A program made the position numbers and the translations under genes. A stretch of DNA of 64,000 nucleotides from Chitinophaga pinensis (lineage in GTDB: Bacteria; Bacteroidota; Bacteroidia; UBA4408). The stretch is from assembly GCA_945861665.1 (NCBI GenBank), contig CAMAVS010000002.1, positions 79,527-143,526 of the forward strand. The letters are read 5' to 3'. This document shows, one piece after another, positions 1 through 64,000 of the stretch; the stretch's first letter is position 1; the number at the start of each line of letters is the position of its first letter. Under the pieces are notes generated by a model. The model was not told where the DNA came from and made no database searches. It saw nothing but the letters and a program-made list of their open reading frames with translations.

Positions 1-9
1 AATAACACA

Positions 10-426
10 ATGGCAGAAAACATAATACACTCCGGCAAGGCTCCGGAACCGGTTGGCGCCTATCCGCATGCTCGAAAAGTGGGCAATTTGCTGTTTCTTT
101 CTGGAGTTGGCCCGCGTGAACGTGGTACAAAAAAAATCCCTGGTGTTGAATTGGATGAAAAGGGAAATATCGTTTCGTACGATATAGAAATACAGTGCAG
201 AAATGTTTTTCAAAACATAAAATACATACTTGAAGATTCCGGGAGCAGCTGGGATAAGATTGTAGACGTACAGGTTTTTTTGACCAATATGAAAGACGAT
301 TTTCAAACCTATAACAAAGTGTATGCTGAATGGTTTAAGGATAATCAGCCCTGCCGAACAACCATTGAAATTAACTGTTTGCCTACACCCATTGCGATAG
401 AATTAAAGGTAATCGCTGCTATTTAG
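10..426 (+). CDS. RidA-family protein, probable 2-aminomuconate deaminase
   Basis: A 138-residue protein of the RidA/YjgF/UK114 family, which hydrolyses reactive enamine/imine intermediates. The family core is visible: a GAYPHA-like start, the SGVGPR segment near residue 31, and the C-terminal PCRTTIEINCLPTPIAIE stretch with the conserved Arg. The RGTKKIPGV insertion and the long middle (ILEDSGSSWDKIVDVQVFL) match what I recall of 2-aminomuconate deaminases from tryptophan/kynurenine breakdown better than housekeeping RidA. An aldehyde dehydrogenase of the matching pathway lies at 10835-12277. The gene begins 10 bases from the window edge, so its upstream operon partners cannot be seen. The RidA family call is firm; the substrate is inferred. 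Confidence 0.85.
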   Translation: MAENIIHSGKAPEPVGAYPHARKVGNLLFLSGVGPRERGTKKIPGVELDEKGNIVSYDIEIQCRNVFQNIKYILEDSGSSWDKIVDVQVFLTNMKDDFQTYNKVYAEWFKDNQPCRTTIEINCLPTPIAIELKVIAAI

Positions 427-433
427 TTCTGGG

Positions 434-861
434 GTGTTAAAAAAGACTCTACCCTTCTGGCTTATCGCCATTGCTTTTTTTCTTGTTGCCTGCGTTTCGC
501 AATTGATGCTTTTAGAGCATTTAAGTTGATTGCAATTATTTTGGCCACCTCACCCTTTGGTTTTACCCTTACCTGTATTGGAAAAACAAAAAGAAACAAC
601 GATATGCTTCACGATGTTTATATTATCGGAAAAATGATCCCCCAAGGGTCCACTCTTTCTTCAACTTCGGAAATTTATACACAATGGTCACTACAAGCAT
701 ATTTGAATCGCTATTTTTATATCAGTTTAGACGATTCGGAACGAAATAATACCTACCTAATTGTTGACAAATCGACCAACCCTTCAAGCGTTCGAGCCCA
801 TTATACTATAATACCCATCGCCACGATTAAATACAATATATATAAATATTCCGAAGGGTAA
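434..861 (+). pseudogene. Broken membrane-protein gene, possibly glycosyltransferase-like
   Basis: Reading from a GTG at 434 gives about 31 residues with one hydrophobic membrane segment (FWLIAIAFFLVACV) that stop at a TGA at 527-529. An overlapping frame from 526 continues for 111 residues without a credible start of its own. The two pieces look like the N-terminal anchor and C-terminal end of one membrane protein joined by a frameshift and a deletion. The C-terminal piece (around IPQGSTLSSTSEIYTQWSL) faintly recalls the soluble end of large membrane glycosyltransferases, but this is a weak impression. I see no other feature between ridA and ileS apart from the ileS promoter box. Confidence 0.35.
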
Positions 862-931
862 TTAGACATTTCATTATTCTAAATTGCTTTAGCTTAAGTC
901 ATTAGAGAGTGTGCTTTTAGATATTATTCAC

Positions 932-939
932 TACATTTG
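932..939 (+). promoter_or_regulatory. Bacteroidota -7 promoter box for ileS
   Basis: TACATTTG fits the Bacteroidota TAnnTTTG -7 element. It lies 33 bases before the ATG at 973. A TTG within the box (937) opens the same frame as ileS, but a start inside the promoter is implausible, so the box supports 973 as the start. No clear -33 element is seen. Confidence 0.5.
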
Positions 940-972
940 TCCTCCTTTTTAAAATTTGAATCGTCCTCTTTT

Positions 973-3900
973 ATGAGTAATTACAAAACATATACTAATC
1001 TCAATCTCTCACAAACCGCTAAGGATATACAAATAAAGTGGGAGAAAGAGAACACCTTTGAAAAATCCATCACATTACGTGAAGGGAAAGCGCCTTTTAT
1101 TTTTTATGAGGGGCCTCCCAGTGCCAATGGATTACCGGGTATTCACCACGTTATGGCGCGCTCCATCAAAGATATTTTTTGCCGATACAAAACACAAAAA
1201 GGTTTTCAGGTAAGGCGTAAAGCAGGTTGGGATACCCACGGATTGCCAATAGAATTGAGCGTTGAGAAGATATTGGGAATTACAAAAGAAGACATCGGTA
1301 AAAAAATTACTGTTGAAGAATACAACCTTGCTTGCCGCAAAGATGTAATGAAATATACCGATGTATGGGCTGATGTAACAGAAAAGATGGGCTATTGGGT
1401 GGATATGGAACATCCGTATATTACCTATGAAAACAAATACATTGAAAGCGTTTGGTGGTTGTTGAGTAATTTATATTCTAAAGGTGCCATTTACAAAGGC
1501 TTTACAATACAACCTTATTCTCCCGCTGCAGGAACAGGGCTTTCTTCTCACGAATTAAATCAACCGGGATGTTATCGGGATGTGAAAGACAGAACGGCTG
1601 TGGCAATGTTTAAGGTAATTGATAATTTGCAATTGAAAATTGATAATTTAGTTGGCGATGCTTATTTCCTTGCTTGGACTACGACCCCTTGGACATTGCC
1701 TTCGAATACAGCTTTAGCTGTAGGAAAGAATATTGATTATGTTTTAGTGAAAACATTTAATCCTTTCTCTCACATATTAACGAATGTTATTCTTGCAAAA
1801 GAATTAGTTGGAAAACATTTTTCTGAAAAAAATAAAGAATTAAAATTCGAAGATTATAAAGTTGGAGACAAAGCAATTCCTTTTGAAATTGTTTCAGTAT
1901 TCAAGGGCTCCGATTTAGCAGGAATAAAATATGAGCAACTTCTTCCGTTTGCACAACCAACAGATGGTGATGCATTCAAGGTAATCATAGGTGATTTTGT
2001 TACTATCGAAGACGGGACGGGTATAGTACACATAGCTCCAAGCTTTGGTGCAGACGATTTTCGTGTGGCTAAACAAAATGGAATTGCTTCGTTAACGCTT
2101 GTTGATAAACGCGGTAAATTTTTATCGGAAGTAAAAGACGGAACATTTTTGTATGGAGAAGAATACGTTAAAGAAGCTTATTTAACCGATCCTGAAAAAG
2201 AAACAGAATTCAAAAATCAGAAAACAATTTTAGAAACTGCAGGAAAAATAAAAGAGTTAAAAGCCTATCTAAGTGTTGACGAACGTATCGTGTTAAAATT
2301 ACAGGAAGAAGGAAAACTTTTCCAAAAAGAAACCTACGTCCATAGTTATCCGCATTGCTGGAGAACCGATAAGCCTATTTTGTATTATCCCTTGGATAGT
2401 TGGTTTATCAAAACTACCGATTACAAAGAGCGAATGATTGAGTTAAACAAAACCATCAACTGGAAACCTGAATCAACCGGCACAGGCCGTTTTGGGAACT
2501 GGTTAGAAAATTTGAACGACTGGAATTTATCACGTTCACGCTTTTGGGGAATTCCAATTCCTATCTGGACAAGTGAAGATAAATCGGAGCAAATTATCAT
2601 CGGTTCGGTGGAAGAGTTGAAAAAAGAAATTGAAAAGGCGGGTGCGAAAAAAGTGATGACAGAAAATCCGCTTGCGAAATTTACTGCTGGTGATATGAGT
2701 GAAGCAAATTACAATACATTCGATTTACATAAACCGTATGCAGACAACATTGTGTTGGAACGCAATGGCAAAAAGCTTTTCCGTGAACCGGATTTAATTG
2801 ATGTTTGGTTTGATTCCGGAGCAATGCCCTATGCGCAATTGCATTATCCGTTTGAGAATAAAGAATTGATCGATGGCCGCTCAGCCTTTCCTGCCGATTT
2901 TATTGCAGAAGGTGTTGACCAAACACGTGGCTGGTTTTTTACTTTACACGCCATTGCAACAATGTGTTTCGACTCTGTTGCATTTAAAAATGTAGTGAGC
3001 AATGGTTTGGTATTGGATAAAAACGGACAAAAAATGAGTAAGCGTTTGGGCAATGCTGTTGACCCATTTTCAACAATTGAAAAATATGGGCCAGATGCTA
3101 CACGCTGGTATATGATTACCAATGCGGCACCTTGGGACAATTTAAAATTTGATTTAGAAGGAATAACCGAATCGCAACGTAAGTTTTTTGGAACATTGCA
3201 CAATACCTATTCGTTTTTTGCATTGTATGCAACCGTAGATGGATTCAATTACTCGGAGGCTGACATTACAATGAATGAACGTGCAGAAATTGACAGGTGG
3301 ATTATTTCGGAACTCAATACCTTGATTAAAAAAGTAGACGAAGCGTATTCGGATTACGAACCGCATCGTGCAGGTCGATTGATTGAAAATTTTGTGGACA
3401 AACATTTAAGCAATTGGTACGTTCGTTTGTGCAGAAGACGTTTCTGGAAAGGAGATTATTCGCAAGATAAAATTGCAGCATACCAAACATTGTACACTTG
3501 CATTGAAATAATTGCCAAACTTTCAGCACCCATCGCTCCATTTTTTATGGAAAGGTTGTATGGCGATTTAAATTCAATAACTGCACGTGATAAATCGGAA
3601 TCAATACACCTGAGTGACTTTCCTGTATTTAATGAAAATGTAATAGATAGTGACTTAGAAGAGCGAATGGAGTTGGCACAAAAAATTTCTTCGATGGTAT
3701 TGTCGATTCGAAAAAAGGAAAATATCCGTGTTCGTCAGCCATTAAATAAAATTCAAATTCCAGTTTTGGACGACTCTTATAAAGCAAAAATTGAAGCCGT
3801 TAAGGAGTTAATTTTGTCGGAAGTAAATGTGAAAATTTTGGATCTTGTGAATGGGTCACAAACACAAATTGTGAAAAACCTGAAGTTGAATTTCAAAACG

Positions 3901-4404
3901 TTGGGAAAAAAATGCGGCAAGTATATGAAAGATGTTCAAACTGCTGTAAACGAAAATTCTCAAGAAATTATTTCAGGAATTGAAAAAACGGGGGCGTTTG
4001 AACTGAAATTTGGTGACGATTCTATTATTTTAGAAATGGAAGACGTGGAAATTATTCCTATAGATATTCCCGGGTGGAAAGTTGTAAATTCAGGGCAATT
4101 AACTGTAGCTCTTGACATTACAATTAGTCAAGTTTTGAAAGAAGAGGGGCTTGCAAGAGAATTAGTTAACCGTATTCAGAACATTCGAAAGGAAAGCAAT
4201 TTGGCCGTTACAGACCGAATTGACATAAAAATTCAAAAAAATTCAGAAATTGATACTTCAATAAACAATAATTTGAACTATATTTGCTCGGAAACTTTGG
4301 CTTCTTCGCTGGAACTAGTTGACAATGTGGATACAAGGACATCTGTGGAGGTGGAATTAACAGAAGGAGTAAAGACCTTAGTCGCGATTACCAAATTGAA
4401 TTAA
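973..4404 (+). CDS. ileS: Isoleucyl-tRNA synthetase
   Basis: Class I aminoacyl-tRNA synthetase charging tRNA-Ile in the cytoplasm; 1143 residues from the ATG at 973. The HIGH signature is the GIHHV variant (residues about 56-60, after PPSANGLP), and the second signature KMSKRLGN lies near residue 687. Between them are the editing domain (TTTPWTLPSNTALAV, GTGIVHIAPSFGADD) and the WFDSGAMPYAQ segment. The GIHHV form and length fit the longer, eukaryote-like IleRS type found in Bacteroidota. The frame is open back to a TTG at 937, but that falls in the promoter box. It is followed after 11 bases by the DksA-like gene and then lspA, a grouping I recognise from this phylum. Confidence 0.97.
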   Translation: MSNYKTYTNLNLSQTAKDIQIKWEKENTFEKSITLREGKAPFIFYEGPPSANGLPGIHHVMARSIKDIFCRYKTQKGFQVRRKAGWDTHGLPIELSVEKILGITKEDIGKKITVEEYNLACRKDVMKYTDVWADVTEKMGYWVDMEHPYITYENKYIESVWWLLSNLYSKGAIYKGFTIQPYSPAAGTGLSSHELNQPGCYRDVKDRTAVAMFKVIDNLQLKIDNLVGDAYFLAWTTTPWTLPSNTALAVGKNIDYVLVKTFNPFSHILTNVILAKELVGKHFSEKNKELKFEDYKVGDKAIPFEIVSVFKGSDLAGIKYEQLLPFAQPTDGDAFKVIIGDFVTIEDGTGIVHIAPSFGADDFRVAKQNGIASLTLVDKRGKFLSEVKDGTFLYGEEYVKEAYLTDPEKETEFKNQKTILETAGKIKELKAYLSVDERIVLKLQEEGKLFQKETYVHSYPHCWRTDKPILYYPLDSWFIKTTDYKERMIELNKTINWKPESTGTGRFGNWLENLNDWNLSRSRFWGIPIPIWTSEDKSEQIIIGSVEELKKEIEKAGAKKVMTENPLAKFTAGDMSEANYNTFDLHKPYADNIVLERNGKKLFREPDLIDVWFDSGAMPYAQLHYPFENKELIDGRSAFPADFIAEGVDQTRGWFFTLHAIATMCFDSVAFKNVVSNGLVLDKNGQKMSKRLGNAVDPFSTIEKYGPDATRWYMITNAAPWDNLKFDLEGITESQRKFFGTLHNTYSFFALYATVDGFNYSEADITMNERAEIDRWIISELNTLIKKVDEAYSDYEPHRAGRLIENFVDKHLSNWYVRLCRRRFWKGDYSQDKIAAYQTLYTCIEIIAKLSAPIAPFFMERLYGDLNSITARDKSESIHLSDFPVFNENVIDSDLEERMELAQKISSMVLSIRKKENIRVRQPLNKIQIPVLDDSYKAKIEAVKELILSEVNVKILDLVNGSQTQIVKNLKLNFKTLGKKCGKYMKDVQTAVNENSQEIISGIEKTGAFELKFGDDSIILEMEDVEIIPIDIPGWKVVNSGQLTVALDITISQVLKEEGLARELVNRIQNIRKESNLAVTDRIDIKIQKNSEIDTSINNNLNYICSETLASSLELVDNVDTRTSVEVELTEGVKTLVAITKLN

Positions 4405-4415
4405 ATTCATTAAAA

Positions 4416-5369
4416 ATGGCAAAGAAAACAACAAAAAAAGTGAGCAAGCCTGTTAAAAAAGCAGTTGCTAAAAAAGTTACCCTAAAAAAAGTAATTAAGA
4501 AGGCGGCACTTAAAAAAGCCGCGAAGCCTGTTAAGAAAGTTATTGTTAAAAAAGCAGCACCTAAAAAAACTTCAAGGTCGATAAAAAAAATAGCCGCGAA
4601 AAGGGTTGTAGCTAAAAAACCCGCAACTAAAAAAGTTGCAAAACCTATTAAAAAAGCAATTGCAAAAAAGGGTGCGCCAAAAAAAGTTGTAAAGCCTACA
4701 AAAAGGGTCACAATTAAAAAAACTACTCCAAAAAAAGCGGCTAAACCGGTAAAGAAAGCAATAGCAAAAAAGCGGATGGCAAAGAAGGTGGCCAAAAAAA
4801 TTGAAGTTAAAAAAGTTGTTCCTGCCAAGCAAATTGCAAAAGTATTACTTAAGAAAGCTGCGATTATTGCAAAACCTGTTGAGGTTGTTAAGGCTGTTGT
4901 TGCCTCCGCTAAAAAACCTGAACCAATGAGCAAGCCTACCGTGTTTGCACAAAAACAAATTCCGATAGCAAAGCTGCCTATAATTATAAGATCAAAAGAA
5001 GTGGTTAAATATTCAGACAAGGATTTAGTAGAATTTAGAGCGCTAATTTTAAAGAAATTAGATAGTGCAAAAATAGATTTTGAATTATTAAAAGATACCT
5101 TATCGCACAAGGACAATAACGGCACGGACGACACCTCCCCTACCTTTAAATTATTAGAAGATGGGTCGGATATTATGTCGAAAGAAGAGACTGCGCAATT
5201 AGCGATTCGTCAACAAAAATTTATTTTAAACCTTGAAAACGCCTTGATTCGTATTGAAAATAAAACCTATGGTATTTGCCGGGAAACAGGTCGACTTATT
5301 TCAAAAGAACGACTACGGAGTGTGCCGCACGCAACTTTAAGCATAGAGGCAAAAAAGGCACAACCCTAA
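4416..5369 (+). CDS. TraR/DksA-family regulator with histone H1-like lysine tail
   Basis: 317 residues in two parts. Residues 1 to about 190 are low complexity: repeated KKA/KPVKK/AKK blocks rich in Lys, Ala, Val and Pro, like histone H1 or AlgP tails, and expected to bind DNA or RNA non-specifically. Residues about 195-317 are a TraR/DksA-type domain: a coiled-coil stretch (DKDLVEFRALILKKLDSAK, then AIRQQKFILNLENALIRIENK) and the terminal YGICRETGRLI...RLRSVPHATLSIEAK motif. Only one Cys of the usual four-Cys zinc finger is present, as I recall for Bacteroidota homologues. The family modulates RNA polymerase through its secondary channel; that this member does so is inferred. It sits between ileS and lspA. 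Lysine repeats of this kind can expand and contract. Confidence 0.85.
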   Translation: MAKKTTKKVSKPVKKAVAKKVTLKKVIKKAALKKAAKPVKKVIVKKAAPKKTSRSIKKIAAKRVVAKKPATKKVAKPIKKAIAKKGAPKKVVKPTKRVTIKKTTPKKAAKPVKKAIAKKRMAKKVAKKIEVKKVVPAKQIAKVLLKKAAIIAKPVEVVKAVVASAKKPEPMSKPTVFAQKQIPIAKLPIIIRSKEVVKYSDKDLVEFRALILKKLDSAKIDFELLKDTLSHKDNNGTDDTSPTFKLLEDGSDIMSKEETAQLAIRQQKFILNLENALIRIENKTYGICRETGRLISKERLRSVPHATLSIEAKKAQP

Positions 5370-5426
5370 AATATAATTATCCTTAAAGCACTTTTCTTTA
5401 CGGATTTTTCAATCAGAAGCAATTAC

Positions 5427-6089
5427 GTGAAAAAGGCCCTTGTCCTTATTTTGTTGGTTTTGTTTATCGACCAGTTTATCAAAATCTGGATTAAAACCCA
5501 TATGTATTTTGGTCAAGAATACAATGTGTTGGGCCATTGGTTCATTATACATTTTACCGAAAACAATGGAATGGCATTTGGAATGGAGTTTGGTGGGGAA
5601 TGGGGGAAATTATTTCTGAGCTCATTTAGGATTATTGCTATACTTGGTTTGGGTTATTATTTATACACGCTTACCAAAAACAACGAGCCAACAGGATATA
5701 TTTTAAGTATAGCTTTAATTTTTGCAGGTGCATTTGGAAATATTATCGACAGCACTTTTTACGGTAAGTTTTTTAGTGAAAGTTATTCCGAAGTTGCGAC
5801 TTTTATGCCTCCCGAAGGAGGTTATGCCAAACTCCTTCACGGCAAAGTGGTAGATATGTTTTATTTCCCCTTAATTGAAGGTCGTTTTCCTTCTTGGTTC
5901 CCCTTTTGGGGCAGCGAAGATTTTGTTTTCTTTCGACCGGTATTTAATTTTGCCGATGCTTCGATTACGGTTGGCGTATGTATTATCATTTTAAATCAAC
6001 GCACTTATTTTAAGGACAAAACCCCCATCCTTGCCGAAGAAAAAAATCCTGTCACAGAACAAATACCAACACCCAATGAAGAAGCTTAA
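5427..6089 (+). CDS. lspA: Lipoprotein signal peptidase II
   Basis: Inner-membrane aspartyl protease that cleaves prolipoprotein signal peptides before the lipidated Cys. The 220 residues start at a GTG and contain four membrane segments. The catalytic Asp regions are both present: GAFGNIIDSTFYG near residue 110 and FNFADASITVG near residue 175. It is longer than proteobacterial LspA (about 160-170) because of a loop between the two motifs (SYSEVATFMPPEGG through FPFWGSEDF) and a polar C-terminal tail, both usual for this phylum. It is the third gene after ileS and the DksA-like gene. Its end overlaps the start of the broken lipoprotein gene at 6076 by 14 bases. Confidence 0.95.
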   Translation: MKKALVLILLVLFIDQFIKIWIKTHMYFGQEYNVLGHWFIIHFTENNGMAFGMEFGGEWGKLFLSSFRIIAILGLGYYLYTLTKNNEPTGYILSIALIFAGAFGNIIDSTFYGKFFSESYSEVATFMPPEGGYAKLLHGKVVDMFYFPLIEGRFPSWFPFWGSEDFVFFRPVFNFADASITVGVCIIILNQRTYFKDKTPILAEEKNPVTEQIPTPNEEA

Positions 6090-6579
6090 TTTTCAATTGC
6101 TTCTACCGATTTTCATTCTAACATTAGCACTCTTTCATTCATGCTAAAATCATAACGAGAAGCCTGAAGGCAACTCTATACAACAATTAAAATGGATATA
6201 CGATACTTGGCAAAATGTGTCCGGCTCTATTTTAACAAAAGAGGAATGGACTGCCCAAGGAGACACTTTGCTTTCAAGGATAGGCTTGGCGTTGTCAAAC
6301 AACAAGGATACTCTTTTTTGTGAACGTTTAAAGATTGGCTTTAGAAATAATACACTTTATTATATACCTATTGTACAAGACCAAAACAATGGAAGAGAAG
6401 TTCTATTTAAACTAACTGCACTTAGTGACACGCGCTTTGTCTTTGAGAACCCTATGCACGATTTTCCACAAAAAATTTCCTATTATCATCATGCAAAAAA
6501 TGAATTGTATGCTGAGGTGGAAGGTTTAATAGATGGTAAAATAAGAAAAAGGGCCTTTCGTTTATCTCGCGCCAATTAG
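6076..6579 (+). pseudogene. DUF6265-like lipoprotein gene with one in-frame stop
   Basis: A continuous frame from the ATG at 6076 encodes a lipoprotein signal peptide (MKKLNFQLLLPIFILTLALF, then HSC), then a TAA at 6145-6147 directly after the lipobox Cys. The same frame then runs uninterrupted to 6579: NHNEKPEGN, QLKWIYDTWQ, and a body with NPMHDFPQKISYYH and EVEGLIDGKIRKRAF that resembles the DUF6265 family. The downstream part is often called alone from an ATT/GTG-like start near 6217, but the upstream 47 codons are clearly part of the gene. Either it is a recent nonsense mutation, a sequencing error, or the stop is read through. The function of the family is unknown to me. Confidence 0.65.
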
Positions 6580-7273
6580 CATTTAGGTCGACTTTCATAA
6601 TATATCACCTTCCATTCATCTTTTATTTTTCTAACTAACAATTGGCAATCAACTTTTTGAGAAGTGTCATTAAATGGCACATAACCAACCTTGCCGTTTT
6701 TCATAACAATTTTACACCAACGATTTCCTTTACTGTCATTCGAATCGCTTTCATTATTTGATTTCACAATTGTTTTCGATAATGAAGCAATCACTTTGGA
6801 AGTAAAAGTTGGCATTGCATATATTTTTTGATTATTCTCTGTAAGAAATAAGTCATAAATATTAGTTATCTTATTAAAATAATAAGGCGCTTCATAAACA
6901 ACATTATGCTTTCCTGTAATCCTTGAATCTATTAGCAAAGAATTTCCATCTGGATATATTACAAATCCTTGGTTTACAATAAAAAGCATTCTGTCCATCC
7001 ATAATCGAGCATATCCCGTATCGTGTTTCAAATGATTGTAAATACTTTTTTTGCGGAACGCATCCCACATAAATCTGATGCAATCGTATCAGATACAAGC
7101 AAAATAAAAGCACCTACATTTTTGTTTTTTAAAACAAACGAAAGTTCGTTTCGGAAAACAATAAAAGTAGAGTCGTTAATAACATCGGGCTTAGCGACCG
7201 TTTAGCCAAATAAACAAGTACTTTAAAAAAATAAAGCGATGAGTAGTTTTTGTGCTGCTTTCGTTTCGTTCAT
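6576..7273 (-). pseudogene. Broken lipoprotein gene with SH3-like C-terminus
   Basis: The intact C-terminal 164 residues (6576-7070) end in a small beta-rich module (GNRWCKIVMKNGKVGYVPF, then CQLLVRKIKDEWKVIYYE) that resembles bacterial SH3-like domains. The upstream sequence keeps coding character but in other frames. An ATG at 7273 begins a likely lipoprotein leader (MNETKAAQKLLIALFF) that ends at a stop within a run of seven T. A second frame continues through STCLFG, a TAA, then TVAKPDVINDSTFIVFRNE to about 7050. There a run of seven A separates it from the C-terminal frame. So there are about two frameshifts, both in homopolymers, and one stop. It converges on the broken DUF6265 gene, overlapping by 4 bases. 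Family unknown. Confidence 0.45.
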
Positions 7274-7324
7274 TTAACAATAAATATACCGAAAGAAAAA
7301 TATTGACTGTCTGAGTGGCTCTTA

Positions 7325-8689
7325 TTAGCCAAACAATTGTTCAAAAACATCCTCCACTTTACTTACAGCGTGTATTTTAATTCCCGCTTTTGGCAGTCCT
7401 TTTAAATTATATTTTGAAATAAATATTTCTTCGAACCCTAGTTTTTCAGCTTCTAGGATTCGCTGATCAACTCGTGTTACTGGACGAATTTCGCCCGACA
7501 AACCCACCTCTGCCGCAAAACAAACTTTGGGCGATATAGCAATGTCTTCGCTGGAAGATAGTATTGCACAAACAACACCCAAATCAATCGCGGGATCGTC
7601 TACACGCAAGCCTCCAGCAATGTTTAAAAAAACATCTTTTATGCCCAACTTAAAACCACAGCGTTTTTCCAACACGGCCAACAACATAGATAGCCTTCTC
7701 AAATCAAATCCTGTTGACGAACGCTGAGGCGTTCCATATGCAGCGCTACTTACCAATGCTTGTGTTTCAATTAATAAAGGGCGCACACCTTCCAGTGTTG
7801 CCGAAATGGCTATCCCGCTCAACTGTTCATCGCGGGTTGTAATTAAAATTTCAGAGGGATTATTTACTTCGCGCAAACCACTGCCTTGCATCTCATAAAT
7901 CCCTAACTCGTTAGTTGAGCCAAAACGATTTTTTTGTGAGCGCAATAAACGGTACACGTGGTTACGGTCGCCCTCAAACTGAAGCACTGTATCAACCATG
8001 TGTTCTAGTATTTTGGGACCAGCAAGGTTTCCGTCCTTGGTAATATGCCCCACTAAAAAAACTGGGATTGACGACTCCTTTGCAAAACGAAGCAACTCAG
8101 ATGCGCATTCGCGTATCTGCGAAATGCTCCCCGGTGAAGAATCAATGTATGCGGTATGCAATGTTTGTATCGAGTCAATGATGAGAATATTTGGCTCAAG
8201 TGTCTCTATTTGCTTAAAGATGTTTTGGGTAGATGTTTCAGTAAGGATATAGCAATTGGGATTACTATAGCCAATGCGTTCGGCCCTCATCCTAATTTGC
8301 TGTTCGCTTTCTTCCCCCGAAACATACAATACTTTCAGCTTGTTTTCTTTCAACGCCAACTGTAACATCAAGGTAGATTTTCCAATCCCGGGCTCCCCAC
8401 CAAATAACACAATAGACCCGGGAACCAACCCTCCGCCTAATACACGAGCCAGCTCTTTGTCTTGTATCTCAATTCTGTTTTCGGAAGAAAAGGTTATTTC
8501 ATTGATTAGGTGTGGGGTGTTTGCCCTTTGGCTTTTTGCACTTATTCCCGGAGTTTTTTTATCCCCCTCTCCCTGTATTATTTCCTCAACATATGTATTC
8601 CACTCGTTGCAAGAAGGGCAGTTGCCAATCCATTTAGCAGATTGCGCACCGCAACTCTGACAAAAAAATGCCGATTTTGTTTTTGCCAC
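7325..8689 (-). CDS. radA: DNA repair protein RadA (Sms)
   Basis: RecA-related ATPase that promotes branch migration and processing of recombination intermediates; 454 residues, full length. In order: an N-terminal zinc finger with Cys10, Cys13, Cys24 and Cys27; Walker A GGEPGIGKST at 97-106; the RadA-specific KNRFGSTNELG motif near residue 252; and a C-terminal Lon-protease-like domain without the protease dyad (VFLNIAGGLRVDDPAIDLG and AAEVGLSGEIRPV). It is transcribed on its own, divergent from yraN about 100 bases away. Confidence 0.97.
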   Translation of the reverse strand: MAKTKSAFFCQSCGAQSAKWIGNCPSCNEWNTYVEEIIQGEGDKKTPGISAKSQRANTPHLINEITFSSENRIEIQDKELARVLGGGLVPGSIVLFGGEPGIGKSTLMLQLALKENKLKVLYVSGEESEQQIRMRAERIGYSNPNCYILTETSTQNIFKQIETLEPNILIIDSIQTLHTAYIDSSPGSISQIRECASELLRFAKESSIPVFLVGHITKDGNLAGPKILEHMVDTVLQFEGDRNHVYRLLRSQKNRFGSTNELGIYEMQGSGLREVNNPSEILITTRDEQLSGIAISATLEGVRPLLIETQALVSSAAYGTPQRSSTGFDLRRLSMLLAVLEKRCGFKLGIKDVFLNIAGGLRVDDPAIDLGVVCAILSSSEDIAISPKVCFAAEVGLSGEIRPVTRVDQRILEAEKLGFEEIFISKYNLKGLPKAGIKIHAVSKVEDVFEQLFG

Positions 8690-8775
8690 CAGCTTACACT
8701 ATATTATTTGTCGTGTTTTTTGTTTTATAGGCCTCTAAAATACTAATTTTTAAAGAGCAAAAACTATAATTTAAA

Positions 8776-8783
8776 TATCTTTG
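8776..8783 (+). promoter_or_regulatory. -7 box abutting the yraN start
   Basis: TATCTTTG matches TAnnTTTG and ends only four bases before the ATG at 8788. Transcription would begin at or about the start codon, implying a leaderless or nearly leaderless message. Confidence 0.45.
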
Positions 8784-8787
8784 TAAT

Positions 8788-9150
8788 ATGGCCCAACACA
8801 ATCAAACAGGAAAAGAAGGGGAGTTAATTGCTAAAAAATTTTTGAAATCTAACGGCTATGCCATTTTAAAAACAAATTGGCGCAAGGGAAAGGCGGAAGT
8901 TGACATAATCGCCCAACATAACGGGTTAATTGTTTTTATAGAAGTTAAAACCAGAACAAGTGCTACGTTTGGAATGCCTTACGAGGCGGTACATTCTCAA
9001 AAAGAAGACCTGCTTATAGGTGCTGCCGAAATTTTTATAGAAGAACTAAATAGTAATGCGGAAATACGCTTTGATATTTTATCCATTATTTTAAACAACA
9101 ATGCCCCTAAAATAGAACACATTCTGGATGCTTTTTCGGGACACCGCTAA
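8788..9150 (+). CDS. yraN: UPF0102/YraN-family putative endonuclease
   Basis: 120 residues with the restriction-endonuclease-like fold of the YraN family. The active-site pattern is visible: an N-terminal Glu (GKEGELIAKKFL), the Asp of KGKAEVDIIAQ, and the ExK of VFIEVKTRT. The GhxExxAxxxL start motif characteristic of the family is present. The biological role is not established. It precedes the RluB-type gene by 18 bases, but that gene has its own promoter-like box, so cotranscription is uncertain. Confidence 0.93.
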   Translation: MAQHNQTGKEGELIAKKFLKSNGYAILKTNWRKGKAEVDIIAQHNGLIVFIEVKTRTSATFGMPYEAVHSQKEDLLIGAAEIFIEELNSNAEIRFDILSIILNNNAPKIEHILDAFSGHR

Positions 9151-9156
9151 AAACCG

Positions 9157-9164
9157 TATATTTG
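9157..9164 (+). promoter_or_regulatory. -7 box abutting the pseudouridine synthase start
   Basis: TATATTTG matches TAnnTTTG and ends four bases before the ATG at 9169, the same geometry as in front of yraN. The resulting message would have almost no 5' leader. Confidence 0.45.
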
Positions 9165-9168
9165 CACT

Positions 9169-10833
9169 ATGAGAGAGAAATTTGAATCAAAAAAGGGAGG
9201 CAAGAAGTTGGCAGGTAAAAAAATCAGGAAAGCAGGCGGTGGGCCATACAATAAAAAGCCGTTCCGAAAATCAGAAGGAGTCAGGCCTTTTTCTTTGAAA
9301 AGAAAATCGGACATAGAAGACAGCGATGATAAGCCCTTCAGAAAGATTCATGGAAGTGCCGATTCGCCCTCTGAAAAGACTAAAAAAAGAGTGCCAAATG
9401 GGTCCGGCTATTTAAAAAGAGAAGAATTTAAAACGCCTTTTAAGAAATCCTTTTCAAAATCAGAAAGCGGAAGTAGTGCCAAAAAAGATTTTTCTCCACG
9501 ATTTAAAAAACCGTTTAGAAAACCGGAAGGCGATACGGCTTTTTCTTTAAAAAGAAGTGAAAAAAAAGATGGTTCTGAAAAAAAATCATTCCGGGCGCCT
9601 TTTTCAAAATCGGAAAGCGGTAGTGTTGGCAAAAAAGATTCTGCTTCGCGATTTAAAAAGCCATTCCAAAAATCAGGAGGAGATGCAAAACCGCAATTTA
9701 AAAGAGGTAGAGATACTGGCGATTCGGGCAATAAGCCATTCCGGAAATCGTATGGAGATGCCGACAATTCTTTTAAAAACAGAAATCGCGAAGACAAAGA
9801 GCGGTCTTTTAAAAGCACAAACAATACAGAAGGAAATGCCTCTTCACCACTTAAAAGAACGGGCGAAAAAGCTGCATCAACATTTGTAAAAAAAACACCC
9901 TTTAGAAGAAAAGATAGTGATGCAAAATCCTATTTTAAAGGCGACAGGGTAACTGATACAGGTGAGGAGGGGTTTAAAAAATCGTTTGCGCGAAACTCCG
10001 ACAAGGAAAGTGCTGAAGAAAAAAGAGTGCCTTCTCCGCACTATACAAAAAAACCGTTTCAAAAAACCCCTTCCAAGTACAGTAAGGGTGAAAAAATAAA
10101 CCACACAAGTAAAAAGGAAGATGATGGATTGATGCGCCTCAATAAATACATTGCCAATGCCGGAATTTGTTCGCGCAGAGAGGCTGATGTGCTTATTCAA
10201 ACAGGTTCGGTGAGTGTTAACGGAACAATGATTACCGAGTTGGGCTATAGAATAAAACCTACCGATATGGTCAGCTATGGCGGACAAACCATTAAGCGCG
10301 AAAAACTGGTTTACATAGTAATAAACAAGCCTAAAAACTTTATAACAACTTCCGATGACCCCTACGACAGGGAAACTGTTTTGTCTTTAATAAAAGATGC
10401 TTGTAAGGAGCGCGTTTATCCGGTTGGACGACTTGATAGAAACACTACCGGTGTTTTAATCATTACCAACGATGGCGAAATGACGAAAAAGTTAACGCAC
10501 CCTCGTTATGAAAAGAAAAAAATATACCACGTTGTGCTTGACAAAACCGTTACAGGGGTAGATATAAAACAAATTAAAGAAGGGTTAGAATTAGAAGACG
10601 GCCTTATTCAAGTAGATGAGGTTAGTTACGTTTCAGGAGCAGACAAAAAAGAGGTTGGCATAGAATTGCATTCCGGGAAAAACAGAATTGTGCGCAGAAT
10701 ATTTGAACACCTTGGTTATGATGTGAAAAAACTTGATAGGGTTTCATTTGCTGGACTAACAAAAAAAGATTTGCCACGTGGAAGATGGCGATTTTTAACC
10801 CAACAAGAAATTGATTTTTTAAAAATGAGCTAA
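9169..10833 (+). CDS. rluB: Large-subunit rRNA pseudouridine synthase, RluB type, with long disordered tail
   Basis: Isomerises a uridine in 23S rRNA. The catalytic half, residues about 322-554, has an S4 RNA-binding domain (RLNKYIANAGICSRREAD) followed by the RsuA/RluB catalytic domain with the nucleophilic Asp in GRLDRNTTG near residue 420 and the KNRIVRRIFEHLGYDV motif. The preceding 320 residues are charged, repetitive and probably disordered. Units such as KKPFRKPEGD, FSKSESGS and FSLKR recur many times. Homologues in the phylum often have such a basic tail, but this one is longer than the enzyme itself. The symbol is by family; the exact target uridine is inferred. The aldehyde dehydrogenase follows after 1 base. 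Confidence 0.9.
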   Translation: MREKFESKKGGKKLAGKKIRKAGGGPYNKKPFRKSEGVRPFSLKRKSDIEDSDDKPFRKIHGSADSPSEKTKKRVPNGSGYLKREEFKTPFKKSFSKSESGSSAKKDFSPRFKKPFRKPEGDTAFSLKRSEKKDGSEKKSFRAPFSKSESGSVGKKDSASRFKKPFQKSGGDAKPQFKRGRDTGDSGNKPFRKSYGDADNSFKNRNREDKERSFKSTNNTEGNASSPLKRTGEKAASTFVKKTPFRRKDSDAKSYFKGDRVTDTGEEGFKKSFARNSDKESAEEKRVPSPHYTKKPFQKTPSKYSKGEKINHTSKKEDDGLMRLNKYIANAGICSRREADVLIQTGSVSVNGTMITELGYRIKPTDMVSYGGQTIKREKLVYIVINKPKNFITTSDDPYDRETVLSLIKDACKERVYPVGRLDRNTTGVLIITNDGEMTKKLTHPRYEKKKIYHVVLDKTVTGVDIKQIKEGLELEDGLIQVDEVSYVSGADKKEVGIELHSGKNRIVRRIFEHLGYDVKKLDRVSFAGLTKKDLPRGRWRFLTQQEIDFLKMS

Positions 10834-10834
10834 G

Positions 10835-12277
10835 ATGCTAGCTATTAAAAATTATATCAATGGGGAATTGGTTGAACCTATTGCTAAAACATATATTGAT
10901 AATTACAACCCCGCTAAAGGGTCCGTTTATTCCCTCACTCCCGATTCGGACGAACGTGATGTGCAAATGTCTGTTAATGCCGCGACAGCAGCCTTTCCAT
11001 CGTGGAGCACAACACCAAAAAGTGAACGTTCGGCAATACTCTTACGCATTGCTGAACTTATTGAAAAAAACTTAGATAAACTTGCCATCGCTGAGTCAAT
11101 TGATAACGGGAAACCTATTTGGCTAGCTAAAATGGTTGATATTCCTCGTGCTGCAAGCAACTTTCATTTTTATGCCACGGCTATTTTGCACGATGCTACT
11201 GATACATACGCTATGGAAAACACTGCCATCAACTATACCTTGCGACACCCAATTGGGGTTGCCGGCTGCATCTCTCCATGGAATTTACCTCTTTATTTGT
11301 TTACTTGGAAAATAGCCCCCGCCTTAGCTTCCGGGAACTGTGTGGTTGCTAAGCCATCAGAAATTACCCCTATGACCGCTTATCTATTATCAGAATTATG
11401 TATTGAAGCCGGTTTACCCAAAGGTGTTTTAAATATCGTTCATGGATATGGGCACAAAGTGGGTGCCGCTATTACAGCCCACCCTAACATTCCCGTAATT
11501 TCATTTACAGGAGGAACAAAAACAGGGGCAGAAATTGCTCGGATAGCAGCGCCAATGTTCAAAAAGCTTTCATTGGAGCTAGGGGGGAAAAACCCAAACA
11601 TTATTTTTTCAGATTGCGATTTTGACAAAATGTTAAAAACCACCATCAATTCTTCGTTCTCAAATCAAGGGGAGATTTGCCTTTGTGGTTCGCGAATATT
11701 TATTGAAAGGGGCATTTATGAAAAATTCAAAACGGGATTTGTTGCTCAAGCAAAACAGTTAACCATAGGCAATCCTGCCGATGACAAAAATAGACTAGGG
11801 GCAATTGTTTCAAAGCAGCATATGGAGAAAATACTTTCCTATATTGATCTTTCAAAACAAGAAGGCGGAAGCATTTTATGTGGAGGAAAACAAGCACATA
11901 TAGCAGGCGAATTTGAAAAGGGGTGGTATATTGAGCCTACTATTATTGAAGGACTCGCCTATGATTGTCGCACCAATCAAGAGGAAATATTTGGACCTGT
12001 TGTAACGTTAACTCCTTTTGATAACGAAGAAGATGTATTGAAAATGGCAAACAGCACTATTTACGGTTTAGCCGCAACGGTTTGGACAGAAAGTTTAACG
12101 AAAGCGCATCGTGTGGCAAATAATTTGCACTCAGGAATAGTGTGGGTAAACTGTTGGTTGTTGCGTGATTTAAGAACACCATTCGGAGGTGTTAAGAGTA
12201 GCGGAATAGGTCGCGAAGGGGGATTTGAGGCTCTTCGCTTTTTTACAGAACCTAAAAATGTATGCATAAAATTGTAA
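10835..12277 (+). CDS. NAD-dependent aldehyde dehydrogenase, muconic-semialdehyde type
   Basis: 480 residues, a complete aldehyde dehydrogenase: SPWNLPLYLFTWKIAPALA in the cofactor fold, FTGGTKTG, the general-base Glu in LELGGKNPN near residue 249, the nucleophilic Cys in NQGEICLCGSR near residue 282, and EEIFGPVVTLTPF near the end. The shape of these motifs (GEICLCGSRIFIE, GGVKSSGIGREGG) matches 2-hydroxymuconic/2-aminomuconic semialdehyde dehydrogenases. With the RidA protein at 10-426 this suggests degradation of tryptophan through kynurenine and aminomuconate, but the other pathway genes are not in the window. Oxidation of another small aldehyde is possible. Confidence 0.85.
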   Translation: MLAIKNYINGELVEPIAKTYIDNYNPAKGSVYSLTPDSDERDVQMSVNAATAAFPSWSTTPKSERSAILLRIAELIEKNLDKLAIAESIDNGKPIWLAKMVDIPRAASNFHFYATAILHDATDTYAMENTAINYTLRHPIGVAGCISPWNLPLYLFTWKIAPALASGNCVVAKPSEITPMTAYLLSELCIEAGLPKGVLNIVHGYGHKVGAAITAHPNIPVISFTGGTKTGAEIARIAAPMFKKLSLELGGKNPNIIFSDCDFDKMLKTTINSSFSNQGEICLCGSRIFIERGIYEKFKTGFVAQAKQLTIGNPADDKNRLGAIVSKQHMEKILSYIDLSKQEGGSILCGGKQAHIAGEFEKGWYIEPTIIEGLAYDCRTNQEEIFGPVVTLTPFDNEEDVLKMANSTIYGLAATVWTESLTKAHRVANNLHSGIVWVNCWLLRDLRTPFGGVKSSGIGREGGFEALRFFTEPKNVCIKL

Positions 12278-12496
12278 GCAAAAAAACTAAGCGACACCTT
12301 GCTTCATTCCGTTTGTTACAAACCAGCTAAATTTTTTATCAAACCACGTTTCTATGCGCAAATACATCTTAAAAGTTAGCTTCATTGCAACTGATTTTTT
12401 GGTTTACAATTTCAAATAATAGCGAAAAGATATGGTTTGTTGTGCAAATATTATAACTTCGATTTTTCGTTTTATTAACACGTTATTGTTAGCATA

Positions 12497-12943
12497 GTGA
12501 AAACAAAATTTGCAATTAACTATTTTAGTGATCAATGCCCCTTCGTATTAAAAGGTAAAAAGAACTGCTCTGCTTGGTTAGCAAAAGTGTTACAAAAAGA
12601 AAGCAAAATTGCTTGTGAAATAAATTATATTTTTTGCAACGATGCTTACTTAATCAAACTAAACAAAACGCACCTACAACACAATACATATACTGATATT
12701 ATCACCTTTAACTACAGTGGTAAATTAAGTAAAAGTGTTGCTGCCGATATATATATTAGTGTAGATAGGGTGAAAGACAATGCGAAAACGTTTAGTACAT
12801 CATTTCAACAGGAACTTAATCGAGTGATGGTACACGGGGTGTTACATTTATGCGGCTACACCGATAAAAAATCGGGAGAGCAAAAGAAAATGAGATGCAA
12901 AGAAGATTTTTATTTGAAAGCCTATTTGCTTATTTCCAATTAA
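12497..12943 (+). CDS. ybeY: Endoribonuclease YbeY
   Basis: Single-strand RNase used in 16S rRNA 3'-end maturation and ribosome quality control. 148 residues from a GTG. The metal site HGVLHLCGY lies near residue 112. The usual third ligand region (GYDHxxD in proteobacteria) reads GYTDKKSGEQKKM, so the third His is absent, as I recall for this phylum. The central YTDIITFNY strand is also typical. Its 3' end overlaps the convergent gldE-gldD frame by 14 bases. Confidence 0.9.
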   Translation: MKTKFAINYFSDQCPFVLKGKKNCSAWLAKVLQKESKIACEINYIFCNDAYLIKLNKTHLQHNTYTDIITFNYSGKLSKSVAADIYISVDRVKDNAKTFSTSFQQELNRVMVHGVLHLCGYTDKKSGEQKKMRCKEDFYLKAYLLISN

Positions 12944-14858
12944 AAGTGCGTATCATTCTGTCCACGTCCGCTTTAATAAATTTTTCAACGGGAGCTATCG
13001 AATCACTATTGGGTTGTGCATTAAAGTATAGGGCCCCGCGTATAAAATTGTAAACACTGTCGGTTAAATAAAACTGCAAAGAAGATGCCGTATTGCCATT
13101 TATTTCATAAATCACCCCATAAACACTTTTTGTAAAATCAGAAACGGCATACTCCTCAATTGCTTCCGCCTTTACACTGTGCTTATATGCAAGGTTTCGT
13201 GAATCTTCTGTATGTTTTTCTAAATCGTTTTTCAATGGGAAGTGGCTAAGGTGAAGGGTGCCGCTATATTTAGGGTAATCTATATTTAACCAGCACTTTT
13301 CATTTTGTGATCCTTTATAAGGAATAACTTCCGAATAAACTGGTGTTTCAAAAGAGAAAGGGCATTCCGAAACATAAGAAATATACTTTTTTTCGGGAAA
13401 GTCTATTCGAAAATATCCTCGAGGTTTCGGCACAAAGTTCGAACTGCAAGAAACAAAAAACAAAGGCAACAATAGCAACAAAACAGTTGTTGTTGAAAAA
13501 ATTGTACTCGTTTTGTCGGAAGAATTGCCGTCCCTGCTTTTTACCAACACTTTCACTCGTTTTATCTTTCTTCTGTCGACACTTTCTATTTCAAAAATAA
13601 AATTTTCAATTTCTGTTTTTTGGTTTTTTCTAGGCATCGTTCCTAGTTGCTCAAGTATATAGCCTCCCAACGAATCAGCCGCCCCCTTCTTGTCTTCAAA
13701 AGTGTGTGTGTCTACGTCCATTACTCTGCACATGTCGTTTAAGGGTATTTTTCCTTCAAAAACAAATGTGTTATCATCCAGCTTTGAATAGGTTAATTCT
13801 TCATCATCAAACTCGTCACTAATATCCCCTATAATTTCCTCAATAATATCTTCAAAAGTAACAATACCACTGGTTCCTCCGTACTCATCTACAACTACTG
13901 CTAAATGTGTTTTTTTTTGCTGAAACTCCTTCAGTAAATCGTCTATTTTTTTGTTTTCAGGGACAAAAAATGGTTTTCGAAGCAGGTCTGTCCACTTAAA
14001 GTGAGCATCGCTTTCCAAATAGGGCAATAAATCTTTTATGTATAGTACCCCTTTTATATTGTCAAATGAATCCTCGTATACAGGCACCCTTGAAAACCCC
14101 GATTCAATTATTGATATTACCAACTCTTCAAATGAGGTTTCAATATCAAACGCAATCACATCCATACGGGGTTTCATAATTTGCTTTACATCTGTGTTCC
14201 CAAACTTTACTATTCCTTTTAAAATTTTATGTTCTTCTTCGGGTGTATGTTCATTGGTAGTAAGTTCAATGGCGTGCGAAAGATCATCGACAGAAATATC
14301 GTGTGTTCGGTGCTTTATCCTACTATCAATTAGGGATGTTAAAAACAATAACGGTGCACTTATCGGACTTAACAGTTTTTGCATAAATGCAAGCGGATAT
14401 GCCAATTTAGTTGCAACACGAATTGCGTGTTGAGTAGAATAAATTTTTGGAATTACCTCACCAATTAAGAGCAATAAAAAGGTAATGATTACAACGCGAA
14501 TTAAAAATCCAAGTGCCGGATTAAAAGTAAAATGAAACAACTCGTCAACCACCGACTCAGAAGCAATAATTATCCCAATATTTACAAGGTTGTGCGAAAC
14601 AACAATTGTTGCCAATAGTTTTTTAGGAGCACGCAACAACTCGCCTATTTTTGCATTTACAGGAGTTAAATTGCTTTTTATTTTTTCAAGATGTGCAGGA
14701 GACAATGAAAAAAAGCCAACTTCAGCGGCTGCAATCAGTGCAGAAAAAACCAACAAAACCAACATCACCAACACATTTATAATAAAATGCGGGTCTGCAA
14801 AAACAGTTGCTAAAAGTGTATTTGATGGGTGAAATAGGCTGACAAAATGGTCTTTCAA
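12930..14858 (-). CDS. gldE-gldD: GldE-GldD continuous reading frame (gliding motility / type IX secretion)
   Basis: One 642-codon frame covers two genes normally separate. Residues 1 to about 445 are GldE: an N-terminal membrane CNNM/DUF21 domain with four hydrophobic segments, paired CBS domains (KQIMKPRMDVIAFD through VVVDEYGGTSGIVTFEDI) and a CorC/HlyC C-terminal domain (DNTFVFEGKIPLNDM). Then follow a hydrophobic stretch (VLLLLLPLFFVSC) and, from Cys471, a complete GldD body of 172 residues (PKPRGYFRIDFPEKKY, IRGALYF, TFNWK). No stop and no ATG separates them. A GTG at codon 437 and TTG at 438 could start GldD with a 34-residue lipoprotein signal, so either a fused protein or an internal start is possible. 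GldD is required for gliding and type IX secretion. It follows ssb, as elsewhere in the phylum. Confidence 0.88.
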   Translation of the reverse strand: MKDHFVSLFHPSNTLLATVFADPHFIINVLVMLVLLVFSALIAAAEVGFFSLSPAHLEKIKSNLTPVNAKIGELLRAPKKLLATIVVSHNLVNIGIIIASESVVDELFHFTFNPALGFLIRVVIITFLLLLIGEVIPKIYSTQHAIRVATKLAYPLAFMQKLLSPISAPLLFLTSLIDSRIKHRTHDISVDDLSHAIELTTNEHTPEEEHKILKGIVKFGNTDVKQIMKPRMDVIAFDIETSFEELVISIIESGFSRVPVYEDSFDNIKGVLYIKDLLPYLESDAHFKWTDLLRKPFFVPENKKIDDLLKEFQQKKTHLAVVVDEYGGTSGIVTFEDIIEEIIGDISDEFDDEELTYSKLDDNTFVFEGKIPLNDMCRVMDVDTHTFEDKKGAADSLGGYILEQLGTMPRKNQKTEIENFIFEIESVDRRKIKRVKVLVKSRDGNSSDKTSTIFSTTTVLLLLLPLFFVSCSSNFVPKPRGYFRIDFPEKKYISYVSECPFSFETPVYSEVIPYKGSQNEKCWLNIDYPKYSGTLHLSHFPLKNDLEKHTEDSRNLAYKHSVKAEAIEEYAVSDFTKSVYGVIYEINGNTASSLQFYLTDSVYNFIRGALYFNAQPNSDSIAPVEKFIKADVDRMIRTFNWK

Positions 14859-14912
14859 AACAATCTATGTTCGTGAAACAATATGGAATAAAACAATGCT
14901 GTTCGTTTCATT

Positions 14913-15326
14913 CTAAAAAGGTAAATCATCCGCTGTGGCATTGTGACCTGCAGTTGCGGCATTGTCAGTTGCAGAGGCCTGGTTGTTGTCGTCCCTACGC
15001 TGATTGAGTATTGAAATATTGTCGCCAATAATTTCAGTTGTGTATCTTTTGTTTTTGTCTTTATCTTCCCAAGAGCGTGTTCTTAACTTTCCTTCAACAA
15101 AAATGGTGGTTCCCTTTTTTAAATACTTTTCTGCAAACTCAGCCTGCGCTCTCCACAAAACAATATTGTGCCACTCTGTTTGTTCAACACGATTACCACT
15201 TTTATCTTTATAGTTTTCAGAAGTTGCCAATGTAAAATTACATACTGTTGAGCCTCCCTCTAAATGTCTTACTTCGGGATCTTTTCCTAAATTGCCTACC
15301 AAAATAACTTTATTAACGCTTGCCAC
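14913..15326 (-). CDS. ssb: Single-stranded DNA-binding protein
   Basis: 137 residues. An OB-fold occupies residues 1 to about 107 ([50 protein letters not shown]). It is followed by a short Ala/Thr/Asn linker and the acidic partner-binding tip DDLPF at the C-terminus. It coats single-stranded DNA in replication and repair and recruits partners through the tip. It lies 54 bases upstream of gldE on the same strand and is likely cotranscribed. Confidence 0.97.
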
Positions 15327-15350
15327 AGTTGTTGATTATGCTTGTTTAAG

Positions 15351-15358
15351 CAAAGATA
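15351..15358 (-). promoter_or_regulatory. -7 promoter box for ssb
   Basis: On the minus strand this reads TATCTTTG, a TAnnTTTG match, 24 bases before the ssb start codon. Confidence 0.45.
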
Positions 15359-15388
15359 TAAAAAAGATTGAATGCGCTATTAGGATTG

Positions 15389-15829
15389 TTAATCATTCCA
15401 CATTAAAAATTTTGGGTTTCCAATGTATTTTGTTCCCTCGCTATCCATTAATAAGGATATTGCGTCAACCAACAATATTATACCGCAACCACTTCCGGTA
15501 CAAATATAACCAAGCAATATTTTACCTATCCCGTCACCAACACCTAAATACAAACGGTGGAGAGGAATAAACCATCCTATTCCGGTAACAATTTGTGCAA
15601 TGGCAATAATTCCTGCAACCATTTGTTTGTCTTCCTTACCATCTAGCACGTCCTTTTTTCCAAACAAAGCAATGCTTGTATAATCCATAAACGGGCTACT
15701 GCTTATATCGGATGCTTTGTTAAAACGCGATTCTACTGCTGAATCGTCCAATTTATATGAATTTGCCGTACAATTATTATTACATAAAAGAGCAAACATA
15801 ACAACTAAAATAATTACTATATTTTTCAT
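15389..15829 (-). CDS. Secreted/membrane TM2-domain protein
   Basis: 146 residues. A signal peptide (residues 1 to about 22) is followed by a polar stretch (YKLDDSAVESRFNKASDIS) and a TM2-type domain: hydrophobic segment, turn with PLHRLYLG, then GKILLGYICTGSGCGIILLVDAISL. The TM2 fold is two membrane helices with a short loop; its function is unknown in bacteria. A homologue with the same plan lies just upstream (15909-16325). Both share the pattern leader, D-x-x-V-x-x-x-F-x-x-(A/S)-S-D, TM2 and a terminal WND, so they are paralogues. No enzymatic motif is seen. Confidence 0.75.
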   Translation of the reverse strand: MKNIVIILVVMFALLCNNNCTANSYKLDDSAVESRFNKASDISSSPFMDYTSIALFGKKDVLDGKEDKQMVAGIIAIAQIVTGIGWFIPLHRLYLGVGDGIGKILLGYICTGSGCGIILLVDAISLLMDSEGTKYIGNPKFLMWND

Positions 15830-15853
15830 AAATAAGTTTTAGATAGGTACAAA

Positions 15854-15895
15854 AATAAGAAACCCCGCTTTAATTAAAAAGCGGGGTTTCTTATT
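15854..15895 (-). terminator. Strong intrinsic terminator after the second TM2 gene
   Basis: A perfect 17-base-pair stem (15854-15870 with 15879-15895, AAACCCCGCTT core, 8-base loop) lies 14 bases after the stop of the gene at 15909-16325, with A/T-rich flanks on both sides. It could work in both directions. Confidence 0.85.
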
Positions 15896-15908
15896 TTATT
15901 GAACAATT

Positions 15909-16325
15909 CTATTTATCATTCCAAACAACCCACTTATCGTTTCCTTTAAATTTGTTGAAAGCTTCGTCACCTTTGATAACAACCCACCAAAAATCAACAC
16001 AACCAATTACACCAAAAGTACAGAAGTACTTAATGAATAAGCCTTTTGTTCCCATATAGCTTCTGTGAAGAGCAAAGTTTCCACAAAAGAAAGTTCTAAT
16101 AAGGAATCCTGTTTTTGTTGCCTCAGCATCTGCTGAAAGGTTCGTAACAGAAGTTGGAGCCATTAATTCAGGAACATTCATTCCTGCGGCAGCCATTGAC
16201 ACGTCACTTGACTGTGCAAATAAATTGTCTACTGTCGTTTCGTCAACAGTATACTTTGCGTTACTAGCAAAGCTAGCGGTTGCAACACAACCAACAAACG
16301 CAGTTAATAAAAGTAATTTTTTCAT
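15909..16325 (-). CDS. Secreted/membrane TM2-domain protein, paralogue
   Basis: 138 residues with a clear signal peptide (MKKLLLLTAFVGCVATASFA), a polar segment (VDETTVDNLFAQSSDVS) and a TM2-like domain (FFCGNFALHRSYMG, then IKYFCTFGVIGCVDFWWVV). It ends KWVVWNDK, close to the FLMWND end of its neighbour. A leader peptide before a TM2 domain is not the common eukaryotic or Gram-positive arrangement, but I believe it recurs in Bacteroidota. Function unknown. It is terminated by the 17-bp hairpin downstream. Confidence 0.75.
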   Translation of the reverse strand: MKKLLLLTAFVGCVATASFASNAKYTVDETTVDNLFAQSSDVSMAAAGMNVPELMAPTSVTNLSADAEATKTGFLIRTFFCGNFALHRSYMGTKGLFIKYFCTFGVIGCVDFWWVVIKGDEAFNKFKGNDKWVVWNDK

Positions 16326-16370
16326 AGGTATAGTATATATTTTAGTTTGTACAATTATAGGAATTATTTT

Positions 16371-16592
16371 TTAACTTTGGTAATCGTTCACATACTGCAA
16401 ATAATACTTTGCTTTCAGGTAATTTACGGAATCCTCTGTTGATTTGCCTGATAACTGAGTAATATAGGAGAGGCGCTCCTTGCTTAAATTGTCTTCGCTT
16501 AAATGTTTTACAAAAGGATAATTAACCTGTGCAATAGCAGGCGTGAAAATCAAGGGAAAAAGAATAAATAACAGGGACTTTGCTCCTATCAT
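16371..16592 (-). pseudogene. N-terminal piece of a split TPR/DUF5683-like gene
   Basis: From the ATG at 16592 (or a GTG at 16640) this encodes a signal peptide (MIGAKSLLFILFPLIFTPAI, cleaved after AQ) and about 50 residues of a helical, TPR-like start (SGKSTEDSVNYLKAKYYLQY) that stop at 16371. The expected continuation is on the opposite strand at 17560-18228. Turning the segment 16365-17555 around would place both pieces head to tail on the plus strand, directly behind the yidD-like gene and in front of the second TPR gene. This is therefore a gene cut by an inversion. It follows the broken yidD-like gene on the same strand. Confidence 0.6.
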
Positions 16593-16642
16593 CGTTTCAG
16601 AAAAAAACCTTAATTTGGAAATTGCTTTCTTAAATTCCACTT

Positions 16643-17067
16643 CTATTTATTCAGCTGATTTCGGACTTTCGATTCAGAAGAAATCATATAATCAGGATAG
16701 TCGTATACTACTTCTGTAAAGCAGCAATTTAACTGGTTAATGTCTGAAAGAAGGCCCTTTATGCCAAATTCCTGAATACTTAACTTGGTGTAGTTTGAGC
16801 AACTAATTTCGTACACACAACTTGCCTGAATTTGCTCCGAGAAAACTCGCTGGTAAAAAAAAGAGCCCCTGCCGCAATATAATTTAATGGATTTATCTTT
16901 GCTATAAATCTTTTATTTTTCAAAGAAAGAACTTTTCGTTTTTCGGCCTGCTCATATTTGTATCCAATAAATGCACTTTTTGCTAAAGAACTATTTAGCA
17001 AATCTGCCGTTTGTGATTTACTATTTTGGTAAGAGAAAATAACAATTAGTAATAGAAAACGCTTCAT
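16643..17067 (-). pseudogene. YidD-family membrane protein with a frameshift
   Basis: The first frame gives MKRFLLLIVIF with a signal peptide, KINPLNYIAAGALFF, then goes out of frame at a run of eight T (plus-strand A run, 16856-16863). Resuming one frame over gives YQRVFSEQIQASCVYEISC, SNYTKLSIQEFGIKGLL, INQLNCCFTE and a stop at 16643-16645. Together they make the YidD signature: NY...FYQ..., SC.YE.SCS.Y and FG.KG. YidD proteins aid insertion of membrane proteins. This secreted-leader variant occurs in Bacteroidota beside TPR proteins. The homopolymer makes a sequencing error as likely as real decay. It lies in the inverted segment. Confidence 0.6.
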
Positions 17068-17235
17068 TTTTAATTATTTATGACAAACCAATAAACAAAA
17101 GTAATCAATTCGATAGTATATACAACGGACAAAGCGTTTCAGAAACTCAATAGACAAATTTAAGCATTAAGCTCTTCTTGGGGTTTCAATAATTTAGATT
17201 AACCCATGCGTGTCTGCCATAAAAAAGTTAACAAA

Positions 17236-17562
17236 TTACTTTGTAACAGTAAACTTTTTAGTTAAACGGTTTGTGTCTGAATTAACTGTGCAGTAATAAA
17301 CACCTGCAGCAAGATCTTTTGTGTCAATATCAAAAGAGTTAACAGCACCTGCCGTAGCAGAGATTTCATTCACAAATACTTTTGCGCCTAATGCATTCAC
17401 AATTTCAAGCGTTGACTTCGCATTTAATTGAGAAACATAAGATATCTTAACTATACCGTTTGAAGGGTTTGGATTAGCACTAAGCTTGTAGCCTGAAGCA
17501 AAATCATTTCCTTCAATCCCAGCTGCTGCTGCATCAAAAACCGCCCAAATAGCGATAGCTTG
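17236..17562 (-). pseudogene. C-terminal fragment of a type IX secreted protein
   Basis: About 107 codons with no start: IAIWAVFDAAA, a linker, NPNPSNGIVKISYV, and the type A sorting domain ending RLTKKFTVTK. It closely matches the end of the intact gene at 19387-20481. A 44-base stretch (17225-17268) is identical to 19376-19419 and runs past the stop codon, so the similarity is a DNA-level duplication. The rest of the gene is missing: its 5' end stops at the breakpoint where the split TPR gene resumes on the other strand. Confidence 0.75.
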
Positions 17563-18228
17563 AAATTGAATATTATTGCAAACTACCGAAAAGCAGGATA
17601 TTATTCCAAAGGCTTAGATCGAGCAACACAATTATTTCCGGAAATACTATCTGCTCCACAAAGCATTGCAAAGGAATATGCTGCTACTTTATTATTGAAC
17701 AAAGAATACGAACAAGCAAAAAGCTATTGTGTAAAAAACAACACGTTATCGTCTATTCAAAAAACACATTTTATTAGCACAGCACAATTGTTACAATTCG
17801 ATTGGAAAGGGGCAACGAAAAGCATATTGAACTATGATAGTTTACAAAAAACAAACCCTGATAACACTTGGCTACAATCAATCTCTTATAAAAAGCTTGC
17901 AGAAGAAGAGGCCAAAGCTCGATATAAAAAACCTGCAATAGCGATGTCGCTCTCAGCCGTTATTCCGGGATTAGGAAAAGTGTACACCAAAGATTACAAA
18001 GATGCTATTATTGGATTTATCATTGTTGGTTCATCCGCTTTCAATACTTACCGAGGATTTTCAAAACATGGAATTAACAGTGCCTATGGCTGGGTGTTTG
18101 GAGGGGTTGCCTTGGGGTTTTATAGTGGCAATATTTATGGAGCATACAAAGCAGTAAAAAAACACAACCATCGTTTACGCGATAAAATATATAACAAAGT
18201 TGAAACAGAATTTATTCAGTCTCTTTAG
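17560..18228 (+). pseudogene. C-terminal piece of a split TPR/DUF5683-like gene
   Basis: 222 codons from a TTG with no signal peptide of its own. A helical repeat region (YRKAGYYSKGLDRATQLFP, NKEYEQAKSYCVKNN) is followed by a membrane module with a small-residue turn (AMSLSAVIPGLGKVYTKDYKDA) of the DUF5683/TM2 kind. The parallel protein encoded next (18200-19048) has the same plan with a leader, so this frame lacks its N-terminal part. That missing part is at 16371-16592 on the other strand. The frame itself is undamaged and may still be expressed. Confidence 0.6.
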
Positions 18229-19048
18229 CATTTTTTTTATTTCGGCAGCTGTTGCGCAAACGCAAGAGCAAACCATTGCTATGGGAATGGAACAGCAGCA
18301 GTTAAAAAATTACGATGCTGCAACGGCTTTTTATTTACGTTCACTTTATTTCGAACAAGGCAGCAAACGAGCCTTTTTGTATCAACAACTTGGCGACTGT
18401 TACTTTGGTGCTGCGAACTACGAAAAAGCAGCATATAGCTATGAATTAGGCTATAGCAGCGAAATCAATGACAGTGTGAAAACAGAACTTTTATTTAAAA
18501 AAACCAGCGCATTGTTACTTCAAGAAAAGTACCAATATGCACTTGCGGAACTGTTTAGTTTACCGGATTCAATGTCTAACATTTATTTTAACCGAAAAAA
18601 AAACTTTTACTTGGGTATTGCCTATTTCGGGAATAACGAATTTCCTCTTTCAGAAAAAAATTTTTTAGGCGCATTGCCCAAAAACACTATCACAGAGGCT
18701 AAACAAATAAAAGACCTGTTTATTAAAAACAAAAAAGTGAGCAGAGTAAAACCCAAAACTGCCCGTATACTCAGTATGTGTTTACCTGGGCTGGGTCAAT
18801 TTTATGCGGGCGATATAAAAAACGGATTTAATTCTTTAATCATAAACGCACTCTTTGTGGGTTTGTTTACTTATTCCTTTGTTACTATTTCCCCAATAGA
18901 TGCTTACTTTTCTGTTCTGCCCTGGTTTCAGCGTTATTACAAGGGAGGTTATACCAAAGCAGGAATTATTGCTGAACAAAAAGTAAAAAAAAGAAGAGTT
19001 AAAGTATATAATCAGATTATAACAACTGTTTCAAACATAAATAAATAA
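18200..19048 (+). CDS. Secreted TPR protein with C-terminal membrane module
   Basis: 282 residues from a TTG that overlaps the previous frame by 29 bases. A signal peptide (MKQNLFSLFSIFFISAAVA) is followed by TPR-like helices (NYDAATAFYLRSLYFEQ, NYEKAAYSYELGY, KYQYALAELF). Residues from about 190 hold the membrane module ARILSMCLPGLGQFYAGDIKNG, resembling DUF5683. It is the paralogue of the split gene before it. In relatives I recall yidD followed by such TPR genes, which suggests a shared envelope role; none is demonstrated. Confidence 0.75.
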   Translation: MKQNLFSLFSIFFISAAVAQTQEQTIAMGMEQQQLKNYDAATAFYLRSLYFEQGSKRAFLYQQLGDCYFGAANYEKAAYSYELGYSSEINDSVKTELLFKKTSALLLQEKYQYALAELFSLPDSMSNIYFNRKKNFYLGIAYFGNNEFPLSEKNFLGALPKNTITEAKQIKDLFIKNKKVSRVKPKTARILSMCLPGLGQFYAGDIKNGFNSLIINALFVGLFTYSFVTISPIDAYFSVLPWFQRYYKGGYTKAGIIAEQKVKKRRVKVYNQIITTVSNINK

Positions 19049-19050
19049 AA

Positions 19051-19221
19051 ATAGGAGACTTTGACGATTTAGTTGGCAAATTAATCTAACTTATAGGGTA
19101 CTGGTACGACAACTACTTTGTTGCCTGGGGTTACCAACGTATCAAAAATGTGAAGGATAAAGACAAAAATGGTGGGCGTAAGCGTTCTGTTTTCTATTTT
19201 AACAAAATTCCTTTCGAATAA
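19051..19221 (+). pseudogene. C-terminal gene remnant with one in-frame stop
   Basis: One frame reads IGDFDDLVGKLI, a TAA, then GYWYDNYFVAWGYQRIKNVK, a Lys/Arg-rich stretch and SVFYFNKIPFE before a TAA at 19219-19221. The aromatic-rich, well-formed coding character suggests the last 55 or so residues of an otherwise lost gene. I cannot name the family. It lies just behind the second TPR gene in the rearranged region. Confidence 0.4.
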
Positions 19222-19282
19222 AAGCGTAAAATCATATTGTGAAATTCCAGGCTCGTTCCTTTTATATATAAGAGTTTTGCAT

Positions 19283-19290
19283 TATATTTG
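19283..19290 (+). promoter_or_regulatory. Orphan -7 box before a short transcript
   Basis: TATATTTG fits the TAnnTTTG box. It is followed after six bases by ATGAACAGAACTCGT, a seven-codon frame, and 46 bases after the box by the terminator at 19336-19370. The unit could give an RNA of roughly 75 bases, or be what is left of a deleted gene. Confidence 0.3.
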
Positions 19291-19335
19291 CATTTATGAA
19301 CAGAACTCGTAACGACTAATCAAACTGTTATACAT

Positions 19336-19370
19336 AAAAAAGCCCCGATGCAATGCATCGAGGCTTTTTT
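19336..19370. terminator. Bidirectional intrinsic terminator
   Basis: A16-bp stem with one mismatch (A6-GCC-C-CGATGCA against TGCATCG-A-GGC-T6), A tract on one side and T tract on the other. It ends the minus-strand type IX gene at 19387 and any plus-strand transcript from the left. Confidence 0.85.
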
Positions 19371-19386
19371 AAAATAAGTTAACAAA

Positions 19387-20481
19387 TTACTTTGTAACAG
19401 TAAACTTTTTAGTTAAACGCCCTAATTCTGAACTAACTGTGTAGTAATAAACACCAGTCGCGAAGTCTTTTGTGTCAACCTGTACGTTGTTAACGGCGCC
19501 CGCATTTACAGAAGATGTGTTAGCAAATACTTTTGACCCAACAGTGTTAAATATCTCAAGTTTTGCTTCTGTGTTTTTTTCAGCAGCATACCCAATTTTA
19601 ATTACCCCGTTTGTGGGATTTGGAAAGGCGTTCAATTTAAAACCAAAACCATATTCTTCACCTTCAATAATAAAATCTGCATCATCAAACGTTGCCCAAA
19701 TAGCCAATGATCTTGATGCGAAGTTGGCATTAGGGTCGCTATACAAATGATCGGCCTCCCACCACCACATTGCAGCGTTTTGATCAGGCAAGCCAATGAA
19801 AGTAAGTGTTGGATCAATTCCTCCACCTTGACCAGAACAAACGATACCCATAGTATCAGCTGCTGCAGCTATTGCAGTAAAGTCAACTGAAATTGCGTAT
19901 TTAGTAGAAACAAACACTGGAGGATTAAATGAAGCAACGGATAGCATGCCGTTATTTGTGTCTAAAGAGCCCCAAGCGATTGTTTGTGTTCCTAAAACAG
20001 CGCCAGGACAAATAATTGTATTTTGTCCGTAAGTTGATGTTCCGTCTAATTTTTGGATTTTTACAGTAAGTGGCTGTCCACTACCAACAGAAACTTGCTC
20101 TTTTGCACCAACCCAAACCAAAGCATCAAGAATTTTATATGACCCTTTGCCTTTGTAGCCACCTGCGCCAGTTAAATACCCTTGCGCAACAGCTTTTTCT
20201 GATTTATACAATGCCGGTTGTCCTTGTGCAGCAAAATTAATTTTGTTAACACCAAAACAATATCCTCCTCCAAAGTTGCCGTATATCTGAGATTGGCCAC
20301 CACCCAGGTAAGTAGGTAAATCAACAGTATCTGTAGATGCATTAACTTTACCAGCAGCAATCGCTGACGGATTTAAGGATAGGTTCTTCGATGCCCCAAC
20401 TTGTGGCTGAGGGTTATTGTTTTGTGCAAAAACAACTGAGCCTATGGAAATAATTCCAATAAGTGTGTAAATTTTTTTCAT
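19387..20481 (-). CDS. Secreted type IX substrate, type A sorting domain
   Basis: 364 residues. A signal peptide (MKKIYTLIGIISIGSVVFAQ) leads into an unassigned beta-rich body with no recognised catalytic motif (GGYCFGVNKINFAAQGQPALY, VSTKYAISVDFTAI). The C-terminal 85 or so residues form a type A type IX sorting domain: NAFPNPTNGVIKIGY, GVYYYTVSSE and RLTKKFTVTK. It is therefore exported across the outer membrane and anchored or released. The upstream box at 20512-20519 and the terminator at 19336-19370 frame it as a single-gene unit. The C-terminal end is duplicated at 17236. Confidence 0.85.
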   Translation of the reverse strand: MKKIYTLIGIISIGSVVFAQNNNPQPQVGASKNLSLNPSAIAAGKVNASTDTVDLPTYLGGGQSQIYGNFGGGYCFGVNKINFAAQGQPALYKSEKAVAQGYLTGAGGYKGKGSYKILDALVWVGAKEQVSVGSGQPLTVKIQKLDGTSTYGQNTIICPGAVLGTQTIAWGSLDTNNGMLSVASFNPPVFVSTKYAISVDFTAIAAAADTMGIVCSGQGGGIDPTLTFIGLPDQNAAMWWWEADHLYSDPNANFASRSLAIWATFDDADFIIEGEEYGFGFKLNAFPNPTNGVIKIGYAAEKNTEAKLEIFNTVGSKVFANTSSVNAGAVNNVQVDTKDFATGVYYYTVSSELGRLTKKFTVTK

Positions 20482-20511
20482 TTTTAAAATTGTGTTTTAA
20501 GTTTATGTTAA

Positions 20512-20519
20512 CAAATATA
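20512..20519 (-). promoter_or_regulatory. Promoter of the type IX substrate gene
   Basis: On the minus strand TATATTTG (TAnnTTTG), with an upstream TTTG separated by 16 bases, 30 bases before the ATG at 20481. Both elements of a Bacteroidota promoter are present. Confidence 0.6.
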
Positions 20520-20610
20520 AGCATTGTTTTTAAAACAAAATTAAAAATCGCCTCTTTTTAACATTCGCAAAAGGAGATTATTTACCATTTAAAGTAAACT
20601 GTAAATAATA

Positions 20611-20717
20611 ACACATAATATTTGTAGGCAGAAGTTGAGTATAAAAAACATAAAAATTGCATTTAATATAAAAGGCCCTGTAATATGCAAGGCTTTTCGC
20701 TCCCTCTCTTGGGCTCG
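20611..20717 (-). repeat. Decayed second copy of the tRNA-tail/GIY-YIG unit
   Basis: This 107-base block aligns without gaps, at a constant offset of 366 bases, to 20977-21083. On the minus strand it holds the last 18 bases of tRNA-Asn from the T-loop on, the tRNA terminator hairpin, and a start codon (20660-20662) followed by about 15 codons (MQFLCFLYSTSAYKYYV) resembling the first residues of the intact GIY-YIG protein (MHFVYILYSISADKYYV). After that the frame is lost. It is a truncated tandem copy of the element. Confidence 0.8.
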
Positions 20718-20736
20718 CCCCGATAGCCATCGGGGC
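20717..20736. other. Perfect GCCCCGAT hairpin behind the GIY-YIG gene
   Basis: GCCCCGAT (20717-20724) and ATCGGGGC (20729-20736) form an 8-bp stem with a four-base loop, between the GIY-YIG stop and the decayed tRNA tail. It lacks a T tract, so it marks the unit boundary rather than a standard terminator. Confidence 0.6.
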
Positions 20737-20743
20737 AAGGGAC

Positions 20744-21028
20744 CTAACTTAATCTGGCAATAAGCTTGTGTATTATGTCGGGATGCTGCTTTAGGTTTTG
20801 GTAGTATATTCTTGATTTCATCCGTTTAATATGCTTTTCTACTCTTCTTGCAACCAAAAGAGAACCACAATCATACGTCCAATAAACCTCCCAATCATCG
20901 GCTATTTTCGTTGAGGACTTCTCAAATGCTTTTGCACGATGCAAAAATAACCGCTCGTTTAAATCTTTGGTTTCTCCAACGTAATATTTATCGGCAGAAA
21001 TTGAGTATAAAATATATACAAAGTGCAT
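20744..21028 (-). CDS. GIY-YIG nuclease-domain protein
   Basis: 94 residues forming a stand-alone GIY-YIG domain: VYILYS (GIY equivalent), YYVGET (YIG equivalent), the Arg of LNERLFLHR, and a later Glu (VEKHIKRMKS). The family cleaves DNA, and includes homing endonucleases and the UvrC N-terminal domain. Stand-alone copies of this size are common in Bacteroidota and their role is unclear. The gene begins 38 bases beyond the 3' end of tRNA-Asn on the same strand. It is the body of a 366-base unit whose start is repeated beyond its stop, as expected of a small element tied to the tRNA 3' end. Confidence 0.88.
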   Translation of the reverse strand: MHFVYILYSISADKYYVGETKDLNERLFLHRAKAFEKSSTKIADDWEVYWTYDCGSLLVARRVEKHIKRMKSRIYYQNLKQHPDIIHKLIARLS

Positions 21029-21083
21029 ATAATATAAAAAGCCCTGCTATGTGCAAGGCTTTTCGCTCCCTCTCTTGGGCTCG
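20977..21083 (-). repeat. Intact copy of the tRNA-tail/GIY-YIG direct repeat
   Basis: Partner of 20611-20717. It spans the tRNA-Asn 3' end, its terminator and the first 17 codons of the GIY-YIG gene. Identity breaks exactly in the tRNA T-loop (CGAGCCC shared, GGTT only in the tRNA). Confidence 0.8.
21036..21063 (-). terminator. tRNA-Asn terminator
   Basis: On the minus strand AAAAGCCTTGC, loop ACATA, GCAGGGCTTTTT, directly after the tRNA 3' end. The GIY-YIG start lies 8 bases beyond it, so expression would need read-through or its own promoter. Confidence 0.75.
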
Positions 21084-21139
21084 AACCAAGGACCCCATGA
21101 TTAACAGTCATGTGCTCTAACCAGCTGAGCTAAGAAGGA
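21066..21139 (-). tRNA. tRNA-Asn (anticodon GTT)
   Basis: 74 bases with a 7-bp acceptor (TCCTTCT with AGAGGGA), discriminator G, a D-arm AGCTCAGCTGGTTAGAGC, an anticodon arm with CTGTTAA loop giving GTT, and a T-arm around GGTTCGAGCCC. No CCA is encoded. Confidence 0.95.
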
Positions 21140-21221
21140 ATGTTATTTTGGGAGGGCAAAAGTAGACAAAACAAATAAATATACAATATATTTGTGCGAA
21201 AATTTAAAAAAAACAAACAAA

Positions 21222-22148
21222 ATGAGCTTGTTAGTTGTAGGTACAGTAGCCTTTGATGCCATTGAAACTCCTTTCGGGAAAACAGATAAAATTGTAGGTG
21301 GGGCAGCTACATACATTGGCTTATCTGCGAGTTATTTTACAAATAAAATCAATTTGGTTTCAGTAGTTGGCGAAGATTTCCCACAAGAAGCCATTGATAT
21401 GCTGAAAAAGCACAAAATAAACACTTCGGGCTTACAAATAAAAAAAGGAGAAAAAACTTTCTTTTGGAGTGGTAAGTACCACAACGATATGAATACGCGC
21501 GACACTTTAGCAACGGAACTAAATGTGCTGATGAATTTTGACCCGATTGTTCCCGAAGAGGCAAAGAATTGCGATTTTTTAATGCTAGGAAACTTAATGC
21601 CAGCTTTACAACGACAAGTTATTGAGCAAATGAGCAAACGGCCAAAGCTAATTGTAATGGACACGATGAACTTTTGGATGGACTCGGCTATGGACGAACT
21701 TAAAAAAACCATTGCTATGGTAGATGTGTTGGCAATAAACGATGCAGAAGCCCGTCAACTTTCGGGAGAATATTCTCTTGTAAAGGCGGCTCAAAAAATA
21801 TTGGAAATGGGTGCTAAATACCTCATTATTAAAAAAGGAGAACACGGAGCTTTGTTGTTTAACAAACAACAAGTGTTTTTTGCTCCAGCATTACCATTAG
21901 AGGACGTGTTTGACCCAACTGGCGCAGGCGACACTTTTGCCGGTGGTTTTATTGGCTATCTTGCACAAACAGAAGATATCTCTTTCGAAAATATGAAAAG
22001 GGCAATTATTTTTGGCTCTGCAATGGCTTCGTTTTGCGTTGAAAAATTTGGCACCGAAAAATTAATTGGATTAACTCAGGAACAGGTTAGTGAAAGAGTG
22101 CAAGAGTTTATTGACCTTGTACAGTTCGATATTTCTTTAGTAAGTTAA
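21222..22148 (+). CDS. PfkB-family sugar/nucleoside kinase
   Basis: 308 residues from the ATG at 21222; the frame extends upstream to a TTG at 21192 that falls in a TATATTTG promoter-like box. The ribokinase-like fold is shown by the N-terminal VGTVAFDAIETPFG and GGAATYIGLSASYF (substrate-binding GG), and the C-terminal signature DPTGAGDTFAGGFIGY with the catalytic Asp. It phosphorylates a sugar or nucleoside, but the substrate cannot be read from sequence. Members with this GTVAFD start are often annotated as adenosine kinase-like or generic PfkB. Its end overlaps the convergent lipoprotein gene by 12 bases. Confidence 0.9.
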   Translation: MSLLVVGTVAFDAIETPFGKTDKIVGGAATYIGLSASYFTNKINLVSVVGEDFPQEAIDMLKKHKINTSGLQIKKGEKTFFWSGKYHNDMNTRDTLATELNVLMNFDPIVPEEAKNCDFLMLGNLMPALQRQVIEQMSKRPKLIVMDTMNFWMDSAMDELKKTIAMVDVLAINDAEARQLSGEYSLVKAAQKILEMGAKYLIIKKGEHGALLFNKQQVFFAPALPLEDVFDPTGAGDTFAGGFIGYLAQTEDISFENMKRAIIFGSAMASFCVEKFGTEKLIGLTQEQVSERVQEFIDLVQFDISLVS

Positions 22149-22562
22149 CTCTCTAGCAAGATTTCCTGTTTCGTCCCAATAAGTCCACTTTCCGGACTTT
22201 ACATCGTTTTTGTATTCCCCCTCGTAACGCTTTTTACCATTCTCGAACCAAACTGACGTTTTGCCGTTCTTCTTTCCTTCGTTATACTCGCATTCGCTCC
22301 AGATAGAGCCATCTTTATACCAATACATCCACTTCCCTTGTCGCTTACCATTTAACACTTCGCCCTGATATTGCTTCACTCCGTTAGGGTACCTAACCAA
22401 ATTTTTACCTTCCGACAAATCCTCCACTTTAATGGGCTTAATGCTTTCCGTTTGACCTTTCGCCTTTTCAATCGTTTGTTCTATTGGGGCAACTGAATGA
22501 TTGCCTGTACAAGAAAACAAGAGGGCAAGCGAACACGAAAAAGGCAAAAGTCTTTTCTTCAT
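22137..22562 (-). CDS. YwqK/MORN-repeat lipoprotein
   Basis: 141 residues. A lipoprotein signal peptide (LALLFSC, lipid Cys at 18) precedes a spacer and three YwqK-type repeats: GVKQYQGEVLNGKRQGKWMYW, IWSECEYNEGKKNGKTSVWF and KKRYEGEYKNDVKSGKWTYW-like units. These repeats resemble MORN motifs and are annotated in databases as antitoxin YwqK family, though I see no toxin here. Such proteins are envelope-associated and their role is unknown. It is the last gene of a minus-strand run following the lipoprotein at 22569. Confidence 0.8.
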   Translation of the reverse strand: MKKRLLPFSCSLALLFSCTGNHSVAPIEQTIEKAKGQTESIKPIKVEDLSEGKNLVRYPNGVKQYQGEVLNGKRQGKWMYWYKDGSIWSECEYNEGKKNGKTSVWFENGKKRYEGEYKNDVKSGKWTYWDETGNLARELTY

Positions 22563-22568
22563 ATTGTA

Positions 22569-23045
22569 CTATTGCGGTGCTATAATCGAGTAGTCGGGTG
22601 TTGTTTCGTGATTACTTTCATGCAATGCTTTATCTTTTATATAAAACTCATAACGCAAGGTATCGAAATTGGAAAAAGGGTTATAATATGTAGGTGCTAT
22701 GTCAATTATTACCTCTCCCTGAAAGGCTTTCTTTTTACCACTTTTATTGACTTCAGGCATCCTGTAATTAAACGGAGCGGGTAAAATAATCTCTTTCCAG
22801 TTTCCGTTCTGCAACTCAAAATATTTAATAAAAAAATCAAAGCCCGTATCTGATTTTGCTAACCCTATATCGCCATCACCGTCAGTAAAAGTAAAGTAGA
22901 GTTTTGCAGAATCGCCCGTGATAACAAAATTGCTATATTTTATTACAGGTTCAATTGGGAATTCTCCTTTCTTCTTACAGCTACTCACTCCTATCAAGCC
23001 AATGATGGGTAATGATAAAAATATTCTTTTTACTATTCGTTTCAT
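22569..23045 (-). CDS. Conserved lipoprotein, function unknown
   Basis: 158 residues with a lipoprotein signal (IIGLIGVSSC, lipid Cys near 23). The body is a single beta-rich domain with TFTDGDGDIGL, an Asp-rich turn that may bind calcium, and a long C-terminal part (YRMPEVNK, FDTLRYEFYIKDKALHESN). Proteins of this kind occur next to type B secreted proteins in the phylum. It lies 3 bases after the 712-residue secreted protein and 6 bases before the YwqK-like gene, so the three probably form one operon. Confidence 0.65.
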   Translation of the reverse strand: MKRIVKRIFLSLPIIGLIGVSSCKKKGEFPIEPVIKYSNFVITGDSAKLYFTFTDGDGDIGLAKSDTGFDFFIKYFELQNGNWKEIILPAPFNYRMPEVNKSGKKKAFQGEVIIDIAPTYYNPFSNFDTLRYEFYIKDKALHESNHETTPDYSIIAPQ

Positions 23046-23048
23046 TTT

Positions 23049-25187
23049 TTATCTCAATATGGTTACAAAGCCTGTTATAGGTTCTTTGTTTGGAATTTGT
23101 AGAATGTAATAATATATACCATCGGGTGCCTTTCCTCCATCCCAATCGTTTTTATAATCGGCACTTTCAAATATTTTGTTTCCCCAACGATTATAGACAC
23201 GAAGACTACTGTTAGGAAAATACTGTAAATTTTTAAATGCCATAAAATTATTGTCCTTATCGTTGTTAGGTGTAAATATATTTATGGGCAATATTATCTG
23301 CGGTAAAATTTCATATTCCTTTGTTATTGTATCTAAGCAGCCGTCTTGTGTTTCAACAATTAATTTTATCGTATACTTTCCGGGAGTCAGAAAAGTATAG
23401 CTTGGGTTTTGTAAAACAGATATTCCAACAGCATCTCCAAAATCCCAGTCCCAGCCAGCAATAGCGGCAGGTGCAGCAACTGTTGATTGGTCGACAAAAG
23501 AAGTTATGGTGTTGATGAAATTTTGATCAGCAGGAGCAATGGAAAATGCTGCCACAGGCTTTGTGCTTGGTGTTACATTAATTGCTGCCGATGTTCCAAT
23601 GCAGCCATTTGCGTCCGTTACTGTAACAGTAAAAGCGCCTGCTCCGGTACGTATTGAAGGGCCTGTGTTTCCTCCGGGATTCCATAGGTAGGAAGTGTAA
23701 GTAGAGTCAACACTTAATATGGCACTATCATTATCACAAGTATGCAACAATCCAATAATTTCAGGTGAAGCATTTGGATACTGAACAACAGTGTGTGTAG
23801 CTACTTTAGAGCAGCCATTGAAAGAAATAATTACAGTGTAGGTTCCTGCAGGAACTTTAACCGAAGGTGTTGTTTGCCCCCCCGGCAGCCATTCATAGGT
23901 TGAATAATTACTATTTAAATTTAACACGGTACTGTCTCCCGGGCAAACGCCTGCCGCTCCAATTATTACAGGAAGTACGGTGGCGAATGTATCAATGTGC
24001 ACTACTACGTTCACAGTAGTCGTTTGAACAGGGGTCCCGTTATCTGTTCCGGTGAAGGTAATTGTGTTGTATCCAAAATTACTCGCATCGGCAATAATTT
24101 GTGCAATAATAACAGCGGTATTGCCAGGGGTGTTACTTAAAATGGAAAAATTATTTACCCCAGGAGCTGTTGCGTTTGTTGTTGTAATTTGACCTAACTC
24201 TGGCGAAAGGTAAGTAACGGGCAAGGCAAGGGTGTCGCCTTCACAAATTTTTATGGTATCGCACAATGCAACGCCACTCACAATGGGTGGGGTGTTTCCG
24301 TTTGCACAAGCATCAAAAATAAATTGCTTGTAGTCCAGCCAGTCGATGCCGTCAGGTAAATTAAAAGGCCCATCGAATGCTGAGCCGGCTTGGTCAAAAG
24401 TTCCAAACTGAATAGAACTCACTCCGTCTCCTTTATTAGCGCCTACGGTAGCTGCAATGCCTCCGAAACCGCCAAACCCGCCCGATGCGTCACCAGTTGT
24501 CCATTGCATTTCCTTGTAACAAAATGAAACATTTGTGCCTAAAGGCAATATTGGATCAGCACCATTTGTAATAATTAATTGAAACGTATTCCTAAGGTCT
24601 CCATGTGCAAAAAAATAGCCCACAGAGTCCCAGTTTACAAAAACAGCTGTGGGCGTTATTTTGTACCAAACTTTGCCAAGCCATCCGCCATTGCCATCTC
24701 CCGTATGAACATCCGCCCAAAATGGCGCCACCATGACAAAGCTCGGGTCTGGGAATGGATTTGCTGAAAAGGTTCCATAGGGTGAACCGAAGGAAACATT
24801 CCCGTTGTTATTTATATACAGCGAATTGTATTGTGTTCCATAAAGGCAAAAGTTGAATGGAATTGAAATAAGCGGAGAAGAGCCGTCATCGTTCGGCTGC
24901 ATTGCCAATGAATAGTTATTGTCGGGAGGAATATAACAGTTACAACTTCCTGATAATGTTTGAGGTGGACGATTTGGTTTTTTTTGAATAATGCTTGTCA
25001 CCTCCTTTTTCTTTTGTTGTATTAGTATGTCTTTGTTTAAAGCTCCATTAACGATTATTGGAAGTTTGCCTTCTTTTTTTAGCTGCTTGTACTCTTTGCT
25101 CTCCACCACAATGTTCTTTTGAGCAAAAACAAAAACTACGTTGCAAACAAAAAAGTAGGCAAGAAAGAAGGCCACACTTGTTCTCAT
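23049..25187 (-). CDS. Large type B type IX secreted protein with Nidogen-like and PKD domains
   Basis: 712 residues. A signal peptide (residues 1-22) is followed by a Nidogen-like domain (ISIPFNFCLYGTQYNSLYIN, FVMVAPFWADVHTG, DLRNTFQLIIT), Ig-like segments, two short repeats with YxxYxWxPGG, a PKD domain near residue 585 (WDWDFGDAVG) and, from about 630, the gliding-associated C-terminal (type B) domain: INIFTPNNDKDNN, LRVYNRWGNKIFE and WDGG. Type B substrates often stay at the surface and include adhesins. The promoter box lies at 25211-25218. It heads the operon with two lipoproteins. Confidence 0.87.
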   Translation of the reverse strand: MRTSVAFFLAYFFVCNVVFVFAQKNIVVESKEYKQLKKEGKLPIIVNGALNKDILIQQKKKEVTSIIQKKPNRPPQTLSGSCNCYIPPDNNYSLAMQPNDDGSSPLISIPFNFCLYGTQYNSLYINNNGNVSFGSPYGTFSANPFPDPSFVMVAPFWADVHTGDGNGGWLGKVWYKITPTAVFVNWDSVGYFFAHGDLRNTFQLIITNGADPILPLGTNVSFCYKEMQWTTGDASGGFGGFGGIAATVGANKGDGVSSIQFGTFDQAGSAFDGPFNLPDGIDWLDYKQFIFDACANGNTPPIVSGVALCDTIKICEGDTLALPVTYLSPELGQITTTNATAPGVNNFSILSNTPGNTAVIIAQIIADASNFGYNTITFTGTDNGTPVQTTTVNVVVHIDTFATVLPVIIGAAGVCPGDSTVLNLNSNYSTYEWLPGGQTTPSVKVPAGTYTVIISFNGCSKVATHTVVQYPNASPEIIGLLHTCDNDSAILSVDSTYTSYLWNPGGNTGPSIRTGAGAFTVTVTDANGCIGTSAAINVTPSTKPVAAFSIAPADQNFINTITSFVDQSTVAAPAAIAGWDWDFGDAVGISVLQNPSYTFLTPGKYTIKLIVETQDGCLDTITKEYEILPQIILPINIFTPNNDKDNNFMAFKNLQYFPNSSLRVYNRWGNKIFESADYKNDWDGGKAPDGIYYYILQIPNKEPITGFVTILR

Positions 25188-25210
25188 TGTAAATTTTGTC
25201 GGTTAACAAA

Positions 25211-25218
25211 CAAATATA
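25211..25218 (-). promoter_or_regulatory. Promoter of the type B secreted protein operon
   Basis: On the minus strand TATATTTG, with a TTTG 21 bases upstream. The box is 23 bases before the ATG. Confidence 0.5.
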
Positions 25219-25296
25219 GTGTTTTAATGTCACTCGAATCAAAATTTTCGTTAGCCTGCTGTTTAAAACTGCTTTAATTTATGCAATTTTGCACCT

Positions 25297-26283
25297 GTGC
25301 TACCCTCTTTTTTTACTCAAGATGTTTTTTCCATACAATCCAAAAAGACCTTTGATGAAATGGCTTTGAGGGTATTTGAATACCAAAGCCAAAAATGCAA
25401 TGTGTATAAAAAATATATTGACTTGATGGGCGTAAATCCTAAAGGTGTGACTAAAATTGAGCAAATCCCGTTTTTGCCGATCGGGTTTTTTAAGTCTGCA
25501 AGTGTGCGGTGCCGAAAAAAAACAGAAGTTTTGTTTAAGAGCAGCGGAACAAGCGGGGGCGTTGAAAGCAAACATTTTGTTGCGGATCTTGCGTTATATG
25601 AAAACAGTTTTCGAACCTGTTTCAACTTGTTTTATGGCCCCGTTTCTGATTATTGTATTCTCGCACTGTTGCCTTCCTATTTGGATAAAACAGGCTCCTC
25701 TTTGATATATATGGCGAATACACTAATAAAAGACTGCAAACATAAAAGTGGCGGCTTTTACAAAAATAATTTTTCGGAACTAAGGGCTGTTCTCGATGAG
25801 CTGCAAAGTGCAAATCAAAAAACTCTCTTGTTGGGTGTAAGTTATGCGCTTCTTGATTTTGCAGAAAAATATTCATTGCCATTGAAAAACACCATTGTTA
25901 TGGAAACGGGCGGAATGAAAGGCAAACGAAAAGAGCTTACACGCGAAGAGTTGCACGCCCAACTAAAAAAAGCATTTGCCATAGAACGCATCCACTCAGA
26001 ATATGGAATGACAGAGCTGCTATCGCAAGCATATTCAAAAGGAGACGGGGTGTTTTCAACGCCTCCTTGGATGAATGTGGTGATACGTGATGTAAACGAC
26101 CCACTAAGTATTTTAGAAAATAATTACAGTGGCGGATTAAACATTATCGATTTAGCAAACATACACTCCTGCTCTTTTATTGCTACGCAAGACCTCGGAA
26201 AAAAACTGGACGACAATACTTTTGAAGTACTCGGGCGATTTGACAACAGCGATATTCGCGGCTGTAATTTATTGGTTGAGTAA
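25297..26283 (+). CDS. LuxE-like acyl-protein synthetase
   Basis: 328 residues from a GTG. It belongs to the adenylate-forming LuxE/PaaK-like family: FFKSASV, the ATP-binding FKSSGTSGGVESKH near residue 90, LVGVS-type and METGGMKGKRKELTREEL, and HSEYGMTELLSQAYSKG near residue 240, equivalent to the A5 motif. LuxE activates fatty acids for luciferase, but stand-alone homologues in non-luminous bacteria often serve surface-polymer or lipid pathways. No luxC/D partner is nearby. It ends 1 base before the convergent pdxA stop, and the substrate is unknown. Confidence 0.85.
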   Translation: MLPSFFTQDVFSIQSKKTFDEMALRVFEYQSQKCNVYKKYIDLMGVNPKGVTKIEQIPFLPIGFFKSASVRCRKKTEVLFKSSGTSGGVESKHFVADLALYENSFRTCFNLFYGPVSDYCILALLPSYLDKTGSSLIYMANTLIKDCKHKSGGFYKNNFSELRAVLDELQSANQKTLLLGVSYALLDFAEKYSLPLKNTIVMETGGMKGKRKELTREELHAQLKKAFAIERIHSEYGMTELLSQAYSKGDGVFSTPPWMNVVIRDVNDPLSILENNYSGGLNIIDLANIHSCSFIATQDLGKKLDDNTFEVLGRFDNSDIRGCNLLVE

Positions 26284-26284
26284 T

Positions 26285-27346
26285 TTACCGCTCTCGTCTT
26301 TGGTTAGAAATTTTCAAGGGGTTTGATGTTAATGACTCTAATTGTTTTCGCTGTTTTACAATATCAACAGCAAGATAAATTGCTTGTCTGATGGACGATT
26401 CTGAAGCTTGGTTTTTTCCGGCAATATCATATCCGGTACCGTGATCAGGTGAAGTACGAACAACTGGCAAACCTGCTGTAAAATTAACCCCTTCGCCAAA
26501 AGACAATGTTTTAAAAGGAATTAAGCCTTGGTCGTGATACATAGCAAGTGTTGCATCAAAATTTTTGTATGTGCCCGAACCAAAATAACCATCAGCAGCA
26601 TAGGGCCCCATTACAAATACTCCTCGCTCCTTTAGTTGATTAACTGCAGGAATAATTATTTTTTGTTCTTCATCGCCCAACAAGCCATTATCGCCCGCGT
26701 GTGGATTAATCCCCAACACTGCTATTTTGGGTTTACGTATTCCAAAGTCTTTTATTAAAGACCGGTTTAACACTAGCGCCTTAGACACAATTTCATCAAT
26801 GGTAATTGCTCCCGAAGCCTTTCCTAATGGAAGGTGCCCGGTAACAGTTCCTATCTTTAAATTTTCACTTACCATTAACATCAAATAATTACTTACAGCA
26901 AATCGCTCCGCAAAAAACTCAGTATGGCCGGCAAATTTAAAATCGGTTGATTGTATGTTTTGTTTATTGATTGGCGCAGTAACAATGGCGTCTATTTTGC
27001 CCGATTTTAAATCGTTGCTTGCGGCATCTAACGCTTTGAATGCCATTTGTCCGGCAAGGGCTGTAGATGTCCCTATTTCAACCTTAACTTCTTCGTCCCA
27101 ACAATTAATAATATTGATGTTTTTAGCATTCGCTTGGTCGGCATATTTGATTGTAGAGAGATTAAAATCAGTTATCCCCAGCTCCTTTTTATGATGAGAA
27201 AAAACTTTTGAAGATCCATAAATAATTGGCGTACAAACTTTCAACATCAAAGGATCCATAAATGCTTTCATTATCACTTCTGTGCCAACGCCATTAAAGT
27301 CGCCTTGTGTAATACCTACTATTATTGGTCGTTCCTGTTCGCTCAT
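26285..27346 (-). CDS. pdxA: 4-hydroxythreonine-4-phosphate dehydrogenase
   Basis: 353 residues; NAD-dependent oxidation of 4-phosphohydroxy-L-threonine in DXP-dependent pyridoxal phosphate synthesis. Metal-binding His sites are visible at AGHTEFFAER, MYHDQGLIPFK and TSPDHGTGYDIAGK, plus GITQGDFNGVGTEV at the start and LGINPHAGDNGLLG. It is third in a probable operon pepA - unknown secreted protein - pdxA, with 4 bases between it and the previous gene. Members of the wider PdxA2 family act on other substrates, so the pathway is inferred from the family. Confidence 0.95.
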   Translation of the reverse strand: MSEQERPIIVGITQGDFNGVGTEVIMKAFMDPLMLKVCTPIIYGSSKVFSHHKKELGITDFNLSTIKYADQANAKNINIINCWDEEVKVEIGTSTALAGQMAFKALDAASNDLKSGKIDAIVTAPINKQNIQSTDFKFAGHTEFFAERFAVSNYLMLMVSENLKIGTVTGHLPLGKASGAITIDEIVSKALVLNRSLIKDFGIRKPKIAVLGINPHAGDNGLLGDEEQKIIIPAVNQLKERGVFVMGPYAADGYFGSGTYKNFDATLAMYHDQGLIPFKTLSFGEGVNFTAGLPVVRTSPDHGTGYDIAGKNQASESSIRQAIYLAVDIVKQRKQLESLTSNPLKISNQRRER

Positions 27347-27350
27347 AATT

Positions 27351-28493
27351 TTATTTTTCTATAATGCCTATTACTCCTAATACCGAAGGGTTATCTACAC
27401 TTTTCCACTTTCTGTAATCCTTGTTCCAAACAATAATTCCTTGTGCGTATTTTTCGTTTTTAAATACTATTTCAAAAGGGACAACAATAATATTGTTGGC
27501 TGTTTTTGTTCGATTGTAATCACAGTAGTAATTACCAATTTCTTGTCCTTGATACTTGATACTTCTTCCTGATGTTCTGTACTCGTTGAGGCTTATAGTA
27601 AAGCCGTTTCCGATGTTTTCGCTTTCCTGCCAAGTCATTTTCTTTTCTTTCAAACTTATAACATATTTTGCTGTTGCTGTACTTGCAAATACCAATTCGT
27701 TCGCAGCATTTTTATATATCAAAGGATTAACAGCAGAATCAAGCGGCAAATCTATTTTTGCAGAAGCAATTTTTTCTTTCCCTTTCTTCACATTTACCTT
27801 GTAAAGGGTAACTATATTTTCCCCATTTTCATTTGAATAATTAGGATAAATAAAATTGTCATTGTCTAGCCAATAAGTGGGTATCTTAAGCTTGTCTTTT
27901 TTAACAAAACCGGCATTGTCTATCAGCAGTTTTTTTTCAGCACCTATGGGGTAATAGTATATTTTAAAAGGGGGTGAGGAATAGTCTACTTCTACGTCTT
28001 GACCTAAAAACGGTTTATAAGAAAGGTTTTCTATTTTTTGGTAAGTATTGGTTAACGTATTATAATAGGAGTAATATTTCCCTTTAAAAATATCGTTGGT
28101 ATAAAAAACAATGCTGTCGTTTGCGCACTTTACAAGTTGTGCTTTTTCTTCCATAACCACCTTGCCTGTTTGAATATCAACAATGGGTCCATTTCCTGCA
28201 ACAATATAACGGTTTTTATACAGCGTGTTTGTTGCCAAATCAAAGCGGACGTAATCTTCCTTGCTCCCTCTTTTTTTGGTTGATACACTAATTAATTTTT
28301 CCTTTCTAACCATTTCGCCTTTTTCAAAACAGTAACGAACTATCGCCTGGTTAAGGTTAACGTTACTGCTTTCTTCGTACTCAGCAACCAATACCGAAAA
28401 TTTCCCTTCGGTGGTTTGAGCATTGATTCCTTGAGAAAATAAAAACAGCCCACACAATAATTGTTTAAAAAAACCTGTTGCTGTTTTTCTCAT
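27351..28493 (-). CDS. Secreted protein of unknown function
   Basis: 380 residues from the ATG at 28493 (the open frame runs to 28616, but the leader begins at MRKTATGFFKQLLCGLFLF). A signal peptide is cleaved near NAQ. The body is a run of beta-strand segments with repeated Lys/Asn-rich turns (KGKYYSYYNTLTNTYQK, SPPFKIYYYPIGAEKKLL) resembling an all-beta, possibly propeller-like protein, with no sorting domain and no catalytic motif. I do not recognise the family. It sits between pepA (10 bases upstream) and pdxA (4 bases downstream). Confidence 0.65.
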   Translation of the reverse strand: MRKTATGFFKQLLCGLFLFSQGINAQTTEGKFSVLVAEYEESSNVNLNQAIVRYCFEKGEMVRKEKLISVSTKKRGSKEDYVRFDLATNTLYKNRYIVAGNGPIVDIQTGKVVMEEKAQLVKCANDSIVFYTNDIFKGKYYSYYNTLTNTYQKIENLSYKPFLGQDVEVDYSSPPFKIYYYPIGAEKKLLIDNAGFVKKDKLKIPTYWLDNDNFIYPNYSNENGENIVTLYKVNVKKGKEKIASAKIDLPLDSAVNPLIYKNAANELVFASTATAKYVISLKEKKMTWQESENIGNGFTISLNEYRTSGRSIKYQGQEIGNYYCDYNRTKTANNIIVVPFEIVFKNEKYAQGIIVWNKDYRKWKSVDNPSVLGVIGIIEK

Positions 28494-28503
28494 AGCAACA
28501 TTT

Positions 28504-29943
28504 TTAGTTGGAAATTTTTTTGAAAAAATCAAACAGTAAACGCACACCGTATCCCGTTCCGCCTTTTCCTCTGTAACTGTCTTTTGTGGAAAGAAACGCT
28601 GGCCCTGCAATATCAAAGTGCATCCAAGGATAATCTACAAAGTGCTGTAAAAATTTTCCGGCTGTAATTGCGCCGGCATAAGGCCCGCCAATATTCTTTA
28701 TTTCTGCAATGTCCGATTTTATCAATTCATCATACTCTTCCCAAAAAGGCATTTCTGCTAAGCGTTCGTATACGTTATTGCCGCTTTCTTTCAATTTATT
28801 TTTTGTTTTTTCGTCTGCCGTTCCCATTGCAACAATCCCATAAGGGCCTACTGCAGCAACTGCAGCTCCGGTAAGCGTTGCTAAATCAATCACCAATTCG
28901 GGCTTGTATTTTTGTGCATATACAAGTGCGTCTGCTAATATCAATCTCCCCTCTGCATCTGTGTTTAACACCTCAACCGTTTTGCCATTAGAAATAGTAA
29001 TTACATCTCCAGCAACGTAAGCTTTTCCGTCAATGCGATTATCTGTTGCGGGAATTAATCCTATTACATGTACATTCAATTTTGCTTTTGCAATGGTGAA
29101 CAGTGCGCCTGTTACAGCTGCCCCTCCTGCCATATCACACTTCATTGTTTCCATTCCCACTCCAACTTTAATATTGTAACCGCCCGTATCGTAAACAACA
29201 CCTTTTCCAACCAAAACATAGGGCTTTTTGTTTTTTGCATTTTTAGGTTTCCACTCCAACACATTAAATGTAGGGGGTTCGTTACTTCCTTTATTGACAG
29301 CCAAAAGGCCACCCATCTTTAAAGATTCTATTTTTGATTTAGTAAATATATCTAAGGTAAAGCCTGCCTCTTTTCCTAACCTTGTCATCTCTTTAGAAAA
29401 TTTGGTTGCTGTTAATACTGCAGGAGTTTCATTCACCAAATCGCGTGCAGCAATTGTGCCGGCAATCATAATTTGCAATTCATTTATTGCGCCATTATTA
29501 ACCTTGTTGCTGTGTATATTTATTTTATTTAATGAATTTGGGTTGCGTGTTTTTTGCATCTTATACTGCAAAAACTGGTAATTTGCTAAGGCCATTCCTT
29601 CTGCAAAAGCCAAGGCTTCTTCACCGTTATTATTTGTGTCAACAATGGTAACACTTGTTTCTTTTAATTCATTGAGCATTGCACACAAAACTGCGCCCGA
29701 CTTCCTGCAAGACTCCAATAACAAATGTGTTTCCTTTTTTTCTTCTACTACTTGCAAAAACACTCTATGGGTAAAACGGTTTATGCCAATTAGTTTTTTT
29801 TCCTTTTTCTCAATCTCTTGCTTTATGTATGTTTTTTCTGCTGTAGAAAAGGGCAAAACTGAAGTTGCGTTTTTATTGTTACATAAATAAATGGAATTTT
29901 TCTTATTGGAAACCGCAACGACTTTGTGAATAGATATGTTCAT
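28504..29943 (-). CDS. pepA: Leucyl aminopeptidase family (M17)
   Basis: 479 residues from the ATG at 29943 (the open frame extends upstream to 30024 without a sensible sequence). Zinc-dependent exopeptidase that removes N-terminal residues in the cytoplasm. The M17 core is complete: VGKGVVYDTGGYNIKVG with metal-binding Lys/Asp, KCDMAGGAAV, the signature NTDAEGRLILADAL and the basic PATDNRIDGKAYV. The N-terminal third is divergent. Its start is 50 bases from the divergent mqnC gene. It leads the pepA - unknown - pdxA run. Confidence 0.93.
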   Translation of the reverse strand: MNISIHKVVAVSNKKNSIYLCNNKNATSVLPFSTAEKTYIKQEIEKKEKKLIGINRFTHRVFLQVVEEKKETHLLLESCRKSGAVLCAMLNELKETSVTIVDTNNNGEEALAFAEGMALANYQFLQYKMQKTRNPNSLNKINIHSNKVNNGAINELQIMIAGTIAARDLVNETPAVLTATKFSKEMTRLGKEAGFTLDIFTKSKIESLKMGGLLAVNKGSNEPPTFNVLEWKPKNAKNKKPYVLVGKGVVYDTGGYNIKVGVGMETMKCDMAGGAAVTGALFTIAKAKLNVHVIGLIPATDNRIDGKAYVAGDVITISNGKTVEVLNTDAEGRLILADALVYAQKYKPELVIDLATLTGAAVAAVGPYGIVAMGTADEKTKNKLKESGNNVYERLAEMPFWEEYDELIKSDIAEIKNIGGPYAGAITAGKFLQHFVDYPWMHFDIAGPAFLSTKDSYRGKGGTGYGVRLLFDFFKKISN

Positions 29944-29993
29944 ATTATTTGTACTTTTGAGAACGGTAAATGTAGAAAAAGATTTTAAGATTA

Positions 29994-31118
29994 ATGAAGG
30001 TAGACAAACTTTTACAAAGAGCATTGGCTTTTGAGTTTCTTCTTGCAGAAGAGGGCTTGTTTTTATTTAAAAATGCAAGCATTAGCGAATTGATGTGGGT
30101 TGCGAACGAATTGCGAAAAAAACAGAAGCCTGACGGCAAGGTAACTTGGCAAATTGACAGAAACGTAAACACCACCAATGTGTGTATTGCCAACTGCAAG
30201 TTTTGCAACTTTTATCGTATACCGGGGCATAAAGATGCTTACATCACAGACATAGAAACGTATAAAAGAAAAATTGAAGAAACCCTTCGTTTTGGTGGCG
30301 ACCAATTACTATTGCAAGGAGGGCACCACCCCGAATTAGGATTGAAGTTTTACGTTGATACTTTCAAACAATTAAAAAGTCTTTACCCTCAAATAAAGTT
30401 ACATTCCCTTGGTCCGCCCGAAATTGCACATATAACTAAATTAGAAAAATCAACACATACAGAAGTTTTAAAAGCACTAAAAGATGCAGGGTTGGACTCT
30501 TTGCCTGGAGCAGGTGCAGAAATTTTAAATGATCGCGTACGTAGATTAATTTCAAAAGGTAAATGTGGTGGTAAGGAATGGTTGGATGTAATGCGTGCTT
30601 CCCATCAATTGAACATTACCACCTCTGCAACAATGATGTTTGGACACATAGAAACATTGGAAGAACGATTTGAACATTTGGTTTTTTTGCGCGAAGTGCA
30701 AAGTGAAAAGCCTGCCGATGCGAAGGGGTTTTTGGCATTTATTCCTTGGCCATTTCAAGACGATGGTACTTTGTTAAAGCGCCACAAAGGAATTAGCAAT
30801 ACTGTTAGTGGTGAAGAATACATTCGCATGATAGCCATTAGTCGCATTATGTTACCCAACATCATTAACATTCAGGCCAGTTGGCTAACAATAGGAAAAC
30901 AGGTTGCGCAAGCTTGTTTACACGGGGGAGCAAACGACTTTGGAAGCATTATGATAGAGGAAAATGTTGTTTCGGCTGCTGGTGCTCCACACCGTTTTAC
31001 TTCTAAAACCATACAAGAGGCGATACGTGAAGCAGGCTTTGAGCCCCAATTACGCGGACAACAATATAATTATCGTGATATTCCTGTTGATATGGAAGAG
31101 CAAATAATTGACTATTGA
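29994..31118 (+). CDS. mqnC: Cyclic dehypoxanthinyl futalosine synthase
   Basis: 374 residues, radical-SAM enzyme of the futalosine route to menaquinone. The [4Fe-4S] motif CIANCKFC is at about residue 62-70. The MqnC body follows: LLLQGGHHPELGL, SLGPPEIAHI, DSLPGAGAEIL, FLAFIPWPFQDDGT, NIQASWLTIGKQVAQ and the C-terminal GANDFGSIMIEENVVSAAG. These last motifs distinguish MqnC from the related MqnE. With the UbiA-type enzyme at 34200 it supports menaquinone synthesis by this pathway; the other mqn genes lie outside the window. Its start is 50 bases from pepA on the opposite strand. Confidence 0.95.
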   Translation: MKVDKLLQRALAFEFLLAEEGLFLFKNASISELMWVANELRKKQKPDGKVTWQIDRNVNTTNVCIANCKFCNFYRIPGHKDAYITDIETYKRKIEETLRFGGDQLLLQGGHHPELGLKFYVDTFKQLKSLYPQIKLHSLGPPEIAHITKLEKSTHTEVLKALKDAGLDSLPGAGAEILNDRVRRLISKGKCGGKEWLDVMRASHQLNITTSATMMFGHIETLEERFEHLVFLREVQSEKPADAKGFLAFIPWPFQDDGTLLKRHKGISNTVSGEEYIRMIAISRIMLPNIINIQASWLTIGKQVAQACLHGGANDFGSIMIEENVVSAAGAPHRFTSKTIQEAIREAGFEPQLRGQQYNYRDIPVDMEEQIIDY

Positions 31119-31225
31119 TTTTTTGTTTAGTGGTGTCGCCATTGCAATAAAAAAGAATATAAATAATCGCTTCTTGATTTTCTTTTGTATTTTTATGTCA
31201 TCTAGTTTTTGTTGATTGACACATT

Positions 31226-31750
31226 GTGAAAATTAAACACCCACTCTTTTTCTTAACCCTGTGTTTGTTAAGCACGGTTGTAATCGCGCAAAAGCCAGTC
31301 GCAAAACCTGCTCAAAAAAACACGACAACTAAACCAAAAGCTAAAGTTGCTGATAATGGTGGGCTTGTTGCAAGTTTAGCAGAACTGTATTTGGGAACGG
31401 GGGAAAATAAATATGCGGGAAACGCAAAAGTGCTAAGGGGGGCAATGAGGCCCGGGGATAAATTTGAAATCATTACAAGGGATGACAAAAGAGTAAACTG
31501 CACGATTAAAACGATTCAGCTACAATCCAATCGTTTAAAAATTGAAAGGGCTGGAAAAGACGCTGAATTGTTAATTGTTTTTACTGTTGACAAATCGGAT
31601 GTTGAATGCGATTTTGGGTGCATGTGTACTTTGAGCACTCTAAAAAACTACGCAGAATTTGAGCAAGTTAAAAAGGCCTATAAGGCTTCGCCCAATTCAG
31701 GAAAGGGGGCCATTGGTAACTCACAATTGTTTTCGTTGGATAAGGAATAG
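31226..31750 (+). CDS. Secreted small protein with an EF-Tu domain 2-like barrel
   Basis: 174 residues from a GTG. A signal peptide (KHPLFFLTLCLLSTVVIAQ) precedes a Lys/Pro/Thr linker (KPVAKPAQKNTTTKPKAK). Residues about 75-120 (KVLRGAMRPGDKFEII, then KRVNCTIKTIQ, LKIERAGKDAELLIVF) have the strand pattern of the translation-factor beta-barrel (EF-Tu domain 2). The four Cys at residues near 93 and 131-137 (one VNC and CDFGCMC) may form disulfides. No GTPase domain is present. The barrel reading rests on motif spacing only. The gene stands alone; the 135 bases behind it contain nothing but two copies of TTGGCGGCACT. Confidence 0.55.
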   Translation: MKIKHPLFFLTLCLLSTVVIAQKPVAKPAQKNTTTKPKAKVADNGGLVASLAELYLGTGENKYAGNAKVLRGAMRPGDKFEIITRDDKRVNCTIKTIQLQSNRLKIERAGKDAELLIVFTVDKSDVECDFGCMCTLSTLKNYAEFEQVKKAYKASPNSGKGAIGNSQLFSLDKE

Positions 31751-31886
31751 CAGCCATTCATTTCACAAATAAATTGGCGGCACTTATTGTTTAATTATAG
31801 TCGTTGAATACACCTTATTTGGTTGGCGGCACTGCTACTCCTTTATACTAAAGAGCTTTGTTGGTGTTAAAAAAGCAAAGGCCGAC

Positions 31887-34106
31887 CTATTTTTGTACAA
31901 TTAATTTCATTTTAATAGTTGCGCCATTAACCGTAATTGCTTGTAGTATATAAATTCCTGAAGGCTGTGTTGATAAATCAACGATTTGTAATTGCCCTTT
32001 TGTTGTTTTGAAAATTGGCTCTATTATTTTTTGGCCAACAATATTCTTAATCGTTATTAACTCAAGCTGGTATTCGCTTTTTACATTAAAAACTCCACTG
32101 TAAGAAGGCATTGGAAAAACTGTTATTTTGCTTTCGTCATTAAAATCAATTGTTCCATTCGGGAAAACCTGAGTACAAATTGTGTCCGAACAGCCAAGGG
32201 AGTCATAGCTTATTAAACAAGCTATATACGCAGGATTTGGAGCATTATAAATATGAGACGGGTTTTGTAAAAAACTATGTGGAGAAGCGTCTCCAAAGTC
32301 CCAATCGTAAGAATAAGCAGGAATACCTCCGGTAATATTAGAAGTAAAATTTACCGTGAGTCCGTTTATGGAGCTTGAGTAATTGGCTTGTATGGCAGGG
32401 GCAACAACAACAACCTGATATGCGGTATCCAAACATCCAACATTGGATGTTACAATTAAACGTACATTGTATTGATTAGAAAAAGCATAAATGTTTTGCG
32501 CGTTTTGAGTAAATGCTGTGTTTCCATCGCCAAAATCCCATTGCCAAGCAACAATGCTACCGGCTGCAATCGTTGATTGATCTATAAAAACCATTGGGGC
32601 TCCATAACAGGTGTCTGCGGTAGCTATTTGTGCTACCGGCAGCACTCCGCCAACAGGAACCTGCTGAGAAACAGTATCCGAACAACCAAAAGCATTGACA
32701 ACAATTAATGAAACAGTGTACGTTCCGGGAACCAAATAAGTGTGCGATGGATTTTGTTGTGCTGAAGTATTTCCGTCACCAAAATCCCACGCTCTGCTTA
32801 TTATATTAATATTGCCCCCTGCCTGGGAGGTGTCTTGGAAATTAATAATTGTGCTTGCGCAACCATTGCTTGAATAGGAAAATGCCGCGATGGGATTTGG
32901 ATTTACGGTGACTGAAATTGTTACACAGGCAGTGCAATTCTTGTTTGTTCCAACACAAAGCGTTGCTGCGTAAACGCCTATTGACGGATAGACGTGTGTT
33001 GGATTTTGCACATTGCTGTGTGGTGAGTTGTCACCAAAATCCCAGTCCCAAATTGCGATTGCGTTTCCCCCTCCGTTAACAGAAGACGTATCTGTAAACA
33101 CAGTGCTTGCCCACAAACATTCGGTGGTGGCAGAAAATGCCGCGACAGGCAAAGGGTTTACTACCACTATGTAGGTAATAGAGTCTTTGTTGGCAAGGTC
33201 ATCTTTAACAACTACCGTCACATTATATGTTCCAGCTGAAGGGTAGGTATAACAAGGGTTTTGTTGTGCCGATGTTCCCCCATCGCCAAAACGCCAAGCC
33301 CAGCTGTTTATATTTCCCAACAAACTAAATGAAGAGTCTGTAAAACATGATTGCTGTCCTAAGCAAACTGAATCTCTTACAATTCCAAATCGAGCTGTAA
33401 TAGGCAAAGGATTTGCTATTACGGTAATGTCGTCAATGGCAAACTCATCGCGTAAGCCAGCGCCGGCAACATCATTTCCTGTCCACTTTAAATAATAGAA
33501 TCCGTTGTTTGGAATATTTAATCCTGACAAAATAGTTTTTTTGTTGTTTAGTTGCCAAAAGAGGATGTCGGCTAAAATATCAGATGTGTCGTTTAGGGAT
33601 GCCACCGGGCTATAAATAAGATTGTCATTTGAGTGAGAAAAAGCCAACAAGTTCGACCGGCCTTGGTCGTTGTTTATCCACAATTCATATGAAACATACA
33701 GGCTTGTAACGGTTGACCCCGTAGTGTTTTGTATTTTAAAAACAAAATCTCCTGGAGTAAAATCGGCTGCAATTGGCTGAACCCCCATTGCTGTGTCGCC
33801 ATTTATATTGAAAGCATATAGCCCACCGGCACCAGCGCCTCCGTTGTTAATGCCGCGCGTAAAATCGGTATTGGGCGTATTCATTGTGCCACCAAAAAGC
33901 AAATCCCCGTCGCTCATTCCTGTTACCGACCACGTATTCGAACTTAGTTCGCCTGGTGCGGGAGTGGGCTGAAGTCCGTTACCCGTAAAACCATTGAAGG
34001 CTGTAATGTATTGCGTGTTAACGGCCGTTATTACTTGTTGCGCAATTGATGTAGAAAACATTAATATACACAACAACAAGGGTGGGAGTTTAAACACTTG
34101 CTTCAT
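31887..34106 (-). CDS. Secreted multi-PKD protein, type A sorting domain
   Basis: 739 residues. A signal peptide (to ...STSIAQ) is followed by an N-terminal lectin/MAM-like module (VTGMSDGDLLFGG, LRDEFAIDDITVIA, residues about 25-230). Five PKD domains follow, each with a W-W/R-F/D-FGD core: WAWRFGDGGTS, WDWDFGDNSPH, RAWDFGDGNTS, WQWDFGDGNTA and YDWDFGDASPH. A type A sorting domain ends it (VFPMPSYSGVFNV, GIYILQAI, KMKLIVQK). The size and PKD repeats suggest a surface protein, perhaps adhesive or binding polysaccharide. A TACCTTTG box at 34125-34132 lies 19 bases before the ATG. Confidence 0.85.
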   Translation of the reverse strand: MKQVFKLPPLLLCILMFSTSIAQQVITAVNTQYITAFNGFTGNGLQPTPAPGELSSNTWSVTGMSDGDLLFGGTMNTPNTDFTRGINNGGAGAGGLYAFNINGDTAMGVQPIAADFTPGDFVFKIQNTTGSTVTSLYVSYELWINNDQGRSNLLAFSHSNDNLIYSPVASLNDTSDILADILFWQLNNKKTILSGLNIPNNGFYYLKWTGNDVAGAGLRDEFAIDDITVIANPLPITARFGIVRDSVCLGQQSCFTDSSFSLLGNINSWAWRFGDGGTSAQQNPCYTYPSAGTYNVTVVVKDDLANKDSITYIVVVNPLPVAAFSATTECLWASTVFTDTSSVNGGGNAIAIWDWDFGDNSPHSNVQNPTHVYPSIGVYAATLCVGTNKNCTACVTISVTVNPNPIAAFSYSSNGCASTIINFQDTSQAGGNINIISRAWDFGDGNTSAQQNPSHTYLVPGTYTVSLIVVNAFGCSDTVSQQVPVGGVLPVAQIATADTCYGAPMVFIDQSTIAAGSIVAWQWDFGDGNTAFTQNAQNIYAFSNQYNVRLIVTSNVGCLDTAYQVVVVAPAIQANYSSSINGLTVNFTSNITGGIPAYSYDWDFGDASPHSFLQNPSHIYNAPNPAYIACLISYDSLGCSDTICTQVFPNGTIDFNDESKITVFPMPSYSGVFNVKSEYQLELITIKNIVGQKIIEPIFKTTKGQLQIVDLSTQPSGIYILQAITVNGATIKMKLIVQK

Positions 34107-34124
34107 TTTAATTTATTTAAAACG

Positions 34125-34132
34125 CAAAGGTA
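34125..34132 (-). promoter_or_regulatory. -7 box of the PKD-protein gene
   Basis: Minus-strand TACCTTTG (TAnnTTTG) 18 bases before the start codon at 34106. No clear -33 element is visible. Confidence 0.4.
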
Positions 34133-34184
34133 ATTAGAAAAAAGTAATCTTCTATTAATATGTCAATAAGATATTGTTATTGTT

Positions 34185-34192
34185 TACATTTG
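34185..34192 (+). promoter_or_regulatory. -7 box of the prenyltransferase gene
   Basis: TACATTTG (TAnnTTTG) ending eight bases before the ATG at 34200, so the 5' leader would be very short. Confidence 0.4.
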
Positions 34193-34199
34193 TTTCAAT

Positions 34200-35063
34200 A
34201 TGGCAACGCCTGGTTTTAAAAACTATCTTTCTCTCATTAAGTTTTCGCACACTATTTTTGCAATGCCCTTTGCGTTTATCGGTTTTTTTTACGCAACAAA
34301 AACAACAAACACGCCTTTTAATGCTCTTCTTTTTTTGCTGGTAACGCTTTGTATGGTTTTTGCACGAGCCGCCGCAATGGGATTTAACAGGTACGTTGAC
34401 AGGGCCATTGATGAAAAAAATCCACGAACATCAATTCGGGAAATCCCCTCAGGGGTTATTTCCCCCTCCAAAGCCCTAGCTTTTGTTGTTATAAACAGCT
34501 TGCTGTTTGTTGCCACAAGCTGGTTTATAAACACTCTCTGTTTTTTTCTTTCGCCTATTGCTTTGTTGGCGGTATTGGGATATAGTTACACTAAACGATT
34601 TACAGCAATGTGCCACCTGGTTCTGGGCTTTGGATTAGCGCTTGCTCCTATTGGCGCATACATTGCCGTTACCGGAAAATTCGATTTGACTCCTTTGTTG
34701 TTTTCTTTTGCTGTGCTTTGCTGGGTAAGCGGGTTCGACATTGTTTATGCCTTACAAGATGAAACTTTCGATTCGCAACATCAATTAAATTCCATTCCTG
34801 TTTTATTAGGTAAAAAAAACGCGCTTGCATTTTCGCTTGGATTGCATTTTTTATCTGCGTCGATTATTGTTGTTGTGGGGCTATTGGAGCAGCTTGGTGT
34901 TTTTTATTGGATAGGAGCAGGCGTATTTTGTGCTCTGCTTGTGTATCAGCACAGTCTGGTTAAACCAAACGACCTTAGCAGGGTTAACTTGGCTTTTTTC
35001 ACTACTAATGGCATTGCTAGTGTTGTTTTTGCTTGCTTCGTGATTCTCTCTCTTTATTTTTAA
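34200..35063 (+). CDS. mqnP: UbiA-family polyprenyltransferase, probable MqnP
   Basis: 287 residues and about eight membrane segments. Transfers a polyprenyl chain to an aromatic acid. The two Asp-rich motifs are present: NRYVDRAIDEKNPRT near residue 63-77, and DIVYALQDETFDSQH near residue 178. In genomes with mqnC and no classical menA this UbiA-type enzyme is taken to prenylate the dihydroxynaphthoate intermediate of the futalosine route; mqnC is 4 kb away. Confusion with UbiA proper is possible because sequence alone does not separate them. The broken dipeptide epimerase gene follows after 3 bases. Confidence 0.82.
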   Translation: MATPGFKNYLSLIKFSHTIFAMPFAFIGFFYATKTTNTPFNALLFLLVTLCMVFARAAAMGFNRYVDRAIDEKNPRTSIREIPSGVISPSKALAFVVINSLLFVATSWFINTLCFFLSPIALLAVLGYSYTKRFTAMCHLVLGFGLALAPIGAYIAVTGKFDLTPLLFSFAVLCWVSGFDIVYALQDETFDSQHQLNSIPVLLGKKNALAFSLGLHFLSASIIVVVGLLEQLGVFYWIGAGVFCALLVYQHSLVKPNDLSRVNLAFFTTNGIASVVFACFVILSLYF

Positions 35064-35066
35064 TAA

Positions 35067-36082
35067 ATGCTTCTGCTTCGATTTAAGCCTTATACGCTTC
35101 AGCTAAAACGCCCTTTTAGCATTGCCGGAAATACGCGCACTACCACCCCAATTGTTTTAACTGAGCTAGAGTTTGAAGGCGTGATTGGCTAAGGAGAAGC
35201 TTCCTTGCCACCTTATTTAGGTGAAACACAAGAAAGTGTTCAGTTGTTTTTATCACAACTATCCTTGGTAAATTTTCACCCCTTGAGCCTAAAGAAATAT
35301 TAATTTATGTAAACAATTTAACCCAAGGAAACACTGCAGCAAAGGCTTCGATAGATATTGCGCTACACGACTTGTTTGGAAAACTAAACACCATTCCTTG
35401 TTATAAAATATTTGGCGCAAATCCTTCATTGATGCCCAAAACATCTATCACAATTGGAATAGACACAGAGGAGGTGGTTGCCAAAAAGTTAAACGAAACG
35501 GCAGGGTTTGATATTTTGAAAGTAAAATTAGGGGGCGCCGAAGACAAAAAAACAATTGGTGCCATTCGCAATGTCACCAGAAAAGCGTTGAGCTTAGATG
35601 TTAACCAAGGCTGGAAAGACAAGCACTTTGCCTTGGAAATGATACAGTGGCTGAACGAACAAAACGTCTTGTTTGCAGAACAGCCTATGCCGAAAGAAAT
35701 GTTGAATGAAATTTCCTGGCTAACAGAGCAGAGCCCTATGCCAATCATTGCGGACGAATCCTTTCAGCGATTATCGGACTTAAGCAGAATTAAAAATGCT
35801 TAGCACGGCATCAATATTAAACTAATGAAATGCACAGGAATGTATGAGGCGAAACAGCTTATTGACAAAGCGCGCGAATACAATTTGAGAATACTTATCG
35901 GCTGTATGAACGAAAGTTCTTGCGCGAATATGGCGGCGGCTCACCTTGCCCCTCTGGGCGACTGGGTGGATTTAGACGGGCCGTTTTTAATTAACAACAA
36001 CCCGTTTAAAGACCCTGAGGTGTTCGGTGGAAAAATTGTATAAAGGGGGCTCCCGGGGATAGGGTTGAAATTAAACAGGTAA
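35067..36082 (+). pseudogene. Dipeptide epimerase (L-Ala-D/L-Glu epimerase) pseudogene
   Basis: An enolase-superfamily gene broken several times. It starts at the ATG at 35067 (LKRPFSIAGNTRTTTPIVLTE). Reading on, it has TAA in IG-stop-GEASLPPYLGE, a single-base frameshift near 35275 (LSLVNFHP lost, then EPKEILIYVNN), TAG in NA-stop-HGINIKLMKCTG, and TAA in GKIV-stop-RGLPGIGL before ending at 36080-36082. Active-site residues are still present: ILKVKLGG (KxK), LDVNQGW, AEQPM, ADES and KLMKCTG. At two of the stops family members have Tyr, so single-base changes of TAT/TAC are likely. The enzyme would recycle peptidoglycan-derived dipeptides. Its last base abuts the convergent M23 gene. Confidence 0.9.
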
Positions 36083-36961
36083 TTAAAACCTAATATGCTC
36101 TTGCGGATCAACGGGCGCCCCCTTGTACCAAAGCTCAAAATGCAAGTGCGGGCCGCTAGTTAATTCGCCCGAATCGCCCACAATTGCAATGGCCTCTCCT
36201 GCCTTTACTCTTTCGCCTGCCTTTTTTAGCAACACAGAATTGTGTTTGTATACCGACACTATTTCATTGTCGTGCTGTATAGCAATGGTATAGCCTGTTT
36301 CAGAGGTCCAGTTGGCAAGAATTACGGCACCGTCCAAGGTGGCTTTTACCGCCTCGTTCTTAGGTGCAGCAACATCCACACCGTAATGGTCGATGGTTGA
36401 CCTGAATGTGTTGGTAACAATTCCGTTAATCGGCGCAAAAAAGAAAAAGTTACTTATTCCTCGCTTGCTGCTTTTGCCGGAGCCATTAAGTGACAAGCTA
36501 TATTTGTCTTGCGACTCTATCTCCGCCCTCAACAAGGAGTCTTCCTTTGAAGGGCGCGTTGAAATATACTCGTGTTTTTTTATGCTGTCCTTTGCGGCCT
36601 TTTCCGACCGGCCTTCCATCGGTCGGCCCTGAACAATATTGTTTAAATTTTCAATATAAAATCCTTTTGTCATTAAGTCTTGTTGCAGGGAGTCAGCTTT
36701 TAAGCTCAGCGCAACAATATTTTTCCGAATCGTTACATCGGCATAGCCGGGAATATATTCGCGCAAAGGCGTGAAAGCTATAATATAAGTAACCAGCGTT
36801 ATCATAAATATAGTAGCTGCTATAATAAAAATTAAAAAGCTCAAAGGCGACATTACAAAAGACGCCCTTTCTTCAAAGGTTTCAGCGTCCATAATAACAA
36901 AGCGAAATTTGTTTTTTAGCCAGTTAATAAATCTGCTTTTCTTTTTTTTCTCCTCTGCCAT
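36083..36961 (-). CDS. Membrane-anchored M23 metallopeptidase
   Basis: 292 residues from the ATG at 36961 (upstream frame to 37039 is not plausible coding). A cytoplasmic N-terminus, one membrane helix (residues about 36-62) and a periplasmic coiled-coil-like region lead to a C-terminal LytM/M23 domain. That domain has HYGVDVAAPKNEAVKA with the first zinc ligands His/Asp and the HxH of SGPHLHFELWYKG. Family members cut peptide bonds of peptidoglycan or activate other hydrolases. The two-ligand motif is complete, so an active enzyme is likely. It diverges from the M28 gene, sharing a 133-base intergenic stretch. Confidence 0.92.
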   Translation of the reverse strand: MAEEKKKKSRFINWLKNKFRFVIMDAETFEERASFVMSPLSFLIFIIAATIFMITLVTYIIAFTPLREYIPGYADVTIRKNIVALSLKADSLQQDLMTKGFYIENLNNIVQGRPMEGRSEKAAKDSIKKHEYISTRPSKEDSLLRAEIESQDKYSLSLNGSGKSSKRGISNFFFFAPINGIVTNTFRSTIDHYGVDVAAPKNEAVKATLDGAVILANWTSETGYTIAIQHDNEIVSVYKHNSVLLKKAGERVKAGEAIAIVGDSGELTSGPHLHFELWYKGAPVDPQEHIRF

Positions 36962-37094
36962 AAAAACAAATATCGAAATTCTAGGTGAATATTCTAGTTG
37001 TTCTTTTTCATTACAGAATACTTTAACTACAATTAACATTGTTTCACCTGATAAAACGCAAGTGCTAATTTTATTTTATTTTTACCTTTACCCA

Positions 37095-38396
37095 ATGCGC
37101 AAACAAATTGTGGTCGTCTTTCTTTTACTTTCAAACACCCTGTTTGCACAGGATGTAAAGTATGCACACAGCATTGTTGACTCCTTAGCCTCACCAAAAA
37201 TGTTTGGAAGAGGGTATGTAAAGAACGGTGATAAAATGGCTGCCAATTTTATTCAACACAAATTACAAGAATCGAAATTAAATTTCTTTGGGGCTGCGTA
37301 TTTTCAAGCTTTTACATTATCCGTAAACACATTTCCCAATAAAGTGTCACTTGTTGTTAATGGCTTTAATTTTAATACTCTTCCGGGGATTGATTTTTTG
37401 TTGGGGTCGGGCAACCCCAAAATTAAAAAGAAAAAGCGAGAGGTTGTTTGGTTGGATAGCACATTACTTTCTTCAAAAGAACAAACTGCTCGTTTTTTAA
37501 GCTCCAACTTAAAAAACAAATGGATAGTCGTAAACAAAAAAGACATAAGCAACAAAGAAAAATTATCCTTTGTAAATGCCATACAAGGTAACTTTCTAAA
37601 CGCTTTTGGAATTGCCGCCATTGAGTCCAAAAAATTAAGATGGCATGTTTCACAACAAAAACAGTTGTTTCCAACACTTGAATTGCTTATTTCCGATTCC
37701 GCTTATTCAAAGATTGATAAAAAGAATACGTCCTACATCACTTTGTCTTACGATGAAAAATTTATTAAAAAGTATAAGACGCAAAACGTAATTGGCTACA
37801 TAAAGGGCTCGCAGCACCCCGACTCCTTTATTGTTTTTTCGGCACATTACGATCACCTCGGACAAATGGGCGATGGTGCCATTTTTACAGGCGCAAACGA
37901 CAATGCAGGCGGAACAGCGATGCTGCTCGACCTTGTAAAATATTATTCCAAACCCGAAAACAAACCAAATTACTCCATCGCTTTTATGTTTTTTGGCGCA
38001 GAGGAAGCCGGCTTGGTGGGTTCAAAATTCTACACGGAGAATCCCTTATTCCCTTTAAAAAATATTCGCTTTTTAATTAACCTAGATTTAATGGGTGCTG
38101 CCGAAGAGGGCATTACGGTTGTGAATGCCACAGAATTCACAAAAGAATTTGAAACCATTAAGCAACTAAACGATTCGAAAAAATATGTATCACAGGTTAA
38201 AAGTCGTGGCAAAGCAGCCAACAGCGACCATTACTTTTTTTCCGAAAAAGGCGTTCCCTCATTTTTTATTTATACAATGGGAAGCATAAAAGCATACCAC
38301 GATATTTATGATACAGCCGACAAACTTCCCTTTGTTAAATACAATGAATTGTTTGGTTTGATAACAGATTTTTCCAAAGAACTGCAGCTTAAGTAA
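37095..38396 (+). CDS. Secreted M28-family aminopeptidase
   Basis: 433 residues from the ATG at 37095, preceded by a TACCTTTA box. A signal peptide (MRKQIVVVFLLLSNTLFAQ) is followed by a divergent N-terminal part and the M28 catalytic domain with two-zinc residues: SAHYDHLG, GANDNAGGTAMLLDL, FFGAEEAGLVGS, NLDLMG and SDHYFF near the end. Processes peptides outside the inner membrane. There is no type IX sorting domain. The stop overlaps the start of the TauE/SafE gene by one base (TAATG), so they are probably coupled. Confidence 0.93.
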   Translation: MRKQIVVVFLLLSNTLFAQDVKYAHSIVDSLASPKMFGRGYVKNGDKMAANFIQHKLQESKLNFFGAAYFQAFTLSVNTFPNKVSLVVNGFNFNTLPGIDFLLGSGNPKIKKKKREVVWLDSTLLSSKEQTARFLSSNLKNKWIVVNKKDISNKEKLSFVNAIQGNFLNAFGIAAIESKKLRWHVSQQKQLFPTLELLISDSAYSKIDKKNTSYITLSYDEKFIKKYKTQNVIGYIKGSQHPDSFIVFSAHYDHLGQMGDGAIFTGANDNAGGTAMLLDLVKYYSKPENKPNYSIAFMFFGAEEAGLVGSKFYTENPLFPLKNIRFLINLDLMGAAEEGITVVNATEFTKEFETIKQLNDSKKYVSQVKSRGKAANSDHYFFSEKGVPSFFIYTMGSIKAYHDIYDTADKLPFVKYNELFGLITDFSKELQLK

Positions 38397-39169
38397 TGGA
38401 TTATTTCATCATCATACTTGTTTCTTTATTTGCCTCGGCACTCACACTTTTTTCGGGTTTTGGCTTGGGCACATTATTGCTTCCAGCTTTTGCAATCTTT
38501 TTCCCGATTGAGATTGCCATTGCCTTAACAGCCATTGTGCATTTTTTAAACAATATTTTTAAACTCACATTGTTCGGTAAAAGGATTGACAAAGAAATTT
38601 TAATCCGTTTTGGTATCCCCTCTGTATTGGCTGCATTTATTGGCTCTTGGTGCTTAACACATTTAACCGACTTGTCTCCACTTTATACCTATACTTTATT
38701 TGAAAAATCATTTTCTGTAACTCCTATTAAATTTACAATGGCTCTGGTAATGGCATTTTTTGCTTTGTTTGAGCTTATCCCGGCATTGGCAAACGCCAAC
38801 TTTAATAAAAAATATTTGCCGCTTGGTGGATTGCTAAGTGGTTTTTTTGGTGGACTCTCCGGTCACCAAGGTGCTTTGCGAAGCGCCTTTTTGGTAAAGG
38901 CAGGACTAAGCAAAGAGTCGTTTATTGCAACAGGTGTTTTAATTGCTTGTTTTATTGATATTACAAGGCTTGCTGTGTACTACAAACAAATTAATATTGC
39001 TTCAGGTAACATCAACTATTTGTTGCTTTCGCTCGCTACACTTTCGGCATTTTTAGGAGCGTATTTAGGTAGCAAATTACTCAAAAAAACCACCATTGAA
39101 TCGGTAAAATTACTGGTAGGTATTTTGTTGTTGATTTATTCTGTTGCTTTCGGAATGGGGCTTTTTTGA
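38396..39169 (+). CDS. TauE/SafE-family anion exporter
   Basis: 257 residues with about eight membrane helices and the repeated TauE/SafE pattern (SGFGLGTLLLPAFAIFFPI near the start; GGLLSGFFGGLSGHQG and FLGAYLGSKLLKK later). The family exports sulfite, sulfoacetate or related organosulfonates. Substrate unknown here. It overlaps the M28 gene by one base, an odd pairing with no evident shared pathway. It ends 3 bases before the convergent carboxyltransferase stop. Confidence 0.88.
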   Translation: MDYFIIILVSLFASALTLFSGFGLGTLLLPAFAIFFPIEIAIALTAIVHFLNNIFKLTLFGKRIDKEILIRFGIPSVLAAFIGSWCLTHLTDLSPLYTYTLFEKSFSVTPIKFTMALVMAFFALFELIPALANANFNKKYLPLGGLLSGFFGGLSGHQGALRSAFLVKAGLSKESFIATGVLIACFIDITRLAVYYKQINIASGNINYLLLSLATLSAFLGAYLGSKLLKKTTIESVKLLVGILLLIYSVAFGMGLF

Positions 39170-39172
39170 TTC

Positions 39173-40720
39173 TTACAAGGGTATATTCCCGTGTTTCTTT
39201 CTCGGCAATTTATCCACTTTATTCTTCAGCATACTGAACGCCTTTATCAATTTCTCGCGCGTGTCTTCCGGTTTTATTACTTCGTCAACATAGCCTCTTT
39301 CGGCTGCACGATAAGGGTTTGCAAAATGGTCAATGTATTCTTTTTCTTTCTCCGCCAATTTGGCCGCAGGGTCTTTTGCAGCAGCAATTTCTGCTTTAAA
39401 AATAATTTCGGCAGCTCCTTTTGCCCCCATAACAGCTATTTCAGCCGTTGGCCAAGCATAATTCATATCGGCACCAATGTGTTTGCTGTTCATTACATCG
39501 TAGGCTCCTCCATAAGCTTTGCGCGTAATAACAGTCACTCGTGGCACTGTTGCTTCGCAAAAAGCATAGAGTAATTTTGCTCCGTTGGTGATGATTCCGT
39601 GCCACTCTTGGTCGGTACCCGGCAAGAAACCCGGCACATCTTCAAATACCAATAAGGGAATATTAAAGCTATCGCAGAAACGCACAAAACGAGCTGCTTT
39701 GATAGAAGAGTTTATGTCTAACACCCCAGCTAAATATGCAGGTTGATTAGCAACAATGCCAATACTTTTACCCGCCAAACGAGCGAAGCCAACAACAATG
39801 TTTTCGGCAAAATTTTTATGTACTTCTAAAAAACTATCTGCATCTATTGTTCCGCTAATCACTTCTCTAATATCGTAGGGTTGGTTCGGGTTTTCTGGAA
39901 TAACCTTATTTAATTCAGGGCGCTTTTCGTTGCCAGAGCTTTCATAGGGAAGTTTTGGCGGCTCCTCTTCGCAATTTTGCGGCATATAGCCCAACAGCGC
40001 TTTAATATTATTGATACACTCTATTTCGTTTACGCAAGAAAAATGTGTTACACCGGATTTCGTTGAGTGTGTTGACGCCCCCCCTAATTCTTCGCTTGTT
40101 ACATCTTCGTGTGTTACCGTTTTCAGTACATTCGGGCCGGTTACAAACATATACGAAGTGTTCTCCACCATCATAATGAAGTCGGTAATAGCCGGAGAAT
40201 ATACTGCACCGCCTGCACAAGGACCCATAATAGCCGACAGCTGAGGCACCACTCCCGACGCTAATGTGTTTTTATAAAAAATATCGGCATAGCCGCCCAA
40301 AGAAACAACACCCTCTTGTATTCGTGCTCCGCCGCTATCGTTTAAGCCAATAACGGGAGCTCCGTTTTTCATTGCTAAATCCATTATGCGGCAAATTTTT
40401 TCTGCATGAGTTTCGCTCAACGAGCCACCGAATACTGTAAAGTCTTGCGAAAAAACATACACCAATCTTCCGTTAACGGTTCCGAATCCTGTAATAACAC
40501 CATCGCCCAAATATTTTTCCCTGTCCAGCCCAAACTCTGTGGAGCGATGCGTTACAAACATCCCTATTTCTTCAAAAGTCCCTTCGTCCAACAAAAAATG
40601 CAACCGTTCGCGTGCCGTTAGCTTCCCTTTTTTATGTTGCGAATCTATGCGTTTTTGTCCACCACCCAATTGGGCTTCTGCTATTTTGATGTTAAGTTCC
40701 TCTGTTTTGTTTTTTTTCAC
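39173..40720 (-). CDS. Acyl-CoA carboxylase beta (carboxyltransferase) subunit
   Basis: About 515 residues from a GTG at 40720; a TTG at 40744 also opens the frame. It is a biotin-dependent carboxyltransferase of the PccB/MmdA type: [62 protein letters not shown], and a second half with [25 protein letters not shown] and [16 protein letters not shown]. It works with a biotin-carrying subunit on propionyl-CoA or methylmalonyl-CoA. No biotin subunit is in the window. The exact acyl substrate is inferred. Confidence 0.93.
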
Positions 40721-40889
40721 TTTTCCTGATTTTAAGAACAACAAAAATAAAAGATAATTCCTAACCCTATTGCTTTTTGCGAATTAAATATACTTTATTG
40801 GGTTTTTAAAATTGCATTTCTTAACACAAGGTTACATTAATTTACTTATTTTTATTTGAAAAATTGTTTTACGGACATAGAAATATACG

Positions 40890-42806
40890 ATGAAAAAAAG
40901 TTGCTACCCAACAATCCTTTTGTTACTTTTAATGCAAAGCTTATTGCAAGCCCAACCCTTAACACCAACAGTCGACTCCATCCCAATGCGCGATGGAAGA
41001 AAGCTTGCTGCTAGTATTCATATTCCAGCAGGATGTGTTGGAGCTTGTCCTGTACTATTAATACAAACACCATATAACAGACAATTGTATAATTTCACGG
41101 GACTCCCATTAGGCATTGGAATGAATCTTAACAACAGCAATTACATTTTTGTTATTGTTGATTGGCGTGGCTTTTATGGATCGGCAGCAGCAATGCACGT
41201 GGGTGCGCCAACAAGAGGACAAGACGGTTACGATGCAGTAGAGTGGGTTTACGCCCAACCTTGGTGTAATGGAAAAATTGGAACCTGTGGACCATCTGCC
41301 CTTGGAAGGGTTCAGTTTATGACTGCAAAAGAAAACCCTCCTCATCTCACCTGTATAAACCCTTCGGTTGCGGGCCCACAATATAATTATTTAGAGTATT
41401 TTCCTGGCGGTGTTTACCGTACCGAATATGTTGAACAACTTGACGGACTTGGCTTTGGAATGTCTCCGATACTACTTGCAAATCCTATATATAATTTATT
41501 ATGGACCGGAGCCGAACAAGCTAATTATTATCCAGATAGCATTCGCGTTCCCACTTTTATGATTGGCGGTTGGTATGACCATACAATCGTAAATATGCTC
41601 GACTTTTTTAATGGGATTAAAACAAATTCTCCGGCAAATGTTCAGCATCAACACCGCCTCCTAATGGGTCCTTGGGTACATGGAGGCAATGGCATTGCAA
41701 AAGTAGGAACCGCCATACAAGGTCAGTTAACATATAATAATGCAGCTGGCTGGAACGACTCTTTATCATTGGCCTTTTTCGATTACCACTTGCGAAATAT
41801 AAACAACAACTGGCAAAATACGCCTACCGTGCGATACTATCAAATGGGCAGCAATACCTGGGAAAGCTCCACACAGTGGCCACCCTGGGGCATAACAAAC
41901 ACAAATTATTATTTACATAGCGATAATAGTATCGACAACGTTGCCCCCGCAAATGCAAACGGCAGCTTGTCTTTTAATTATGATCCAACAAACCCCTCTC
42001 CCACAATTGGTGGCTCAACACTGCGCAGCGACCTTGATCAAGGGCCTTACGACCAAGCGCCTATAGTTGAAAACAGAAACGACATTTTGATTTTCAGCAC
42101 AACAACACTTGCTCAAGACCTAATGGTAAAAGGCAAAATAGAGGTTCACTTAAGTGTTTCGTCCGATAAAAAAGATACAGACTTTGATGTTCGGCTTACC
42201 GATGTATACCCAAACAACACTTCTATGTTGGTTATGGATGGCACTTACAGAATGCGTTTCAGAAATGGCTTTGCGGCAGCAGATACAATGGTGATGACAC
42301 CCAATCAAAAATACAATTGCGTTATTGAATTGCCTTCCACTTGTATCACTTTTTTGGCTGGACATAAACTTCGTTTAGATATTACATCCAGCAATTATCC
42401 TCGTTTTAATCGCAACGATAATTCAGGTGGTGCAATGTATCCCGGCAACAATGGCGATAGTTTACTAAACCCTCAAACAGCATCGAATACTGTTTATACA
42501 AACAGCAACAATACTTCTTTTTTGGTATTGCCTATTGCTGTTCCTTCATCCATAAATGAAATTTCTAATGGCATAGAAATGACTGTATTTCCTTCGCCAG
42601 CAAATAATTTCTTAACTATTGATTTCGGTAAGGAATTCATTGGAGAAATTTTGTTTAATAATTCAAATGGAATACTGGTTGGAAGAGAGCAAATAAAGGG
42701 AAAGCGACTTACAAAAAACATTTCTCAATTGCCTGCAGGAATTTATTTTATTCGTGCTATTGGCAATGATTTTGCGCTGACAAAAAAAATTGTTATTTGT
42801 AGGTAA
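40890..42806 (+). CDS. CocE/NonD-family hydrolase with type A sorting domain
   Basis: 638 residues. A signal peptide (KKSCYPTILLLLLMQSLLQAQ) precedes the alpha/beta-hydrolase CocE/X-Pro dipeptidyl peptidase fold: the serine in GTCGPSALG near residue 137, Asp in GGWYDHTIVN, His in GPWVHGGNG and the C-terminal jelly-roll (DLMVKGKIEVHLSVSSDKKDTDF). It hydrolyses an acyl or peptide substrate. The last 75 residues form a type A sorting domain (MTVFPSPANNFLTIDF, AGIYFIRAIG), so it is exported to the surface. It sits 12 bases from the phospholipase D lipoprotein, likely in one operon with it. Confidence 0.9.
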   Translation: MKKSCYPTILLLLLMQSLLQAQPLTPTVDSIPMRDGRKLAASIHIPAGCVGACPVLLIQTPYNRQLYNFTGLPLGIGMNLNNSNYIFVIVDWRGFYGSAAAMHVGAPTRGQDGYDAVEWVYAQPWCNGKIGTCGPSALGRVQFMTAKENPPHLTCINPSVAGPQYNYLEYFPGGVYRTEYVEQLDGLGFGMSPILLANPIYNLLWTGAEQANYYPDSIRVPTFMIGGWYDHTIVNMLDFFNGIKTNSPANVQHQHRLLMGPWVHGGNGIAKVGTAIQGQLTYNNAAGWNDSLSLAFFDYHLRNINNNWQNTPTVRYYQMGSNTWESSTQWPPWGITNTNYYLHSDNSIDNVAPANANGSLSFNYDPTNPSPTIGGSTLRSDLDQGPYDQAPIVENRNDILIFSTTTLAQDLMVKGKIEVHLSVSSDKKDTDFDVRLTDVYPNNTSMLVMDGTYRMRFRNGFAAADTMVMTPNQKYNCVIELPSTCITFLAGHKLRLDITSSNYPRFNRNDNSGGAMYPGNNGDSLLNPQTASNTVYTNSNNTSFLVLPIAVPSSINEISNGIEMTVFPSPANNFLTIDFGKEFIGEILFNNSNGILVGREQIKGKRLTKNISQLPAGIYFIRAIGNDFALTKKIVICR

Positions 42807-42818
42807 AGAAATAATTTT

Positions 42819-44360
42819 ATGAAAAGAGTTTCTCACATCATCTTATTTGCAATTTTATCAAGCTTGTTTTCTTGTCTCGATTCAACAAAAAAAGAAGAGC
42901 CTAAACAAGAAAAAGATTTTTGTTCAAGCATACACAGAAATGACTCTTTAACGCTTTCCGGAGAACTTGCTTCCGTTTCGGATTCAATGAAAAACAAAAC
43001 AGGTGTGTATGTGCTAGAAGATGGTGGTGGCTCTATGGTAGCAAGAGCATGGCTTTGCGAATACGCAGAAAAAACAATCGATATACAGTACTTTATTTTT
43101 TCGGCAGACAATGTGGGGCTTATTGCTTGCGATTATTTGGTACGTGCTGCCGACAGAGGCATTAAGGTTAGAATACTTGTTGACGATATTATGGTGAATG
43201 CAGAAATAGATGAAGTGCTAACGCTGGATTCTCACAAAAACATTTCCATTAAAATATACAACCCGGGTGTTAATCTTGGTAAAAACATTTTCAGTAAAAT
43301 AAAAAAATATGCGAGCGATTTTAGATCGGCAAATCAGCGTATGCACAACAAAACATTTACCGTAGACGGCAAGGTTGTTATTACAGGTGGACGAAATATT
43401 GCAGACGAATATTTTGATTACGATCACGAGTATAATTTCAGAGATAGAGATGTGCTTTTACTTGGAAAAGTTACAAACGATGTTCAAAATACATTTAACG
43501 ATTTTTGGAATAGCTCCTTGAGCGTTGATGTTAGCTCTTTGGCAAAGAAATCTGAAAATAATTTTAATGATTCAAATAGATTCGAAAAACTTCACCAATA
43601 TGCTTGCAAGCCTGAAAACTTCTGGCCACAAGTGCGTGATAAAATAAAAAACCTACCCGATGCATTTAAGCAAATACAACATTCGGGCGAACTTGTTTGG
43701 CTAGACAGCGTTACATTTGTTTCTGATATTCCCGGAAAAAATGATGGAACAAATGGTTTAGCAGGAGGTGGAGTTTGTACAGACGCATTAATAAAACTTG
43801 TAAAAGAGGCAAAATATTCACTTGAAATTCAATCCCCTTACTTGATTACTTCGGAATTAAGTCAAGGGCTTTTTAGAGATGCTGTGAAACGCGGAGTGAA
43901 GGTTCGGATACTTACAAACAGTCTTGCTTCAACAGATAATTTAGAAGCCTTTAGCGGCTATCAACGCGACAGAAAAAAGTTGTTGGAAACAGGAGTTAAA
44001 ATATATGAATTTCGTCCCGATGCAGCAGAACGCATAAGGGTTATGACAGGGGCGTTGCAGGAAAAATTAAACTTCACTCCCATTTTTGGACTTCATGCAA
44101 AATCAATGGTAGTAGATGGAAGAATAACAGTAATTGGTACTTTTAATCTTGATCCACGAAGCGCAAATTTGAATACGGAATGTGTTGCCATTATTTACTC
44201 TAAAAAAATAACCAAAGCTGTTCTAAAAGGAATGGAAGAAGAATTCAAACCGGAAAACTCTTGGGAAACAACACTTGAATCTAACCCCGATTCAAAAGTG
44301 GAATTTAAAAAACGAGCCAAAGCATTCACAAGAAAAATTGTTCCGAAAAATATTTTATGA
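42819..44360 (+). CDS. Phospholipase D-family lipoprotein
   Basis: 513 residues. A lipoprotein signal (ILFAILSSLFSC, lipid Cys 19) precedes a cardiolipin-synthase-like fold with two HKD motifs: MHNKTFTVDGKVVITGGRN near residue 178-195 and LHAKSMVVDGRITVIGTFN near residue 425. Both are complete, so catalysis on a phosphodiester is likely. The family includes cardiolipin synthases, but a lipidated surface-facing or periplasmic version points to phospholipid turnover or export. It sits between the CocE-like hydrolase and the SprB-like adhesin. Confidence 0.9.
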   Translation: MKRVSHIILFAILSSLFSCLDSTKKEEPKQEKDFCSSIHRNDSLTLSGELASVSDSMKNKTGVYVLEDGGGSMVARAWLCEYAEKTIDIQYFIFSADNVGLIACDYLVRAADRGIKVRILVDDIMVNAEIDEVLTLDSHKNISIKIYNPGVNLGKNIFSKIKKYASDFRSANQRMHNKTFTVDGKVVITGGRNIADEYFDYDHEYNFRDRDVLLLGKVTNDVQNTFNDFWNSSLSVDVSSLAKKSENNFNDSNRFEKLHQYACKPENFWPQVRDKIKNLPDAFKQIQHSGELVWLDSVTFVSDIPGKNDGTNGLAGGGVCTDALIKLVKEAKYSLEIQSPYLITSELSQGLFRDAVKRGVKVRILTNSLASTDNLEAFSGYQRDRKKLLETGVKIYEFRPDAAERIRVMTGALQEKLNFTPIFGLHAKSMVVDGRITVIGTFNLDPRSANLNTECVAIIYSKKITKAVLKGMEEEFKPENSWETTLESNPDSKVEFKKRAKAFTRKIVPKNIL

Positions 44361-44488
44361 TTTTTCTAAAATCATGTTCATTTATAACTACTTAATTTTC
44401 TGCTTGTTTTGTATTGCTATTTCTATTACTTTTGGTAAGATGGGCTTAATAATGAAAACTATAATTATACAAAAATTAGTAGTGGTAA

Positions 44489-47400
44489 ATGGGTAAGAAA
44501 TTTACTTTTATTCTAAAATTGTGCTTTGCTCTTTTGTTTATAAACAACACAAACAAGAGCATTGCGCAATGTAATGGTACTTCCGTTGTAAACCCTTCTT
44601 TTGAAGGGCCAACGGGAGCTAACCTAACTCCGGCACCTTGGGTTATTTGCACAAATACGCCAGATACACAACCTTGTTATGGGGGAGTTTTGTCTCCCTC
44701 AAATGGCAATTCCTATATAGGAATTACAGCTTATTACCCAAATGGCAACATTTACGAATCCTTTTCCCAACAATTGAGTCAAAATTTTAGCGCAGGGCAA
44801 GCTTATACATTTAGTATTGATTTAGCAAAGTGGAATGCAAACGGTTATGCCAATGGAATTGGTGAAGTTCAAATATGGGGTGGTTTTGCTAATTGTACAA
44901 AAAGTCAACTATTATGGAGTTCGGGTAGTATTTTAAATTATACTTGGCAACCTTATCAGGTTGCTTTTACACCCAATGCAAATTATACGCACCTTTATTT
45001 TGAAATTGTGGATTTTAATTGTGGTTGCTTTGAAACCCCATACATATTTTTGGATAATATGAGCCAAATTGTTACCCTAAGTACTCAAATACAAAGCACT
45101 ACAACTTGTTTTGGTCAATGTAATGCAACAGCCAAAGCAAACGTGTATGCAGGTACCCCACCTTTTAATTATACTTGGAGTACGGGTGCTATAACGGATA
45201 GTATTGGTAATTTATGTGCCGGTACTTATTGGGTAAATGTAAGCGATGCAAACGGTTGTTTTGCTACAGATACTGTTACCATTGGTAATCCTGCCATTAA
45301 TATTGTTTCCAATTTCCAACAACCACTTTGCAATGGAGACAGCAACGGTGTTGCGAGTGTTATAGTTACTGGTGGTAGTTCACCCTATACCTATCTTTGG
45401 AGTAACGGCAGTACCAATGATACTATTCCAAATTTGAGGGCAGGTACATATACCTTAACCGTTACCGATAGTGTAGGCTGTACGGCTAGTACACAAATAG
45501 TAATTAACGAGCCTGCTATTTTACAATTAGCTATAAACGCTGTTAACATAAGTTGTTTTGGTGTAAACGATGCTATAGCAATTGCTTTGGTTAATGGTGG
45601 CACCCCTCCTTATCTTTATTTGTGGAGCAATGGAAATACCAATGATACACTTCTTAATCCTCCTCCCGGAACTTATACGCTAATAGTGTATGATTTTAAC
45701 TCCTGTTCTGTAACTGCACAGGTAACAATTATTGAACCACCTGCAATTGCAGTAAATTTAAGCATTGTGGATGTAAGTTGTTTTGGTGGTAATGATGGTT
45801 CTATAACATTAAATACTTCTGGTGGTACAGCTCCCTATAATTACGCTTGGACACCAAACGTAGGCAATACAGATATAGTAAGTAATTTAACAGCAGGCAA
45901 CTATTCCTGTACTATTACAGACGCTAATGGATGTACGTTTACACAAATTTTCTATGTAGGCGAAAATCCATTGCTTCAATTACAATCAGGGCAACAAAAT
46001 GTAAATTGTTTTAACGGCACAAGCGGAATTGCGTATGTTACTGTTTCGGGTGGAATGGCACCTTATACTTATTCTTGGAGCAATGGCTCCATAAATGATA
46101 GCATTGTAAATATTCCTGCGGGTACTTACAATGTTACTGTAACTGATGCGAATGGTTGTGCTGTTGCTACAACTATTAACATTACTGAGCCTGCTAGTGG
46201 CATCACTATAAACAATTTAATTATTAATTCTCCCTTGTGTAATGGTGCAGCAAATGGTAGCATTAGCTTTACGGTTACAGGCGGCACATCACCCTATTTG
46301 TATGTTTGGAATCCAAACGTAAGCAATACAAATACTGCAAACAATTTATCGGCAGGTAATTATTCAGTTACAATTACAGATGCGAATGGTTGTAATTTGA
46401 CTCAGCAATTCAATGTTGTTGATCCCCCTGCAATTGTCATAAATAGCTCAATTACAAATGCAAGGTGTAACGCACAATGCAATGGAACTGCTAAAATAAC
46501 TGCACAGGGAGGCACTTTACCATATAGTTATTTATGGAGTAACGGTGCTATTACAGACAGCATTTTTAATTTGTGTGCGGGAAACTATTCTTGTACCATA
46601 ACAGATGCTAATGGTTGCACAGCACAAACTACGGTTATTATAACAGAACCTGCTGCTATGCAACTTGCTGTAAACAGTAGTAACTCCCATTGTGGCAATG
46701 CAGATGGAGTGGCTTGGGTAAGCAATGTAATTGGTGGCACCGCACCCTATACTTATTTGTGGAGCAACGCAAATACAAATGATACAGCCTTTTCTTTAAT
46801 AGCCGGAAACTATACAGTAACCGTTACAGACTCAAACAACTGTACGGTACAAGGAAATGTAACCATTACAAATGCACCTGCTCCCATATTAAATTTAGTA
46901 ACACAAACGGATGAAATATGTGGCAATGCAAGTGGAACAATTACGGTAAATGCAATAGGCACAGCCCCTTTTAATTATACTTGGAATCCGAATGTGAGCA
47001 TTACGAATAGTGCGAATAATCTCGTAGCGGGAAATTATACTGTAAGTGTTACAGATGCTTTCGGTTGTGTTTCTAATGTTCTACAAGTAACTATAAACAA
47101 TCAACAAATACAAATTACAGCAAGTACTGTTGTAAAGGATGAAAAATGTACGAATGCAAAAGGTGAAGCAACAGCTACACCAACCAACGGAACATCTCCC
47201 TATACTTATAGCTGGAACACAGTTCCTTTGCAAACGAACGCAACAGCTACTCAATTATCGAGCGGCAATTATATTTGCACTATAACTGATGCGAATGGAT
47301 GTACAGGAACAGTTTCGGTTACAATAAGCAATACAGATGATATACTTTTTGTAAAAGATATAGTAATAGAACCTGAATTTCCACAAGCAGGAGAACAAAC

Positions 47401-47854
47401 AAAAGCAAGTGCTGTATTGAGCAACGACTGGGAGCCATATTATTGGAAAGTTCCGCCAACAAATGAAAATACAACGGAAAAGAATCCAACGTTTTATTCA
47501 ATAGACCAAAACAGTTTTACATTGATTTTGTATGCTATTAGTAGTAATGGTTGTATAGACAGTATAAGCAAAACCTTTGCAGTAAAACCGCCAATTACTT
47601 TTTATGTTCCTAACAGTTTTACTCCGAATGGAGATAACTTGAATGAAACTTTTGGTCCTGAACTGTTAGGTATCAAAGAACTTTCAGGCGCAATTTACAA
47701 TCGTTGGGGTGAAATAATATTTGAATACGATGCTATCAGTGACCGTTGGGATGGCGTCAAAAGCGAACAGGGTGTATATGTGTATCGCTTTAACTACAAA
47801 GATATGAACGAAAGAAGCGAAACTAAAATTGGTACGGTTACGCTTGTGAAATAA
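44489..47854 (+). CDS. SprB-like adhesin with ten repeats and type B type IX C-terminus
   Basis: 1121 residues. A leader (KFTFILKLCFALLFINNTNKS) is followed by a lectin-like N-terminal domain (residues about 30-190), ten SprB repeats of about 65-75 residues and a C-terminal gliding-associated type B sorting domain (FYVPNSFTPNGDNLNETFG, GAIYNRWGEIIFEYD, RWDGVKSEQGVYVYRF). Each repeat has the form CfG...a.v..GG.pPY.Y.WSNG..nDt...l.aGtYtvtvtDanGC. The same repeat type occurs in SprB, the cell-surface adhesin propelled in gliding. It is the last gene of the surface cluster. The 167 bases after it hold nothing I recognise. Confidence 0.9.
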   Translation: MGKKFTFILKLCFALLFINNTNKSIAQCNGTSVVNPSFEGPTGANLTPAPWVICTNTPDTQPCYGGVLSPSNGNSYIGITAYYPNGNIYESFSQQLSQNFSAGQAYTFSIDLAKWNANGYANGIGEVQIWGGFANCTKSQLLWSSGSILNYTWQPYQVAFTPNANYTHLYFEIVDFNCGCFETPYIFLDNMSQIVTLSTQIQSTTTCFGQCNATAKANVYAGTPPFNYTWSTGAITDSIGNLCAGTYWVNVSDANGCFATDTVTIGNPAINIVSNFQQPLCNGDSNGVASVIVTGGSSPYTYLWSNGSTNDTIPNLRAGTYTLTVTDSVGCTASTQIVINEPAILQLAINAVNISCFGVNDAIAIALVNGGTPPYLYLWSNGNTNDTLLNPPPGTYTLIVYDFNSCSVTAQVTIIEPPAIAVNLSIVDVSCFGGNDGSITLNTSGGTAPYNYAWTPNVGNTDIVSNLTAGNYSCTITDANGCTFTQIFYVGENPLLQLQSGQQNVNCFNGTSGIAYVTVSGGMAPYTYSWSNGSINDSIVNIPAGTYNVTVTDANGCAVATTINITEPASGITINNLIINSPLCNGAANGSISFTVTGGTSPYLYVWNPNVSNTNTANNLSAGNYSVTITDANGCNLTQQFNVVDPPAIVINSSITNARCNAQCNGTAKITAQGGTLPYSYLWSNGAITDSIFNLCAGNYSCTITDANGCTAQTTVIITEPAAMQLAVNSSNSHCGNADGVAWVSNVIGGTAPYTYLWSNANTNDTAFSLIAGNYTVTVTDSNNCTVQGNVTITNAPAPILNLVTQTDEICGNASGTITVNAIGTAPFNYTWNPNVSITNSANNLVAGNYTVSVTDAFGCVSNVLQVTINNQQIQITASTVVKDEKCTNAKGEATATPTNGTSPYTYSWNTVPLQTNATATQLSSGNYICTITDANGCTGTVSVTISNTDDILFVKDIVIEPEFPQAGEQTKASAVLSNDWEPYYWKVPPTNENTTEKNPTFYSIDQNSFTLILYAISSNGCIDSISKTFAVKPPITFYVPNSFTPNGDNLNETFGPELLGIKELSGAIYNRWGEIIFEYDAISDRWDGVKSEQGVYVYRFNYKDMNERSETKIGTVTLVK

Positions 47855-48021
47855 TCCACCTAAAAACACTTTTTCTATTTTAACTATAGCTGTATTGCCC
47901 AAACAGCATTGCTTATAGAGCCATGCCCCATTTTGTCAGACGAGAGCTCCCTTTTTCGTTTTTCCAACACACAGCACCCTAGAGAGCAAATTTCACCAAA
48001 GGCGCCCCGTATTCGCTTTTT

Positions 48022-48903
48022 TTATTTTTTTATGATATAAATTTGGCTCGACCAGGTGTTTCCTGTTTTTGAAGCAGCCATATTGGATGAAAGTCCGGAT
48101 AAAAATCCGCGAAGCAAATTGGTGCTTCCTGTTTTGTATTTTTCACTTAAAAGCGAAACATAAAACGAGTCGAATTTCATTGGCAAAATTTTCTCCACCT
48201 TCATTCCTTGTGAAGAAAATAAAGCCTTAATATCCTTTGGGGTAAAATGCCAAAGGTGTCGAGGCACATCGTAAGCACCCCAAAACGCCTTGTAATCTAT
48301 GGCATCTTTTGAAGAACAATTTGGAACCGCTATAATGATTGAGCCGCTTGGTTTTAATAATTTTTTTAGCTCCCCCACTCGCTCATTCAAATTAGGCACG
48401 TGTTCTAAAACGTGCCACATACTTATTATGTCAAAACCTGCTTCGGGCAGTGTTTTTAATGCCTCTTCTTGTAACACATTTATCCCGTAATTTTTTATGC
48501 CGAGCGCTCTTGCATCAGGGTCGGGTTCCACTCCTGTTGTTTCCCAACCATCCATTTTACAGGTATTTAAAAACTCTCCCGTTCCACAACCAATGTCCAA
48601 TAATTTCCCCTTTTGGTTGAGCGAATTTATAAGATTCAATTTTTTTCCAAGGGTATATTTCCTCACCGTTTGATACAAATAATTCACTATTCCCTTTTTG
48701 GTATTTGAATGTGAAATATAGTCTTCCGACTTATAATACTTCGCCAAATCGGCATCGGCCGGTCGTGGATTTGTAAACTTAAAACCACAGCTTTTACATG
48801 AAACAATTGAAAATGTTTCACGTGAAACAGTATAGTCAACGCAATTTAAAAAAGGCAAAAATTCGCTATTATTACAAACGGGACAAGTATCAATCTGCTT
48901 CAT
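48022..48903 (-). CDS. Class I SAM-dependent methyltransferase with zinc-ribbon start
   Basis: 293 residues. An N-terminal CPVC...CKSCGFKFTNPRP segment is a likely zinc ribbon, and a Rossmann methyltransferase follows with motif I LLDIGCGTGEFL near residue 96, ISMWHVLEHVPN (motif IV) near residue 160 and IIIAVPNCSS. The layout matches sugar C-methyltransferase-like or surface-polymer enzymes, which would fit the rmlA upstream. The first quarter of the gene contains a parS-like palindrome at 48814-48829. Substrate unknown. Confidence 0.87.
   Translation of the reverse strand: MKQIDTCPVCNNSEFLPFLNCVDYTVSRETFSIVSCKSCGFKFTNPRPADADLAKYYKSEDYISHSNTKKGIVNYLYQTVRKYTLGKKLNLINSLNQKGKLLDIGCGTGEFLNTCKMDGWETTGVEPDPDARALGIKNYGINVLQEEALKTLPEAGFDIISMWHVLEHVPNLNERVGELKKLLKPSGSIIIAVPNCSSKDAIDYKAFWGAYDVPRHLWHFTPKDIKALFSSQGMKVEKILPMKFDSFYVSLLSEKYKTGSTNLLRGFLSGLSSNMAASKTGNTWSSQIYIIKK
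48814..48829. promoter_or_regulatory. parS-like centromere site within the methyltransferase gene
   Basis: TGTTTCACGTGAAACA is a perfect 16-base palindrome identical to the widely conserved chromosomal parS consensus bound by ParB. It falls in the coding part encoding VSRETF. A second site lies 143 bases away. Confidence 0.85.
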
Positions 48904-48956
48904 TTGAAAATATAATCTTATTGATTTTCGTTAAATTTTTATGTGTAAAAACAAAA

Positions 48957-48972
48957 TGTTCCACGTGAAACA
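48957..48972. promoter_or_regulatory. parS-like centromere site between rmlA and the methyltransferase gene
   Basis: TGTTCCACGTGAAACA, the same site with a single substitution that is tolerated in known parS sites. It is intergenic, 10 bases past the rmlA stop. Confidence 0.85.
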
Positions 48973-48981
48973 TTCGCTAAT

Positions 48982-49842
48982 TTATTCCGCCAACCGCATC
49001 AAATAATTGCCATATCCGCTCTTCATAAGAGGTTCGGCAATTGCCTTTAATTGCAACTTATTTATATAACCCATTCTAAAAGCAACCTCTTCTATACAGC
49101 CAATTTTCAACCCTTGCCTTTCTTCTATCACCTGAACAAATTGTCCGGCTTGCATCAAGGAGCTAAAAGTTCCGGTATCTAACCAAGCTGTTCCCCTATC
49201 CAATATTCCCACCTTTAATTTTCCTTGTGACAAATACTCCTTGTTTATATCTGTAATTTCATACTCTCCCCTTGCACTGGGCTTTAATGATTTTGCTATT
49301 TCAACTACTGAATTATCATAAAAATACAATCCAGGAACAGCATAGTTCGACTTTGGTTTCTGAGGCTTTTCTTCTATTGAAACAGCATTGAGATTATCAT
49401 CAAATTCTACAACGCCATACCTCTCCGGATCAGAAACGTGATAAGCAAAAACCACCCCGCCTTCTGGGTTTTCATTTTCTTTTAATAGTCTTCCTAAACC
49501 TTGTCCGTAAAATATATTGTCACCTAAAATCAGGGCGCATTTTTCCTTTCCTATAAACTTCTCCCCAATAACAAAAGCTTGCGCAAGACCATTCGGAACT
49601 TCTTGAACGGCATACGAAAACTCACAACCTAATTGCTTTCCGTCTCCCAGCAATCTTTCAAAATGAGGCAAATCGTGCGGAGTAGATATGATTAATATTT
49701 CCCGTATTCCGCTCATCATTAAAACGGAGAGAGGGTAATAAATCATTGGTTTGTCAAATATGGGCATAAGCTGTTTGCTAACAGCCAATGTTAATGGGTG
49801 TAAGCGGGTTCCTGAACCTCCTGCTAAAATTATTCCTTTCAT
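48982..49842 (-). CDS. rmlA: Glucose-1-phosphate thymidylyltransferase
   Basis: 286 residues; makes dTDP-glucose, the first step to dTDP-rhamnose and related sugars. Nucleotide-binding [11 protein letters not shown] at residues 8-18, [25 protein letters not shown], and [14 protein letters not shown] identify the family. The ATG overlaps the RND gene stop by four bases (ATGA), so translation is probably coupled. The methyltransferase downstream may act in the same surface-polysaccharide route. The other rml genes are not in the window. Confidence 0.95.
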
Positions 49843-52247
49843 TTTTTAGAAGTGTTACCGTTGTTTCTCTTTTCTATTTCAAGGCTATCCAAATCAATAT
49901 CTTCCTCTTCATCATAAATTTCGAAAAGGGGCTCTTTTAAAAACGCTTTGATTGTAATTCGCTTTTCTAATGACAATAAAAAAGAAGGCAATAAAATAAG
50001 GTTTGAGCAGTATGAAATCAATAGTGTTGTGGACAATAAAATTCCCAATGATGCTGTACCTCCAAATTCAGAGGCAGTAAATATTCCAAAGCCAAAAAAC
50101 AAAATAATTGCCGTATAAATCATACTCACTCCGGTTTCAGATATGGTTGTTGAAACGGAACGGGAAATACTTAAATTGTGCTTTTTTAATTCATCGCGGT
50201 ATTTTGTAAGAAAGTACATATTGCCATCCGATGCAATGCCAAAAGCAATACTAAAAATAAGTATGGTTGATGGCTTGAGATGAATATCGAAAAAGCCCAT
50301 CAGGCCCGCTGTTATGAGTAAAGGCACCAGGCTTGGCAATATAGAAATCACTACCATTCTGAAAGAAGCAAATAGGCTCACCATCACCAATGATATAAGG
50401 AAAATTGCCAACAACACACTTTCTTGAAGGTTTTTTACCAAATAGTCGTTCCCTTTTAAAAACATTAAACAGTTCCCTGTAAGGGTTACTTTATAATCTT
50501 TCGGATCAAAAATAGAGTCTACTCTTGGCCTGATTTCTTTCACAAATTCCTTCATTCTTATCGACCCAACATCTGCCATTTGAACACTCACCCTAGTTAT
50601 TTGTCCTGCGCTATCTACAAAGGCTTTAAAGGTTCCCTGCTTTTGTTTTGAGTTCGCAACAAAGCCCGAAAGCTTTGCGACCTCAACACTATTGGGTAAT
50701 ATAAAAAACTTTTTCTTGCCATCATTATAGGCTTGGTTGGCGAATTTAATTCCATCTACAACCGAAAGGGGTTTTGAAAACTCTTTGTATTGTGACAGGA
50801 TTTTTTGCAGTTTATTAATCTTATAAATAGTATTTATTGAAACAGCACCGCCTTTTTTCTTCGTGTCAATTTCAACCTCAAAGGGTAACACTCCGTGAAA
50901 GTTTGCTTCGAAAAAATGGAGGTCGGTATAAATAGGGTCGTTTTTAGGAAGGTCGTCAACCATATAACCAACCACTTGGATTTTGGTTAAACCATAAACC
51001 GAAACAATACACACAATTATTACAATTACATACACCCTTTTTCGATAATGATGTACCCAATAATCGATGGTGTTTAAAATAGTACGAAGCCTTTTTCCAT
51101 CGAGGTGTTTTGTATGCTTTTCTGATGGCGCAGGTAAAAAACTAAAAACAGCTGGGATAAAAAGTAAAGAAACAATATAGGTGCCCATTACATTTAAGGC
51201 TGTGACTAAACCAAACTCAACTAAAATTTTGCTGTTGGTAAAACAAAAAACAGCAAAGCCGATTGATGTAGTAACATTGGCAAAAAAGGTTGAAATGCCT
51301 ATCTTCTCAACCATTTGCTGGAGTGCCTTCATTTTATTACCATGCTTTGCGTAATCGGTGTGGTATTTATTTAAGAGCAACACACAATTAGGAACGCCAA
51401 TCACAATAATAAGTGGCGGAATTAAACCCGAGAGTGCAGTAATCTTATATCCTAATAAATAAATGGTTGCGAATGACCAGGTAACCCCAACACCCACCAC
51501 AACCATTGAAAAAACTACCGGTACCCAAGAACGGAAAAACAATAATAAAATAATGGCTGTAATGATTATCGCCATCAACAAAAACAATTTTGTCTCACCT
51601 GCAATTTTACGTGCAATGTTTGTGCGTATGTATGGTAAGCCGGAATAGTGTAGCTCTGTTTTGTATTTTAACTCATACGGGGCTGTTTTAAATCGAATAG
51701 TGTCTACTATAGCAAGTCGGTTTTTTGAATTCAACTTTACTTTGTCGAAAGTAATTGCCATAATATTGGCGTGAGTCTCCTTGTTGTAAATAAAGCCTTC
51801 GTAAAAAGGCAAAGACATTACAACTTTTTTAATACTATCTACCTCTTGCTGGCTTGTTGGCCTCTTACTAACAATAGGTATAAATTCAAACTTATTTAAA
51901 CTATCGTTTCTAACAAGATTGCTTAGCCTGGCAATTGATACAACAGCTTGTATTCCATCAATTTTTTTAATTTCATTTCCAAGGTCATACCAGTCATTAA
52001 ACCTATCCAGCTCAAACATTTTTTCATCTTGAGCCCCAATAACCATTACGTTGCCGTCTTCGCCAAACCTTTCTTTAAACCCTTGATAATCTAAAAAGGT
52101 TTGGTCATCGTCCGGCAACAACTTTGAGAAGTCGTAAGCTATCTGAACAAAGGATGCTTTATAGCCAAAAAAAACCGTAAGCGCACCAACAACAATAATT
52201 ATTGTTAGGCGGTTGCGAAGGGTTAGTCGGGCTAAAATTTTCCACAT
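49839..52247 (-). CDS. RND/MMPL-family exporter
   Basis: 802 residues with the duplicated RND layout: one helix, a large outer loop (residues about 35-210), five helices, a second loop and six more helices. Repeated motifs include [19 protein letters not shown] and [17 protein letters not shown]. The proteins are driven by the proton gradient and in the hydrophobe/patched branch move lipids or amphiphiles. A cytoplasmic acidic tail ([10 protein letters not shown]) is present. It has slyD in front (5 bases) and overlaps rmlA behind. Confidence 0.9.
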
Positions 52248-52252
52248 ATGTT

Positions 52253-52771
52253 TTAGTGTTGGTGTCCGTGTTCGCCATGAACGTGACCGTGCGCAATCTC
52301 TTCCTCCGAAGCCCTCCTGACTTCAATGACTTCGCCCTTAAAGTGCAGGTCTTTCCCTGCTAAAGGGTGATTAAAGTCCATCTTTATGCTTGTTTCTGTA
52401 ATCCCTACAATAAGCCCCTCCATTCTATTTCCTTCGTGATCCACCATTGGCAAAACATTTCCTTCATTTACCATTTCTTCGTCTATGTTTCCGTCTTTAT
52501 CTTGAAATGCCGTTTTAGGAATTTCAACAATATGGTCGCTGTGAGAAACGCCATAAGCGTTTTTTGCAACTATTACAAAGTCAAAGGCGTCACCAACTTT
52601 CAGACTTTTCAATTCACTCTCGAACTGTTCCAACAAACCTCCTGCTCCGAATAAAAAAACGAACGGGTTTTCTGTTGTAGTTTTTTCAATTAACTCTTCT
52701 CCGCCTTTTTCGGCTGCCGGGGTTGTTAACACATAATTTAAAGAAACAACCTTTTTGTTTTCAATAATCAT
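52253..52771 (-). CDS. slyD: SlyD-like FKBP peptidyl-prolyl isomerase
   Basis: 172 residues with an FKBP-fold interrupted by an insert-in-flap domain (VEIPKTAFQDKDGNIDEEMV) and a His-rich tail (GHVHGEHGHQH) that can bind nickel or zinc. It catalyses proline isomerisation and acts as a chaperone; the tail also suggests metal handling. It heads the minus-strand operon with the RND exporter, rmlA and the methyltransferase. Confidence 0.92.
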   Translation of the reverse strand: MIIENKKVVSLNYVLTTPAAEKGGEELIEKTTTENPFVFLFGAGGLLEQFESELKSLKVGDAFDFVIVAKNAYGVSHSDHIVEIPKTAFQDKDGNIDEEMVNEGNVLPMVDHEGNRMEGLIVGITETSIKMDFNHPLAGKDLHFKGEVIEVRRASEEEIAHGHVHGEHGHQH

Positions 52772-52801
52772 TTTAAATTTTTTTAGTTTGTATAAGCAAA
52801 C

Positions 52802-52809
52802 AAAGTTAT
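52802..52809 (-). promoter_or_regulatory. Promoter of the slyD operon
   Basis: Minus-strand TAACTTTG (TAnnTTTG), preceded by TTG at 16 bases. The box is 30 bases before the slyD ATG. Confidence 0.5.
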
Positions 52810-52857
52810 GTTTAAAAACACAAACAAGAAATTCGTTGTAAACTTATTCCTTAAATT

Positions 52858-54012
52858 ATGCTAAACGGCTCACTCATAAATTCCAAATTACCCCAAGTGG
52901 GCACAACTATTTTTACAATTATGAGTAAGCTTGCGAGCGAACACAATGCCATTAATCTTTCGCAAGGATTTCCCGATTACAGCTGTTCACAAGAGCTTGT
53001 TGAGTTAATACATAAAAAAATGCTTGCCGGAAATAACCAGTATGCGCCAATGCAAGGATTGCTTTCTCTTAGAGAAGCTATTTCCAAAAAAATGGGACTT
53101 GTTTACGAAAAAAAATACGATGCAGAAACGGAAATAACCATTACGGCAGGTGCTACACAGGCTATTTTTACTGCAATTTCTACAATTGTTAGCCCGGGCG
53201 ATGAAGTAATTATTTTTGAACCTGCCTATGATTGTTATGCTCCAGCAATAGAATTATTTGGAGGAAAAGTTGTGCCTGTTACCTTACAGTTTCCTAATTA
53301 CACTATTAATTGGCAAGAAGTTGCCAGTTTAATAAACACAAAAACGCGGGCAATTATTATTAACAACCCAAACAACCCAAGCTCAAGCGTGTTTACTAAA
53401 AAAGATTTGTTGCAACTAGAAAACATTGTTCGCAACACGGATATTGTAATTATCAGCGATGAGGTTTATGAACATTTAATTTTTGATGGTGCCGAACACC
53501 AAAGCATTGCTAACTTTAAAGGACTCGCAGAAAGAAGTTTTGTTGTATTTAGCTTTGGAAAAACATACCATGCAACGGGCTGGAAAATTGGTTATTGTAT
53601 TGCGCCCAAAGAATTAATGAATGAGTTTAGAAAAATACACCAGTTCAATGTTTTTTGTGTGAACAACCCTATTCAACAAGCATTAGCAGAATACGTGGAA
53701 AAGGCAGAAGAGTATTTGTCGCTACCCAATTTTTTTCAGGAGAAGCGCGATTTTTTTGTTGATAAATTAATCGGTTCTCGTTTTACGATATACCCCTCAA
53801 GGGGTACTTATTTTCAATTGTTGGGTTACGAAAAAATAAGCAATGAAAACGATGTTGTTTTTGCAGAAAGGCTAATAAAAGAATTTAAAATTGCAAGCAT
53901 TCCCTTGTCCGTATTTTACAATAAAAAAGAGGACAACAAGGTGCTTCGTTTTTGTTTTGCTAAAAAAAACGAAACCTTGTTAAGGGCTGCCGAAATTTTA
54001 AAAAGCATATGA
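52858..54012 (+). CDS. Class I/II aminotransferase, methionine/kynurenine type
   Basis: 384 residues, PLP-dependent fold type I. Visible motifs: INLSQGFPDYSC near the start, ITITAGATQAIFTA, NNPNNPSSSVF near residue 180, ISDEVYEHLIF, the lysine-bearing SFGKTYHATGWKIGYC (internal aldimine Lys) and LRFCFAKK at the end. The pattern QGFPD...YAPMQGLL matches methionine aminotransferase and kynurenine transaminase-type proteins. Substrate is inferred. It is divergent from slyD, with 86 bases between. Confidence 0.9.
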   Translation: MLNGSLINSKLPQVGTTIFTIMSKLASEHNAINLSQGFPDYSCSQELVELIHKKMLAGNNQYAPMQGLLSLREAISKKMGLVYEKKYDAETEITITAGATQAIFTAISTIVSPGDEVIIFEPAYDCYAPAIELFGGKVVPVTLQFPNYTINWQEVASLINTKTRAIIINNPNNPSSSVFTKKDLLQLENIVRNTDIVIISDEVYEHLIFDGAEHQSIANFKGLAERSFVVFSFGKTYHATGWKIGYCIAPKELMNEFRKIHQFNVFCVNNPIQQALAEYVEKAEEYLSLPNFFQEKRDFFVDKLIGSRFTIYPSRGTYFQLLGYEKISNENDVVFAERLIKEFKIASIPLSVFYNKKEDNKVLRFCFAKKNETLLRAAEILKSI

Positions 54013-54180
54013 GTTTTGTTGGGAAAATTAGGCGAAACAGAAGCGTATGAACTATGCACTAAATTCTCTTTGTTCCTATCAAAGGTTGATTGTAAATTAA
54101 AAAATGTTATTTTTGAAACCGTTTTATAATTTTGAATTTTAAATACATAAAATAACTAACCATAAAGGAGTAAAAAGATA

Positions 54181-55980
54181 TTGAAAGCAACTGATATTAA
54201 AAACCCCGAGTATTTTCACAAAGTGGTTGATTGCCAACACGCGTGCCCTGCGCATACACCCGTACCTGAGTATATACGGCTTATTGCTGAAGAAAAATAT
54301 ACCGAAGCCTATATGATAAATTGGGATTCGAATGTGTTTCCTGGTGTTCTTGGACGCACCTGCGACCGACCCTGCGAACCCGCTTGCAGAAGAGGTAGAA
54401 TTGACGGCAAAGGCGAAGAGCCTGTGGCAATCTGTAGGCTTAAGCGTGTTGCTGCAGACAATAAAGGGGACGTTAAGGGCCTTATGCCTAAAGGGCCCTT
54501 TAGGCCAAACGGTAAAAAAGTTGCACTAATTGGCGCTGGCCCTGCTTCTTTAACCGTGGCGCGTGACCTTGCGCCATTAGGCTATGAGATACATTTATAC
54601 GATGAACAAAAATTAGGCGGGGGATTTATGCGCAGCCAAATCCCTTCTTTTCGTTTACCCGAAACCGTATTAAACGAAGAGGTTGGCTACATACTAGACC
54701 TTGGCATTCACACTCATTTTAATCATTATGTTGAAAGTTTAAAAGAAACGTTGGGCAAAGATTATGATGCTGTTTTTGTTGGTTCCGGTGCACCAAAAGG
54801 CCGCGACTTAGATATTCCCGGACGCAAGGATGGCGCTGCAAATATTCATATTGGAATCAATTGGTTAGCAAATGTTGCTTTTGAACATACTGCGAAGGTT
54901 GGCAAAAAAGTAATTGTGTTGGGTGGCGGAAATACGGCAATGGACTGTTGCAGAACAGCTCGGAGGTTGGGGGGTGACGAAGTAAAAGTGTTTGTTCGCA
55001 GCCCTTTTGCAGAAATGAAAGCTTCGCCTTGGGAAAAAGAAGATGCGGCCCACGAAGATATTCCAATCATTGATAACCACGTTCCAAAGTCGTTTGTGGT
55101 TGAGGGTGGCGTTTTAAAAGGAATGACTTTCGAAAAAGTTACGGCAGAATATGATAAAGATGGAAAAAGAAAATTGGTTCCGGTTAGCGGTCCGGATATT
55201 TTTATAGAAGCAAACGATGTGTTGATAGCGGTTGGACAAGAAAACAGTTTCCCTTGGATTGAGCGTGATTTAGGAATTGAGTTTGATAAATGGGATATGC
55301 CAACAGTGAATGAAACAACATTTGTTTCAACCAACCCGAAAGTGTTTTTTGGCGGAGACTCTGCTTGGGGGCCAAAAAATGTAATTACCGCAGTAGCCCA
55401 CGGGCACCAAGCGGCCATCTCAATTGACCTGATGTGTAATGGAAAAGATTTAGCCTTACGGCTTTCGCCTTATGTAAATTTGGTAAGTCAAAAAATGGGA
55501 ATACACGAGTGGGCTTACGATAGCGAAGTGGTTAGTGACAAGAGATACGTTGTTCCGCAGGCAGATAAAAAACTTACTCTTACAAATAGAAAAAAAGAAG
55601 TAGAGCTTGGTTTTAATGCGCTTGCCGGCTTTAAGGAGGCTGAGCGTTGTCTTAATTGTGATATACAAACAGTTTTTACAACTGACAAGTGCATTGAGTG
55701 CGACGCTTGTGTAGATATTTGTCCTACGGCCTGTATCTCTTTCACAGAAAATGCTGACGAAAGCGATTTGCGTTCAATGCTAAAAATGCCTGCGAAAAAC
55801 CTTACACAAGACTTATATGTATCCGACACTTTGCCAACAAAACGCGTAATGGTTAAAGACGAAAATGTTTGCCTTCATTGTGGGTTGTGTGCCGAACGCT
55901 GCCCCACCTCAGCTTGGGATATGCAAAAATTCTTTTACAATGTAACGAAGGCGCACACCGGTTGCGCTTCGCATAAATAA
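54181..55980 (+). CDS. GltD-like FAD oxidoreductase with added ferredoxin domain
   Basis: 599 residues from a TTG with a strong AGGAG ribosome-binding site 10 bases upstream. The N-terminal part has cysteine clusters (CQHACPAHTP, CDRPCEPACRRG) for Fe-S centres, followed by FAD and NAD(P) domains (VALIGAGPASLTVARDLA near residue 118; VIVLGGGNTAMDC near residue 240). A C-terminal two-cluster ferredoxin follows (CIECDACVDICPTAC near 505 and CLHCGLCAERCPTSA near 565). It is the electron-transfer module of a 2-oxoacid oxidoreductase and shuttles electrons between NAD(P)H and ferredoxin. First gene of the operon with the two catalytic subunits. Confidence 0.92.
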   Translation: MKATDIKNPEYFHKVVDCQHACPAHTPVPEYIRLIAEEKYTEAYMINWDSNVFPGVLGRTCDRPCEPACRRGRIDGKGEEPVAICRLKRVAADNKGDVKGLMPKGPFRPNGKKVALIGAGPASLTVARDLAPLGYEIHLYDEQKLGGGFMRSQIPSFRLPETVLNEEVGYILDLGIHTHFNHYVESLKETLGKDYDAVFVGSGAPKGRDLDIPGRKDGAANIHIGINWLANVAFEHTAKVGKKVIVLGGGNTAMDCCRTARRLGGDEVKVFVRSPFAEMKASPWEKEDAAHEDIPIIDNHVPKSFVVEGGVLKGMTFEKVTAEYDKDGKRKLVPVSGPDIFIEANDVLIAVGQENSFPWIERDLGIEFDKWDMPTVNETTFVSTNPKVFFGGDSAWGPKNVITAVAHGHQAAISIDLMCNGKDLALRLSPYVNLVSQKMGIHEWAYDSEVVSDKRYVVPQADKKLTLTNRKKEVELGFNALAGFKEAERCLNCDIQTVFTTDKCIECDACVDICPTACISFTENADESDLRSMLKMPAKNLTQDLYVSDTLPTKRVMVKDENVCLHCGLCAERCPTSAWDMQKFFYNVTKAHTGCASHK

Positions 55981-56021
55981 AAATCAATTTGAAGGTTTGG
56001 TAATTAAGGAGATAAATTATT

Positions 56022-57857
56022 ATGGCAGGAAAAACAGATAAAATAAATGACTTTGTGGTACGCTTTGCAAACGTGAATGGGACAGGGTCTGCTAGTGCAA
56101 ATTTTCTTTTTACAAAAGCAATTTTCAGGATGGGAGTCCCTGTTACGCCAAAAAACATTTTTCCTTCCAACATACAAGGACTGCCCACTTGGTACGAAGT
56201 GCGCGTAAGTGAAAAAGGATATTTGGGGCGCAGAGAAGGAATAGATTTATTGGTGTCTGTGAACCCACAAAGTATGCTTAACGATATAAAAAGCGTGAGA
56301 ACAGGTGGGTACTTTTTATACGATAGCTCTAAAAAATTACACGCAGAATATATTCGCGAAGACATTAATTACATTGGCGTTCCCTTAATGCAAATGTGTA
56401 ATGAGGCATATACCGATGCCCGTCAGCGACAGTTATTTAAAAACATTATTTATGTTGGGGCGCTTGCCACCTTATTAGATATCGAATTTAATGTGTTAGA
56501 AGATTTGTTATCCGAACAATTTAAAGGCAAAGAAAAATTAATTCCAGCAAACGTAAAGGCGTTAAAATTGGGCGTGGATTATATCCATGCAAATTATAAA
56601 TATCCATTGGAGTTTAGAGTAGAGAGGCGCGATTTGCTCAAGGATAAAATTATGATCGAAGGTAATTCCGCCTGCGGATTGGGCGCAGTATATGCGGGGG
56701 CAACCGTTGCTGCCTGGTATCCGATTACACCATCAACTTCAGTAGTAGAGGCATTTATGGACTACTCTGCAGAATTTCGTGTAGATAAAATTACCGGGAA
56801 AAACAATTTTGCCATCGTTCAAGCAGAGGATGAATTGTCTGCAATAGGAATGGTGATTGGCGCGAGCTGGAACGGTGCGCGTTCGTTTACAGCAACGAGC
56901 GGGCCTGGGGTTTCTTTAATGAACGAGTTTTTGGGCCTTGCTTATTTTGCAGAAATTCCAACCGTTTTAGTAGATGTACAGCGGACCGGCCCGTCTACAG
57001 GAATGCCAACACGCACACAACAGTCTGACATTATGGAAGCGGCCTATGCTTCGCACGGTGACACAAAGCACGTTTTGTTGTTTCCTTCTACTCCAAAAGA
57101 GTGTTTCGAATCAATGTTGGACGCATTTGACTTGGCCGAAGGGCTGCAGACACCCGTTATTGTAATGACAGATTTAGATTTGGGAATGAATGATCACGTT
57201 TCTCCTCCATTAACATTTGACGATTCGCGTGAGTACAAAAGAGGAAAAGTTTTAGATGCTGCAGCATTAGAAAAAATTGAAAAATTCGGACGTTATTTGG
57301 ACATTGACAAAGACGGAATTACGTATCGTACGCTACCCGGAACACACCCCTCTAAAGGCTCCTTCTTTACAAGAGGGACATCGCGTGACGAGTACGCAAC
57401 TTACACAGAAGACAGTGCGGCATATCAACACAATATGGATAGATTGATTCGCAAATGGGATACCGCTAAAAACATGGTTCCTGCACCGCAGGTGTATCAG
57501 AAAAAAAACGAATCAAAAAATGGAATTTTATTTTTTGGAACATCTCAATATGCTGCAGAAGAGGCGATGGATATTTTAAAAGAGGAAAAAATAGTGGTGG
57601 ACGCCATCCGCTTAAAGTCTTTTCCTTTTAATAAAGACGTAGAATACTTTATCAATTCACACGACACTGTTTTTGTAATTGAACAAAATCGTGATGCACA
57701 AATGAAAAGCTTATTAATGATTGAACTAGGGGTTGACCCTAAAAAATTAATTTCTGTGTTGAACTATGATGGAATGCCGATTACTGCGGATAACATACTG
57801 AATCAGGTAAAAGTAAACTTGCGATCATCGTCAAAAAGTCTAATGTCCAAAAACTAA
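56022..57857 (+). CDS. korA: 2-oxoacid:ferredoxin oxidoreductase, fused gamma-alpha subunit
   Basis: 611 residues. The gamma domain is N-terminal (FVVRFANVNGTGSASANFL, residues 1 to about 190) and the alpha domain follows, with WYPITPSTSVVEAFMDYS, QAEDELSAIGMVIGASWNGARSFTATSGPG and ETPVIVMTDLDLGMN-like segments. With the TPP-binding beta subunit it oxidatively decarboxylates a 2-oxoacid, probably 2-oxoglutarate, to an acyl-CoA and reduces ferredoxin. Preceded by an AAGGAG site, 41 bases after the oxidoreductase. The symbol follows the usual 2-oxoglutarate assignment; pyruvate cannot be excluded. Confidence 0.92.
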   Translation: MAGKTDKINDFVVRFANVNGTGSASANFLFTKAIFRMGVPVTPKNIFPSNIQGLPTWYEVRVSEKGYLGRREGIDLLVSVNPQSMLNDIKSVRTGGYFLYDSSKKLHAEYIREDINYIGVPLMQMCNEAYTDARQRQLFKNIIYVGALATLLDIEFNVLEDLLSEQFKGKEKLIPANVKALKLGVDYIHANYKYPLEFRVERRDLLKDKIMIEGNSACGLGAVYAGATVAAWYPITPSTSVVEAFMDYSAEFRVDKITGKNNFAIVQAEDELSAIGMVIGASWNGARSFTATSGPGVSLMNEFLGLAYFAEIPTVLVDVQRTGPSTGMPTRTQQSDIMEAAYASHGDTKHVLLFPSTPKECFESMLDAFDLAEGLQTPVIVMTDLDLGMNDHVSPPLTFDDSREYKRGKVLDAAALEKIEKFGRYLDIDKDGITYRTLPGTHPSKGSFFTRGTSRDEYATYTEDSAAYQHNMDRLIRKWDTAKNMVPAPQVYQKKNESKNGILFFGTSQYAAEEAMDILKEEKIVVDAIRLKSFPFNKDVEYFINSHDTVFVIEQNRDAQMKSLLMIELGVDPKKLISVLNYDGMPITADNILNQVKVNLRSSSKSLMSKN

Positions 57858-57866
57858 TATCTAACA

Positions 57867-58919
57867 ATGACATACGTTCGTCCAAAATTTCGCCATCCCG
57901 AATTACAAAAAAATAAATTAGGATATACTGTTGATTATTATGAAGGCGCACTTTCTACACTTTGTGCTGGATGCGGACACGATTCTATTTCAGCAGGAAT
58001 TATACAGGCGGCATACGAAATGAATATTGAGCCGCATAAATTAGCAAAGCTTTCGGGCATTGGCTGCTCCTCAAAAACGCCAGCATATTTTTTAAGCAAT
58101 TCACACGGATTTAATTCTGTTCACGGCCGAATGCCTTCTGTTGCAACTGGCGCAAATTTAGCAAATCGTGACTTGACTTATTTTGGCGTTTCTGGCGATG
58201 GCGACACTGCAAGTATTGGTATGGGGCAGTTTGTACACGTAATCCGCAGAAGTTTAAATATGACCTATATCGTTATGAATAACGGTTGTTATGGCTTAAC
58301 AAAAGGTCAAGATTCTGCAACCGCTGACCAAGGCTCTAAAAACAAGGGTGGAAATGTAAATTTATTTGAATCGATTGATTTAGCAAGCTTGGCTATTGAG
58401 CTAGGAGCAACATTTGTTGCGCAAAGTTTTTCGGGAGACAAGGCACAGTTGGTCCCTTTGATAAAAGCGGCTATGAATCATCCCGGCTTTGCATTTATCA
58501 ATGTAATTTCTCCTTGCGTTACCTTTAATAATAATGTGGGTTCTACAAAATCATACGATTATGTGCGCGAACACATTGGCGCAACAGCAACAGTAGATTT
58601 TGTTCCTGAGATGCAAGAGATAAGTATTGAATACGGTAAAGGAACACACAAGAATGTTACAATGCATGACGGCTCCGTAATTCAACTGCATAAATTGGCC
58701 GAAGATTGGAATCCGCTGGACAGGCAGTCTGCAATGAATGCAGTGATTAATGCGAAAGCAAAAAACGAAATTCTAACGGGGTTGTTGTATGTGAATCCGG
58801 ACGCTCACGATTTACACGATATAATTAAAACCAGCGACCGACCATTAAATACACTTACAAAAGAGGAGCTTTGTCCGGGCTCAGAAATGCTAAACGAGAT
58901 TAACGCTGATTTGCGTTAA
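57867..58919 (+). CDS. korB: 2-oxoacid:ferredoxin oxidoreductase, beta subunit
   Basis: 350 residues, 9 bases after korA. It carries the TPP pyrophosphate motif GVSGDGDTASIGMGQFVHV...NN (residues about 110-145) and the [4Fe-4S] Cys motifs (LCAGCGHDSI at residue 31-40; SGIGCSSKTP). The C-terminal part NVISPCVTFNNN is the family's typical end. It forms the active enzyme with korA; ferredoxin is oxidised through the upstream GltD-like gene. Confidence 0.94.
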   Translation: MTYVRPKFRHPELQKNKLGYTVDYYEGALSTLCAGCGHDSISAGIIQAAYEMNIEPHKLAKLSGIGCSSKTPAYFLSNSHGFNSVHGRMPSVATGANLANRDLTYFGVSGDGDTASIGMGQFVHVIRRSLNMTYIVMNNGCYGLTKGQDSATADQGSKNKGGNVNLFESIDLASLAIELGATFVAQSFSGDKAQLVPLIKAAMNHPGFAFINVISPCVTFNNNVGSTKSYDYVREHIGATATVDFVPEMQEISIEYGKGTHKNVTMHDGSVIQLHKLAEDWNPLDRQSAMNAVINAKAKNEILTGLLYVNPDAHDLHDIIKTSDRPLNTLTKEELCPGSEMLNEINADLR

Positions 58920-59037
58920 AACGGTATGCCCCAAACTAGTGCTGCAGAATGCTAACAAGGGCAACTCTTAAATAGTAACATTTCAGTAACATTCAGGTTA
59001 ACTTAACTTAAGCACCGCATCGTTAATTTGTAGTGAA

Positions 59038-59388
59038 ATGAAAAGGCGCCTTAACTATTTTTCTCTAGCTTTAGTCTTTATCAATTGTTTTGCTTTTGCT
59101 GGCGAACAGTCTTTGTCGGACAAAGCGAAGAACATTATCGTTATTAGCGGAAAAATATCGGATACTAACAACAACGAGTTATTGGCGGGTGTTAAAATAT
59201 CGTGCAATAATTGCGAAAAAACCTTTTACTCTGATCTTGATGGTTACTTTTTTATTCATTTAGATCTTGTCGATTCCGAAAATTTAAAAATAGAGTTTTC
59301 GCAAATAGGTTATTATGCTAAAAGCATTGACTTTAAAGAGCTTCTGGGCTCTTCCGGCAACACTTACATCGATTTAAAGTCTAAATAA
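59038..59388 (+). CDS. Small secreted protein with carboxypeptidase-regulatory-like domain
   Basis: 116 residues with a signal peptide (MKRRLNYFSLALVFINCFA, cleaved near FAG) and a single beta-sandwich of the CarboxypepD_reg-like type: VISGKISDTNNNELLAGVKIS, FYSDLDGYFFIHL, LKIEFSQIGYYAKSI. In this phylum such domains cap TonB-dependent receptors; here the domain is on its own. Role unknown. A TTAATTTG box lies 9 bases before the ATG. Confidence 0.75.
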   Translation: MKRRLNYFSLALVFINCFAFAGEQSLSDKAKNIIVISGKISDTNNNELLAGVKISCNNCEKTFYSDLDGYFFIHLDLVDSENLKIEFSQIGYYAKSIDFKELLGSSGNTYIDLKSK

Positions 59389-59510
59389 CACCTCCCAAAC
59401 ATTAACGCAACGTTAAGGTTTTGTTCCCCCTGAAACATAATACTGGAATTTTTCGTACAATTGTGAACTTAATCTTAATTGAAGGTTATTAAACCGTTAA
59501 TACTGAAAAT

Positions 59511-60008
59511 ATGAAAAAGTTCCTTTTTTTAATGGCTATACTCTTTACGAGTTCATCTTTCGCTCAAGTAGCCGGTTTCTCAAAAGACGCTGTGCCTAGC
59601 CAAAATGTTACGTTTAAAAATGGCCTATATCTATACAATGACCTTGCCTACACCGGCAAATATTTGGTTTATTACAGTAGCGGTTTAGTTAAAGAAGAGC
59701 TTAGCATAAAAGACGGCCTGTTAAATGGTGACGCCATTAAATACTATGAAAATGGTATTAAAATGGAAGTTGGCCACTTCGAAAACAATTTAAAGTTTGG
59801 TTTGTGGTCTAGTTACAATGTTAGTGGCGATTTAACTGCTGAAGCTTCGTACAAAAATGATAAAAAAGATGGCGTTTGGTCAATTTACAACGAAAGGGGT
59901 GCTAAGCTTTTTAAAATGGAATACACAGATGGCGAAAAAACGGGCACCTGGGTTCAGTGGGACGAAAAAGGGGGAATAACCAACTTAAAAACATACGTAT
60001 CGCTTTAA
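59511..60008 (+). CDS. Secreted YwqK/MORN-repeat protein
   Basis: 165 residues. A signal peptide (MKKFLFLMAILFTSSSFAQ) precedes four MORN-like repeats such as NDLAYTGKYLVYYSSG, KDGLLNGDAIKYYENG, NNLKFGLWSSYNVSG and DKKDGVWSIYNERG. It lacks a lipobox, unlike its relative at 22137. YwqK-type proteins have no known enzymatic activity. One of three such genes in the window. Confidence 0.8.
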   Translation: MKKFLFLMAILFTSSSFAQVAGFSKDAVPSQNVTFKNGLYLYNDLAYTGKYLVYYSSGLVKEELSIKDGLLNGDAIKYYENGIKMEVGHFENNLKFGLWSSYNVSGDLTAEASYKNDKKDGVWSIYNERGAKLFKMEYTDGEKTGTWVQWDEKGGITNLKTYVSL

Positions 60009-60087
60009 TTTTCCCTGAAATAGCCTATTGAACGGCAAAAAGTAAATTGGCTCCGTTAATTATAGGACAATCATTCTTATATATACA

Positions 60088-60115
60088 AAAAACCCCTGTA
60101 AATATGGGGGTTTTT
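60088..60115. terminator. Bidirectional intrinsic terminator
   Basis: AAAAAC4 with GGGGTTTTT around a nine-base loop, between the YwqK gene (plus) and tRNA-Cys (minus), with A and T tracts on the two sides. It can end both transcripts. Confidence 0.8.
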
Positions 60116-60127
60116 GATTGTTATTGG

Positions 60128-60198
60128 AGGTCCCGAGCGGATTTGAACCGCTGTACAAGGTTTTGCAGACCTCTGCCTAACCGCTCGGCCACAGGACC
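60128..60198 (-). tRNA. tRNA-Cys (anticodon GCA)
   Basis: 71 bases with acceptor GGTCCTG/CGGGACC, discriminator T, anticodon loop CTGCAAA (GCA) and T-arm around GGTTCGAATCC. A CCA follows at 60125-60127 (plus strand TGG). Confidence 0.95.
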
Positions 60199-60228
60199 TT
60201 ATTAGAATCGCAAAACTACACATTTTTT

Positions 60229-60579
60229 TTATTCTATAACTAAAACGCTTACCTTTTCGATGTTTCCATTCATTGGGGGGTTTAATTTTGTTACCCTAAC
60301 TTCAATTTTTTTTGCCTTTTTGGCAGTATGGTATAATTGTTTAATTATTCTTCTCGCCACGTGCTCAATCAAGTTTGACCGAATAGCCATTTCTTTTTTA
60401 ACTATTTCGTACACCATCACATAATCCACGGTATCTGCTAAAGAGTCGCTTATTTCCGCCTTTAAAAAATCGGCCTCAAGGTGCACGTCTACTAAATAAT
60501 TCGCCCCTATTTTGGCCTCTTCTAGCAAACATCCGTGGTATGCATAAAGCCTTATTCCTTCTATTTGTATTTTTCCCAT
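60229..60579 (-). CDS. folB: Dihydroneopterin aldolase
   Basis: 116 residues, a full-length FolB: GKIQIEGIRLYAYHGCLLEEAKIG (with the catalytic Tyr and the Glu of the pterin site), VDVHLEADFLKAEISDSL, TVDYVMVYEIVKKEM and the C-terminal VRVTKLNPPMNGNIEKVSV. It converts dihydroneopterin to 6-hydroxymethyl-dihydropterin in folate synthesis. Stands alone beside tRNA-Cys. Confidence 0.94.
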   Translation of the reverse strand: MGKIQIEGIRLYAYHGCLLEEAKIGANYLVDVHLEADFLKAEISDSLADTVDYVMVYEIVKKEMAIRSNLIEHVARRIIKQLYHTAKKAKKIEVRVTKLNPPMNGNIEKVSVLVIE

Positions 60580-60636
60580 ATTAAACCCTGTTTTGTTAAA
60601 AACAAATCAAAACTTGTTTTTTTGCTAAATTAATAA

Positions 60637-60644
60637 TACTTTTG
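60637..60644 (+). promoter_or_regulatory. Promoter of the cold-shock gene
   Basis: TACTTTTG (TAnnTTTG) with TTG 20 bases upstream, 30 bases before the ATG at 60675. Confidence 0.5.
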
Positions 60645-60674
60645 GTGACTTATTAATTTATATTTATTTTTATT

Positions 60675-60869
60675 ATGAAAACAGGAATTGTTAAATTTTT
60701 TAATGTAACTAAGGGGTTTGGGTTCATTAAAATTGACGGGTCGAACGAAGAAATCTTTGTTCACGTTACGGGTTTAGTTGACAAAATCAACGAAAACGAT
60801 AAGGTAACTTTTGAAATATCCGAAGGTAAAAAGGGTTTAAACGCAGTTGACGTTCGTAGAGCCGCTTAA
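60675..60869 (+). CDS. Cold-shock domain protein
   Basis: 64 residues, one cold-shock domain with RNP1 KGFGFIK at about 13-19 and RNP2 EIFVHVT at about 26-32. It binds single-stranded RNA or DNA, acting as an RNA chaperone. A terminator follows at 60892-60921. Confidence 0.95.
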   Translation: MKTGIVKFFNVTKGFGFIKIDGSNEEIFVHVTGLVDKINENDKVTFEISEGKKGLNAVDVRRAA

Positions 60870-60891
60870 TTGATATGCTTTTTTTGCTTAC

Positions 60892-60921
60892 AAAGACCCT
60901 TTTTTAATTAAAAGGGTCTTT
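60892..60921 (+). terminator. Intrinsic terminator of the cold-shock gene
   Basis: AAAGACCCTTTT and AAAAGGGTCTTT form a 12-bp stem with a 6-base loop, followed by T's. It can also serve the minus-strand lutB. Confidence 0.85.
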
Positions 60922-62300
60922 TATTTTATGCCCCTTTGCTCTCTCCACTGCTGATTAAATGATTTAGTAACAACTTCTGGCATTTCCCTTCTTTCGCCCC
61001 ACTGCTTTCTAAAAAACTGACGCATCATAAAGTTTTTCACTTTTGCGCCACCTTTGTCCATTTTGCTCCGCTTTAGCATCGCTGTTTTCCAAAAAAAGCG
61101 ATATAAATTTTCTGTTTTTGTTGAATGCCCTTTTGCAACAAAATCTCTACGGTTATACAATAACAACTTATGTATATCTATCCCCACCGGACAGCTCGCC
61201 GTACATTTTCCGCACATAGTTGAAGCGCTGCTTAAGTGGTAATAATTTTCTTCTGGTTTTAAGTGGGGCATAATCACAGAGCCTATCGGTCCACCATAAA
61301 CAGCGCCATAAGTATGGCCGCCAACATTTTTATATACAGGACAAACATTTGAACACGCTCCACACTTTATGCAGGCAAGCGCCCTTCTTTGTTCGGCAAG
61401 CGCTAACAAGCCTGTTCTGTTGTTGTCCAATAAAATTAAATACATTTCGTCGGGGCCGTCGTCTTCGTCATTTTGTTTTGGCCCACTTATAATGCTGTTG
61501 TAAGTAGTTATTTGCTGGCCGGTTCCGAAAGAGGCTAACAGGGTAATAAACACGTCTAGGTCATAAATAGACGGTATTAATTTTTCAATTCCGCAAATAC
61601 TTATGTGGACCTTTGGGAAGGCCATCCCGTTTATCGCATTTCCTTCATTTTCAGTAAGAACCACAGAGCCCGTATCGGCAATTAGGTAATTTGCTCCGGT
61701 TACCCCTATTTGTGCTGTTATAAATTTGTCTCTCAATTCATTTCTTACAAATTCCGCCAATTCGTTTGGGCTCACATTGCTGTCTGTTTGTTTTTTAGCA
61801 TTAGGCAGCTCTGCGATGCTTTCTTTCGACTTGTGCATTGCCGGTGTAACAATATGGTAAGGGGGTTCGCCAGAAAGTTGTTGAATATATTCCCCAAGGT
61901 CTGTTTCAATAACCTCAACCGAGTCTGCCACTAGCTCTTTGTTTAAATTTATTTCCTCAGTAACCATACTTTTGCTTTTAACAATATGATTACAAGAAGA
62001 CGATTTGGCTATCTTTTTTATTTCAGCAATCGCGTCTTCTGCGTTTTGGGCCCATATAATTTTTCCTCCCTTTTTAATAAAATTACTTTCAAATTCAATA
62101 AGGAATTTATCTAGGTTTTCGATGACCTTGTTTTTTGTAGCAGAAGCCCTTTGTTTGGCGAGATTAATATTAACGAACTGCGACTTACCTTGTTGTGCCG
62201 CACCTATATATTTACTTATATTATAATTAATTATTTTTCTGTGTTCTTTGTCAAAAGCAATCGACTCAGAACTTAATATAACCTGTTGCCGCTTTTCCAT
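60921..62300 (-). CDS. lutB: LutB-like iron-sulfur lactate utilisation protein
   Basis: 459 residues. An LUD domain (residues about 60-290) precedes a ferredoxin domain with two clusters (CIKCGACSNVCPVYKN near 305 and CGKCTASCPVGIDI near 360). The family is the B subunit of L-lactate oxidation. No lutA or lutC is adjacent. It follows rpiB after 8 bases, likely in one operon. Confidence 0.93.
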   Translation of the reverse strand: MEKRQQVILSSESIAFDKEHRKIINYNISKYIGAAQQGKSQFVNINLAKQRASATKNKVIENLDKFLIEFESNFIKKGGKIIWAQNAEDAIAEIKKIAKSSSCNHIVKSKSMVTEEINLNKELVADSVEVIETDLGEYIQQLSGEPPYHIVTPAMHKSKESIAELPNAKKQTDSNVSPNELAEFVRNELRDKFITAQIGVTGANYLIADTGSVVLTENEGNAINGMAFPKVHISICGIEKLIPSIYDLDVFITLLASFGTGQQITTYNSIISGPKQNDEDDGPDEMYLILLDNNRTGLLALAEQRRALACIKCGACSNVCPVYKNVGGHTYGAVYGGPIGSVIMPHLKPEENYYHLSSASTMCGKCTASCPVGIDIHKLLLYNRRDFVAKGHSTKTENLYRFFWKTAMLKRSKMDKGGAKVKNFMMRQFFRKQWGERREMPEVVTKSFNQQWREQRGIK

Positions 62301-62308
62301 TAATATTA

Positions 62309-62749
62309 TTAATTTTTTATTTTATCTACCCTGCTGCTGTGTCTTCCTCCCTCAAAATTAGTTTTTAAAAAAATGTCCACCATTTCAATTGCCATGGCGG
62401 TATCTATAAAGCGGGCTGGCAACGCAATCACATTTGCGTCGTTGTGAAGCCGCGCTAATTCTGTAACCGTCTTATTCCAGCATAATGCCGACCTTATTTC
62501 TTGGTGTTTATTAGCAGCCATATTAATTCCATTTCCGCTCCCACATATTAAAATGCCTATTTCGCTTTCTTTGCTTGTAATAGATTTTGCTACGGCGTGG
62601 GCTGCGTCCGGGTAATCTGCTCGATCTTCGTTATAGCATCCATAATCTTTAACCTTATTGTCGCCTTTTTCAATATATTTCCTTATGTCTTCTTTTAATT
62701 TAAACCCTGCGTGGTCACTACCAATAGCTATTCTTAGTGTTTTGTTCAT
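62309..62749 (-). CDS. rpiB: Ribose-5-phosphate isomerase B
   Basis: 146 residues with IAIGSDHAGFKLKEDIR near the start, the active Cys/Ser region ICGSGNGINMAANK and a His from DAAHAVAKS-type neighbourhood. It interconverts ribose-5-P and ribulose-5-P. It leads the rpiB-lutB pair. Confidence 0.94.
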   Translation of the reverse strand: MNKTLRIAIGSDHAGFKLKEDIRKYIEKGDNKVKDYGCYNEDRADYPDAAHAVAKSITSKESEIGILICGSGNGINMAANKHQEIRSALCWNKTVTELARLHNDANVIALPARFIDTAMAIEMVDIFLKTNFEGGRHSSRVDKIKN

Positions 62750-63315
62750 ATTAATTATATTTTAATACGGCAAAATTAATCTAAAGCTATATATTTATAT
62801 TTATAAGCCAATTATGTTATTAACAAACACGCTAATTTATATGTTAATTTAATTTTAAAAACTGTAATAATTAAATTAAGTGTTTATAAGGCCGCCACTA
62901 CTATATAATTAGTAATTAACAATCAAATAATATATATTTATATTTATATTATAAAACACACAAGAAATTAACTTTTATAATTATCTTTTTATGTTCTTTT
63001 AAATATTAATAATTATAATTAACACATTACTTATAATTATATTAATATATTAATAATCAAATACTTGATATTTATTATTATTAATTAACAATAACAATAA
63101 ATAAATAAATAAATAAACTTTTTAACAATATTAACAGTCTATATATAATATAAATAATATTTAATAAACTATATATTATAATAAATACTAAATAGGTTGT
63201 TGATTTTTTATATATATTTTTATAAATTATTATTTAGATTTATTTATATAAACATATAAAGTGTTGATAAAAAAAGAAGAAAAGGTGATTTTAAAATAGT
63301 ATATATTGATAAAAT
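62750..63315. other. Extremely AT-rich intergenic spacer (566 bases)
   Basis: Almost pure A/T between divergent genes, with a short (AATA) microsatellite around 63095-63116. No convincing ORF, tRNA or hairpin terminator is visible. Two weak DnaA-box-like words (TTATCAACA near 63262 on the minus strand, and an AATCAACA nearby) are the only hints of a replication-related use. I see nothing else supported. Confidence 0.5.
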
Positions 63316-64000
63316 ATGGATTATAAAAAATTAAATTTAATTTTATTAATTTGTGTTGCATTAATAATAAAAGAAGGATTTACCCAAGAGGTAAATTCAA
63401 ATGGATTTAATACATTTTATTATATAAACGGAAAAGTTTCCAGCGCAGGAATAATGCTTAATGGAAAACCTAATGGATATTGGAAAACTTATTATGAAAA
63501 TGGAAATATAAAATCAGAGGGAAACAGAAAAAATTTATTACTTGATAGTATATGGAAGTTTTACAACGAAAAAGGTGTTTTAAGTCAAGAATATAATTAT
63601 AAAACAGGAAAAAAGAACGGTTTAAAAAAAACCTTTGATACCGAAACAAATAAAATATTATTCGAAGAAAACTATGCCTTAGATTTAAAACAAGGAAATG
63701 TAAATTATTATAAAAACAATATTAAAACAAAATACATACCTTTTATAAATGGGAAAGAAGAGGGGGTGGGAAAAGAATATGGAAAGGATGGGGAAATTAT
63801 AACAATAACAAAATATAAAAATGGATATATAGTAACAGAAGAAAAAATTAATAGAGTAGATAAGTTTGGCAAAAAACAAGGTTTTTGGAGGATATTTTAT
63901 GACAATGGAAATGTAAAAAGAGAAGAAAAATACAAAGACGATAAATTAGATGGATATGTAAAGGATTTTACCTATGATGGCAATTTAATAAAGGTAGAAA
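63316..64000 (+). CDS. Secreted YwqK/MORN-repeat protein, cut by the window end
   Basis: Open from the ATG at 63316 to the last base without a stop, at least 228 codons. A signal peptide (NLILLICVALIIKEGFTQ) is followed by repeats such as NGKPNGYWKTYYENGNIKSEG, KKNGLKKTFD and KKQGFWRIFYDNGNVKREE, matching the YwqK/MORN family found at 22137 and 59511. Base composition is poorer in G+C than most of the window, and C is rare. The real length and function are unknown. Confidence 0.85.
   Translation, partial: MDYKKLNLILLICVALIIKEGFTQEVNSNGFNTFYYINGKVSSAGIMLNGKPNGYWKTYYENGNIKSEGNRKNLLLDSIWKFYNEKGVLSQEYNYKTGKKNGLKKTFDTETNKILFEENYALDLKQGNVNYYKNNIKTKYIPFINGKEEGVGKEYGKDGEIITITKYKNGYIVTEEKINRVDKFGKKQGFWRIFYDNGNVKREEKYKDDKLDGYVKDFTYDGNLIKVE

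Follow-up and report, generated by a model that had tools for sequence, protein, structure and literature searches.

A probable pair of parS sites at a methyltransferase gene in Bacteroidota, one of them lying within its codons

The ParABS mechanism is well established in other bacteria, in which parS is the bacterial centromere sequence. The chromosomal parS consensus, reportedly from Livny et al. in 2007, is TGTTTCACGTGAAACA. That such sites can lie inside genes has precedent: in Pseudomonas aeruginosa, nine of ten parS sites were predicted within coding sequences, according to the available part of one report (PMC4368675). In gut bacteria, dnaA is not always found at the origin that parS and skew identify (PMC10197239, available part), and in the Flavobacteriaceae the origin has been predicted at or beside mnmG, as far as the accessible text of two papers goes (PMC12843772 and PMC11278836; in the latter, a figure legend labels mnmG as ter, contradicting the paper's own text).

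Here we describe a pair of palindromes from Chitinophaga pinensis, found in a stretch of 64,000 nucleotides (hereafter, the window) that corresponds to positions 79,527-143,526 of contig C2 in a draft assembly of 2,494,644 bases, 13 contigs and 99.79% completeness. We interpret them, with high confidence, as two origin-proximal parS sites that would serve as loading points for the genome's own ParB, one of them formed by methyltransferase codons. Such a locus offers a clear natural example of DNA that serves chromosome segregation and encodes protein at once; comparison with homologues that lack the site makes it possible to measure what the DNA function does to codons and residues.

The site pair and its genomic setting

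Site 1 (48814..48829, no strand assigned) is identical to the consensus and lies within a gene for a class I methyltransferase of 293 aa (48022..48903, minus strand; Pfam PF13489, E 9.7e-27). Codons 26-30 of this gene, GTT TCA CGT GAA ACA (48814..48828, minus strand), read V-S-R-E-T and supply 15 of the site's 16 bases. Site 2 (48957..48972, likewise without strand), TGTTCCACGTGAAACA, departs from the consensus by 1 mismatch and is intergenic, 54 to 69 bases upstream of the methyltransferase start and toward the 3' end of rmlA, the upstream neighbour encoding glucose-1-phosphate thymidylyltransferase (48982..49842, minus strand; TIGR01207). The starts of the two sites are 143 bases apart. Both are 16-bp palindromes within the one or two mismatches accepted for parS, and a sequence-only reading of the window, which had called them parS-like and placed the first in the methyltransferase frame and the second in the gap before it, was correct on each point.

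Elsewhere in the window, the protein encoded at 44489-47854 is 1121 aa long, contains ten stretches of SprB repeats and carries a type IX secretion domain (CHU_C) at its C-terminus. Toward the window's end (62001-64000), the G+C content falls to 25.6%, with no open reading frame of at least 100 aa past 62749.

At up to 3 mismatches the window contains four matches to the consensus, compared with 0.44 on average over 100 shuffles that preserved dinucleotide frequencies, none of which reached four. When the whole draft was searched, matches with at most 1 mismatch were found at two places only, both at this locus, in keeping with the few, clustered copies typical of parS and with what the sequence-only reading had anticipated from a genome-wide search; a third place, on contig C5, has 2 mismatches. 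Base composition alone predicts 0.047 sites with at most 1 mismatch per genome, and ~2e-7 pairs within 200 bp. A chance origin of the pair, already judged very improbable from the sequence, is rejected by the shuffles, the whole-genome search and the composition.

The sole ParB-family match of the genome lies on contig C9 (E 1.7e-51) and is directly preceded by a parA gene with the motif KGGVGKTT, the two forming a parA-parB operon. The ParB gene called for by a parS reading is present in the same genome together with ParA, though on a contig other than that of the sites; dnaA, on C1, is also apart from them. Aligned to ParB and Noc proteins of known structure, this ParB shows R and G at the positions that correspond to Caulobacter R173 and G201; Noc carries Q and R there. 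According to the available part of PMC7383237, R173/G201 are the parS-type and Q173/R201 the Noc-type specificity residues; by alignment, the ParB of this genome carries the parS-type residues. A Noc-binding site (NBS) is rejected, since the one ParB-family protein matched in this genome carries R and G in place of Q173 and R201.

The position of the pair relative to the origin was judged from nucleotide skew, which in this genome was analysed for contig C2 alone, of the 13 contigs. The minimum of the raw cumulative GC skew of C2 falls at 132,909, ~4.5 kb from the parS sites. A change-point fit using third codon positions and gene direction places the switch at ~158 kb, 30 kb from the sites, and prefers this to the parS position; none of 300 gene-order permutations, evaluated on a coarser grid, fitted as well. 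Two single-contig genomes of relatives agree. In G157, the sampled skew minimum is the very sample that holds parS, at 2.63 Mb, with dnaA at position 609, ~0.66 Mb from parS; in G177, the minimum lies near 2.54 Mb and parS at 2.567 Mb, with dnaA at 1.82 Mb, ~0.75 Mb from parS. The GC skew of G297 and G060 is weak, and contig C2 has two strict DnaA boxes, with no cluster. The skew switch ~4.5 to 30 kb away on C2 supports the reading, first put forward from the sequence together with the skew check itself, that these are origin-proximal chromosomal parS sites. The link between methyltransferase and parS could serve as a simple marker of the origin region in Bacteroidota drafts, for which dnaA appears unreliable.

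By analogy with ParABS elsewhere, a ParB dimer would bind each of the two palindromes, take up CTP, close into a clamp and slide onto the neighbouring DNA, and ParA would then move ParB such that the sister origins separate. It is improbable, in our estimate, that ParB binding at these sites has the silencing or tuning of neighbouring genes as its main role while segregation proceeds via sites outside the consensus. Reported effects of ParB on the promoters beside parS3 and parS4 of P. aeruginosa (PMC5521831, available part) lend this idea some plausibility, as does the further 2-mismatch site on C5; it is opposed by the lack of any other site with at most 1 mismatch in the genome and by the position of the pair near the skew switch.

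parS at the methyltransferase in relatives

The loading sites proposed for this genome have counterparts among its relatives, and the sequence-only reading missed this recurrence of the in-gene place with its fixed codons. Within the family, TGTTYCACRTGRAACA is present in seven of eight genomes, this one included, the eighth genome being 71% complete. Five of the seven have the site within 2.5 kb of the methyltransferase; it is 2.6 kb away in G005, and on another contig in G006. In the class as a whole, TGTTYCACRTGRAACA occurs in 208 of 296 genomes and the core GTTYCACGTGRAAC in 265 of 296, the reversed core being found in 10 of 296 by our own reading of the table. Among the matches listed, 35 genomes have core sites, and for 32 of them the methyltransferase is listed as well. 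A site is no more than 2.5 kb from that gene in 31 of the 32 genomes, the exception (G032) having its sites away from it; for the same 32 genomes, 69 of the 71 listed core sites fall within this distance, 21 of them inside the gene.

A set of loci was compiled from 30 loci of the best methyltransferase matches (179 genomes matched) and from 80 named loci that ranked highest among 575. Removal of near-copies reduced the 110 loci to 106, part of which have only ~1.5 kb of flank. A core site is found in the stretch examined at 92 of the 106 non-redundant loci, with 264 sites in 1.02 Mb versus none for the reversed control; the count allows the central variants CATG and ATGTG, and the reversed control is that of the strict core. 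The 14 loci with no core site in the stretch examined include some whose records are titled Arcicella, Microscilla, Fibrisoma, Dyadobacter, Rudanella, Filimonas, Cellulophaga and two Chitinophagaceae.

Sites are located upstream of the methyltransferase start and no more than 300 bp from it at 71 of the 106 loci, further upstream at 55, inside the gene at 31 and downstream at 12. The first of these figures would also suit palindromes acting as operators of a transcription factor with a CACGTG core that regulates the methyltransferase or mnmG and has no part in segregation. We regard such an arrangement as very unlikely: the sequence corresponds to the complete parS consensus, nearly every genome of the class has a ParB (a match in 290 of 296), and the core sites number mostly one to four per genome and lie near skew minima. 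A core site is lacking in 31 of the 296 class genomes, though nearly all have ParB; by our own count, and in numbers too small to use, it is absent from three of the six genomes without a ParB match and from 28 of the 290 with one. Seven of the eight genomes of family f41 (G047, G083, G112, G140, G163, G186, G207 and G228) have no core site, and all eight have a high-scoring ParB. The ParB of this family may use a variant site.

The usual gene upstream of the methyltransferase in relatives is what we take to be mnmG, preceded by a presumed ybeY, both named from sequence rather than by family scan. Of the 105 loci that extend far enough upstream (one of the 106 was dropped), 93 have mnmG as the gene immediately before the methyltransferase. 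Our genome differs: rmlA takes this position, mnmG lies ~61 kb away at C2:189,232-191,091, and ybeY has a match at C2:92,032; both parS sites stay with the methyltransferase despite the distance to mnmG. A site in the gene or within 300 bp is found at 76 of 93 loci with mnmG versus 4 of 12 without (Fisher p 0.001), an apparent association for which tree-corrected pairs, four in number, give p 1. VSRET is read in none of the eight copies that have neither mnmG nor a nearby site. As the best account of the placement, we envision a history in which the common order ybeY - mnmG - methyltransferase lies by the origin with parS in its gaps, and sites arose or shifted along this order, at times within coding DNA.

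Separately, parS was seen to write the C-terminus of YbeY-like proteins: MFHVEQ in L099, ~3.0 kb upstream of the methyltransferase, and LVPRGTIKD in G039 (L246:310-729). In G039, an array of tandem parS cores in units of ~99 bp starts at the 3' end of the ybeY-like gene and runs to the contig end (L246:706-1317, contig G039:C24), with seven cores in the stretch and twelve in the genome. The ParB search of this assembly returned no match.

Codons and peptides at the in-gene site

Within the methyltransferase gene, the core takes four positions: codons 26-30, at 25 loci; codons 34-38, at three loci, reading VSCET followed by C, with C36 within the site; codons 47-51, at three loci, reading VPRET; and codons 265-270, at eight loci, reading RSTWNG or a near form. 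For the first position, genes were picked by the peptide VSRET, not by their codons, and all 24 non-redundant genes so picked use GTT TCA CGT GAA. The codon for T varies in its last base, which is outside the 14-bp core (ACA in 18, ACG in four and ACC in two), and where V, S, R and E are conserved elsewhere in the VSRET genes, each is written with two to six codons. In ten pairs, each joined by its own branches of the tree, all 40 motif codons are identical (log10 P about -14), as against differences elsewhere in these pairs of 54% for V, 60% for S, 69% for R and 30% for E. Codons 26-29 are the most conserved among 289 four-codon stretches. R28 is found in all 24 genes that have the site and in one of the 82 that lack it; the codon 26-29 form is absent at 82 of the 106 loci.

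The residues themselves give some ground for thinking that VSRETF is a peptide needed by the enzyme, the in-gene site being its by-product and only the intergenic site a parS. VS-x-ET is inherently near-palindromic in frame, and V, S and E are frequently retained by homologues that lack the site. The sequences of these homologues here nonetheless read VSKEIF, VSKETF, LTGESF and many other forms, and a need for the peptide would explain neither the single set of four codons in every VSRET gene, nor its agreement over separate pairs, nor the lack of R28 in 81 of 82 genes without the site, nor the same core at three more in-gene positions with other peptides. We give this explanation very little weight. 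The codons are fixed and the peptides of site-less homologues are varied, which implies that selection acts on the DNA and not on the peptide; the DNA site appears to set the VSRET peptide, as judged from the sequences compared. Coding coincidence is rejected by the codon tests.

The methyltransferase has four N-terminal cysteines (C7, C10, C36 and C39) that are invariant in a 35-row alignment and likely form a zinc ribbon. In an AlphaFold2 model built from this alignment (mean pLDDT 87.5), residues 23-29 fall between strands 15-22 and 30-36; the predicted structure places the VSRET stretch in a loop of the N-terminal domain, between two strands, where variation would plausibly be tolerated. 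One homologue, P0106, known from its protein sequence only, has a nine-residue insertion, PARLLEAGG, between VS and RETF, inside the parS-coding stretch.

On a gene tree from a short search with the motif columns removed, the in-gene trait needs eight parsimony changes, at least two of which are forced by starred branches. A single clade for the 24 in-gene loci is rejected (AU p 0.0041), and several gains, or one gain followed by losses, both fit. It is likely, in our view, that the methyltransferase is the ancestral centromere gene of Bacteroidota, in which parS repeatedly settled in frame at four places and dictated VSRET, VSCETC (whose two cysteines are predicted zinc ligands), VPRETD and RSTWNG. 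If true, a protein stretch of the methyltransferase would be written by chromosome segregation.

Comparison with known systems

In the open-licence literature searched, and in the parts of it available, we found no paper tying Bacteroidota parS to a methyltransferase or measuring a codon lock. The accessible text of the Flavobacteriaceae origin papers (PMC12843772, PMC11278836) has no mention of parS; their predicted origin at or next to mnmG resembles the present case in that mnmG is the usual upstream neighbour of the methyltransferase, even though the mnmG of this genome is 61 kb off. As in gut bacteria, Bacteroides included, parS clusters and GC skew together mark the origin, and dnaA is not always there; the available part of that study (PMC10197239) names neither a host gene nor a coding overlap. 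The intragenic sites of P. aeruginosa share with site 1 a location within coding sequence, but the hosting by one gene at several in-frame places across lineages, and the codon fixation, were not found in what is available of PMC4368675. Intragenic parS is already known elsewhere, and it is the one-gene pattern that was not met with in the open-licence literature.

Compared with chromosomal parS and ParABS in general, the pair shows the same 16-bp palindrome, few clustered copies, a position near the skew switch and a ParB with parS-type residues. It differs in that parA-parB is not beside the sites, and in that a methyltransferase gene accompanies the sites, one of them lying inside it with fixed codons. 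As parS sites, those described here are of an ordinary and familiar kind; it is their location that is unusual and informative.
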